From positions 3,725,001-3,789,000 of the forward strand of contig JAKZAN010000006.1 of the NCBI GenBank assembly GCA_023053545.1: a stretch of 64,000 nt of DNA, in the 5' to 3' direction. This DNA is from Lepidurus packardi. Taxonomy: Eukaryota; Arthropoda; Branchiopoda; Notostraca; Triopsidae. A model generated the notes under the pieces. The model was not told the DNA's origin, did not search any database, and saw only the letters and a list, made by a program, of their open reading frames with translations. Below, in pieces: positions 1 through 64,000 of the stretch. Position 1 is the first letter of the stretch; the number at the start of each line of letters is the position of its first letter. Both the position numbers and the translations under genes were made by a program.

Positions 1-368
1 GTTCTAGTGTAAAAACTGTTTGGAAGATTATGCCAAAGCACGTTGGGTCTGACAACGTTTTAGCAATTCCTTTATGAGGCAGGCGGTCGACATTCATTAG
101 ACCAATATCGAAGTAATAAGTCGCAGCGAGGAAAGAAACCTTCAGCTGAGGCTAGATTTGCGGTTAAGAGGAATAATTTTTCCAAAGGGCCTGAGATACA
201 ATTATTGACAACGCCGACTCACAGAACAAAGTCTGGATCCTTGGTATATTTTTATGCTATAAAACACTCGTAGAATTAAGTATACATACATTAATGTTCA
301 GTGTAAAAGCTTAGTTTGTAGGGAAAAGTTATTGAAATGTGTAAAATTACAAATAAAATATTAGAAAT

Positions 369-427
369 GAATTACAGTTAAGAATTTCAGTTATCAGTTT
401 CAGTAGAAGAATTACAGTTAAGAATTT
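369..427 (+). repeat. 19-bp direct repeat pair, 40-bp period
   Basis: The 19-base word gaattacagttaagaattt occurs at 369-387 and again, identical, at 409-427. The spacing is 40 bp. Only two copies are seen, so this is a local duplication rather than a satellite array. Confidence 0.7.
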
Positions 428-780
428 ATTTTTAAGAAATTACTTGAATTTATTGTTAAAACTCCAGTGATTAAAACTACAGTTTTAAATTAACTGGCAC
501 CAAATTACATTAAACGCTGACACGGAATGTCAGTCGATATAGGGTTCTAACGCTCTAGACAGGGTTACCAGGCTCTAAAAAAGAAAAAAATAAGAAAAAT
601 CTCAAATAACGAGGATCGTTTTTTTAAGGGAAGGAAGGAAAGCTAAAGTGTGTGACACGTGAAAAGACGTCCCGACGCTTTTTACCATTCATTAGTAATC
701 GGATCTTTGCTTGCTTAGTACGTTCCAGTCGAAACTTGCTAAACTACCAGAAAAGAGAAAGCCAAGCTTCCCTTTTTTAA

Positions 781-806
781 TGTATGTGTGTCTGTGTGTG
801 TGTCTC
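781..806. repeat. Imperfect TG microsatellite
   Basis: A short interrupted (TG)n run, with TC and TATG interruptions. It is a simple repeat with no gene context. Confidence 0.7.
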
Positions 807-3536
807 TAAAGCTTGATGGCTTTTGTGGCCAACTTCCAAGAACTTTTCCAAGAGTTTGGCGTGTTGAAGGGCTAAATCTGGTGCTTACGGAGAGCTTAAT
901 GAAGTCCCGGAACGTTGAAAAGTGACAGACAACTGGCAACACGGCCGAGGTAATGACATCTCGAGCATACTTCGACCCAGCACCTTGACAGTTCTCCGTA
1001 TTACTCCCGTATATAAGGAAATGGCGGGGGGAAAGATATCCTTCGTATCCTTCATTCTCAGTTATGCACCATATTATTAGCCAACTCCCGGGGACTCCCT
1101 TCATATGGCACATACTCTACATAATCTACCCCCTTTTTCTTAAGACTTCTGTTTCCCATACGTTTACAGTGTCTAATACCTTCCGTGTTACCATTAAACA
1201 TTTTAATCACAGCGCGATGTGAGCATAAATTGTTTTTGCTAAACCAAACTTTGAATGGGTTTTTTTATTGAATAATTTAATTAAAGTCATCCGTGCGGCG
1301 GTTTCTTAGGGATAGATCTTAGATCGGAAAGGAACGTTTTCATTTCTGGACATATGCTTGTTTGGGCGAAACAAGTTGTCTAGCGAAATTATGCTCTCAT
1401 CACGAAAACTGTCGTGAGTCTGTAATGGAATTCGCTCATGCATTACTTTTAACTTGTCCCAGAGAAATACACCTTAGCAACGAAGGAAATATAAACCTTG
1501 CAAAATACACAAGCTCAGATGAAAAGGGGAAAGCTTGCACAAACAACTCTTCCTCCTTTTCGCAAACCCGTACGACGTTCACTTTCACATGCGATTGCTC
1601 ATTCCTATGGAGCCATTACAAGTGTATTAAAGCTTCCGAAGGGAGCACGTAGCGTTAGACACATTAAAAATTAGATACCCTAGCATGTATGTCCCTACTA
1701 TATAAAAGAAAAGCTCATCCATTTACGATCACTTTGAACACGGTGAGAGTTTCAAACTCAGATTTTTAGGAAAATTTCAAATCAAAACACAAGATTTTAA
1801 TAAGTAAACTTATGCATTTTCTAGCCTTACTTATATGGACATCTTTTGTCAGTAAGTTCTACTTCCTATTGCATTTAACATGCCTTTATTCGGGTGCAGT
1901 TAGACGACAAACGCAAATGCCATTACTTTTGGTGAGACCTTTCAAAACGGTAGAAAACTAGTGCTGGTTCTAAAATATATCTCTGTATATTTTTCACTTT
2001 TATCCCTTCGTTCTCCCCGTTTATCCTAGATCCCCCTATACAGCATTATGTTCCACGAATTATGTACAGCACACCACGCTTATTCCCTCCATTCCCGTCC
2101 AAAGTTCACATCTTTGCTGTTGCGGTACTTCTTTGTACATTATCGCACATATGGTTACTTTCCCACCTTGAGTACATCGTTTTCCATGAGAATAATGTAC
2201 CTCTATTATTCCACATGGCGCTTTTGCGTTATGCTTGCCAGCTAATAAGTAAAGGTAATGTACGAATGTACAAACACCTAAACAAAAGACTTAGTCTTTG
2301 TAACTTCAGAGGAAACGTTATTGCCGCACCCCCTCCCAGCCCCTGATTCATGAATGTTTCCGTCCAGTTCCAAAGCTCGACGTACAGTACTGCAGTACTT
2401 CTATGCAAAGTTGACTCAGGAGCCTGGCAAGTTTATTCCTGACCATTAAAGCACAAATTCTCGCTCTGCGTTGGTTTCTTGCAAAAGTAGAGTACAAGTT
2501 ACTCAACCTTTTGAAAATTAGTATAGGTGGCGGGCAATTGCAATTTCAAATCAACTATAGCGCACTCACCATGACCACAAATACCCAACAAAAATTTCCT
2601 TTTTACCTCGCAGCTTGATAGCGTAAAAAGAAAGTTGTAAAAAAAAGCTTATTTCCACACGAGTCTTAAATTACGCCCTAAAGATTTCTCATGGCCACGA
2701 ACAGTCAGCAAAGCAGGAAACGACTTCAGCTTTTAACATGCGCAAAACTGCTGTGATGATAGACCAATGCTCTGTTTTTTTCTTCACGACTGCCAAGTCA
2801 AATATAAACAACAACTTTTTTGAGATTTATTTTTTTCTGACGCTGTTAATTTTCTGCTTGTGAAACCTTGGGTAAAAGGCTCCAAAGCTTCCCTTCTCTT
2901 TTATTAGCGAGACATTTAATTTCCGCCCCTTTTCCCTTCACATGACTTGTAATCACCAACCTGGACTTTTCTTCATTTCCGGGACCTCCAGCCGTCATCA
3001 GAAAAAGAGGGAGCCTTATTAAAAAATAATAGGAAAAAAATGCCACAGCCAGTCTTTGCCAAAAAAAAACTGCTACTGTTGTCTGTTCTACTGTGCGTTA
3101 GCCTATAAGGGTAGTATTCAGAACCGTCACGATTTGTATTTGCCACACGCGCTGCAGCAAGGCGACATATGCTAGTCTTTCCCCGCTTAATCTTTTTGCC
3201 TTTCGACTCTTCAACCCCGCAGCTAATTGCCGGGACGGGCTCGTGATGCAACAAGGTTGAACCCCACAACAAATCAAAAACTTTTTTCCCCCTGACATTC
3301 GGAAAGTCTTTATAAAGTAAAAATTATACCATCGCGGAGCAACTACCGAAAAGTAATAATAATACTACGAATCCTCAATTACGAACTCGGGCTTAAACTA
3401 CAATTATCCAACATCTTTGTGACGAATGGAAATTGGTTTCTGCAGCTCACGCTAATTATACATGTTTCGTTTTCGCGGGTTAGGATGCAAATAAATGGTA
3501 TCGAAGCTCGAAGCATGCAATAGAGGAAAGTATTAG

Positions 3537-3555
3537 CCCCCCCCCCCCCCCCCCC
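3537..3555. repeat. Poly-C tract of 19
   Basis: Nineteen consecutive C residues in an otherwise AT-rich region. The complementary strand is a G19 run able to form a G-quadruplex in principle. Length is often unreliable for such homopolymers. Confidence 0.85.
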
Positions 3556-5884
3556 TAGTCTATATGGGTAACCATGGAAACTTTGTTGCGCAGAGTCCAG
3601 TGTATATATCCTGACTACCTAAGAGTTCCTTTTATTGCATCAGCACGCGTCTTCAAACACAATTAGCTCCATAAAAAGTGACCAAAAGTGGTTCGATTAT
3701 GGTGGGGAGGGAATGAAAATGAATGACCGCCCTTGCAAGAAGGACAAACAAGCGAACAGCAGACTCTCGTGCACGAGTTCTACTCACGCTACGCACCTGC
3801 ACATATTCTCTTATTGTGACACAGCATATCGCTGCAGCCATTCCATTTCTCATGTAGTAGCATAGGAACGCTATTCATAACCGGGCTCCATAGCATATAG
3901 GGTCCCAACTCGCTAAACGTCCAGCGGCTTTTAGACTTTCCCACCATGGTGGGAGCTCTAACGCTCCATAAACGGCATAAGTTTCATGTTTTATGCATTT
4001 CTGCATATAGAAACAGCAGCCCTTACAGAGGTTGTTCCATACGTTATGGTTAGACTGTAATGTGTACGGCACCGTAGAGGAGTGCAGCGTAGTACGCAAG
4101 CACGAGGCGATAACGAGACCTAAAAACGGTGGCTATTGTTGGTGCTAACACGCAAGGAGCAACAAAAGCTTAGCTTTACTTCGACTTTAGCTTGGGCTCG
4201 AGCGCCATAACATTGACGGGCCTTGTCTGCTTTCAGCAGAAATACTGGCGACCGCGAGCCATTGCGTAGAAGTCAATAATACTAGGATAACGAGCAACAG
4301 CAACATAACTGTGGCTACACTAAGCTTCTATGCCCCGAATGGCTTACACCTTTTCTTCCATGCTTTTAATATTTTACTGAGACTTTGTGTACGCGAGAAA
4401 GTACCTCTGAAATAGCCATGTCAACACACCTGGAATAATGCTAGCATTTTTATTGCTGTAATAACAGGAAAACTTTCTTCCAAGAAAACGCTTACCAAGG
4501 AACTATCAGCACGTTTATGTATATATGGCTCAGTGATCAGGTAAAAAGAATATGTAATAAAATCGATGTTTCAAAACTTTCGTGCCTGCGACAATGCAAT
4601 TTTTTTAAGGACAGCGGGAGATGACAAAACATCTATTAGTATATGTAGTTCATCTGTAAAACTAGTCAGCTCAATTTGAAATTTTTTTTAAGAAAAAATT
4701 ACCGACAATAATTGCGAGTAAAGTAGGGGAAAGAAAACTTATTAGCTGACCAAACTTATTAAGCGGAATTTAATGTCAAAGACCGTAATTACTTTTCTTC
4801 ACCAGATTATGTTAGAAGTTGTCATTAAAAGTTTATTCAGTTTATTCCGTTTATTATGCTAAAGTTTTTAGGTGTATCAGTTTCGCTACAAGATTAAATG
4901 CATGTTTTTGCAGGTTTATACGGAAGCTCATTCCTGTATTGCATTATCTTTCATACTCCTTACTATTCACAGCATCAATCCTTCATGATACCTCAGGTTT
5001 ACGCACACAAAAAACGTCGATAAAGTGGGATTTTCTGGTACATGCCGTCAACACGCTTCAGTTATGTAAAGCATTTATTCGCTAGGGTTGATTTTTTAGT
5101 ACAAAAAAAGTAACCGGTCTTTTGCGCAAACTAATTTTAGCCCTACGTTTATACTTTCTCTGTTTTTATTCAAATCGTTCGTAAATTGCCCTCTCATCTC
5201 TGCTAATGCAATAAAGTTAGCACAATGCAGCAGATAAAGTGTGTGATATTATTACCACATTGGTCTGGCTTTTTGTGACATTCTTTACATAGAAGAATTT
5301 TCATATATCTGATGATGAAGGGGGTGCAAGGGGGTGGGGGGCATACGAGTGCTATAATCTTATGTTCTATATCTAGGGAGACACCAAGACATTACACATG
5401 CCATCCTAAACAGCCGTATAAAAAGAAAAAAACAAGATGAAAATGTGAGACAGCACGAAAAAAACGCTCACTTCCGTACATGCAGTGTGAAATGAGCCCA
5501 ATTTCAACTCTTGCGGACGACTGCAATCACAGCGAATGCCTTCACTTCCCCTCAATTGAATTTGACCAGGAATTTGTAGCCCGCGGCGGTCAACATAAAC
5601 TTGAAATGCAATTTTGCGAGCCAGACATGCCTGAAAAGTGAGCTAATATATACAAAAAACGAACATTTAAAAGCTAAAAAAACGGGGAAAGCAACCCACT
5701 TACGACTTACTTTTATGTCCTGGCAATTTGCCCTCCACATACTCTCGTTACTTTTACATAAAAAAGCAACAATAAAAAGAAAGGAAACGTGGCGTGGGCT
5801 TAGATTGGAGGAAGGATACACATTCTTAGTAAAGTATAAGCGATGACCTTCACTCCCGCGTTTACCGCCTCTTGTCACCCGTAC

Positions 5885-5986
5885 CTGATGATTAACACCT
5901 TGAAGGCCGGTAAGTGCCGGCGTTGCAATGACAGGGCTCTCCAACTCTAGTCTCACCTTCCTGCAACTCCCTAAAACCGCCGCCAT
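5885..5986 (-). CDS. Possible first coding exon, unknown gene
   Basis: This is a weak candidate. On the minus strand an ATG in a good context (aagaATGGCGG) opens a 34-codon frame beginning MAAVLGSCRKVRLELE and reaching a splice donor after the codons for NHQ (CAG|GTACGGG, phase 0). A second usable donor (AAG|GTGAGA) lies ten codons in. The region is richer in G and C than its surroundings, as first exons and promoters often are. No downstream exon could be linked in the 5.9 kb to the left, and I do not recognise the peptide. It could equally be a chance open frame. Confidence 0.25.
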
Positions 5987-5989
5987 TCT

Positions 5990-8900
5990 TTTACTTTAGG
6001 ATGCAAAAAGGTGAATATTTGCCCTTACCCGCCAATTTACCCCAACCTAACCGCAGCTCTCATATCAATTCTGCGAATTCCATGATTCTTCTTCATTCAT
6101 CCAGTTTTTACTTGCCGTACCGAAAAAAATAAAAGGCAGAATTGAAATCTATAAACATGGAAAAAAAGGGCTGGATATCCCACCTCTTCGGAGAGCCAAA
6201 GTAAAACAGACCACATGTCATTTTTGTTGATTAACAAAAGAAGCTAACCATAGCCAGGACTGAAACAATGCTTTTCTGGATCTCTTTGATATTATATCCC
6301 AAAAAGAGACGGTGTATAGCTCTAGCGCCACAAACTGCAAGAAGTATATAAGCTCACGCGGGTTCCATTAGCGCCAGCAAGGAATGAGTTACTGATCTGC
6401 CGCGGAAAGAGACAACAAGCAGCGCCTATAGAAAAAAGGGAAAAACAGGCCCCGTTAGCATCATTTATCTAAACCGACACTGATTGTTACCAAAGAGCCC
6501 CTTATTGCTGGGTGGTAATTAGGGAGACACGTTGCATATCCTGCTGTATAATTCTGACATGTGAAAACAACGTACAGTCATAGTTTTGAGGGAGGCATTT
6601 CAATTGCAATCGAAGAAATCAACGCTATCCTCTGCTGGCATGAAGTACACATACTAAAGCTTCCACGTGACATCTTTTATAGAAAATGTGATTTTCGCTG
6701 AGCGTTCTAATCTAATGCAAGGCGCCCGACTCTCTCCGTAGAACCTGACGCGGTACCAAAAAAGAAACACTCAAAATCCTAGCAACGCAACAGCCGCTGT
6801 TTGCTTTAGCTTCTCCTAAGCACCCAGGAAAGTTCAATCACGTTGTTACAATACTGCTCGGTCGTCATGGCAACCACGTGAAACACAATTAACTTTGTAT
6901 CAACGGATATTTGGCCATGTCAGGAACAATACACCTGATATTCCAGGTCTTATGTTCCTCTGGTAAAATACATGAAACGAGTAGATGCAAAACGGTTGCA
7001 GACTTTTTCCCCAATCTGAAGTTTGTTTAAACAAAGATCAATGCATGCCGAAGCTCCCGTTAGGTTGTCAAATACCATTCAAATTATTATGCAAAAGGGT
7101 TCTAAAGTACCATTCCCTTCCTGCAGACCTTTACGTGTGGACTGCAACCATTTCTGCAGAAACTGACAATTAATTTTGCAACACATATACAGTACGCTAG
7201 TTTCTGTAGAAATTTCCTAACGGCAACGTCTTTTACCATATTTGATTTGTTATTTTACATGTTTAGTAGCGAAACGTTTAAAAATTCTGCATTTATCCAG
7301 TAATTTTTCAATGTGATTTTCAAGCTTTGCAATTTTTTAGAGGCACAAAAGGTAATCTTTTTTTGCACTGTGACCTTTAAGTATTTCTGAAATTAAAATA
7401 ATCAGTGTGATATACAATATAGAAACATAATATGGGGTAATGCATTATTGAAATCTTTAAAATAACAAATTAAATGCAATATTATAAACGGCGCTACAAT
7501 TGGAAAATTCAAAATTTCACCTCTATATCGTAAAATCGCACAATGTTCTATAGTGTTCATATGCGTTTAAGAACCAGACTAAACCTTAAGGCTCTTAATG
7601 AATCTTAAGTCAGTACCGGAGAAAAGCGGCCTGTTCGTTTTCGATGCTCAAAGAATTGTAAAAAAATCTGCTCAAGTAGTGTTATAGCACGCAAGGCACA
7701 TCAGTGCGGGTACCCGTCTCTCGCGAAAATTTGAATTATACTCCATAATAGCCCTCTGACAAAAAAGGGTTCCCGCAACATTAGTTTTCCTCGTTGCGCC
7801 GCGAAGTACCCATGCCAAAGCAACCGTAACAACATAATTTGCATTACCACTTTACACACCAGATAGAGTAATCACCTAACCTATGTGTCTCTATTAGCCT
7901 GTCATAATGTAGCTGCCAGGGATTATTTGGTATCATGTAAAACCCCCATGTCAGGCGTCAAACTTTAGAATTCGAAAGTTTCTTGGAGAAAGAAAAAATT
8001 ATGGAATGTTTCTTCTTTTAGAAATGAAAATGTTTGATTTGAGCCTTTCCAGAGTACCATCCCTTCGTGTCAAATAACCCGACCAAAAACACGACGAGGC
8101 TCTTACGGCCTTGGAACGAAACTAGTAGTTTATTATGGTAATTAGTGTGATTTTCCCCTACACGCTAATATACATGCTCCGCTTTCATAGAAAGAACTCC
8201 GCCCCGTATTTTCTCTCGGTTTCCCAAATCCATCCTCCCTATAGTCCATACTAATTATGGCACGCAAGATTCAGTATAACCTTCAACACTGTTCTTATCA
8301 GCTATTCCCCCATTCATTAAATTCGTATCAAGGTTAATCGACGTGACTCTGTGTGTTCAATTTTAGCCAACCTAAAACTCCCTAATACTGACATTTAGCA
8401 AAAAATTTAATCATAGTCTGCTCGGATACGAACGAGAAACATCTCCTTATAATTGCTTTGCAGACAAAAGACTCGAGATGCAATTCGGGCGACACGCATC
8501 GTCTACAGTAAGTGTATCAAGTTGCAGGAGAATAGTGTAGGTGTATTGCCGATGCTATAGTCTGACTGACACCTTAATCGAATCACATTCTCCGGACAAA
8601 GCTTTGCAGCGCAGCTGTTGCTTAAATATTCCATTTTATCCTCGGCGGCCAACCGAGATACGCAGTCTGTACACATTTCCCCAGTTAAGTAACCCCCAAC
8701 GTAAAATCTCATTTTCTAAAGCTGCTATGGTTACGGCTCGAGATTGATGCATGACAGCAACATGGGCTTTATTTGCAGTAAGCCTAAAAATACAAAATAA
8801 AAATCTTATACACTTTTAAATTATTTTAAAAAATGCAGGTTAAAGAAACAATAAAAAAGAGAAAAAGATCCAAATTCTTACATGCAGAGAATAACCTACA

Positions 8901-11900
8901 GCGACAAGCATCCAGCTCACATCCCCTAGCACTTTCTCCATTTTCGCTAAGGGAACCAAGCTCGTCACTTGTTGCTTGGAAACGATGTGCTGCATCAGCT
9001 TCCGGCACCCTTTCTAAAGTCTCCAAGAGACGTCAGGAAAAGACCGGCTCCGAAGCGTCTTATACATACACACATAGATGCACACCACTGTAGAACAGGC
9101 TATCAGTCGCTTTGGTGACCAGCAAATTGAGTTTTAACCTGAAGCGTATTTACTTTGCTCTATAGCTTGCACACTCCCATTTGCTGCCGAAGCAACACCC
9201 TTCAAATTCAATTTTCCGCCATAGAGCACGCTTTCCCGAAACGCTCCCTGATGTTCCTCAAAGTCAGCTGCGCCAAAAATCCATTAAATGCGCATATCAA
9301 CAGCACGAAAGCAGTTGCTGTGCCACTATAAACCCAACCTTTAATATCGTTGCGGTAAAGAACCGCTGCAAATCTGGGGGACTCAAATAAAGTCGAGAAG
9401 CTCAAAGCTGCATGCAATCTTGACCTAACCTTGGTATAACGCCAAATTGTTGTCCGAAAAAAAGAGACAAATCCTCTCCTCTTTTGTATCGAACACTATA
9501 CATCTTTGAGCAGAAGTCAAGGGGTACGCGTACGCTCCGAGAATCGTTAAGTCGCCACATCCTATACGTGCAAGCTTAACACCGAAGACCTCTCTTGCAG
9601 TCACTGGCCCGGTTTGCTCAATTCCTGGAAAGGAAAACATTCTTGGAGAATACCGATGTTTTCTTTGCATCATGCCACCTGGACAAAGACATGTTTCGTG
9701 AACTTCGGATACGCTATATACTCCTTGCGTTAAGTCCTGTATTCTTCCAACATTGAAATTTCCTCGAAGTCAAGTACTTTCGTGAAACTGGTTTTAGACC
9801 AACAAACCGAGGTTGCAATAGGTTTATAAGGGGAGATTTCTGCATGTGCAAGACACTTTAGCCTTACATGCAAGTCAGCTTTCAAATGTGCAACCTTCGA
9901 ACCTTCCTAGTTGACAGATTTTACTGCATTGTCGCATTTCAAGTACGTGGCATGCAAACCCTAAAGAAGAGGTAGGATGATCGTGTTTTTTTTTCACTGA
10001 AATGGAGTTTTATTCGTTATTCTACAGTTTCCCTCGACAATAATGGAGTACTCAATCTCTGTAATGTGTTCAATCAGACTGAGAAAACCCATGTTTCTAG
10101 TATATACATATTTAAGTAAATTTACCAATCTTTTGTGGAGATTTTTTCCAATATCTTTTTATATCTCACTACGAGATATCTTCTTGAACAAAAAATACAA
10201 ACTGTTTTTATTAAAAATATACTGGAGCAATTATGCATCAAAATTTCACAAACTTCCTTAACATTCTACCCAAACGTCCATAATATTTCTCTCACCCCAC
10301 AAAATAGCCGCAATTAAAAAGCAAATGTTCGCTTAATCTATTCGAATCTATTGTCCTAAACACTTTGATTTTAATTGAATTTGGATTGAAAATTGTTGCT
10401 ATTAGAAACTCTGTAAAAACTTGTCAATTTCCTTTACTGCAATGAATATGTATCTGAACTCACCTTTTTAGCAATTTGCAACCAGGTGGATTACAAATCT
10501 CAAATACAAGTCAGAAGTAAGTTTTTTATTAAGAAAGAGTCGTCTTAGTCAATGCCTGTGTGTATCTTGATAAAAAAAAACAGTTTCTTCTAATATTGTT
10601 ACTTATATGCTACAACACAATAGTAGACCAATTGCATGCTATATCACTAAGCAAAATTCAATTCACAGTCTCATTAAGTAGACAGAGAGTGGAAGCTTTT
10701 AGTTGGTAACGAATTCTTAGACAAGAAATAGTGACGCTCGAGATTGAATAGAAGCAACAAATACGTGCTGCTGCTGCTACATTAGCCGTCCCCCAACTCA
10801 CCCCCACCCCACCCGCCCCTCAAGAAAGTAAAGAAAGATTGAAGTAGCTGAACTTGATTAGAGGGCAACAATCGAAGCCTGTCAACACCCAATGCAATTA
10901 AGGGAGAGGCATAGAGAGACTTGAATACTCGACTCCAAAGCTCAATTAAGTTGCCGGAAAGTGAACATATTGTGCTCGGGAGCAGCGCTATAGCAAACGC
11001 TCCGCGATCCAGACAATCAAGATCCCAAGCAAGCAAAGGAGACAACGAAGAAGAAAAAACTAACCGAGTGCAGGAGAGCTGTCACTGAATCGAATTTGAA
11101 GTTGGCACAGGAGCTTTTACTAAACTTCCAGTAAAGTGAGCGAAGTAGTGAACGTCCTTCTAGGCAACAGAGGTTCGTTGCCGAAACCAGTGCTTCTTGC
11201 ACCTTTTTACTCTTTGCCTATCCAATTTTTTAACCTTTTTAATCCTCCAAAAAGCTAGACTTGGGTAATAAACGGAAAACGCTATGGTACACGATCTATG
11301 TAAGGCAAAAAAAAAAAAAAAATCTCAAGCAGCAGTGCAATCACGTCATGAGTAAGCAGAGGATAACACGGCTATTGTGTACCTGAAATTGAATTTGCTC
11401 CAGCTCTTTAGATCTTACCCAACCTTTCAATACCCTTTAATTGACAGTCAAATGCTTCTCCCGGCTGAAGGCATAACAATAGATCCCCGGTGCCCTCTAT
11501 AAAATCGATATTTTGAGTATTAGCTGCGCACCCCCCTCTCCCCCCTGCAATCCTCTAAACCGACGTATGAAAATGGAAAAGTAGTTCACCCCTAAAGGCA
11601 CGATCGTCTCTACACAGTTTAAACAAATACTCCTCTTAAGTTAACCGTAGCGTACTAGCTTTTGGGTTTCATCGCCCTATTAACTTACAAGCAGAGCAAC
11701 CAAAGTTACAAGCTTATTGACAGGCCTGTAAGAATTGGTTCCCATTGGGCGATGAATGCGACTTTCAGGCCAAATAGGTCTAAACTAATTCCATACCTGC
11801 AAACTAATTGGTTCAAAGCATGAAGAAAGTTTGTATGATGCGAGTTAGGATTTTTGCATCAATTACCGTTAAGACGAGTGACGGCGAGAGGATGACCACA

Positions 11901-14900
11901 GTGGCAAATCCCCATGAGCTTGCATCTTGACTCCATCCTGCCTCAGCTAGTCTTCTAGATGCGGAATTGCTAGGAAGGCCGAAAATCCTCGGAGTTAGTC
12001 CCAGGTGTCACATGTGAACGCTTTTCGCCCCCCGTCCCCCCACCTGTCACGCAAGTGACGGATTGTCCCACAGGACGAATGGGCCCACCAGTCTAGCTAG
12101 TAAGAAGGATGGCCCCACATGGACGTGTAGTATTGCTTAATTCTTTCCCTGATCTTGTAGACGGAAAAATACAAGCCAAACCTAGAAGCAACACAACACT
12201 ATGAAAATGGATCCTTGAAAGACACGTGACTATGTACAAAACAAAAAGAAGCTGGAAGAGATTAAAAGTTTAGTCAGACAATACCCGCAATTGTTCACGT
12301 GACAACACTGTCCATCCCGGGATTATTACTAAGTCAAGGGATATCTGACATTCGATGTTTATATATTGAAAAGGCCTGGACATGGCACAGTTGCTTGAAG
12401 TTGTCGTGCAAGCAAAAGCGCTAAAAGGCACAAAATGTGAGCTGCGAAAGACCAAAAACACATTCTCTCTTCGTTTTTCTACTGGCGGCCCAAACAATAG
12501 AGCGTGTTCCGTGACACATATATCCTTTACTATATGTAAGAAATAAAAAATAAGAAAGAATAAATAGAAAAATGGGAATTCCGCTCCAGCAGCGTTGGTT
12601 TTGGCTCAAATGCCACGAGTTGAGTGCCATGACAAGCGGCTATACCATTCCTATTATATCGTTCTATTATTCCTATTATATCTTATGTTCGCGGAATGCT
12701 TTTTGGTACTGGGGAAATTGATTCCTAAGAGCGCGGTTGACGATTATTGATCTACGTGGACATCCTACGAGTACACTATATTTCGTATCCTACACCATCT
12801 CGATCCAATAATATCGTTAGAAAAACTTGTTCATCTGAACCAAGCAGTGAAAGTTTTCAGTTATTAAACTTTCGTTAAACTGATTCTAAACTAGAGATAA
12901 CGATATTAGGAGGGCAACTTTATCAACATTTTCGGTAGCCGCAACCCGTCGCGCAAGTCCGGCCTGAACGAAAGAAATGCACCCGGCTTCGGTTCCCTGC
13001 TTTAGAGTTTTTGTTTGATATATCATAAAACAACATAACGAATTCATGGTCGCCATAATTGATAGTTACTCCAAACAAGATTTATTTCAAATTTGTGTTC
13101 CTCAGAATCTCCCAAGTTCCAAGCCTGTAAAGGATGATAGTCATATAAACCGGAATTTATGTGAAACATCATCCTAGAGACTAGGCAAAACTCTACCCGA
13201 CTCCAAACTAACGAACGTGTTTGAAATAATGAAGATAATTGCTGATATGCTAAGTGTTGGGATATAACTTACGAAATTCTTCATAACAAAATTTGTAGAT
13301 AATCAGCAAGTGTAGTGGAGTAAAACTAAAGTTAGATTCAGTGTCTTTTTACAATTATAAATTGTGTTATAGTTGACCATTCGCATATTGAAAACGTAGA
13401 CAAAAAAACGAAAATTGAAATCGAAATAAATCGAAAAAAGCTATAACGTTAGCCTCGGAAGCATATTCATAATACAGTACGTGTCCGTACGTTACCCTAT
13501 ACGAAGTTAAGAAAAGTGTACAGAATAAATCCTAAACGCACTCAATCCTACGACACAATTTGCAAGATTACTTTCCATTCGCCGCTCGTTCAGAAACTGG
13601 AGAAAAACAAAATCTGTCGAGCAATCAAACAATCCATGCTAAGCTAGTCCAAACTAAACTGCCTGATAAGAAACTGATCTGTAGCTTTGTTAGACCAAAC
13701 AATGCAGGTTAAACTACTTTGTTTTCTGAAGTTGTACATTTAATTAATTTTATTGCGCTATTCGGGAACCAATTAAGCGTGATACGACTGTAATATTCTA
13801 CTGATCTACGACATTGCAGAGCATGACAGATTAAACTTGATTGCATGCATACCCTTTAAACAATTGAAACAAGAGTTCATCAGCACAGGTTTTAAAAACG
13901 AAAGATACTAAAAAATACAGTAAAATGGTTACTTAATTAGCACCTATTCTGAATGTGTTTTGCAAACATAACAGACCATTTAAGCAAACGAGCAGCTGAT
14001 TATGAATTCGCTCTGGCAGCCGACAATTAAATTATACATAAGAGGCCTGGCATTTCAGGGGCCCGAAAGCGTTCACTTACTTTAATATTGCATTCGTATA
14101 CTAGATTTTGTATGCGTTCTCCTACCTAATTTCCTAGCATCCATGACTGTGCCTCAGTGATTGTGTCCCAGTTGCTTGTGCAACCCTAGTCCGTCCGAGC
14201 TTTCTAACGTGCGCCGAGAACAAGACACGACGAAGACGACGCATTTCCAATAATGAGATAAAGGCGCTCAGGTGCTTAAGTAATGAAACAAGGCTCGTAT
14301 GGCGCTTTGTGTCTCGAAGAGGTGTAGGATTCTATATGGATTGCTATATCAAGTGATTTGTTAAAATAATGAACATTCAAGGGCTAATCAAGTAAAATAC
14401 AAGCGTCTTTCGTGATATATTAATTCTACTAACACTGTGTAAAAGAATAGGGTTCCTGGGATCCTTCATACAAATAAAGCATCTATAATTTCAATTAAAC
14501 TGTAGTTGACACAAGATAAAAATCTTTTCAGATAATTAATTACCTAATTAGAAAATTAGAAGTAAGTCTTCGAATTGATAGTCTCAGGTAACCAGCTAAT
14601 TCGTCACTCTCAGAAATTTTTCGGTTTCGTGGAAAGGAACTCAAAACAAGTTTTTCCAAAGACTTATCCATATCAAAGATGGCTTCGACAACCAAACAGT
14701 ATTCAAGTACCTCACTACAAAAAATATGGCGAATACAAACCACCGATTTCACAGAACGGGTAGGTTTACTAGTGTTTTGCAAGGTCATTAGCAAAGAAAC
14801 GACAAGATTTTAAAGTTAAAGGTATGTGGTGAATATTTGTTAGACTTGATGTCACTAGCTGTAGCGATACATTTTATTTTCTTCGTTCTTTCTTGCCGAA

Positions 14901-16360
14901 CAAGGGAGTTAAACCGAAATAATGCATGAAAGCGTCCTAAACACGGGCTTGTAGACCTCCACGAAAATGTTTACCGAATTTTGACCAGATCATGGGGTAA
15001 AGAAACTGTCCGTGACCAAGCATGAAATTGTATGTGCGTACTTAGGGCAAACGGAATATGCTCTCACTCCAGCTCGAGTTTACTTGAGCTAAGGAGATGA
15101 TACTCATATACCCAAGATCGGGCAATAACACGTTCTGTCTACAACAGCCGTTGACTCAGGTGAGCGAGGGTATTGACACACAGTTTGAAGTTTAAAGAAG
15201 TTCTCATATTCCAAAATCTATCTCCGTTCCTTCTGGCATTTCCGTCCCACATATTCGCTATGGTGTAGTAAGCCTTGGGTGACGTAAAAATAACAAAAAG
15301 CGAAAGCAACCCTAGATACGGATACGTTAAGTGCAGCGGAAATTTCGCTTCCCTCCTATCTCGCTTTTTTGTTATGCCAGGTTCTACCGTGCGACGTAAA
15401 CCTACCCCTCACCCTACTTACGTCGGCGATAGTACCAAAGCACAGGAATTCTCATTGCTACATAAGTCTTTAACAAAGGTTGGTTATAGTCCAATAAAAC
15501 ACGTAGAATTGTTTTAGATAGTGCAATACTTACCATGAACACATGTAAGCGTTCCCACCATCGACATCATCGAGTTCTTTTCTGCACCCCAGGAATTCAT
15601 CACTCACCATGCTACTACCATTAGCCGACGTAAAACGGCGAAGGCTAACAATTGACAACCCCCTCGGGAAAACCGATTAAACAATTCCGATTCACTAAGA
15701 GTTGCTATTACGCTTAAGTGCCACACCAAAATTGATATTTCCACCTGAAAACAGCAAACGGTGGCGAAATGTTCAGCATGAGACAAGCCTGTTATAGGTG
15801 GCTCAGACGTATATACCTATGCAGGCCAGCATATGTAGATATATCGTATGAAGAGGAAAATTATGGAGACGCCAATTATTTTCAGAAGAAAAACAAGTAG
15901 CGGAAGGACAGGCGTATGACACTGAAGGGAGAAAGCAAGTTCCAAAATGGTTAGCACGGTAAACTACACATGTGCTAATTAACTAGTTCTAAAATATCCA
16001 ATAAAAATATATCACGGAATAGCAAAACAGTGAACTATATCGAAAAGCGAAATTACCAACGACGCCATTTCAAATTTATAGATTGACGTATCGCCTGTTG
16101 CCTTGGGCGGAGCCTATTTAAACCCATGGTCGCTGTTGCTTAGCAAGCCGAATAGTTAACATATAAACGACGAGAACTTGTTTAAAAACTGATTTACAGG
16201 ACAAGTAATAAGTATTATAATTTTTTATATACTTTACTCGTTTTTTGATATTCTTGGCGTGTAGAAAAGTTGTATTACCGGAACTCGTCTTGTAAAACCC
16301 TTTGAAGACAAAGCCCAGGAACAACAAAACGAGACTGATTTGGTTTTCCAAAAGAACAGC
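5990..16360. other. AT-rich gene-free stretch before the gene-dense part
   Basis: About 10 kb with no gene I can support. Open frames on both strands are short and show no family motifs. No tRNA with recognisable A and B boxes was found by eye, and no array-type repeat. Minor features: a repeated 14-mer attcctattatatc near 12,660, several A runs, and a TATTTAAA box near 16,115 about 250 bp before the MED18 start codon. It may be intergenic regulatory sequence. Confidence 0.6.
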
Positions 16361-16368
16361 AGAATATT

Positions 16369-17178
16369 ATGGCACAGTCTGCAAGCTCTGCGATGGATAG
16401 TCTGACATCGGCCTTAAAAAGCAACATTATACCCAACCAAGAATACTTGTTACAAGGAAGCATTCTTGATAACTCTGCAGAAGTTTTGATCCACAGACTA
16501 AGGGGTCTTTGCGACAATGTCGAGACGGATCATGAAAAATTTCATGACCATGAAATGTGCTTCAGCATAAGTAAACTACTCTTATTCTGTAGACGAAGAA
16601 AAGACTTATTTGTCGTTGGTCAAGGAGGTGCTACTCCACAGCCGTTGCTTCTGAGAGTGAGGAGAGCATTGGATCATCCAGAGTATCCATGGCAATTTCG
16701 CTACATTGGAACACCAGAATTAGGTTACTACATAACCCACAATTTTGTTCTAAATGTCCATATTGAAACTTAAGGAGACAAGAACCAGCCCACTGTCTTG
16801 AGAAGTTGTATAGACGTAGCTTGCAGCCCAAACATTGTTGAGTTCCTTACCGAGCTTGGCTGTCGCCTAGAATTCGAGTATGTTTTGAAAGGTATCATGT
16901 TCCGTAAAGGGAGAATGAAAGTAACGGTCTCAAAGATCTTCAGAGTAAGTTGTTAGCTTTTATTGTTTAATTTAAAATAACGTTCCGCTTTGTAGATGGG
17001 TCAGACAAAATCCGCCGACAGTTTAGAACCCATGACATCATCCTACTTGGTAGAACTGAGTTTGGTAGCTCCTGCAGGCCAAGAAGCTGTCGCAGAGGAA
17101 ATGAAAAGTTTTGCGGAACAGCTCCGACCCTTAGTTAATTTAGAAAAGGTAGACTACCGTCGATTACATCATCTGTAA
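16369..17178 (+). CDS. MED18: Mediator subunit 18, 3 exons, 235 aa
   Basis: Subunit of the Mediator head module, which links transcription factors to RNA polymerase II in the nucleus. Exons 16369-16723, 16775-16944 and 16996-17178 join in phase with two introns of 51 nt. Seen: the N-terminal signature EYLLQGSILDNSAEVLIHRL around residue 24, PWQFRYIGTPELGDKN across the first splice, then the paired beta-barrel strands ending SSYLVELSLVAPAGQE and EQLRPLVNLEKVD. The length is slightly above the vertebrate protein (about 208 aa). The excess includes an in-frame stretch after DHEMCFSI (residues ~64-80, starting SKLLLFCRRRKD) that could be lineage-specific or an unspliced 33-nt micro-intron. The start ATG is the first in frame. 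It converges tail-to-tail on TAF3 with about 60 bp between stops. Confidence 0.93.
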
Positions 17179-17239
17179 GTTTTCTTTACTGCAATACATA
17201 TTCATGAATATTCTTTCCAAATCAGACACGATTTCAAAT

Positions 17240-20140
17240 TCACTTCTTAGATTTTTTCCCTTTCTTTTTATCCGACACCGTTCCTTGTTTTTTGACAATG
17301 CAACGCTGACAATACCAATCTTCGTTTTCTTCTGGCGGAACCTGAATTCCAACGCAAATCCTACATAAACAGTAGTTATAATTAAGCACTACTGGCTGTT
17401 GTTGTTGTAACTGACCAATGGTACCAATCGTCACATTCATCGCATCCAATCATGGGCGTCCCATCGTCCTGGCGACCGCAGCACGGACAAATCCAAACTT
17501 TATTCCCAAATTCATCCTAAAATAACGGAATTAAGAAAGATTGTGCGATATGATAACAACTCGTAGCTTACGTAGTAGGAGCCGACAGTTTCCGTAATTA
17601 AAGCCACATCTCCGCCCTTCTTGCCTTTTCCCGCACCCGGACTGGCGCTGCCTTTCTCACGTTCTCTTGACTCGGATGATTTGCGATGCTTGGGAGGATG
17701 TTTGTTCTTTGTCCGGTCTCTGCTACGTTCTTTCTCTTTCTTCTTGGGCGGTATCGGGCTGCCAGTGCCAACCTGCAAGCAAGAAATCTGATAAAAGAAA
17801 GACAAATCGGAAACAGCAAATATGTTTTTTTTACGGGTAAAGGTGACGGCCCTGCAGCCGATGGCGTTGGCGATTTGGCGAGCGATAAGGTATCCACCTT
17901 TTTGGGAACTTTTAACGGACTACTCCTACCCGATTGCGGAACAGGGCTTGGACCAGCTTTCGCAGGAGAAGTCAATTTAGGTTGTTTGGGTGGCCGTGTA
18001 ATTAAAGCAGCAAAACGAGCGATTTCAGGCGAAGGCGCTCTTCCGTGCGGTTCAGCTGATTCCGGTCGAGGCGGTTCCTTGGTTTTGATAATCCTAGAAA
18101 GTCCAAAATTGATAACCAATTAATAAGAGAAAATCTTCCAGAGATGAAGTCTACAATTTTGGTGTTGTCTGAGCTTCTGAGGATGATGCAGAAGGCGAAG
18201 ACGGCCCAAATTTGAAAGTAATCTTCGGAACAGCAGCATCGCTTCCATCCCTCTGCTAGAACACAGCGTGTAACATCTATAAATGATATTTAAAAAACAA
18301 ATACTGTACCTCTTTTTCTTTTTTCCGTTTTTCCTTCTTTTCCTTGGCTTTGTCTTTCTTCTCTTCCGCCTCTTCCTTCTCCCGTTTTTTGTCTTCTTTC
18401 TCTTTCTTTTTCTCCTTTTTCCGCTTTTCCTTATCTTTCTTGTCCTTCTTGTCTTTTCCTCGCATGTTAAGTGTATCTTCTAACGACGGAGGTGTAGCGC
18501 TTCGGTCTCGGACCTGTAAAGTCATATGAGGCGGTTGAGTCGGCGATTTCATCGGAACAGGCGGCTTTGGCGGAGATGTATCTTGCTTAAGCTGCTGATG
18601 TTGCTGTGCCATGTACATATTCGGCGGAATTGGCAGGTTAGGCATAGTGGGGAGCATGGGTCGCATCGGCGATACCCCTAACAAGTTAAACGGTAATCGC
18701 TGAAATATGGGTGGGGGTATCAAGCCAGGCGCAGGAGGCACCGGAAAAGGTGCAGCAAACGGGAAAAAAGGCTTGGGTAAATCTTCCGACGCTTGTGGCA
18801 ATCCTCCTTCAACAATAGAGCATTCCGGGGTTGGACTGCGCCGCTTTGGACGTTTGATTTTCGCTTTTTCTTTACGCTCTTTTTTGTGCCTTTTCGGTGC
18901 CGTTGCAACTACGGGAGTTTGAGCTCGAGGAGTAACGGGAATACTTGGTGGCGACGTTGGGCGTATTTCTTCTACAACAGGAGCTGGTTTTGATGTACTC
19001 GGCAATGGGGCTACTCGTTCAGGAGGTTTTTCTTCCCGAATGTTCGATTCGACAACGAGAACGTCTTCCTTTTCAGGTTCTTTCTCTTCCTTTATTTTGG
19101 GGATTTTTTTGAAAATGTTAAGCTTAATGCGATCGGGCTCCGAAAAGAGTTTGACTTCAGCTGGTTCTTTGCGCTCTTTTATCTGTTTGGGCGGTTTTAC
19201 ACCTTTAGCTGGAGTGTTATCTTCCATGAGCTTCTTCTTTTTACGTTCTCTCTCCTCTTTCTTTAACTCCTTCTTTGTCTTGACGGTTTCCTCTTTATCT
19301 ATCTTCTTAACGCCTTCGATAATTTTTTTCATAGGCAATTTCTTCACAGTTCGAGGTTCATCAGCTGCTGAAGGAATATCGATGTCGGGTTCAAAATATG
19401 CGGGAGGCATTTTAGGCTCCGGTAACTTGCCTTCACATGATGAAGAGAGGAAGCCTGAAGTGGTCATAATTACGCTGGTCAATTCACGTAGCGGCGGTCC
19501 TCCTTCTTCTTCTAGAAGCTCCGCGGACTGCTTGGACTTCTTGGAAATGTCTAACGGGTCAGCTGGTCTTTTAAAAACAGGAGCAGCAGGTCGAGAAGTT
19601 GGAGACGACGATTCCGAGGCATTGGCACCATTCTCTTCAACCGTGTCGGTTTCCATCTTAACTTCTAGTTCTTCTTCGGGGGGATTCATAGGAGGCAAGT
19701 GCTCATGGACATTTACTGGACGCGTCAACACCTCTTGACTGCCGGGTTTCAAGAAATTCAAATTGGGTTCCCGTGGAAGAGGGTACTTAGCGATGTCTTG
19801 CAAAGGAACAGGTTCTACGTTTGCAAAGTAGTCTTGCAAATCCGGGACGGAGATAGCCATGTCTTTCATCGCTAAGCCCAAGTCGTCCAAATTGGGATCG
19901 GTTCTTCCAACTAATAAACAGTACTTGAAGACATTAGTACATGAAAAAAATTAATCCTAAGCAGAAAGTCTTACACTGCTCCGAATAACGATGTGTGAGC
20001 CGTCCCATTTCTAAAATGTATTTTTCCAGTAAATCCTGCAAAATCTCTAATGCTGAAGCCTGGGAGGCGTGCCAACCTATGGTCTGGCAAACCTGGGCGG
20101 CAGCGATTTTGAGTAAATTTCTGGAATACTTCTCACTCAT
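17240..20140 (-). CDS. TAF3: TFIID subunit 3 (histone fold and PHD finger), 849 aa
   Basis: TBP-associated factor that docks TFIID on promoters carrying H3K4me3. Minus-strand exons: 20140-19975, 19910-18310, 18255-18155, 18093-17835, 17772-17572, 17516-17416, 17360-17240; every junction keeps phase. Residues 1-75 form the histone fold that pairs with TAF10 (start MSEKYSRNLLKIAAAQVCQT, then HRYSEQ|FGRTDP across splice 1). The long middle exon is proline-rich and then very rich in Lys and Glu, a low-complexity nuclear segment. The C-terminal PHD finger reads VWICPCCGRQDDGTPMIGCD then DDWYHW|ICVGI and WYCQRC, with the zinc ligands and the aromatic Trp present. The tail is basic (KKKGKKSKK). Length is close to vertebrate TAF3 (about 929). 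It starts about 590 bp from NABP2 in divergent orientation. Confidence 0.95.
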
Positions 20141-20728
20141 CTTCTTGAGAAGTCAAACTCAGTCAAACACAATAAATATAAAACTTCCGATAGAAAATGT
20201 CAAAAACAAAATACAAACATCCGCCATTAACCCATTTCGTGTCTCCCCGCCCACAATCTGGAAAAACTTAAAAAGTTTTAACTTTTACTATAGCTTGTTA
20301 AAGAACCCAATACTGTTAGATTCCGCTGGTGTTAATAATAAAGCGCAACATTTATCTAATTAGATTTATTATAAATGAAAAAAACATGTAATTTGGCAAC
20401 CATGTTTAAAATTTAGTTTTTGACAAGGATAGGAACGCTAGGGACGCATTTCGTTTTAATCGATGATCATTCCATGAATATATACCATAAAGTAGATAAA
20501 TATTGTGTAAAGTAAGTTCAAGAAATTATTTAGGTATTTTTTCACACAATTAATTATCGCTAATAATTCTTCTTTTTCTAACACTAACTTAGTTTCAGGA
20601 AGAGTCATCTATGATCGTCGAGAGCAGTCCATTTGGCGCTAATTTCAACTGCAACGTTATCGAACCGACTGGAAAGTGCGACGGTCAAAATTACTAAAAT
20701 CAATCTCAAAACGGTCTTTGAAGATTAG
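20141..20728. promoter_or_regulatory. Shared head-to-head spacer TAF3/NABP2
   Basis: 588 bp separate the TAF3 start codon (minus) from the NABP2 start codon (plus), so both promoters must lie here. A 28-codon upstream frame opens with ATGATCGTCGAGAGC near 20,610 and closes before the NABP2 start; it could be an upstream ORF in the NABP2 leader. No TATA box is obvious. Confidence 0.5.
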
Positions 20729-21544
<816 letters not shown>

Positions 21545-21913
21545 CTACCAATATAGATGTTTCGAATTCTGTACATTCTTGAACAATAGACTGCAACTGC
21601 TGATCGTTTGGATTGCTGCTGCACTTTTGGCTTGTGTTTTGACGAAAAATTTATTAAGCAGAGGATACAAAAGTACGGCACCCGTACTCGGAAGTGACCT
21701 ATCACAGCTTAATGAAATTAAGCTTCACCAACGAGGGAATGACAAGGCTTTTTTAAGGAAAAGGGAAATATACCACAGGCGAGTACGAAAAACACCAACG
21801 TATAACAAAAAGGCTATCGTATGTTTTCTTACAGACTAAGATCTCCTTATACATAGCCGTACCATATCCTTAAAGAAATCGTGGGGTTATAAGGTCTGCG
21901 AGCACTGTTTTAT
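21545..21913. other. 3' spacer between convergent NABP2 and TEX264
   Basis: Contains the two 3' UTRs. On the plus strand a frame different from NABP2 stays open to 21839 and encodes a hydrophobic stretch (LLIVWIAAALLACVLTKNLL) followed by a basic tail, but it has no start codon of its own after the NABP2 stop. I treat it as unassigned. Confidence 0.5.
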
Positions 21914-21914
21914 T
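21909..21914 (-). terminator. TEX264 polyadenylation hexamer overlapping its stop
   Basis: On the minus strand the stop codon TAA (21916-21914) runs directly into AATAAA (TAAATAAA), so the canonical polyadenylation hexamer shares a base with the stop. The 3' UTR must be very short, perhaps 15-30 nt, if this site is used. Confidence 0.6.
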
Positions 21915-23010
21915 TAACGGATTTCAGGTGAGTCGTCCCGGTTAACTTCTTCGAAAGAGGATACCGAGCTCTCTTCCTCTTCATCGCCTTCGGTAGGCCC
22001 GTTAACGGCTTGAGCTGCAGGTTGAACTTCGGCACGAGCAACAGGAGATCCGCTTTCTACGTTTTCAGCAACATCTTCACGTACATGCTCATTCACAGAT
22101 TCTGTGTCTGTATCTGATCAAGACAAAGAATACCATCTACCTCCGTTCTCGAGAGACAAGTAATACTTACTGTGCACAGTTTCGTCATGAGATTCCAAAA
22201 CTTCATCGCTCAGTACTTCTTCCTGCGTTTCTGCAACATAAAACTCGTCCTGCCGGGAAAGTGGAGCCATGAATATGATTTCGCCATTATCATAAACTTC
22301 AATCATTGGATGGGCGCATAGCTTATGTTGCTGTAAAATAATAATATAAATTTTTTTTTCTAGTGTTAATAAAGCTCAAGTACTACCTCAATGTAGTCGC
22401 CCAGTTTCGGGTAAACCCTAGCTACAGCTATTATTATGGAGATCGTGCTTTTGTATGGAAATGTGGTTAGCACACAATGCTCAACAGCAGGAAAGGACAC
22501 TTGTTTGTAGTTGTATTCTTCCATAGCTTTCAAGTGCTCTGGTTTGGGTGCCGATCCATCGTCGCTAAGGATTACTCCCACACAGTAACGTAAATCAGAT
22601 GGATTTACCTAGAGACATAAGAATTAAGATTACTCTCATACACTAAGGTAAATTAGACAGATTTACACAGAAAGGTAAAACAGAAGAATTTAATATTGCA
22701 CTACAAGTACTCAGTTGTTATCTTTTAGAGCTAAGAAATACTGTACCTTATGAGGATCATCGTAATAGATTCCGAAAGTCTTTAGTTCCGGTATAATGGA
22801 GTGAACTTCCGTGAATAGTTGACCAGCATTTTTGTAGGGGCCACGGGCAAATTTATATGCTGCTTGCAATGGCCCAGGAAAGGGGGGTTTGCTTGCTCTG
22901 ACTTCAATCGGCGTAAATAAGCCAGAATGGACAAAGAGGGCAACCAAGGTAGCAAAGAAAATCAACAGAAGTACAATCAACCAAAATAAAAGACTTGGTT
23001 CTACATCCAT
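21914..23010 (-). CDS. TEX264: ER-phagy receptor TEX264-like, 281 aa
   Basis: Single-pass ER membrane protein that binds LC3/GABARAP and drives selective ER autophagy. Minus-strand exons: 23010-22747, 22608-22387, 22330-22171, 22113-21914, all in phase. Residues ~6-28 form one N-terminal membrane helix (LLFWLIVLLLIFFATLVALF). The GyrI-like domain follows: YKFARGPYKNAGQLFTEVHS, GIYYDDPHK|VNPSDLRYCVGV, VLTTFPYKSTISIIIAVARV, QHKLCAHPMIEVY, FMAPLSRQDEFYV. The disordered acidic tail ends EEEESSVSSFEEVNRDD: SSFEEV sits where human TEX264 has its LC3-interacting SSFEEL, with Phe at residue 269 (human 273). Length fits (human about 313). Ortholog assignment rests on these blocks, recalled rather than searched. 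Confidence 0.9.
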
Positions 23011-25388
23011 TTGTAATTGTTAATTTTTAAAAACAGTGTTTCGAAAACTTGGACTTTGAGTATGTTTATTTTTGACGACCACTCGCATGACGTTCACGGC
23101 CCACTCAGTTTTTAAGCATTGCCTTTCCAACAAATATAAAAAAGTATTGTCATCCTTATTATAAAAATAACCTAATATGTAAAATATGCATATTTATTCT
23201 TAATAGAATTCGGTATTTCAGGGTTCTACATAAATAGGGTAATAATAAACGTAGGCAACGTCAATGTATATCCTGTCTGGCTTTCCGTCACCACCTGTTC
23301 TCAAAGCATACCCTTGAGCCCGCGCTCTTGTGTTTTGTTTGTTGTGGTGTGGGACAAGACGGACGGTTTGGCTCTCTACTTCTGTAAGTAAGAAACCTAC
23401 ACACATTGATAGCTTCTTGAAATTCTATTTTGTCTCCTGCTGTCCTTTCTCATTACTTTTTAAGTCGTGTCAAATTTGTCAGTGCCTTATCACTTTTTCT
23501 ATTTTTATATTGTTTAAATAGGTAGATTATTTTTAAATCTGGTGTACTGTATTTGCACCGTACATTGTGTGACTAAAGCACTTAAGACCTTCAATTATTA
23601 GTTTCTATTATTAGTTCTATCATTAGTTTGTATTGTCCTGTTGTCAACTTTTCATTTTCTTATGGCTCCTAAGAAAAGTTGTACTTATTTTAAACCTTCC
23701 ATTGTCGTACGGTAATGTGTCAATGACATAATAAAAGTAGTTATTAGTTTCCAGTGAGAGATTCGTAAGAGGTATGGATTCTAGTATCAAGTCACCCACT
23801 TCGTGGTAGTGTACGTCCAACTATTCGCATGGCATATCGAAAGCGGATGTGAAGTTTGTACAATGCGCGTATATCCTTTGTGTCAACGGTGCACTTTCGT
23901 TCGCATTTAAATCCCAAGGGTTAGACGTGGACCAGGCTTTAGTTGTTTTGGTTTTGTTTCTCGTTCTATCCTTTCGAAGTTTGGGGAAAGTTCGGCTTGG
24001 GCTAGAAAATAGAGAAGATTTTGTTGACTTTCCTTTCGGGTAGTGGAAGCTCTTCACGTCGCCGTGTTACAGAGTCAAGCACGTCACTATAGAAACCATA
24101 TTCTAGGCTTAGTTCCCTGTTTTACCTTTATCCTTACGTAGAAATAGCTCAGGAGTTCTTGCCTGCTGAAATGCATATTTAATTCGTTCATTCTTCCAAG
24201 GTTAAACATTATGTTTGAGAAGAGTATTTTTCAGTACATGGTTTACTCTTCGCATGAAATCATAATGTGAAAGAATGGCCTGTATTTTACAGCAACGAGA
24301 TACCATTCACCGAACGACAGTTCCTTTTGATGTCAGATTCTCCTTAAAGACTTTAGGATGGTAGATCAGTCAGTAACCGCCTTTCCTTATAAAAACCCGT
24401 TTGGATGAGAAAAAAAGACAGTCAATGGGTACTTACTTAACATATGAGCAAAAGAAAATTCACGTCTTTAGTGATTAGCTGCGTTAGGGACTGCATTGAA
24501 ATGCTATTTTGCAAAAAAAATACCCGTGATTGGAAACGCTTGCAGTATTTTTTCAACGTAATAATTGTCCTCAGGTATTTTTCTCCTTTCCCCTTCTTCA
24601 TAAAAATATAGTAAGATTTATGAGGTCGAGAGTGTTTTATCTATTCATCTATTTTACATATAAATAGTATGGTAACGAGCAAGGGGAAAGGGTAGCAGAT
24701 GGCACTGGTGTTTGTTGCTGTTTTGCGAAACCCTTGCGTAAGAAAGTGAGAAAAGAAATAGATAGCTAATTCCCGGCAAAGTTTATAGACTTGTATTGCT
24801 TCTGAAAAGTACAATTTATCACCGCAATTCGCTGTAGCAGTACACTGTCCCAAATCCAGTCGTACAACTTAGGAACAAGATTTCTCGAAGATGGCTTGTC
24901 AGATTTGAACATTGAAGGCAAACTAAAACGAGTTTTCTTTCATTGGCAACTAGTGCACAACCAAAGGACAGAGTTTTAAGTAACGTATTTCTCATAGTTG
25001 CAAACTTAATTTGCATATTGCTAGTTTAATACACATTGGAGAAAATGTGCATTGGTTTTGCATTACCTGTTAGCAGGCTAACGAGACTAATGTCAAATAA
25101 TTTTTTCATTAAATGCACTGGCTTTCTCAAAAAGTTGCTCCGAAATTCCCCACCTAACCGCCTATACAAAGCTAAGATATACAGGAGCCTTAAGAATTTT
25201 GGGGTTTTGCATGCTGTTTCCGTCTTTTGGCTAAAAATGTAGCAATAATGGTTATATGTCTACACTCCTCAGCTTGTAACTACTATGCTAATATTAGTTA
25301 AACGAAGTGAAGAGCTTAGAAGGTAAATATTAAACTACCGAAATGGTAATTTGGAATTTTTTATTTCGTAGGTCCCAGTCATAGTGAA
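23011..25388. other. Spacer between TEX264 and vasa
   Basis: About 2.4 kb, AT-rich. It must hold the TEX264 promoter (left) and the vasa promoter (right). A splice acceptor tttcgtag at about 25,371 lies 18 bp before the vasa ATG, suggesting an upstream untranslated exon. I see no other gene: the open frames near 23.2-23.5 and 23.8-24.05 kb overlap on opposite strands and lack motifs. Confidence 0.55.
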
Positions 25389-29038
<3,650 letters not shown>

Positions 29039-29151
29039 TGGGAGTTTATTTGTGTTCCTTCTTTGACTTATTTCGTTTATAAATGTTACAATAACTCAGA
29101 AGAATGTGTCGTTTATAAGAAAAGGATGACCAGAACAAAAGATCATTTTCG

Positions 29152-29157
29152 AATAAA
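29152..29157 (+). terminator. vasa polyadenylation signal
   Basis: AATAAA 114 nt after the vasa stop codon; the nearest canonical hexamer downstream. Confidence 0.6.
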
Positions 29158-29482
29158 AGAAATAACTCATATTTTATACCTATTTCGTATTAGGCCAAGT
29201 TGATATAAATATGGCCATAGGTAGGAGTGCGTCTTAGTTTGTAATCTGCTTACAAAGAGAGACTTTTCGGGATAGGTTCTACCTCAACTAAGGCAAACTT
29301 ACCCATGATTAATAACATCGAAGGCGATATATTTACGTTCCCGTTTTCGTCCAGGGGCAAACAGCTTTTAATTTTGTAATATTGCGCGGGGCTTCGCTAA
29401 CCGGAATTTTGGGTCCAAGGACAGTTGTCTAGAAGGGACGGTGAACTGAAGCTTTTCTTTCTTTATTGGATATGTCCGCAAT

Positions 29483-29517
29483 TGCATCGTAAATAGAAGG
29501 CTTCGAGTGTCCGTAAT
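29483..29517 (+). repeat. Left flanking repeat of inserted DPYD fragment (35 bp)
   Basis: Begins tgcatcgtaaatagaaggc and ends gtgtccgtaat. The same sequence with one extra A recurs at 29706-29741. The two copies bracket the DPYD-derived fragment, like a long target-site duplication or a duplication made during break repair. Confidence 0.85.
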
Positions 29518-29705
29518 TGCGAGAATCAGCGCGTTGTCTAAAATGCGCAGATGCACCCTGTCAAACGTCGTGTCCGACGCAGGTGGATATTAAGAGCTTC
29601 ATTGGAAGCATTGCAACGAAGGTAAATCTCGCAAGGCTGCAACCTTGAGCAGGGGTCTCAAATTTGTTTTAGAATTACTACGGAGCAACCAAGGCTATAT
29701 TTTCC
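29516..29705 (+). pseudogene. Inserted 190-bp copy of DPYD exon 3 / intron 3 / exon 4
   Basis: Matches 30176-30365 of DPYD without gaps; I count 11 mismatches in 190 (about 94% identity). It contains the 3' part of exon 3 (iron-sulphur ligands CLKCADAPC), the whole 51-nt intron with its donor (GAAG|GTAAAT, 29622) and acceptor (TTTTAG|AATTAC, 29672), and the start of exon 4. Four mismatches fall in the exon 3 part (two silent, Lys to Thr, Leu to Val) and most others in the intron. Because the intron is present, it was copied from DNA, not from spliced RNA. It lies about 140 bp before the DPYD start codon, so it may be in that gene's promoter or leader. Confidence 0.9.
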
Positions 29706-29741
29706 TGCATCGTAAATAGAAAGGCTTCGAGTGTCCGTAAT
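29706..29741 (+). repeat. Right flanking repeat of inserted DPYD fragment (36 bp)
   Basis: Same as 29483-29517 except for one additional A. It continues into cattcagtcctg, presumably the original uninterrupted sequence. Confidence 0.85.
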
Positions 29742-29846
29742 CATTCAGTCCTGTACCACTTCCCATCCCAAAATACGTGTTCAGTCGTCTGTTCGCAAGT
29801 GTAGTGCGTTGTTTACATGGACTTGTGGTGAGTCGTTTACAAAAAA

Positions 29847-34004
<4,158 letters not shown>

Positions 34005-34121
34005 ATTTCTTACGTTTTCTAGACGGTACACGTCGTATTACAACTAATTTTCAGTTCAACTGCCACGAAGGAAAAATTAACCATTTATGGGTTATAATAT
34101 TAAATGAGGAAAGGGAATACA

Positions 34122-34127
34122 TTTATT
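34122..34127 (-). terminator. ZC3HC1 polyadenylation signal
   Basis: AATAAA on the minus strand about 13 nt beyond the ZC3HC1 stop codon, in the 135-bp spacer that separates it from the convergent DPYD stop. Confidence 0.55.
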
Positions 34128-34139
34128 AACTCCAAGTTT

Positions 34140-35369
34140 TTATGATTCATCAGTGTCACGAACATTATCCAATAACTTTCGGATATTATTGAGTCCGGCT
34201 CTCATGGAAGCCTAAAAAAAGCCAGCGAAAAGGTCAAGTTAAAGCTTCACTTTTAAAATTAGAATCTTACATATTTCGGGGAAGACATCATATAGTTTGG
34301 CGAATGACTGGTCTGCTTGTAAGCATTTAATTGGCTGAAATAAACTTTCCAGCCTTTTTCGGACTCGACCCATGGACACCAGGAGTGATGCTCAACTTCA
34401 GGAGAGAATAGTTTTTTGTCTCGTTTTATCTGTTTAGGAGGCGGTGGTTCGTCGGAATTTGCATCCTTAGTCGGAGCTTCGTTAGACAGGTAACTCCACA
34501 AACCAAGGGTTCTCTTGCACTCGACGCATTTCAATGACTTTCCAGCTGAACGCCAGCCCAATAGCGTTATTGTCATAGCCACTTTACTTTCGTCACGTAT
34601 GGGGAAATTTAATGCTTCTAATACCCAAGTTACGACATCATCGTCGAGCTAAAAATACGGCAAAAATTACAGTATGTATTTCTGCAAGGTGCTTTACCGT
34701 GAACGAGGAGTCTAAACTTGGCAGGGAGTGGTTTAAAGCTAGCAGTGGTGTCACAATATCTCTTAAGTCGTCTAAAAGGACATTGGTCGATTTCGCAGGC
34801 AAATGCAGAAAGCTCTCGGGACTAGGGCTCGTTGGCCAAGAACAAAAGTCCTGGTGGGCCTGCTGTAGTCGGTTTCTGAATTTTCTGGAGAATTCAACGC
34901 CTGTTGGGAAATCCAGAGGTAATGGTCGATAGTTTTTTTCCATCAAAACAAGTTTTACATGTGCTTTGATTGCTTGTGCCTTTTATTTCGCCGCACAATA
35001 CGGCCGAGCAGGTAACACACTTCAGGATGTTCAAATCAGTATTTTTCCAGCCGTAGCGAGCACACTCCAGGGGATTCGCAGGTCGCGCAGCCCAAGTCAA
35101 GGGAGAAAAGGTGGTAACACGTTCATCAAACATTTCTTTAGACAAGGGTTGTGTTTGTTGAAGGGCACTCTTTTTAATATCTGTACCAGGCTCCACGCTT
35201 TGATCAGGATCATGATTCCTGCATTAACAAGAAATTACATGGCTTACAAAGTAAGACAAAAATGGCTAAAAGGAATCAATTTAAGCTGAACCTACTTGGT
35301 TTTGCGAGAGAAAATCGACAAGACTGTATCCAATCGTTCCATCCAAGGGTTGTCAGATGCGTTTGCCAT
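34140..35369 (-). CDS. ZC3HC1: NIPA-like zinc-finger protein ZC3HC1, 328 aa
   Basis: NIPA family protein; in vertebrates it lines the nuclear basket with TPR and has been described as an F-box-like cyclin B1 ligase factor. Minus-strand exons 35369-35296, 35218-34959, 34900-34698, 34648-34271, 34211-34140 join in phase. The first BIR-like zinc site has C92-x2-C95 (KCVTCSAVLCG) and H127-x3-C131 (QQAHQDFCSWP) split by an intron. The second has LKCVECKRTLGLWSYL and HHSWCPWVESEKGWK. The spacing Cys-x2-Cys ... His-x3-Cys plus the Trp-Pro after the last Cys is the family signature (human: KFCAWP-type and DWCPWV). It is shorter than human (502 aa) because the linker between the two zinc sites is brief. 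IAP proteins are excluded by the second site and the HHSWCPW block. Confidence 0.85.
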
Positions 35370-36291
35370 TATAGAGCAATTAGACTGCCGGTATCACGTA
35401 AAAGATCCACTGCTTACAAAAATACGTAACAAATCCGTTTGCGATTTATGGAGTGTATTATTCCTCTTATCTTGACCCACAAAGAATGGCCTTCAAGCAG
35501 AATAGTTGTTCATTAGGTCACGTTTATTTTTGCGGATTAAATATTTATTTCTTCGCATGATAAACACATACTATTCCTTATAGTACCACCGTCTGGCTCA
35601 AATAGTCAAATGTCGCACGAGTGCTGGCGCCCCTAGTGGATACCTTTGTAGCACACCATAACCGATTTGGCTTACAATGGAGCTTAGGTTATGTGTTATA
35701 TTAGGTTGGATATGTTAGGTTATATTAGTAGATTCGGTTAGATTTCGATCTGGTTCAGTTAGTTCCAAGATTCGCTACCAGAGAATTATTTTCTAACGCA
35801 GGAATTGATATTGCGACGCTCCTTCATCGATAACTACGCCAAAGGTCCAAACATTGTACGAAACGCGAACGGCTCTACAAACGTGGTTTCGTGCTTCTCT
35901 ATTTCGCCATACGGTTCAAGGCCTGAATATTTACCGATAGTTGCAGTTCTTTCTGACTGTTTTCTTGCTGGTTTCATCGATTTACGTGATTGTTTCTAAT
36001 TACGTAAGAAGCCTGCAGGGCGTTAGTAAAGTAAGTATTTAGAGGAATATATATTTACTTATTGTCTGGTGTTTCCAAGAGAAAGGCGTGATTTTTTATT
36101 GTTGCTTTAACTTTATCTGAGAAATAAAATTAAGTCAAATATATATGGGACATCCACAGGTGAATTATCTCTCGCGAACACATAAAAAAGATTCCGAAGC
36201 ACAAATTCTATAAAACCTTTCTTGCATAAATTGGGTTTTGTGCTTGATACCCTGATATCGAGGCGCTGCTGCCTGTGTTGGCATCCTCGCT
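35370..36291. promoter_or_regulatory. Head-to-head spacer ZC3HC1/S6K with TTAGG motifs
   Basis: 922 bp hold both promoters. At 35681-35762 lie three TTAGG words with related TTAG words between them, reminiscent of the arthropod telomere unit but not in a regular array. A 64-codon plus-strand frame at 35805-35999 has no recognisable motif and is not called. Confidence 0.5.
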
Positions 36292-38263
<1,972 letters not shown>

Positions 38264-39585
38264 TGTTTCAGCAAGAGTTGGTCGACTGCTATCCTTGTTA
38301 CCTCCTTGCTGTCTTCTGGAAACTTAGTTAGGTCTTTTTCATTTAGTAAATAATTGAAGGCGAGGGCTGTTTCAGTGTGAAGATTTACAAACTAGCGTGG
38401 CGGTTAAGCATATAACCGGGAGCAAAGTTTTTGTGTTATTATTCCTATAATTGTTATTTCGTTCTTAATATTTCCCCCAAGTAAAGTAAACTTGTCATAA
38501 TGAAGGGTACAGCTATGCAATCAGTCCCTAATCGATGGGGTACTTGTGTGGCAATTGTTAAGGGCAACGTTATGTGTTACCATCTTTGTCAAAGCGCCTG
38601 CTCACTTTCAAAGACTAGTATTTTTCGTTGCTTCTTTTGCGGATGGCATTGCTGTTTTGTGACATTTAACACAGCATTCTAATATTTCGAAAGGAGGGCA
38701 AACATTTTGATAAAACAAATTACAGCGGTTTGGGTTTAAAAAATTAGAGGCTTTAAGAAAAACTGTGAAATCAATCATGATTATTATGCAAAAAAAGCTT
38801 TAGTGGGTAAGGTGCACAAATGGGGGATAGGCAAAAGGGGAGAGTATTTCGCAGCAGTGTGGAAAATTATTAGCGTGGAGGAAACGTGGCTTTTTTACGG
38901 ACCTCAGCTTCTTTCTATGTTGCCAGTGCCTTATGTCGACTCCGTTTAGCTACGTCGCGAGATTTGCGATCTCAGCTTAACGAATTGCACCGTTGAATGA
39001 ACGCAAACAAGGCCAAATGTGTGTATAAAAGTAATTCAGATGTTATGCAGCTTTTGTTTTAATTTTTTGCTGAACTTAAAAACCTTATTTTGTTCCATCT
39101 CCAATTTAATTAACTTCGACGTGCTCGTATCCCTCAACGTGCAAATGATAGTCCCGTCAAATAAATAGTGGAAAAATCCCGTTGTTTTAATTTGATACGC
39201 TTTAGCATATTTTGGCGAAGTAGCTATCCTTAACTATATTTTATATATGTATATATATTCATTATGTGTTTCTTTTTTGCTACTTTTTTAGCCTATGTAT
39301 ACAGGAATGGTTTCCTTGCTGGTAGTGGGGTTTGGCCGATCTCGGGAATCCCGAGTCGGGATAGCACGAGACGTTGAGTTGTTGTTTACATCATTTTTGT
39401 AAATGCTTTAGGCACCTTCAAACATTGTGCAGTCTTTGAGACATATAATAGTAAATTTTGTTTTGTGAGAGTGTGAGAATTTTTATTAAGAGCGTTGTGG
39501 TTGCACATTTGTGGTACATTTTTAACTCTAACCTGTTGTATTTGGGAATTGGAAACATCACTGCCACGCCAAGACCACGTGTTTA
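38264..39585. other. Spacer between S6K and IPMK
   Basis: 1.3 kb containing the S6K 3' UTR and the IPMK promoter. A 60-codon frame at 38500-38682 is Cys/Phe-rich without motifs and lies within the probable S6K 3' UTR. A near-perfect palindrome (ctcgggaatcccgag, ~39341-39355) precedes IPMK by about 230 bp. Confidence 0.5.
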
Positions 39586-41600
39586 ATGCTGTGTCGTCGG
39601 AATTATTACTCGTTATTGAACAAAGTAGCAAAACCCCTGGCAAGAATGATGGTATCCAATAATGGCTTTCCGGATGAAACAGCAATTTTGCTGCATCAAA
39701 CTGCAGGTCATATGCATATCCATGGGAAGCTTCAAACTGGTAATTTATTCGTCCTTCGTTTAAAAAAAGTCTCCTTTATATTATTTTTTTTTTATTTTAC
39801 TAGGAATGTTGAAGCATAAGGCTGGACACGTTCTAAAGCCTGTTCAAGATGACGAAAGAGGCAACCGAGAAATTAAATTTTACGAAACCGTATTCGACCC
39901 ACTCAATGTCAATCCTGTTCATTTAGAATTGAGGAAAATAATCCCACAATTCTTGGGTCTTCACCAGTTTGATCACAATGGAAGAAGTATTTAAATTTCG
40001 CTCTTATTCATATTTTCACCATCTTACTGCAGTGAAGTTTTTTATAAAACTGGAAGACGTCGCGCAAGGGTGTGAAAAACCATGTGTCATGGATGTCAAG
40101 ATTGGAAGAAAAACCTACGATCCAGATGCTTCACCTAAGAAAATAGCGTCAGAAAATGTTAATTGAGCAGCGTTTCCCTACGTTTCTTCTAACAACTATT
40201 TTGACTAGGCGAAATATGCCGGTACTAAAGAACCTTTGGGTTTTTGCATTCCTGGGATCTGGATTCACCAAGTTTCAACGGGACAGATTTTAAAATTGGA
40301 CAAAGAATATGGCCGATCACTTACCCCTGCTGCTCTAAAAGATGGTAAGTCTAGACGCGTTTGATCTTCACAAGGTCTCGTTACATTTCCATGGTTTCCA
40401 TGTTGGGCAGTAGCCAGGAATCCGAGCCTTTTTTTCCCTAATGAAAGGAAGCAGAAACCGCGATGCTTTTTTTCGCAACGGGTTGTCTTTGGCTTTTAGT
40501 TTTGTTGTCAAACGGTAATGTAACTGTCAGCAGCCTTTCTTCCTTCTTTCACGACTTTGTAAAAGGGCTTGGTACTTGACAAGCCGGGCTCGCATGTTTT
40601 AAATAATAATGTCTCAGCTGCACCGTTTCTCAAGCACTGCTTCCTTTCATAATTTGCTAATTAATACCGTGCTGTCGTTTCCGCACGCTGTATCACCAAG
40701 AACAGAAAAAGCACAGAGCTTGTTTCCTTCTTTTTGTAGTTTAGTTCGACGTGTTTCACGTAAGTTTTCAAGTTAAAAAGTGGGACCTAAAAAGTAATCG
40801 GCATTCGGTTCGAGTTGATTGTTCTGAATTACGGATATACGCTTGCTTTTGTTTGGTTAGCTCTGTTTCCCGTTCTCGAGTAAGTTCTCTAGTAAGTATA
40901 CCACAGTCTCAAACTGAAAAGGTCAAGTACTGAAAAAGTGTCTCTGTTCAAAAGTTGTTGCATTGTATGTAATTCCTAATAGTTTTTTTTCCCTGTCCCG
41001 GCTTTAGCACTGCGGCTCTATCTCAACGGGACAACGGAAGATCGTACCGGCAGGGGAGTTAATCAGGCATTGGTTGTGGCCTTTCTCCAACAACTATACG
41101 CCATCCGCGTTTGGTTTCAAAACCAAAACGAGTTTTTGTTTTACGCCACATCTTTACTTCTGGTGTACGACGCTTCTATTTTTGAATCCTGTGAGCTTGG
41201 TGGAACGAAGTCTGCCTTTTCGGAAATTCCTTACCATAACGAACAGAGCTTAATCCCGCAGGATTCTTGTCGGCCTACCGTAGCTTTCTCCCCCTCTGCT
41301 GTGCAGAATAATCCTCCCAATTTGTGTGATCCGGTCGACAATACTGATTCGGTCGCAAGACTAGTGGCAAGCAAGGCAGACTGCTTAAATCTGCAGAAAA
41401 TAAATGCAGGGCCAGGCTCGGAGTTAAGATACGGCGTCGAAGCTAATGATAGTACTAACCTGGGTAGTTTTCGCCCGGATTTGGTGCGAGTGCGGATGAT
41501 CGATTTTGCTCACGTCTACCCAGCTCGTGCTGAGCGAGATGATAATTATATTGAGGGCTTAGAAAATTTTATCCGATTATTTGAAGGCTTCCTGTTGTAG
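39586..41600 (+). CDS. IPMK: Inositol polyphosphate multikinase, 5 exons, 396 aa
   Basis: Nuclear and cytosolic kinase making IP4/IP5 (and PIP3 in vertebrates). Exons 39586-39739, 39804-39986, 40033-40157, 40209-40344 and 41008-41600 join in phase. Seen: HQTAGHMHIHGKL and GHVLKPVQDDERGNREIKFYET near the N-terminus, the family substrate motif PCVMDVKIG (Pro129, Asp133, Lys135, Gly137), YGRSLTPAALKD, the SLL strand FYATSLLLVYDAS, and the magnesium-binding RMIDFAHVYP (Asp365). A low-complexity insert separates the last two, as in other IPMKs. IP6K would have longer N-terminal and different linker blocks. The start could instead be the MetMet 20 codons later. Intron 4 (663 nt) is about ten times the local norm. 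Confidence 0.92.
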
Positions 41601-41726
41601 TGTAGCTCAAAGTTCTTAGAAAAGTTTAAAAAAAAATCCCCTTTTCCTAAGATTTGTGAGTTTTCCAGTCTTTTCTTACTTCCAATTTTGGGCGACCAGC
41701 TGAGTAAAAGACGAGTGCATAATGAA

Positions 41727-41732
41727 AATAAA
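41727..41732 (+). terminator. IPMK polyadenylation signal
   Basis: AATAAA 126 nt past the IPMK stop; a second AATAAA follows near 42,244, so an alternative longer 3' end is possible. Confidence 0.5.
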
Positions 41733-43054
41733 GCAATAGGCTAGCAGGTGTGTTCTTACGATTAACCGGCGAAGAAATCAAGGAACCCTAAATAGACAGC
41801 AGAACGATTTCCATGTAAATTACACTTTTGGTTGTGCAAGCTGCGTGTTAAGAAAGAAAACAAGAAAGTAATCGATTCCATTCCCATTCTGGCGAACGTA
41901 CCTCTAATGGTTTCTGAACAAAAACGAACATTCTAACAGCGTAATTTATAGCTTACTCGAGAGTAAACGTCCAAAGCGAGCTTTAGAAAGCTCGCAATAA
42001 TCATCATACTGTCCAGTAAAAAGCCAACCAATGCCAAAAGGCGCCTTTAGCCTTGTTCTGGTGCAATGATATGACCAATGTCTAATTTTGTGAGTTGATT
42101 TGTAATAGTTTCGTCATAACAATTTCTTGTGTTTGATTTTTTTCCCATTCGTTATAATCTCATAGTTTTTCTAATTGCTGTTATAGTTTGTAAAGTATAG
42201 GCCATACCTTTGAAAGCTAATCTTATTTTTGTATGCTTAGTCTAATAAAGCAAAGTAAAAACATTATTTGTATTGACCGTGATGCTGTGACGGCAGGGAT
42301 ACGGCATACGGATGACCGACCTTGACTTAGTAATTGACCTTCCGAGCTTTGCCATCGGACTTGAACCTTTTAACCTTGCTCTTTGGAAAACAACGGTGCT
42401 ATGACGGTCACAATACTAGACCAGCTCATTTAACCTCCGCACGGCCATCATAGGTCAGACCGTTAACATGACCATGGAACAACAAGCGAGAAATCCTTTC
42501 CTCTGCCGGCAAACGTTGCCCATATGATTGGAAAACGAATGTGGCTTCCTGATCAGGTCATTCACCTACGGCTTGTACTTACTAACCACGTTTTTCAAAA
42601 CTCAATCTGTTTGCTACCCATGACAGAAACTTGCTTTCAAAAAAGATCCCATACTTGGGTGTGGACCGCCGAAGAAGTCATGGTCAAAACACCAAAAAGT
42701 CTGGTTGCGATGAGAAGTCTTGACCCGCAAGCTAGATTCATTTTTTATGAACATTAAAGCCCTTTAGATGAGGTGTTCAGGTAGGGGACATTGACCCAAA
42801 CCACTAGTTGAACCAGTTTTCGCTTTCTGCTGTTGCATTACAGTAAACTTTTTTTATGGGTCTAAAGAAGAATTTCATTGTGGAGTAACGTCATTGCATG
42901 AGATGAAAAGGCACTGGCCGGTCATGAGCTTCATTGGCACCGAGATTCCCTTTCGAAAGCCCGCAAGCGCAACCAAGACTGAATTAGTTCAGAACCGAAA
43001 AGTGCCGTGAAATTTGGCGTTTCGACATTCTCTAAGAAACGGTCAGCTTTGGCC

Positions 43055-43198
43055 CTAGGTTAAAGAAGAATCGGAATTAACCGCGTTCTTGAGTTTGGAA
43101 TCCTGCAATCGTTCTAACGTGCCCCTGACATCGTTTAACGCTTTTTGCAAGTTTGGTTTGATTTTGGCAACTATCCCAACCCCAAGTTTCCTTATCAT
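43055..43198 (-). CDS. Possible 47-aa small protein, amphipathic
   Basis: A minus-strand frame from ATG (43198) to TAG (43055). After a short basic start (MIRKLGVGIVAKIK), hydrophobic residues fall at spacing 3-4 (Ile13, Leu17, Leu21, Val24, Leu28, Leu31, then Leu36 and Val40), giving an amphipathic or coiled-coil helix over residues ~11-40; the tail is NSDSSLT. It could be a small ORF, the last exon of an unrecognised minus-strand gene, or chance. I do not recognise a family. No splice acceptor with a good pyrimidine tract is seen directly upstream. Confidence 0.25.
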   Translation of the reverse strand: MIRKLGVGIVAKIKPNLQKALNDVRGTLERLQDSKLKNAVNSDSSLT

Positions 43199-44154
43199 GT
43201 ATTTACAACTTTACATGTTTATTGAGATTCGTTTCAGGAAGTCGTGACTGTTTGGCATTCAAGTTTTCTTCACTTTTTTCCCTGATTGTTACTTTCTTTG
43301 ATTAACCTGTCCTTGTGGGAAATGTTCACGTACTGTACACGTTGTGGTGGCGGTTGTTTCCCGTCCGCGTTGGGGTCCGGGAAGTATTCCTGAACAACGC
43401 GGTGCAATTCAAACTGGCCTTGCCATTGGCAGCAACCATCTCGTCGTTTTGGTTTCTTAATAATTGTCAGTTTCAAGGCCCTCCTTTGGTGCTTTTACAC
43501 TTTCCGTATCCGCACAAGAGAAGGCAAAGGATGCGTCTTCAACGTTACCATCTTTCGTCTCCATAGACACTTTTATCGTGGACACAATGTTATAGTACAA
43601 CTATTTACAAATATACTGTCCCAGTTGCTGGACGGAAAAGGGAATAAAGGAAAAGCGTAATAGCCCGCGTGGCATTTCTACAGTCGAGACAATTCTTGCT
43701 TCCGCACGAAAAGCACAAGGCGGGGAGGGGGGAGGGGTAATGTGAAGATATGAATTGGTAATGAGGACTGTTGCTGTCTTTTCTCCCGTTTCAGGAATAA
43801 GTCCGATGACCTTAGTGTGTGCGACCTTCGTCCGTGCTACGAAAAACCCCCGCTGTATGACTTTATCCCAAGCACGAGCTCCAAATTTCAAATGTTTATT
43901 TTTTATTGATAATAGACAAATAAAATATCCCAGCAGCCAAGTGTCCTTATTCTTAGTAAATCATCAAGAAGCTAAATAAAGCGTACATAAAGCGCGTCTT
44001 TCTGGAGCAGAGTGGAGTGAGTAATGCAAGCCGGCAGTGCTTTGTTGTGCTTCTTGGTTGCTGTGTGGCTGCACTATACAAGTACGGGCCTCACAGCGTC
44101 TTCATAGAACATCTCCGTTCTGTAGTAGTGTCTCCATAGAGCAAACAAGCTAGC

Positions 44155-44193
44155 AGCTCAGTCGTCAGGAGTACTTCCGATGTAGTGGAAGCG
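44155..44193 (+). promoter_or_regulatory. Possible start site and leader exon of the Ig/FN3 gene
   Basis: gctcagtcgtc contains TCAGTC, a match to the arthropod initiator TCAGTY, and is followed by a short GC-richer stretch ending at a strong donor (gaagcgag|gtgagt). This is consistent with an untranslated first exon, but no acceptor has been tied to the coding start at 45987. Confidence 0.25.
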
Positions 44194-45986
44194 AGGTGAG
44201 TTCTGGGAAAAGAGTTTCGTGTCGCTTGTTGCTCCTGCCTACCTGTCGAAGACGTTTATCGGAAGAACCCTAACCTTCCAACTTCACTCGTCGTACCCAA
44301 GTCTGTGTTGTTGCATTCATAGGTGGTGATAAGACAACTTTCGAGTGCGTGAAGAGGATTGGAATTCGGAAGGCAAAGCTGAAGATCCCCATCTATTCTT
44401 ATTAGGCTTGGTAAATAAATTGGTTTGCCGTGTTTGTTTTTGTATCGTTTTTGTCAGTGAAAAGACTTGGTCTACATGATCCCAAGAATATAATAGTATC
44501 GTAGACTCGGTGAAAGCTTGTTTGTTCAACATAGTGACAAAGTAGATGAGCAAACTTAAATGAGCTTGAATAGCCTTCCATATAGAGTCGAGAAGTCATT
44601 TTATGTCTCGCAAGCGCTACGTTACGCAAACTTGTGTTGACTGCCTTGCGTGTTCCTTAGTTTGCGTGGATATTGCATTCCGCGAACGTTTACTGGTTCT
44701 TGCTATGTATTTGCGTGTTCTTCTTCACTGGCTCGTAAAGCTTATCTTTATTTCCCACCTCGAGTTTTTAAATGGTTTAGGATACACAGGGCAACGTAGT
44801 ACCTTTCGGTTCTTATTTCAGGGTTTAAAGACCTGGTTAGTCAGACGTACTCTAGTGTGTTACCGTAGCGTTGTTTTGCTTGTCACGCTGATGTCTATCA
44901 TTTCAATATTAAATAAGATTATTTGAAGAAAAGTTTGACTTGCAATTCGCGATTTTCTTGACAGGAAACGCCTACGAAGGAAGATGTGCCTTAATAGCTA
45001 AGACATAAAAAAAAATATTAAGACCGTTTGTGAAATTGGAAAAAGCTAAATAGGGGATTGTTTGATTAACGGTGAAGCGTGTCCAGTGAAGCAGCTCTCT
45101 CTGGAATCTTAAGAGTCCTTTACAGTTGTTCGGAACCTTAGAAGCTTTAAAATCTATATCCCTCACTAAGTACTGACAAGAAAAGTTTTAGCGCTTAAAA
45201 CGTCCTCCTCAAGGTCGAGTAGGTTTTAGGCCTTTTTCACGTGTTGATGAATTGGGAACGTTTCATCGTTTTCTCTATTCAAAGCTAAATTCGTGGAGTA
45301 GACTATCGAAGCAAAAAAAGTTGGCTGATGTCCTAACTAACGCGTGTGTTTGCGTGCCTGTGTGTTATGTTTTGTTGCGTGTGCAGCATAGGCACAATAC
45401 TGAGCTGGCCTCATTGGCCAAACCATTCATTATGCCGAGCACGGGTCTTTCGCGAGTCTTGAAGCTTTTGATTGTTAGGTTGAGAGAATTTATTCAGGAC
45501 CTGTCAGCAAGAATTAATTTTCTGTCCCTTCGTTATGCTAGGACACGCTTTTCTCTGTCCCATTCTAAGTTTCCTTGTCGCTTTTCGCACACATTAAAAT
45601 AAGTTACTTGCGTATTGGCACTTGACATTGAGCATCCTGTTTTTCTTCGTTGTACACTTACTGCTCATCCATGGCCCCTTTATTTGTTCGTGACCCCTTT
45701 GCATTGTACATCACGGCCTTGACGGACCCAAGAATACGGGCAGCCTGGGACGGTGTGCGTATTCTTCTCAAGGACTTGATTTCATTCGACTTTTATGCAA
45801 ATTATGTCTTTACATAGTGCTGCGAATGGTAGAAAGGCCCTGGCACTTTCATGGATAAGTTGGGGGCTGAGCAACGGACTATACTGATTCAATATCCTTT
45901 CCCTTACAGATATCTTGTCGCTTCTCTAACGCAGCAAGAAGTAGAAGAAACTCGATAACATACGACGTGACCCCTCCAAGTGAATT

Positions 45987-48900
45987 ATGTCTTGGTTACG
46001 TCATTGGCAAGTATGGCTCTTGCTTGGAATAGGAGCCGTTATGAGCCAAGGTACATTAAAGAAATAAAATATATATATCGTTCGTAATAGCAAAAAGCCT
46101 TAGTGTATTTTTTAAGCTTTTTGCGTATTTTAGATTTTATCTCCTTTCATTGATATATGTAACTGATTTGTAGGTTTAGCTCCAAGTCTTCGCGATAGTG
46201 TTCGCCAACCTTTACGTGTCCGTGAAGGAGAGGACGCTCTTTTGACGTGCGTCGTGCGGAATCTTGGCGATAATACTTTGGTGTGGATGAAGAGTGGGGA
46301 TGGGCACTCTGCCCAGCGCATTCTCACGGCCGGCGAGAATCGAGTCGACTCTGACAAAAGGTTCAGCGTCATGCACGATTCAGGTACTTGCTGCCTACCT
46401 TTATCCTCACTCGAGACCTTTGTTTTATTCATTCCCAGTGGTATCCTGAAACGTCCTTTACGTTTTACTTCTTTCCTCTCTTACTGTCTTAGTAAAAGGG
46501 AATAAATTGTACTTTTTTTACGTTTTATAGCTCCCACGCCCCCGATTGGAGCAACGCATGGCGGTGATGTTTGGGTTCTGGTCATTAAAGACTCGAAAGC
46601 GTCAGACACAGGCTTGTACACATGTGAGGTTAATAGCAACCCCGTCTTGCAGTCTTTTCATAACTTGGAAGGTAAAGCATCCTTATCTTTTTATTTCAAA
46701 GAGCTTTTAAGTATTTATTTGCAACTCGTATCGTTTTAGTTGTCTCGACTACCTCGGTTTCGCAACAAACTAGTGGCACCAATTCTACTGGAGACATTGA
46801 TATAGCTCATGATTACAAAAGTTGCTGCGTACAATCCAAAGTCAATTCCACTTGCTTGGGTTTCTGCAGCTTGAAAAACATTTTAGATGGAAATACCGGA
46901 ATTGATCCCGAGAAATGTGAAAGCGAGTTCCCCGCCATTGTCAAGTGCATGGCCGGTAAGTTTGCATTATTTAGAAGTGTGCCTACTTGTTTAAAAGACG
47001 AATGCTCTTGTCGCTGTAAAGCTCGGTAATGCTTTCGTTTCCCGTTCTTTTTTTTTCTTTATGGCATTCCGCTTTGCCGAGTTCAGTAAGCGAGATTGAC
47101 CATGTTTAAAAATAAACTAAAGTGAAAAAGTAAAAATTTCACTAATGTATATTGTATTGTACTTAAGATGGTCGCAACCACGTACCTTGCTGTACCGAAG
47201 AAGGCATACCTGATATTTGTCAAGATGTTTGTAGAGGAGAATATACGATTCCCTCAGACGATATCCAGACGCATTACTCCTGTTCGGCTTACACGGAGCA
47301 AACCTTGGCCTGCATTGCGGAAGGCATTCGTAAGGATTGGAGTAGCTTAAAAGCCTTTCTCCGATTAAAAGAGCTTGAGCAATTAATATTTTTTTTTTCT
47401 GTTCCGTGGGTGCGGTATTGAACCATTTCCAGAGCTATTGCCAAGCCCGCCGCAAGCTGTTGAAGTGGAAGCCGTATCTGAAACCACCGTCAAGATTATG
47501 TGGACGCCGCCCGGAGCGAATGTTCAGACGTTGACGCATTACGTAGTGAATATTACCTCCTTGGCGACTTTTGACGACGTCAAAGGCGACGAAGAAGATG
47601 GAGTACCGGATGTGCCTGAAACGCTATTTAAGTTACAAGTAATGAAGTCCTTTTTTTTAAGCACCTCACCTTGTACCCATTCAAACTTAATGGCATACAT
47701 GTGATTTTATTCGGTGTTTCTGTACAGGTGTCAGCCCAAGAAAATAGTACCATGATTGACAATCTGGTGCCGTTTAAAATGTACGAAGCTACTGTGATAT
47801 CTCATAATGTACATGGCAGCAGTTTGCCCAGCTTTCGAGTCCGGTTTTTAACGCAAACTCCAACTTCGGCTCGGATAACCAGTGCTCCTGCTCTGCCAGA
47901 TATTCGGGCTTGCTGCAATAGCAAAGGAATCTACCATAGCAGGTAATTCAACTCCGTCACAATTGCTGTCTCGCTATGCTCTCTCGCAGCGAATTTTTTT
48001 TACGAAACTCGACAAACATCAAAGTAGCGTGACGGGACGTGTGACGTACTTCGTTTCGTTTCCTTGTCTTTATTGGACTGAAATCTCTTCGTAGAATTTC
48101 TGCTATTATCTCGAACGCCAAAAAAGATTGGGGTATAAAAAAAACAATGTACCCCCCAGCGAGTAAATGACGAATCCGGCGAGAAACGTTCGGTGACAGT
48201 TTAACGTTAATGCGTTCCTTTCTTCTTCTTCGATGAAGAAGAAAATATACTCGCAAACTCGATTTTTTCTCCTTCAAGCTAATGCAGCGGAAACCTTTGT
48301 TTGGTGGAGGACAAAGATACAAAGCATGAACTTGGAAATCGTAGTATTGGAAGAAATAGCTTAGCATTGCGTTTATCGTCCTGCTTCATATTTGTTTTCG
48401 CTACCCTATCAATATTATAGATTGTATCCCAAGTTACCTTCCACTCTCATTTTTTTCTTGGAGGGAGGGATCTTTACGTCATGAGGAGTGTGTTTTTTCA
48501 GTTTAGAACCATTGAGAGTTTTTGACATCACTTTCTTTTTCTTCATCTAGTTGTTTGGATAAGTTCTGTGATCCCATAAAGTCAGCTTCTGCCAATTTGC
48601 CGGATTTAATGATTTGCGCCCCATGGGCTAGTGACAGCTTTTCGTGTTTAGCAAATGGTATGGATCATACGGCTTGCTGTAAAAGCCGAGGTTTACCTTC
48701 CGCCTGTGTTCAGCTCTGTTCGGGAAACGTCACGCGCATAGATTTCAGCCACTTTCGGTAAGAACAACCTGCATGGCCCTTAGAATAACAAGCTCTCAAA
48801 CTCAAAGTTATCACAGGAATAACGGCATTATAGCCTTGATATAATTTAGAGATCCGGTTTACAACTGTTTTACATCTTTCCCCTACGCAGATGCATCCAG

Positions 48901-51900
48901 TATATGGGGGATTTGAGTAATTGCATGCTACAAGGTTATGGCGTATTGCCCAGCGCTCCCGTCTTCGTGCGAGTCAATAACATCAATTCTAACTTCGCTA
49001 TCCTACATTGGGAATTACCCAAATCTTTGGGTAAAACGGTGAGTGGGTACAAGCTACGCTACCGAATCATGGACGATATGAAAAACGAACAATATAAAAG
49101 TGTGGACGTTACGCTAAATACCTACATTCTGGAAAATCTAAGCCCGGCTTCGGAGTACGAAGCGTACGTGAGCGCCGTAAACAGCTACGGTGTTGGCGAG
49201 CCTTCTACCCGCGTAATTTTCAAGACTACCAAAGATCAAGTCAGCCAGTTCCGCGACGCTGTTGCTAATGTTTACAACATGACTTCGTGCTGTGAAGAAG
49301 TCGGTTTAAGTAGCCATTGTATGCCATTATGCGGCTATGGGGTGAAGCTGAGCGACCTGCGTTCCCTGGTCACGGTTTGCGGCAAAGAATTCCCCAAGTT
49401 GTTGCGTTGTGGGACCGGCGGACGCAATCATCTACCTTGTTGTAAACGTCGTGGTATTCCAGACACGTGTCATTCGCTGTGTACCGGAGCAGTCGCTGAA
49501 GAAGTATTGACAACCGCCGCAGCTTGTATCCCTTATTTGGGCGCAGTCCTCCAGTGCTTCGAGGAAGGTAAAGTGATCCACCCATTTTGTTCTTCTTCCT
49601 CTTCTTTTTCTCTTAATTTGTATACCATACTCTGAAAATTTCAGATATCAATGTCAGATTACCACAAAGTAAAAGTAAACCTATGCGAGTCCTTTTTTGT
49701 ACTAACAAGTACAGCGCAAAGCATTGTATTACCCGCATGGGTTTACTTTCATTGGAGGCAACAAGCGCTTCGAAAAGAAATCTCTCGGGATTCTAAATGG
49801 ATGAACACCGGTGAATTGGGCTTTTGTTCGTTAGTATGCTAGTCCGGAGTGTAGTTTTATCTCTTCGGATGATAATCGATTCCTGTTTTCTTAGAACTTT
49901 TGAAACAAGAAATGACACTCCATAGTAACGTAGTTTTGCCCAATCTCTGAAAACCTAATCCAAAGAAAAAAATAAATTGGCTGCTTTGGTCGCTAAATTC
50001 TCCGTTATTTTGCTTGCGTTTACATGTGCATATTTAGAATCACGACATGCAAGGCCTTACGGTAATAAATATAGCACAGTTGGAAGTTTTCTTTATTCTC
50101 GAGCACGCTACAAGCAAATCAAGCTGGATCCCAAACCCTAGGGGTGTTCATGTTATTGTTACGCACCGTTTTTTCATTTTTTTTTTTTCGTTTTTTCTTT
50201 TCCAAGTCACGATTTGAATACTAACCTTCGTTATTCTAATACAGGCACGGGTTTCCTGCCAGCTCCGATTACTCAGCTACACGCGACAGCCGTTTCCAAC
50301 AATAGCATCACATTGGTATGGCAAGCGCCTTTGGAAGGCCAGATTGACAGTTATATCGTTTATTACCAAGAAACCGACAAGACTTCGTCTCCACGCATCA
50401 GTCTTACTCTAAAAGACGTAAGTTGACCTTAAATATACAAGTTCAACCAATAAGTTTGTTTCAACCTCTTTAGTCGATAAATACTACCGAGCCTGTGGCA
50501 GTAATTAATAACTTGAAGCAATATTCGGCCTACTCGTTTTTTGTACTCGCATTAAACACATACGGAACTTCTTTACCTTCATCAATCCTGACTGTCAATA
50601 TCTCTGAAATCGGTGAGTTTTCTTTATTACGGGGGAGGTGGGAGACATCACTTATGTCTAACTTCTTTTCGGTTCTTATTTAACTTAGCTTTGAGTAACG
50701 GCACGGTGGTTGGAGTCCCATCTGCTCCGCAAGGTCTCACAGTATCAAGCCGAAGTGCGGACTATATCACCATTACGTGGCAGCATCCAGTGATCATGCA
50801 CCCTACAGATCGCCTGGTTTATAGGTATGTTGCGTGGGACTTTGCTACCAACTCATCCATAATGGAACGCTCGGCAACCGAGCGTTAAAAAAAATCGTAG
50901 AAATGGATCTTCAAGAAAATTGTTTATGTCTAGGGTTTACCACCGGTCCCAGAACGCGACTAGTTTTTCATTCGTGGAAACGTCTGCCACGTCTTATCGA
51001 CTGTCCAATCTAACGGCTAATACTCAGCATATACTATATGTGACGGTACACAATGATCACGGTGAAAGCAGACCTTCAGAAACTCTGCTGGCATGGACAG
51101 ACCCTGCTTATGCTGCCTTAGTCGAAGTAAGTCAAAGTCAAGTATTAGTTTTTTTTCGTATCTTCAATTTCCTCCTTCGCCCACCTTCCTCTTTTGTAAT
51201 GGAGCTAGCGAAAGGAAATGAGTAGTCATGTATTCCAGAAAGACCGAGAAAACATTGCAAGACAACTCTCAAAGCATGGGATATGGGTGAAGAGGGGGAG
51301 AAAAAATGAAAGTCTCAATTCAATTATGACAGAAAATGCAAGTCGGGTCGCATTTCTTAATAGTATACAGCCGCTTTTGTTGTTTCGTAAAGTTTTTACG
51401 TTATTTTTTATGTATATATTTGTGAGGTACATTTCAGCTGATTGTAGATATACGTACTGATGACTTTTTCCAATTTGGTATCGCTTCATCGCAGATTCCC
51501 ACGATTCATCCCATTAGTATTGTCTTGGAAGGCGGCAGTATGACAGTTTTGTGTGTAGCCATGGGGACACCGATGCCAACCGTTTCCTTGTATTTGTCTG
51601 GTCAGCTCATTCATCAAGAACGGACCCGACATATGGTTACAGTCATTAGCAACGTGACCCGTGATATAAATTATGTCACCTGCCATGCGGATAACAACGT
51701 TGGTTCACCTTCCCAAGCTTCACGTCGTGTTGTCATAGGGCGTAAGTTTCCATTTTTATCAATATTATCGTTTTTTTTTACAACGATTTCATGGAGAACT
51801 GTTATTCCGTAACTATATTGTTTTCATGCACACTACGAGAGCTAAATTTTGTGTGTGCTTGTTTGTAGGTCGCCCACGTGTGGTGGCGCCTTTAGTAACA

Positions 51901-53675
51901 ATGGTTTCTTTGAACAATGATGGCGTTCTTGAGTGCGAAATCGACGCACATCCTTTACCAACAATGTTCTTTTCGCGAGACATCGACGGGCATGAAAAAC
52001 TTAGCAATGATAGCAAATATTCTGTGCGGATTTTACGAGACAATGACAATTACTTGGACGCCACCTACATTCTCCAGCTGAAGATTAAAAATGTCGAAGA
52101 GCGTGACGCTGGCAACTTTTACTGCACCGCCCAAAATACCTTTGGCAGTTTTTCTCAGACTGCGCGACTGCAAATACGTGAGAAGCAGCCTGCACCGTCC
52201 ATCAACGTGGGTCAATGTTGTGTGGAACAAAACGTGACTTCAGCGTGTATGGATGCATGTTCCGTATTCTTGGATATCGAAGCTGTTATTGATCGACCAG
52301 AATGCATTGACGACTTCCAAAAGCTTATGCGATGCGCTGCAGGTACGAGAGACAAACTCGAGAACTCTTTGGTTGCCTTTGACTCCTTGTTTCTGTTGTT
52401 TGTTCTCGCCTTTCATTTTCGCCCTCGTTTCTCATCTCTTGTCCCTAGCAAGCATAAAGTCGAGATTAATGGGATAATCATGTATCCACAGATGGCTCAG
52501 ATCACCGTAGTTGTTGCTCTCAGTGGGGCGTACCTCGCCGCTGCCTCGATTGGTGCCGCGGCGAGCCCGTGCCGAGTGCGGAGCTCTGTGTTCTGTCTTA
52601 CACCAAGCAAATCGTTTCTTGCTTTTATGAAGGACGAGGTAAAACAACCATTTTCTCTTCCTCTAAATTTTTCTCTGAAACAGACGGGGAAAGATACCGT
52701 TGTTTCCAGCATCCCACTTATGTAAAATATGAAATACGTAATGGCGTAGTCTTGTTAATTAGCTAATGAGCTTGTTTGTGCGTTCACGCGTTTATTCTTC
52801 GTATACAGACAGCATTCCCGGTCCACCTCAAAACGTTCGTGTGGAGATAACTGGGGATAATGTAGCTCAGATTTCGTGGGATCCACCAGCCAAAAATCCA
52901 CACACTGTGGAACTTTATAGGTGAAATACGCCTGAACTACGTTTTAAAAAGAGCTTGGATTATGATTAATTTCTTGTGGTATGGCAGAGTGTTCTGGCAA
53001 CAAGTTGGATCATTGCAAGCAGAGAAAAATGATACCAAAACCACAAGCTTGCAGGTTTCTGGACTTAAAGAGGGTCTTGTGTACCAATTTGTACTTAAGG
53101 CCGGTAATAGGCGCGGTACGAGCACTTTGACTGCTCCCATGCAGTTTACTATGAGTGACAAGTACATTATGTCAAGCACTACAGGTAAACGTACATTTTT
53201 TCCTCCAATTCTCTCTTGGAGAATAAGAGTGGGGTATTAATGATGTCTTGTACCGAACTGTACAGGTGCAAGCAATCCTCATTTGGGCGTGGCGGTAGGT
53301 GTCGTATTAGCATTGGTTTTCATTATCGCTGCTGTCGCGGCTGGTTTCTGTTATCTGCGAAAGAAAAAAATCACCGGAATTAAAATGTCCGGTGGAGTTT
53401 CCTTCGACAACCCTAGTTTTCTCCGCCGAACTCAAGCTTCAGATACTATACAGGTAAATAAGGTTTTAACTTCAAACGAAACGACGAATGGATTGATGCA
53501 TTCATTTTCTGCATAGATTATATCCTCGGAGGTTCAACCAGACACCGAAACTAATCAATCTAATGGATGGAAACAAGAGCCACTCCAAGTCCCAGCTCAC
53601 AGCGAAGTAAAGCCCAATGTTTATGAAGAGCTGCGCTTAGGGACCGAAGGAGCCGGTTTCAAACGACTGAAGTAA
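45987..53675 (+). CDS. Ig / FN3 / DB-module transmembrane receptor, 20 exons, 1420 aa
   Basis: Cell-surface protein resembling C. elegans C25G4.10; adhesion or receptor role is inferred. Exons: 45987-46050, 46174-46383, 46531-46671, 46740-46955, 47168-47329, 47433-47638, 47728-47942, 48551-48757, 48891-49567, 50245-50417, 50474-50612, 50689-50824, 50934-51126, 51495-51741, 51869-52342, 52492-52638, 52809-52920, 52988-53184, 53266-53453, 53517-53675; all phases agree. Signal peptide (WLLLGIGAVMSQG), Ig1 25-138, DB1 ~160-264, FN3 266-375, DB2 ~385-490, FN3 493-590, DB3 600-699, FN3 702-803 and 810-913, Ig2 914-995, Ig3 996-1095, DB4 1102-1202, FN3 1203-1300, membrane helix ~1313-1335 (VAVGVVLALVFIIAAVAAGF), cytoplasmic tail of 85 residues with FDNPSF. 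DB modules show the paired motif, e.g. SCC...C...C then HLPCCKRRGIPDTCHSLC. Confidence 0.9.
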
Positions 53676-54009
53676 CGGGTAGCGAATGAAATCTATGAAC
53701 CAATCCTTTTTCAAGATGTTTTTAAGAGAAAAAAATCACAGGGATCACTTACTAATGTTTAGCAAACTATACATAAAAACTAATCATTTTTCACCATGTG
53801 TCATCGTGTTTCATTACCTCTTATTACCACACCTTTTTTACGTACTTTTAATTATATTAACGAATCGTTAGTTTGTTATTGCATTTCTTTAGTGTGTGTT
53901 GTTGGAAACTTTCGAGTTGTTTGAGCTAGAAAAAATACGCTCAAGGACCTGCCATATTGTGATTACAAAATTTGAAAAGAAAGTGGGCTTTCATGTACGC
54001 GTATGAAAC
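53676..54009. other. 3' spacer between convergent Ig/FN3 gene and IDUA
   Basis: 334 bp, AT-rich; holds both 3' UTRs. No canonical AATAAA close to either stop was seen, so variant signals are likely. Confidence 0.5.
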
Positions 54010-56407
54010 TTAGTTCTTTGGCCCGTAATAATGCACCCAAGAGTATGGTGCACGGTTGAGCCAGTAATCCACGGCACGGATTCGGTACAAGCCAATTGTT
54101 GCTTCTGCTACACAAACAAAAAGCAAGAGTCCCCAAATGGATTTTCAAAACATCTTTCAAGTACCTTTTGCACGGCATGACTTCGGGGACCATTGAAAAG
54201 ACGGGTAAAAAGACTGGGCACGAGTTATAGTACGGAACTTTGTTGCGTTCGTCGATTTGTGCTCAATCTCGTAAGTCAAAATACACCTACAACTTATAGT
54301 TAATTAATGTATATTTATCATAACAAACTGCACAATCACTTGGTTTGAACTTCCTTGTCGTCCCACAGAATGAGGACTTCGCTGTATGTCACATTATATA
54401 TTTTAATTGCAGTTACCTAATACCAAGTGGTTAAAGAACTAGATTTCAAATAATCAACGTACCCTTCCTGGTAGTTTATTTGGTTTGGCACATACGTTAA
54501 CCAGAGCAACGCATGGTATAGACAGTTTAATTTGCTGCAGGTCGTTAGTTAAAAGTGATCGAGCCGTAGGTAGACTGAAAGGGATTTCTTGTGTTCGCAT
54601 TTGGGAACGCTGGTCCAAATCGGGAAACACTGGTTTTCCGAGTCGTAGCCAAACATCAAACGGATTAGTTTGTAAGTTATTCAACCAGTAAATCATGTAG
54701 CGGGGCCTGCTTATTTTCGTTATGATATTGAGGTTCACGCTTATGGCTGGCAGGCTGTTAAGCCAAGTATTGTTATGGTAAACCAGAATAATGGTGATCC
54801 TTTCAACTTGATCTGGACTATTTATCTCTGCTGTGGCGAGGACTTGCAGGTTACTGGAAATTGAAAATAATGTCATGGATAAATCTGTGTAAGTATTGCA
54901 ATTTACTTGGTTTGAAACTGTCCACGGATAGAGTGATGGATTTGCTGGTTGCCAAGTAAAGCTAGGAGACCCATGGCTAGATAGACTGGTTTTTTAAAAA
55001 ATTGTAGGTGAGGTGGATTCGTGTTATTCATCTGAAACCTGAATTCATCCATTAAAGTGTTACCTCTGTTCCACACAAATAAAGGAAGGTAATGTTTCTC
55101 GTATAGATATATTTACCTGGCCAAGAGCGTTCTCTGCGTGAAAAAAGCCGGGTAGAAGTTCAAGAAGGCATTATCGTGACTAAGGTTTTCATACAAGATT
55201 CCGCGAGAATTCATCAAGTGTTTTATGTGTAGGATAATATTGGAAACAACAAAGGCAGCATAGCGGGTGTCAGCTCGCCATTCTTTTTCAAGAGACCAGT
55301 TTTTCAGTACGTCAGCCTCACTAGGGTTTATTAAAACCAAAACAACTTTTCCCAATGTATAGGCGTAATTTAAAATTACTCGTTAACGAATCTCGCGTGT
55401 CTGTATGAAGGAAACTTCCTGACCAGGGAATCGTAAAAGGTAAGCTCGCTTTTCCATATGCTTTCTACGTCTTCATTGCCTTTCTTATGAACGGATACGA
55501 AGTCAAGGCTATTTGTGTTCTGGAGAAGCGACCAGCAGATTTTAGATTCGTCGAAAGACGGTGAACAATTTTCCGCTGGTCCGCCGAATCGTAAGCTCGT
55601 CATTACGTTCTTTAATCCTCTTAAAGAGGCATCAAAATAATTATTAAAAGCTTCTGTTGTAAAATTTAGCTGATCAAAGTCATGATGGTCTGGCTCGTTC
55701 CATACTTCAAATCGCCAGCGCGAAACTTGTTCAGCACCATAGTGTTCTACAGACAATGCGTTTTTACAATATTATTTCAACAATTAAATACTGACTTAAA
55801 ATTCGTCTCGCCATTAGACTAACAAAGTTTTCCCATTCTTTCACTTGAATGGGGTCCAAAAAGTTGGAAAAGTAATTTCCTGGGTTGCCCATGAGCTCAA
55901 ACCCAACGCCAAGTCGATGGTTTACTAACAAATCAAGAAAAGCGTCTAGCTGACGGAAGTCATATTGTTTTCGATTACTGAAAGCCTTCCTAAAGTAGAT
56001 TTTTTTTTTAAAAGCTAAAACGACCGAGTAGAAAGAAAATTGCCTCTGTTTTACGAGGTTCAGCAGCCAGTGAATGCGAACCTCTTCGATTCCTCGATAT
56101 GGAAGAGCGCCAATAATTGCCAAATTGATTTTAACATCGTCAGAGAGAAAATACAAGCCAACACTTTTGTGTGGATCTGGTGGGCTGTGAAGTTTGGAAC
56201 TCAAATATTAGAGCGGAAGCGTCTAACGCTTGTTTTATCTCCGTACCAAAATCCGGTGCTTTTCCAGAAATGTTTCAGTGGCTTCGCATGGATTTCGCTC
56301 ACGTTTATGCTAACTTCTCTGCATTGGCACAGGAGTGCGTGAATTCCGAAAACAAACAGCAAGATTTTCCACTTCACAAAAGTATTAAATAAACACAAGG
56401 TTCCCAT
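54010..56407 (-). CDS. IDUA: Alpha-L-iduronidase (GH39), 9 exons, 646 aa
   Basis: Lysosomal hydrolase removing terminal iduronic acid from dermatan and heparan sulphate. Minus-strand exons: 56407-56247, 56184-55796, 55746-55380, 55320-55117, 55038-54907, 54853-54463, 54416-54340, 54286-54165, 54107-54010; all in phase, length equal to human (653). Signal peptide [15 protein letters not shown]. Family blocks: [51 protein letters not shown]. Acid/base Glu201 in [13 protein letters not shown], nucleophile Glu307 in [13 protein letters not shown] (restored only when exons 3 and 4 are joined), [49 protein letters not shown], and the C-terminal fibronectin-like block [17 protein letters not shown] stretch after HWLLNLV is about 12 residues longer than in mammals. 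The enzyme looks functional. Confidence 0.95.
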
Positions 56408-56655
56408 AGTAAAACAAAGGTTTGAAACAGACTTGGAGTAAAAAAAATACGTTGCTTTCAGTAAATGTTAGATGGCATGAAGCTTTTTTGTTTGTTATAG
56501 CTATGCATGCGTATGAGTCGTTTATGCTACTTGCTAGTTTGAACCTCCTTCCTAGGTTGGCCCATTGCGACGGTTGGCAGTGACAGTGCAGTATATCCGG
56601 GATAATATAATCTGATCCGCGACCCTGCATTCCTGGGGGACTAGACACAATGAGA

Positions 56656-57041
56656 ACTCGACAGAAGGACTCCGATGTACCCGACCGAAGAGAGCCGGTC
56701 CCGACATAAGGACGGCAGCTCTATAATCCTTTAAGGGACCAATACGATTTTGAGTCCAAAAAGGCTCTACTCATTAAGCGCCAACGAGATTAAAAGGTGC
56801 TTAAGACGTATTAAGAATTACGTCACAAGGATGACTAACTCTGGCAGAAGGATGCTGGACCACGACAATAGTCGGTAGCACTATGGACTTGTTTTTAAGA
56901 TCGTTCTGATTGCTTAGCTTGTCGAGCTTAAGATAGCTTACATAGATCTTTGCCCGTTGAGCTTCTGATTATTGCTCGTCCTACTGTCGGCGTCCGGTGT
57001 CCTTCTGTCTGGTACTGTACACCGGAGTCCTTCTGTCGAGT
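56656..57041. mobile_element. Candidate 386-bp terminal-inverted-repeat element
   Basis: The 25 bases at 56656-56680 (actcgacagaaggactccga...) are the reverse complement of 57017-57041 with one mismatch. The core word gacagaaggac and its complement recur inside (56992-57008 and, degenerate, 56703 and 56843), so sub-terminal repeats are present. No open frame for a transposase and no clear target-site duplication. A non-autonomous element or a fold-back structure would both fit. Confidence 0.55.
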
Positions 57042-57115
57042 CGTCCCTGTATCGCGTTCCCCATTCCTGGCCTGGATTGTTTTATATCCGCGACCGACCT
57101 ACAGTCCACATCACA

Positions 57116-57162
57116 CCTAACCTTAGCTGACCTAACGTAACATAACCGATTACCTAACCTAA
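57116..57162 (-). repeat. Degenerate TTAGG-type cluster
   Basis: Four CCTAA words (TTAGG on the minus strand) in 47 bp at 57116, 57131, 57153 and 57158, separated by degenerate variants. Similar to the cluster at 35681-35762 in the opposite orientation. Not a regular telomere array. Confidence 0.4.
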
Positions 57163-57635
57163 GTTAATCCTATCTTAATTGCTTAAAAGCCAACCGAAAG
57201 CAAATTCTCGGCTGCGGATTCAAATAATCCGCAGTTTACTTTCTTGCAAAGTTGAGCTTCGATCGGGGAAGGTCGCGGATTGGACACCACGCCACGAGTC
57301 GCTGGGTGAAGGGTTACGGTGGCGTCGTGGTGATCATTGGTCGGTGGTGATGGGGATAAGTAAGGGATAAGGGTTTTATATAGTCAGTGGCGCTTTTTGG
57401 AACTGAGTGAGAATATTTCTGGTCTGATGAACTTTTTGTGTTAACTTATGACGCAATAGAATATCGAAGCTGTAAGAACGTTCATAGTATAAGCACACAG
57501 TCCACAGGTCAACACATTTTTGTTGCAAAATTGTATCTGCTGTTTTTATGTCACTTGAGGTCTTTTTCAACCATTTTTTAGTTCGTTTTCCTCATATTTT
57601 TTCCCTTTTGATTAAAATAATTATATAGCTTATAG

Positions 57636-57817
57636 CAGTTGTCAAACTGTGAGCCGCGGCTCCCATGGGAGCCGCGACCTTAGGCTAAGAGAACCGCCGT
57701 TCTTTGGCAAAAGCAGTTGGCTACCGCAAAGCGGTTGGGGATTATATATCGGAGGGAGCCGCGGTGGGTTTATGCTTGTGTCAGGGAGCCGCGGACCCAA
57801 AAGTTTGACAACCACGG
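57636..57817. mobile_element. Short non-autonomous hAT-like element (MITE)
   Basis: Ends are inverted repeats: left cagttgtcaaactgtgagcc, right (complement) ccgtggttgtcaaacttttg, both running on into ccgcggctccc. The CAGTGGTTGTCAAACT...CCGCGG form is typical of hAT-superfamily ends. Flanks gcttatag and ggttattg match at 6 of 8 positions, as an aged 8-bp target duplication would. The inside is 120 bp with further gagccgcg words and no coding capacity. Confidence 0.65.
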
Positions 57818-58102
57818 GGTTATTGTATTGTCGAAGTGGCTCAGTCACTGACTCTGTTTGTTGTTCGATTTCGTTTCCTGTTTTATTTCTCGTAAAAAAT
57901 GTCTAAAACATACTTAGAGTAAACTTTTTTGTTTTTAGTCGATATTAATTTGTTTAAACGCTAGTATGCCAAATCCCGCCCTTCGTGATAAATGACCTAC
58001 CCTCGCCACCTAGGCAAACCCAACTACATCGAGAAATTTGGCCACGCATAGCTTTCTCGGCGGTTCACTCTTGTTTTTGTAGTATAACATTTTCACGGGC
58101 AA

Positions 58103-59319
58103 ATGACCCAAAAACCTTCTCGTACGCAGTACTCTCCATTGTGTTGGTGTGAATATTATGACCGTGAAGGAGAAAGAAATCACTTAGCGGCTGTGTGCTG
58201 TAATTGCCAGGATTTAGACGAAGCATTTGAGAGGTTGCTTAATTTATAAGTACATCTTAGAGACATCAGCTTATTATCCTACTCATTTTCTAGATGTATT
58301 TCCTGTCGGCAAATCCCAGGCCGTGTCTGGCAAGGCATTTTGTCTGCAGTGCAAGATAGGTTGAGATTACCTTGGCCAGGAGGAGCTATCGAGATTCCAT
58401 TTGAATTTTTTGTACCCTTTTTGATTGTACCAACGACAATTATTTTAAGCACACTAGGTCCTTTTGCTACCTTCTTCTTTTTCACGACGACAGGCCTTTC
58501 ACTGTGGTATTATCACAGTATTCATAGGGCAAGAACTCTTTTCTGGCCCGGGCTTATTCTTGCGAGTGTTGTTACAGAGTGCCTTATATTTCAAACGGAA
58601 GTTGTCCCTTTTATGGAGATTTTGCCGGTAGAGAATTGTATCTTAATCATTATGCTGACTGTCGGACTCACAGCCTTAGCGTTGACACATTACCACGCGA
58701 AATTCGCTTCTCCTATTCCAAGTACTAGAATCAACTAGAATTGCTTTTAATTGTCGATAATATTTGTGCAGTAATACGTGCAGCACACAACCTTCAGCTT
58801 TCTAGTACTCGTCCTGAACTTAGTGGTACCCTTCCTATTTATTGTTCAGTCTGCAAAGAATATGTCCAGTTTCGGCGACTGCATTGTATTTGGTAAATCG
58901 TTCATGACATCGCTTTGAAGACATGTAGGTATTTTTCTAGGTTAAATTGCTGCATTACAGCATCCAATTATGTTTGGTTGTGCACCGGGACAATCATGTG
59001 CGCTTTAGCATGTCTTTACGGTGCTGATCTCTCGTTGACAACGATTTGCCATCCCAGTGTAACATATTTTGGTAAATGGCTGCTTATCCCGGATAACTGT
59101 GAAGATGTCTATGGCGACTTTGAGTAAGCTATTTGTAACATTTCTTAAAGCCTTGGTTATATTGTAAAGACATGTTTTAGGTTAGCCATATGTTTTGTGA
59201 GTGCAGTGTACAATCTCATTTTGGGTATCATCTTAGTCATCGTATTCTTCAGACTTGTCTATTTACAGCGGCGGTATCAACGCAAGGAAAAGAACATACA
59301 AACTGTGGACAGCTTGTGA
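58103..59319 (+). CDS. ZDHHC23: ZDHHC23-like palmitoyltransferase with atypical DHHC core, 333 aa
   Basis: Multi-pass membrane protein of the protein S-acyltransferase family. Exons 58103-58233, 58294-58721, 58772-58892, 58941-59123, 59181-59319 join in phase. The N-terminus matches ZDHHC23: CWCEYYDREGERNHLAAVCC, CQDLDEAFERCISC, DRLRLPWPGGA. Four or so membrane helices follow (residues ~75-180), then the Cys-rich region and two more helices (TGTIMCALACLYGADLSLTT; ICFVSAVYNLILGIILVIVF). The region reads YCSVCKEYVQFRRLHC then IWLNCCITASNY (residues 210-235): the first C-x2-C-x9-HC half is normal, but about 14 residues that should hold C-x2-C and the DHHC tetrad are missing, leaving RLHC at 222-225. 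An acceptor 12 nt upstream (58929) would add four residues and not restore it. It may be catalytically impaired, or the sequence may carry a deletion. Confidence 0.8.
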
Positions 59320-59333
59320 TGAAATATAAAGAA

Positions 59334-59339
59334 AATAAA
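59334..59339 (+). terminator. ZDHHC23-like polyadenylation signal
   Basis: AATAAA 15 nt after the stop codon, giving a very short 3' UTR, as expected for the tight convergence with DCTN6. Confidence 0.6.
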
Positions 59340-59560
59340 ACCTAAACTGCTCAAGTGTAGAACTTTATAATGCTAATTATTTATTATGTGAGTTAGCAAT
59401 TTTTGCTTCAGTGCACAGCACATTCTGAGAATGATCCCTATCATTGCACTCATTGATTCAGTAAGCTACAATGGCATGCAATTCCGATCCCCACATTAGG
59501 AAGAATACAGTTACGAAAAATGAAGAACGTAAAGGAATCTTTACTTAGAAAACTACGAAC

Positions 59561-60279
59561 TTACGCTTCCATTTTTTTGGTTTTCCGGATGTGGTGGTAA
59601 TTTGGGAGAACTTTAGACAGGAAGTCGATTTGTAGAATCTGCGAGCTTGGTTTATCCGATTGGTGTCGCCGAAAGGAACTGGAGCCGTAAATGACTGTTT
59701 GCTCACGAACAACTTCAGTTGTATCTACATTACAAGCTGCACCAATGACACACCCATTCGTGAGATACGTTTGCCTTCCTACTTTCGCTATATAGGGAAA
59801 GTGAAACGCAAAGAAACATACATATTTTTAGTTGACGTAGATATATTGGTTACCTTTTGATTCAACGATATTATTGTCTCCAATTTTTAGGGACTCGACA
59901 AAAGAATCTACCTCGAAGACATTATTATTCCCTATAATCATGACAGGTGTATTGGCTATATTGTTGTCTGGATTCCTAACAAAGCAATAGTTTAATAAAT
60001 ATAAAAGTAAACAATAAATAAGCTGTTCTAGAAATACTGGTTGACAATAACGGTTCGTTCCTCAATAATATTGTTTTCTCCGATAATAATAGGCCCTGAG
60101 ATAGCTATTATTTTTGCTTTGGGATGGACAACAGTCCTGGCCCCTATCGTAATATCGCCAACCAACTCACAATCCTGGCAAACAATAGCTCCAGGGAATA
60201 TCTTTAAGCTGAAAAAATAATTTGATTAGATTTTCGTAGAACTGGTGAATGTAAATTCTTACTCCTTTAATTCAGTCAT
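59561..60279 (-). CDS. DCTN6: Dynactin subunit 6 (p27), 4 exons, 178 aa
   Basis: Left-handed beta-helix protein of the pointed-end complex of dynactin, which helps dynein pick up cargo. Minus-strand exons 60279-60263, 60208-60038, 59975-59854 and 59787-59561 join in phase. Hexapeptide repeats are seen throughout: [103 protein letters not shown]. The C-terminal helix carries [20 protein letters not shown] and [12 protein letters not shown], matching the vertebrate tail. Length fits (human 190). The last codons sit on a strong donor (GC|GTAAGT), so an alternative spliced C-terminus is possible. DCTN5 is excluded by the tail. Confidence 0.95.
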
Positions 60280-61087
60280 TTCCTTTTCACGAGCCCACGT
60301 ACTTCTGCATGCGTTTAACAGGATAACAAAACACGTAACTAATTGACGCTTTCCAAAGGAAAATTTTCCCTCATTTTCAACCAGTACAAGCTGTCATCTA
60401 GCGAAGTCATCCTTTACTAAAGTTTCGATTAGCAAGGGGTTCGGGAGTAAGGAGTAGGGGTTCCCTTTACTAGAAAAAGACGCGTTAGCAAGGGACCGAA
60501 ATGGAGATGAAGATTTATGCTTTGAGGGGGGAGTACTCTATAACGAACACGGATCAGTCAGTCAAGCACTGTGTAAACATCCCGTGTGAATTCGGAATAT
60601 GAAGGCATTAAAAAGGCGGTCCGTGGATCAGTTACTATGGAAACAGCATGCCCACCCTCTCGGCCCGTGATCCGACCTGGTAAGTGGTAACCGCCCTTTT
60701 CCAGCAAAGTTGTGATCCTGTCTGTTGATTTTTTTTGCATTTCTGGTCTCCTTTTTCCTCACCAGAAGGTTTCAGCGCTCGTAAAAGGAAATAGATTATT
60801 AGGACGGAAGGAAAAGGCAGCAACTACTTATTCTCTGGACTGAATTCTTCCCCCCAAGCAACTCCCAACGACATGCCAAGCAGGTGAATTTGTGAGATGG
60901 TACATATACATCATCTTCTTACTTTTAATTGGGAGCGAAGTAAATTAAAGGGCAAAAGGTTATTTTCTAAGTTAATGGTTATCGTGTTTATATTAGGTTG
61001 CAGGGTGTCTTTTAGACCTCTGTTGTGGATCAGCTCATGCGTTCCTCAGTGAGTGTCATTTTGTCTAATCCTGCACAGGATTCAGCC
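60280..61087. promoter_or_regulatory. Head-to-head spacer DCTN6/TRAPPC9
   Basis: 808 bp contain both promoters. Open frames at 60.55-60.82 kb (minus) lack motifs and are not called. In-frame sequence extends 21 codons upstream of the chosen TRAPPC9 start to another ATG at 61025. Confidence 0.5.
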
Positions 61088-63981
61088 ATGTCTCATCCCG
61101 ACTACAGCCAGCTAGCTCACGACCACGCTTCAGTTTTGATTTTGGTGCGTCAAGTGGGTGGGCGTTTATCTAGCAAATGTTTCACGAGAATCTATGACCG
61201 CTTGTCCAAGTTTACCAACTTTAAAGTTAAAGACTCCCAGGGCAATTCGCGTTTGCTCTGGATCCGTTATTCCCGCACTTATCCTGTTGAAAATAATGAT
61301 TGGGGAGACTTCCAAACCCATCGACGTGTCTTAGGCCTTATCACTATAGGTAGTTTAATTTAAGAAATAAAATCCTGTTACAATGCATTACATGACGTTT
61401 GTTTCGCCAGGGCAAACCCAATTGAGTCAAGAAATTCCCGAACTGTGCCGTCAGCATGAGTCTCTAAAGGTTAAATATGCCGGATCTTTATACGACTCAC
61501 GCTGCATTGTTTTGGGTCTTCTACCTGACGGTTCAGCATCTTCTGCCACTGAGCTTGCCACTCCCACTCAAAGTCGTCAGAACAAACTGTTTGAAAACTC
61601 TCCTACACTTTCTGCACCTACCAAAGATAGCAATCGGTCTCGCAGCGTAAGTCCGGATAGTTATAAAAGGCACTTGGAGTTGAGCCCTGACCTATCTTCC
61701 CTTGTTAATGGCACCAAAGAAGAAAACGACTGTGAGAAACTCGATCAATCTCCTGAAAATATCCCTACTAAAAAAGACAGTCTTTCAGAACTGTTTCTTA
61801 AAGTGGGACCGCGCAAGAAGCATGCCAGTAATGAAGATATTCCTGTTAGTGTCAAGTCCTTCTCTTCGGCGACATCTCCGACATCCCCTAATTCCCCATC
61901 CCCAAGTACCAGAAGCGCAGGAAAATCAAGTCTCAACTCTTACAATTCCTACATCACATCCAACGTCCATTTACTCTTCTATCCCTCGTCGGATAAGTGC
62001 TCTGGTTTGGAACAAGACTGGCAAGAGTTTATTCAGTCATTGTTCTGGGTCCTGGAGTCTAAACGCTTGGACAGATCCATGGAAAAGCCTGAAAGACTTC
62101 CTCTCCTGTGCGCCCCGTTCGAGCGAAAGGATTTTGTTGGTTTAGACCTGGATTCCAGGACTAACCGTAAAAAAGTTGTCGGGCGCTGGAAAAAACAGCT
62201 AGGAGATTTATGTTTGCAAGCGGGACTACCAGGTGAAGCCTTGGAGCATTATCAAATTGCTGCTGAAGCCCTCCGCACTGTCAACGACTGGCTTTGGCTA
62301 GCTGGTAACGTTTTGTAGCTTTATATTTTAATACTGTGTTACTACTTGTGGTAATTTTTTCTTATCTGTTGGATTGTAGCTGCTTTTGAGGGCCAGGCTT
62401 CTGCCTCCGTTATTCTTTTGTACCCGAATCTAAGAAGATCCTTGCCATTGCAAAGAAATGCTTCATTGACTGGAGATGTTGGCAAATTTCGGACTTCACC
62501 TGGATCTCCAACAACAATGAATACACGTTCTTTACCGCTGGATTTTGATCCTGTAGATTTTAAGAGTGTCAAACATTGCCTTAGTCCCAAAGAAACTGCA
62601 GAAAAGTACCATGAAGCAGTGGTACATTATAGCAAAGTAAAACGTCTTATTGTTTTTCAGTTCTGACTTTATAGCTTGTTTCTATCTAGTACCGCAATGC
62701 CGGTATCGTGGAAACCGAGGCTAGTATAAAAGCAGTACACGTGTTGGTAGAGCAGAGAAAGTTTTTGACAGCTTCGGAGTTTTTGCAAAATGTCGTTTTT
62801 ATTAATCTGCAACTATCCGATGAAGAAAAGGTACAAAGCAAATTAAACAGCAGCTTTTATGCATGATGTGTTTATTCTTTACTCGTTTAGATTCAGCGGT
62901 TTGGAGCATTGTCAGACTTGTATGCACAGATAGGTTTCACACGCAAAGCCGCTTTCTTCAAGCGTGTGGCCGCTATGCGCTGTGTCGCGCCTCAAAATCC
63001 TCAGCCCAATTGGGGCTTGTGTTACCAGTTGCTGCTGGAATCTTTAGAAGGGTATAAACTCTCACTGGACCCTTCTGTCTTCCCTAAAGGTGGTAGTGCT
63101 TTAGTTGCGGATTGCGAGTATTGCTTATTCCCAACACGACGTTCTGTCCCCTTAGGATATTCATATGGATGGTCTCCGTTGCAGATTCAAATATTTCAAG
63201 AGCTAATCGGCACAGCAAGACGTTTGGGCAATGCTTCTTTAGCGATTCGCCACGCGTCCCTCTTACTGCATGCCTTGGGTCCTCAGATGCCTGTTTCCGA
63301 TCAAATCGAATTAGCCAAACAATTGGACGCCTTAACGAGCAAAACAGAATCTAGTTCTGCCCCTTTGGTGTTGGATAATGGAACAATAGTTCCTCCCGTT
63401 CATTGGATCAGTTTGCCCAGAGTCAAGTAAGTTTAATACTTATATCATAGATTGCAGACATGACTTCTAATTTTGTGGGTAGATCTCTCAAGCTGCAGAA
63501 TTTACCCTCTTCCATGAGGCCCTTGCCGCTGCAAACCTTGAAGAATGAAGAGGATCCAGGACCGTTTCTATTTACGCCCATACAGTTCGGTGGCAATGCC
63601 AAAGATAAGAACAAAGATCCTTCGAAAATGGGTTAGTTACAGTTATGTTTTCGTTAATAAAGGACATTTTCATATAAGTGCTACTCACAGATTTCCAATG
63701 GGTTGAAGGGGATTTGTGCGAAGTTATTATGCAAGCTAGTAATCCTGCTCCGTTTGAGTTAAAGATTTCCCATATGGTAATACTTAAGATTATATTTCTG
63801 GGTACAATTTTATCAAGCGCATTTTCAATATATCTAGTGCTTGGTAACAGAAGGAATCGAGTTTCAAAGCATTCCGGCATCAATTACTTTACCCCCAGAA
63901 TCCAGTCCAATGCCGATAGTTTTGACTGGAACTGCGAAAGCCGCTGGCAGTCTAAACATACTAGGTGGGTTCACATTTCAT
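61088..63981 (+). CDS. TRAPPC9: TRAPP II subunit TRAPPC9 (NIBP), 5' part, runs off the window
   Basis: Subunit of the TRAPPII tethering and Rab-exchange complex at the Golgi. Exons seen: 61088-61349, 61411-62304, 62380-62636, 62690-62830, 62891-63426, 63483-63631, 63691-63776, 63838 to about 63981 (donor cat|gtctga), 823 codons in phase; the human protein is about 1,150, so the C-terminal part lies beyond 64,000. Family blocks: [99 protein letters not shown] and the beta-sandwich [20 protein letters not shown] Ser-rich linker in the long second exon is lineage-specific. The start was chosen by alignment with the human N-terminus; an in-frame ATG at 61025 would add 21 residues. Confidence 0.94.
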
Positions 63982-64000
63982 GTCTGATTTGATTAGTAAC

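Follow-up and report, generated by a model that had tools for sequence, protein, structure and literature searches.

A DPYD exon-intron-exon segment copied into a short tandem duplication upstream of its own gene

Introduction

How did a piece of the DPYD gene, made of the end of one exon, a whole intron and the start of the next exon, come to lie just upstream of the gene itself, between two nearly identical copies of a local segment? The locus lies in a window, meaning the whole stretch of 64,000 nucleotides that was analysed (contig C5, 3725001-3789000), within an assembly of 108.6 Mb and 344 contigs. The original prediction held that the piece was templated by DNA, and that its flanking repeats pointed to the repair of a staggered break by means of a locally copied patch. 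Below, we describe the structure of the locus, its uniqueness and its decay, and weigh the ways in which it could have arisen and what it could do to the DPYD leader.

Results

Structure of the locus

The features are as follows, R being the duplicated target segment and the patch being the inserted piece.

29473-29482, + strand: older 10-mer TGTCCGCAAT, abutting R1 on its left, identical at 9 of 10 positions to the end of R
29483-29517, + strand: R1, first copy of the target segment, 35 nt, ending in TGTCCGTAAT at 29508-29517
29516-29705, + strand: patch, a copy of the end of DPYD exon 3, intron 3 and the start of exon 4 (self-alignment and genome search)
29622-29672, + strand: intron of the patch, 51 nt, AAG/GTAAAT ... 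TTTTAG/AA, donor identical to that of the source
29706-29741, + strand: R2, second copy of the target segment, 36 nt, with one extra A
29847-34004, + strand: DPYD (dihydropyrimidine dehydrogenase), apparently intact (structure match and spliced alignment)
30176-30365, + strand: source segment within DPYD (exon 3, intron 30282-30332, exon 4)

Pairwise alignment of patch and source gave 179 identical positions of 190, the 11 differences being substitutions without any gap, exactly as had been predicted. The two flanking copies, predicted to be nearly identical and 35 and 36 bp long, are so: no substitution separates R1 from R2, and their sole difference is one more A in R2, within a run of A. 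Both are local sequence unrelated to the DPYD patch. The letters AT (29516-29517) are common to the end of R1 and to the patch, which leaves a 2-nt ambiguity in the position of the left breakpoint. The intron of the patch has kept the length of the source intron, with its splice sites the expected 51 nt apart. Reading towards the gene, the order is R1, patch, R2, 105 nt, and the DPYD ATG at 29847; the patch ends 141 nt before this ATG, close to the 140 bp first given. The source is local: it shares the strand and the orientation of the patch and is separated from R2 by 434 nt, the distance between the two copies being 660 nt today.

Two direct copies of one segment are therefore found with a nearby-templated insert between them, and the insert is framed by a target duplication of 35/36 nt, as in patch-mediated repair. 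We conclude that the locus is a local templated insertion inside a short tandem duplication. Most likely, a 190-nt exon-intron-exon piece was copied upstream of its own gene through an error of DNA repair or DNA copying.

The gene downstream was identified by an 89-residue segment that matches the dihydropyrimidine dehydrogenase structures 1gt8/1h7w (E 4e-51), which we take to be pig DPYD chains. A spliced alignment and an intron list, both based on a human DPYD sequence, gave 18 introns of 47-81 nt, intron 1 being 29886-29949. This alignment stops at 33980, and the reading frame continues to a TAA at 34004. On the left, a gene on the same strand (roughly 25370-29038) has by eye the look of a vasa/GLH-type helicase with several CCHC zinc knuckles; its stop is at 29036-29038, so that about 0.8 kb of intergenic DNA surrounds the patch. 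Further downstream, the open frames 48850-49635 and 51739-52725 carry fn3 or Ig domains together with DB modules, a module typical of nematodes, on which basis the host is taken to be a nematode.

Uniqueness of the patch and of its arrangement

When the whole 108.6-Mb assembly was searched with the patch, two places were found, both at this locus, with an E value of 1.1e-78 for the source. With up to 3 mismatches allowed, a 21-nt core of R was likewise matched twice in the genome, each time at this locus; the backward control pattern was matched once. With patch and R core each at just two places in the assembly, a mobile element was rejected. The assembly search found no second copy of the locus able to show the empty site.

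The frequency of such arrangements was scanned for in 264 kb (the window and the 200 kb that follow it on the contig), keeping same-strand self-hits within 8 kb of each other at E ≤1e-6, with the low-complexity filter on. An exact edge repeat longer than 15 nt was present in one of the 79 local self-hits, the DPYD patch; the remaining 78 lie mostly within tandem arrays. A second scan looked for exact repeats of at least 16 nt placed 60-1200 nt apart, low-complexity words being omitted. It gave many pairs inside arrays. Those outside arrays comprised the DPYD locus, two duplications in tandem or nearly so, a single diverged pair, and two isolated pairs of short repeats. The rate is thus one in 264 kb, for a single stretch of one contig that was picked because the finding lies there.

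Among the pairs outside arrays is an isolated exact direct repeat of 20 nt whose copies are 80 nt apart (L022:2326-2345 and L022:2406-2425), possibly a second insertion framed by a target duplication. Another isolated exact repeat, of 17 nt, has its copies 91 nt apart (L017:9157-9173 and L017:9248-9264). A near-tandem 166-bp duplication (L018:1726-1891 and L018:1897-2062) is 94.6% identical with a 5-nt spacer, a divergence similar to that of the DPYD patch.

As to the assembly itself, a COX1 search returned 41 matches of mixed kinds. Many are fragments with TGA codons on larger contigs among C1, C2, C4, C5, C6, C21 and C38, and look like nuclear mitochondrial DNA copies. Frames without stops occur on C52, C214 and C43; they have a bacterial look, and cobiont contigs may therefore be part of the assembly.

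Divergence and decay of the patch

Six of the 11 differences between patch and source fall in the 51-nt intron, two are synonymous and three are nonsynonymous (K to T, L to V and A to T), the latter at residues on which the source and 1gt8/1h7w agree. Intron, synonymous and nonsynonymous sites, together with R (0/35), fit a single rate of about 3.2% per lineage (heterogeneity p = 0.20), under which, if neutral, R would show zero change with a probability of 0.08. The intron (6/51) does not differ significantly from the exon parts (5/139; p = 0.07), nor does R from the patch (0/35 vs 11/190; Fisher p = 0.22), or from the intron taken alone (p = 0.077). The contrast between R and patch was accordingly rejected as a proof of an allelic template, and there is no need of a diverged allelic template to explain the differences of the patch.

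The substitution counts gave no evidence of selection on the patch, which would behave as a neutral relic, drifting as non-coding 5′-flank sequence. Its coding decay is visible in the frames: a TAA directly precedes the first codon of the patch, no ATG opens its frame, and the frame, shared with the DPYD ATG once the patch is spliced, meets two stops before this ATG if spliced and four if unspliced. A coding function was rejected on the preceding TAA and on these stops, and no protein would be expected from the patch's own frame.

The edges of the duplication and the origin of the patch

The edges of R bear on how the locus arose. R corresponds exactly to one period of an older direct repeat that is imperfect, TGTCCGYAAT (9/10), and its edges are in register with this repeat. 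In 400,000 random placements, an in-register 10-mer was met in a fraction of 3.45e-4; a 10-mer match at spacing 35 was found at 34 of 263,700 positions, 4 of those 34 being the DPYD locus itself; and with a slack of ±5 nt on either side, 197 of 100,000 placements qualified. The chance of an in-register 10-mer is therefore about 1e-4 to 2e-3. After the shared AT, the patch opens with TGC, like R, three letters that would agree by chance in 1.8% of cases. The microhomology on the left is AT, or ATTGC if the R-R junction primes, and the right junction (TTTTCC/TGCATCG) has none.

The origin we favour, with confidence evenly balanced, is a past accident of repair or replication in which a slipped end switched template to DPYD, giving a tandem duplication with a templated insertion. 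In the germ line, a growing or broken end would have halted after TGTCCGTAAT, i.e. at the end of R, re-annealed 35 nt back on the near-identical TGTCCGCAAT, and been extended by a few bases (TGC). The extended end would then have switched to DPYD exon 3, 434 nt downstream, through the microhomology ATTGC, copied about 190 nt of exon-intron-exon, and finally been joined, without microhomology, to a strand starting at the start of R. This presumed order of steps would leave 35 bp duplicated in tandem and, where the two copies meet, a templated insertion of 190 bp, and from then on the patch would have drifted in the non-coding 5′ flank. Polymerase-theta-type end joining may have been at work, or a failed synthesis-dependent strand annealing.

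The in-register 10-mer and the shared TGC fit such a slipped primer that changed template, since an end slipped to the first 10-mer and extended by TGC would carry ATTGC, with which the source also starts. Judged on these letters, a slip with template switch seems no worse an account of the locus than a 35-nt overhang. In C. elegans, helq-1 mutants are described as accumulating tandem duplications with microhomology and occasional templated insertions, and the authors' model is that in the absence of HELQ-1 end joining acts on failed strand-annealing intermediates (PMC8654963). In brc-1 mutants, polq-1-dependent tandem duplications are reported, some with homology at the junction and some with insertions (PMC7368036). 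The DPYD locus resembles the helq-1 products in its duplicated segment, in its insert copied from nearby and, at the left switch point, possibly in microhomology.

Several points count against the slip. The helq-1 duplications span about 100 bp to 10 kb (PMC8654963) and the templated insertions of polymerase theta are generally shorter than 25 bp (PMC12426944), unlike the 35 bp and 190 bp found here; the duplication is below the helq-1 range, and the patch far exceeds the short inserts by which theta-mediated end joining is recognised. Tandem duplications are also rare in wild-type worms, with zero in 240 generations (PMC7368036), the return junction has no microhomology, and the 10-mer was noticed post hoc, with lenient odds of 2 in 1,000. 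By analogy, a helq-1-type mechanism nevertheless appears closest to the DPYD locus, despite its longer duplications and the shorter theta inserts.

Other routes to the same structure

The staggered double-strand break of the original prediction, with an overhang of about 35 nt whose ends are filled and joined through a locally copied patch, would produce R-patch-R in one event. In mouse ES cells, tandem duplications arise from nickase pairs that leave 46-nt overhangs (PMC5730883), CST-guided polymerase alpha-primase is reported to make them at 3′ overhangs (PMC8355091), and insertions in rice led to the proposal of patch-mediated repair (Vaughn and Bennetzen 2014, as given in citing papers). 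A break at arbitrary places predicts neither the in-register 10-mer at the edges of R, which is left as a coincidence, nor the TGC common to patch and R. The locus does not require such a break, nor does it establish one, its R edges being in register with the older 10-mer; we regard this origin as rather unlikely, as one route among several, another being better supported.

The duplication and the insertion could also have come in two steps. Either slippage between the 10-mers first doubled R, the patch then entering at the R-R junction, or the patch came first, entering at TGTCCGCAATTGC through the 5-nt ATTGC, and an unequal exchange between filled and empty chromosomes at the 10-mers added R1. 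By reasoning, both variants make use of the 10-mer and of ATTGC and yield the observed segment order. They are unlikely, as two rare events are required at one site, and the divergence counts (R 0/35, patch 11/190; Fisher p = 0.22) cannot order them.

The same segment order would result from a 660-bp tandem duplication, running from R through the start of exon 4, whose first copy later lost about 434 bp from its interior by deletion. Changes of both classes are common, but two events are again needed, the deletion would join the end of R to exon 3 with just AT shared, and the 10-mer stays unexplained, all of which makes this history very improbable.

Copying from RNA was also considered. A processed retrocopy was rejected, as the 51-nt intron is kept. 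A LINE-type retrotransposition of an unspliced DPYD pre-mRNA fragment would bring the intron along and leave a target-site duplication, here of 35 bp. The class 1 insertions described in humans have a poly(A) and a preference for TTTT/A (PMC5110952); unlike them, the DPYD patch lacks both. No poly(A) or T run is seen at either end (ATTGCG... and ...TTTTCC/TGCATCG), the target is CAAT/TGCA rather than TTTT/A, and the fragment begins and ends within exons. With its tail absent and its target wrong, a LINE insertion was rejected as the best reading, and we hold it to be highly improbable. Of the predicted DNA template, then, what stands is a local, intron-keeping copy that is no spliced retrocopy and has neither poly(A) nor LINE-like target; the argument from the intron does not stand by itself, since an intron alone does not exclude copying from unspliced RNA. 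Finally, an assembly artefact is barely credible, given that the patch carries 11 substitutions and R an indel, which argue against a simple duplication of reads, and that the locus is internal to a 12.48-Mb contig.

Splice potential in the 5′ flank

Splice sites were scored with a matrix made from 17 DPYD introns, the source intron being excluded. The donor of the patch scores 9.88 bits, a value surpassed by 3 of the 18 DPYD donors (range 2.56-12.08); it is the strongest in 29050-29846, where just two others exceed 4 bits, the best at 4.67. The acceptor scores 1.34 bits, with 16 of the 18 DPYD acceptors above it (range -3.45 to 9.89). Elsewhere in this flank it is outscored by no fewer than 8 AG sites, the best reaching 8.23 at 29224. 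Such a weak acceptor among stronger AG sites speaks against its being the preferred partner of the donor.

Two upstream ATGs are added by the patch, with frames of 16 and 24 codons if unspliced, the second reaching 37 codons if spliced. A splice from the patch donor to exon 2 would, as derived from the letters, keep the frame and lack a start. The patch could thus alter the DPYD leader. That it is transcribed and its 51-nt intron removed within the DPYD 5′ leader seems doubtful.

As to trans-splicing leaders, the canonical SL1 22-mer had no match in the genome at up to 3 mismatches (two for the backward control), an absence that would be in keeping with a nematode from outside the groups with canonical SL1. 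A search for the SL1 RNA family found no match in the assembly, and likewise none in 14 control genomes, and is hence uninformative.

Discussion

The DPYD locus belongs to an already known class, in which the length of the insert and the complete intron are unusual. It shares with patch-mediated repair (Vaughn and Bennetzen 2014, as given in citing papers) a target duplication that frames an insertion. Such repair has been invoked in Antirrhinum for a 608-bp promoter insertion with imperfect flanking repeats of 8 bp (PMC5244254). Unlike in the cases described for this repair, the DPYD duplication is bounded by an older imperfect 10-mer, and its source is 434 nt away. Human templated sequence insertion polymorphisms are also copies of another genomic segment, and are divided into a class 1 with target duplications and a class 2 ascribed to repair by a patch (PMC5110952); the DPYD patch differs from class 2, as described there, by its long target duplication and its local source.

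Several kinds of intron gain come close as well. In Daphnia pulex, gains attributed to staggered breaks have direct repeats that frame a potentially spliceable insert, as here (PMC4202315). The 33 repeats shared there by the new intron and the adjacent exon measure 4-12 bp, against 35/36 bp at DPYD, and the DPYD insert, unlike the Daphnia gains, carries a ready-made intron whose splicing is putative. In intron gain by tandem genomic duplication, of which a review table counts 188 cases in several organisms including Caenorhabditis, the duplication likewise brings the splice sites (PMC3443670). They come in that review from a duplicated exonic segment, whereas at DPYD the copy took in an entire intron and the exon edges beside it.

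We conclude that the locus is an ordinary kind of repair scar, notable mainly for bringing an apparently intact intron along. A single case does not settle the choice between a staggered break and a repeat-primed slip; the edges of this one retain enough letters for the question to be asked. The sources of new introns are often not found, and for the 168 introns gained in Caenorhabditis none was identified in the study reporting them (PMC9169325); here source, target and copied intron can all be read within 1 kb. If the intron of the patch were indeed removed from a DPYD leader, this would be an intron gain in a presumed nematode with a fully traceable source, delivered ready-made by one local templated insertion, and the new uORFs together with the new strong donor could modulate the output of DPYD or redirect splicing to exon 2.
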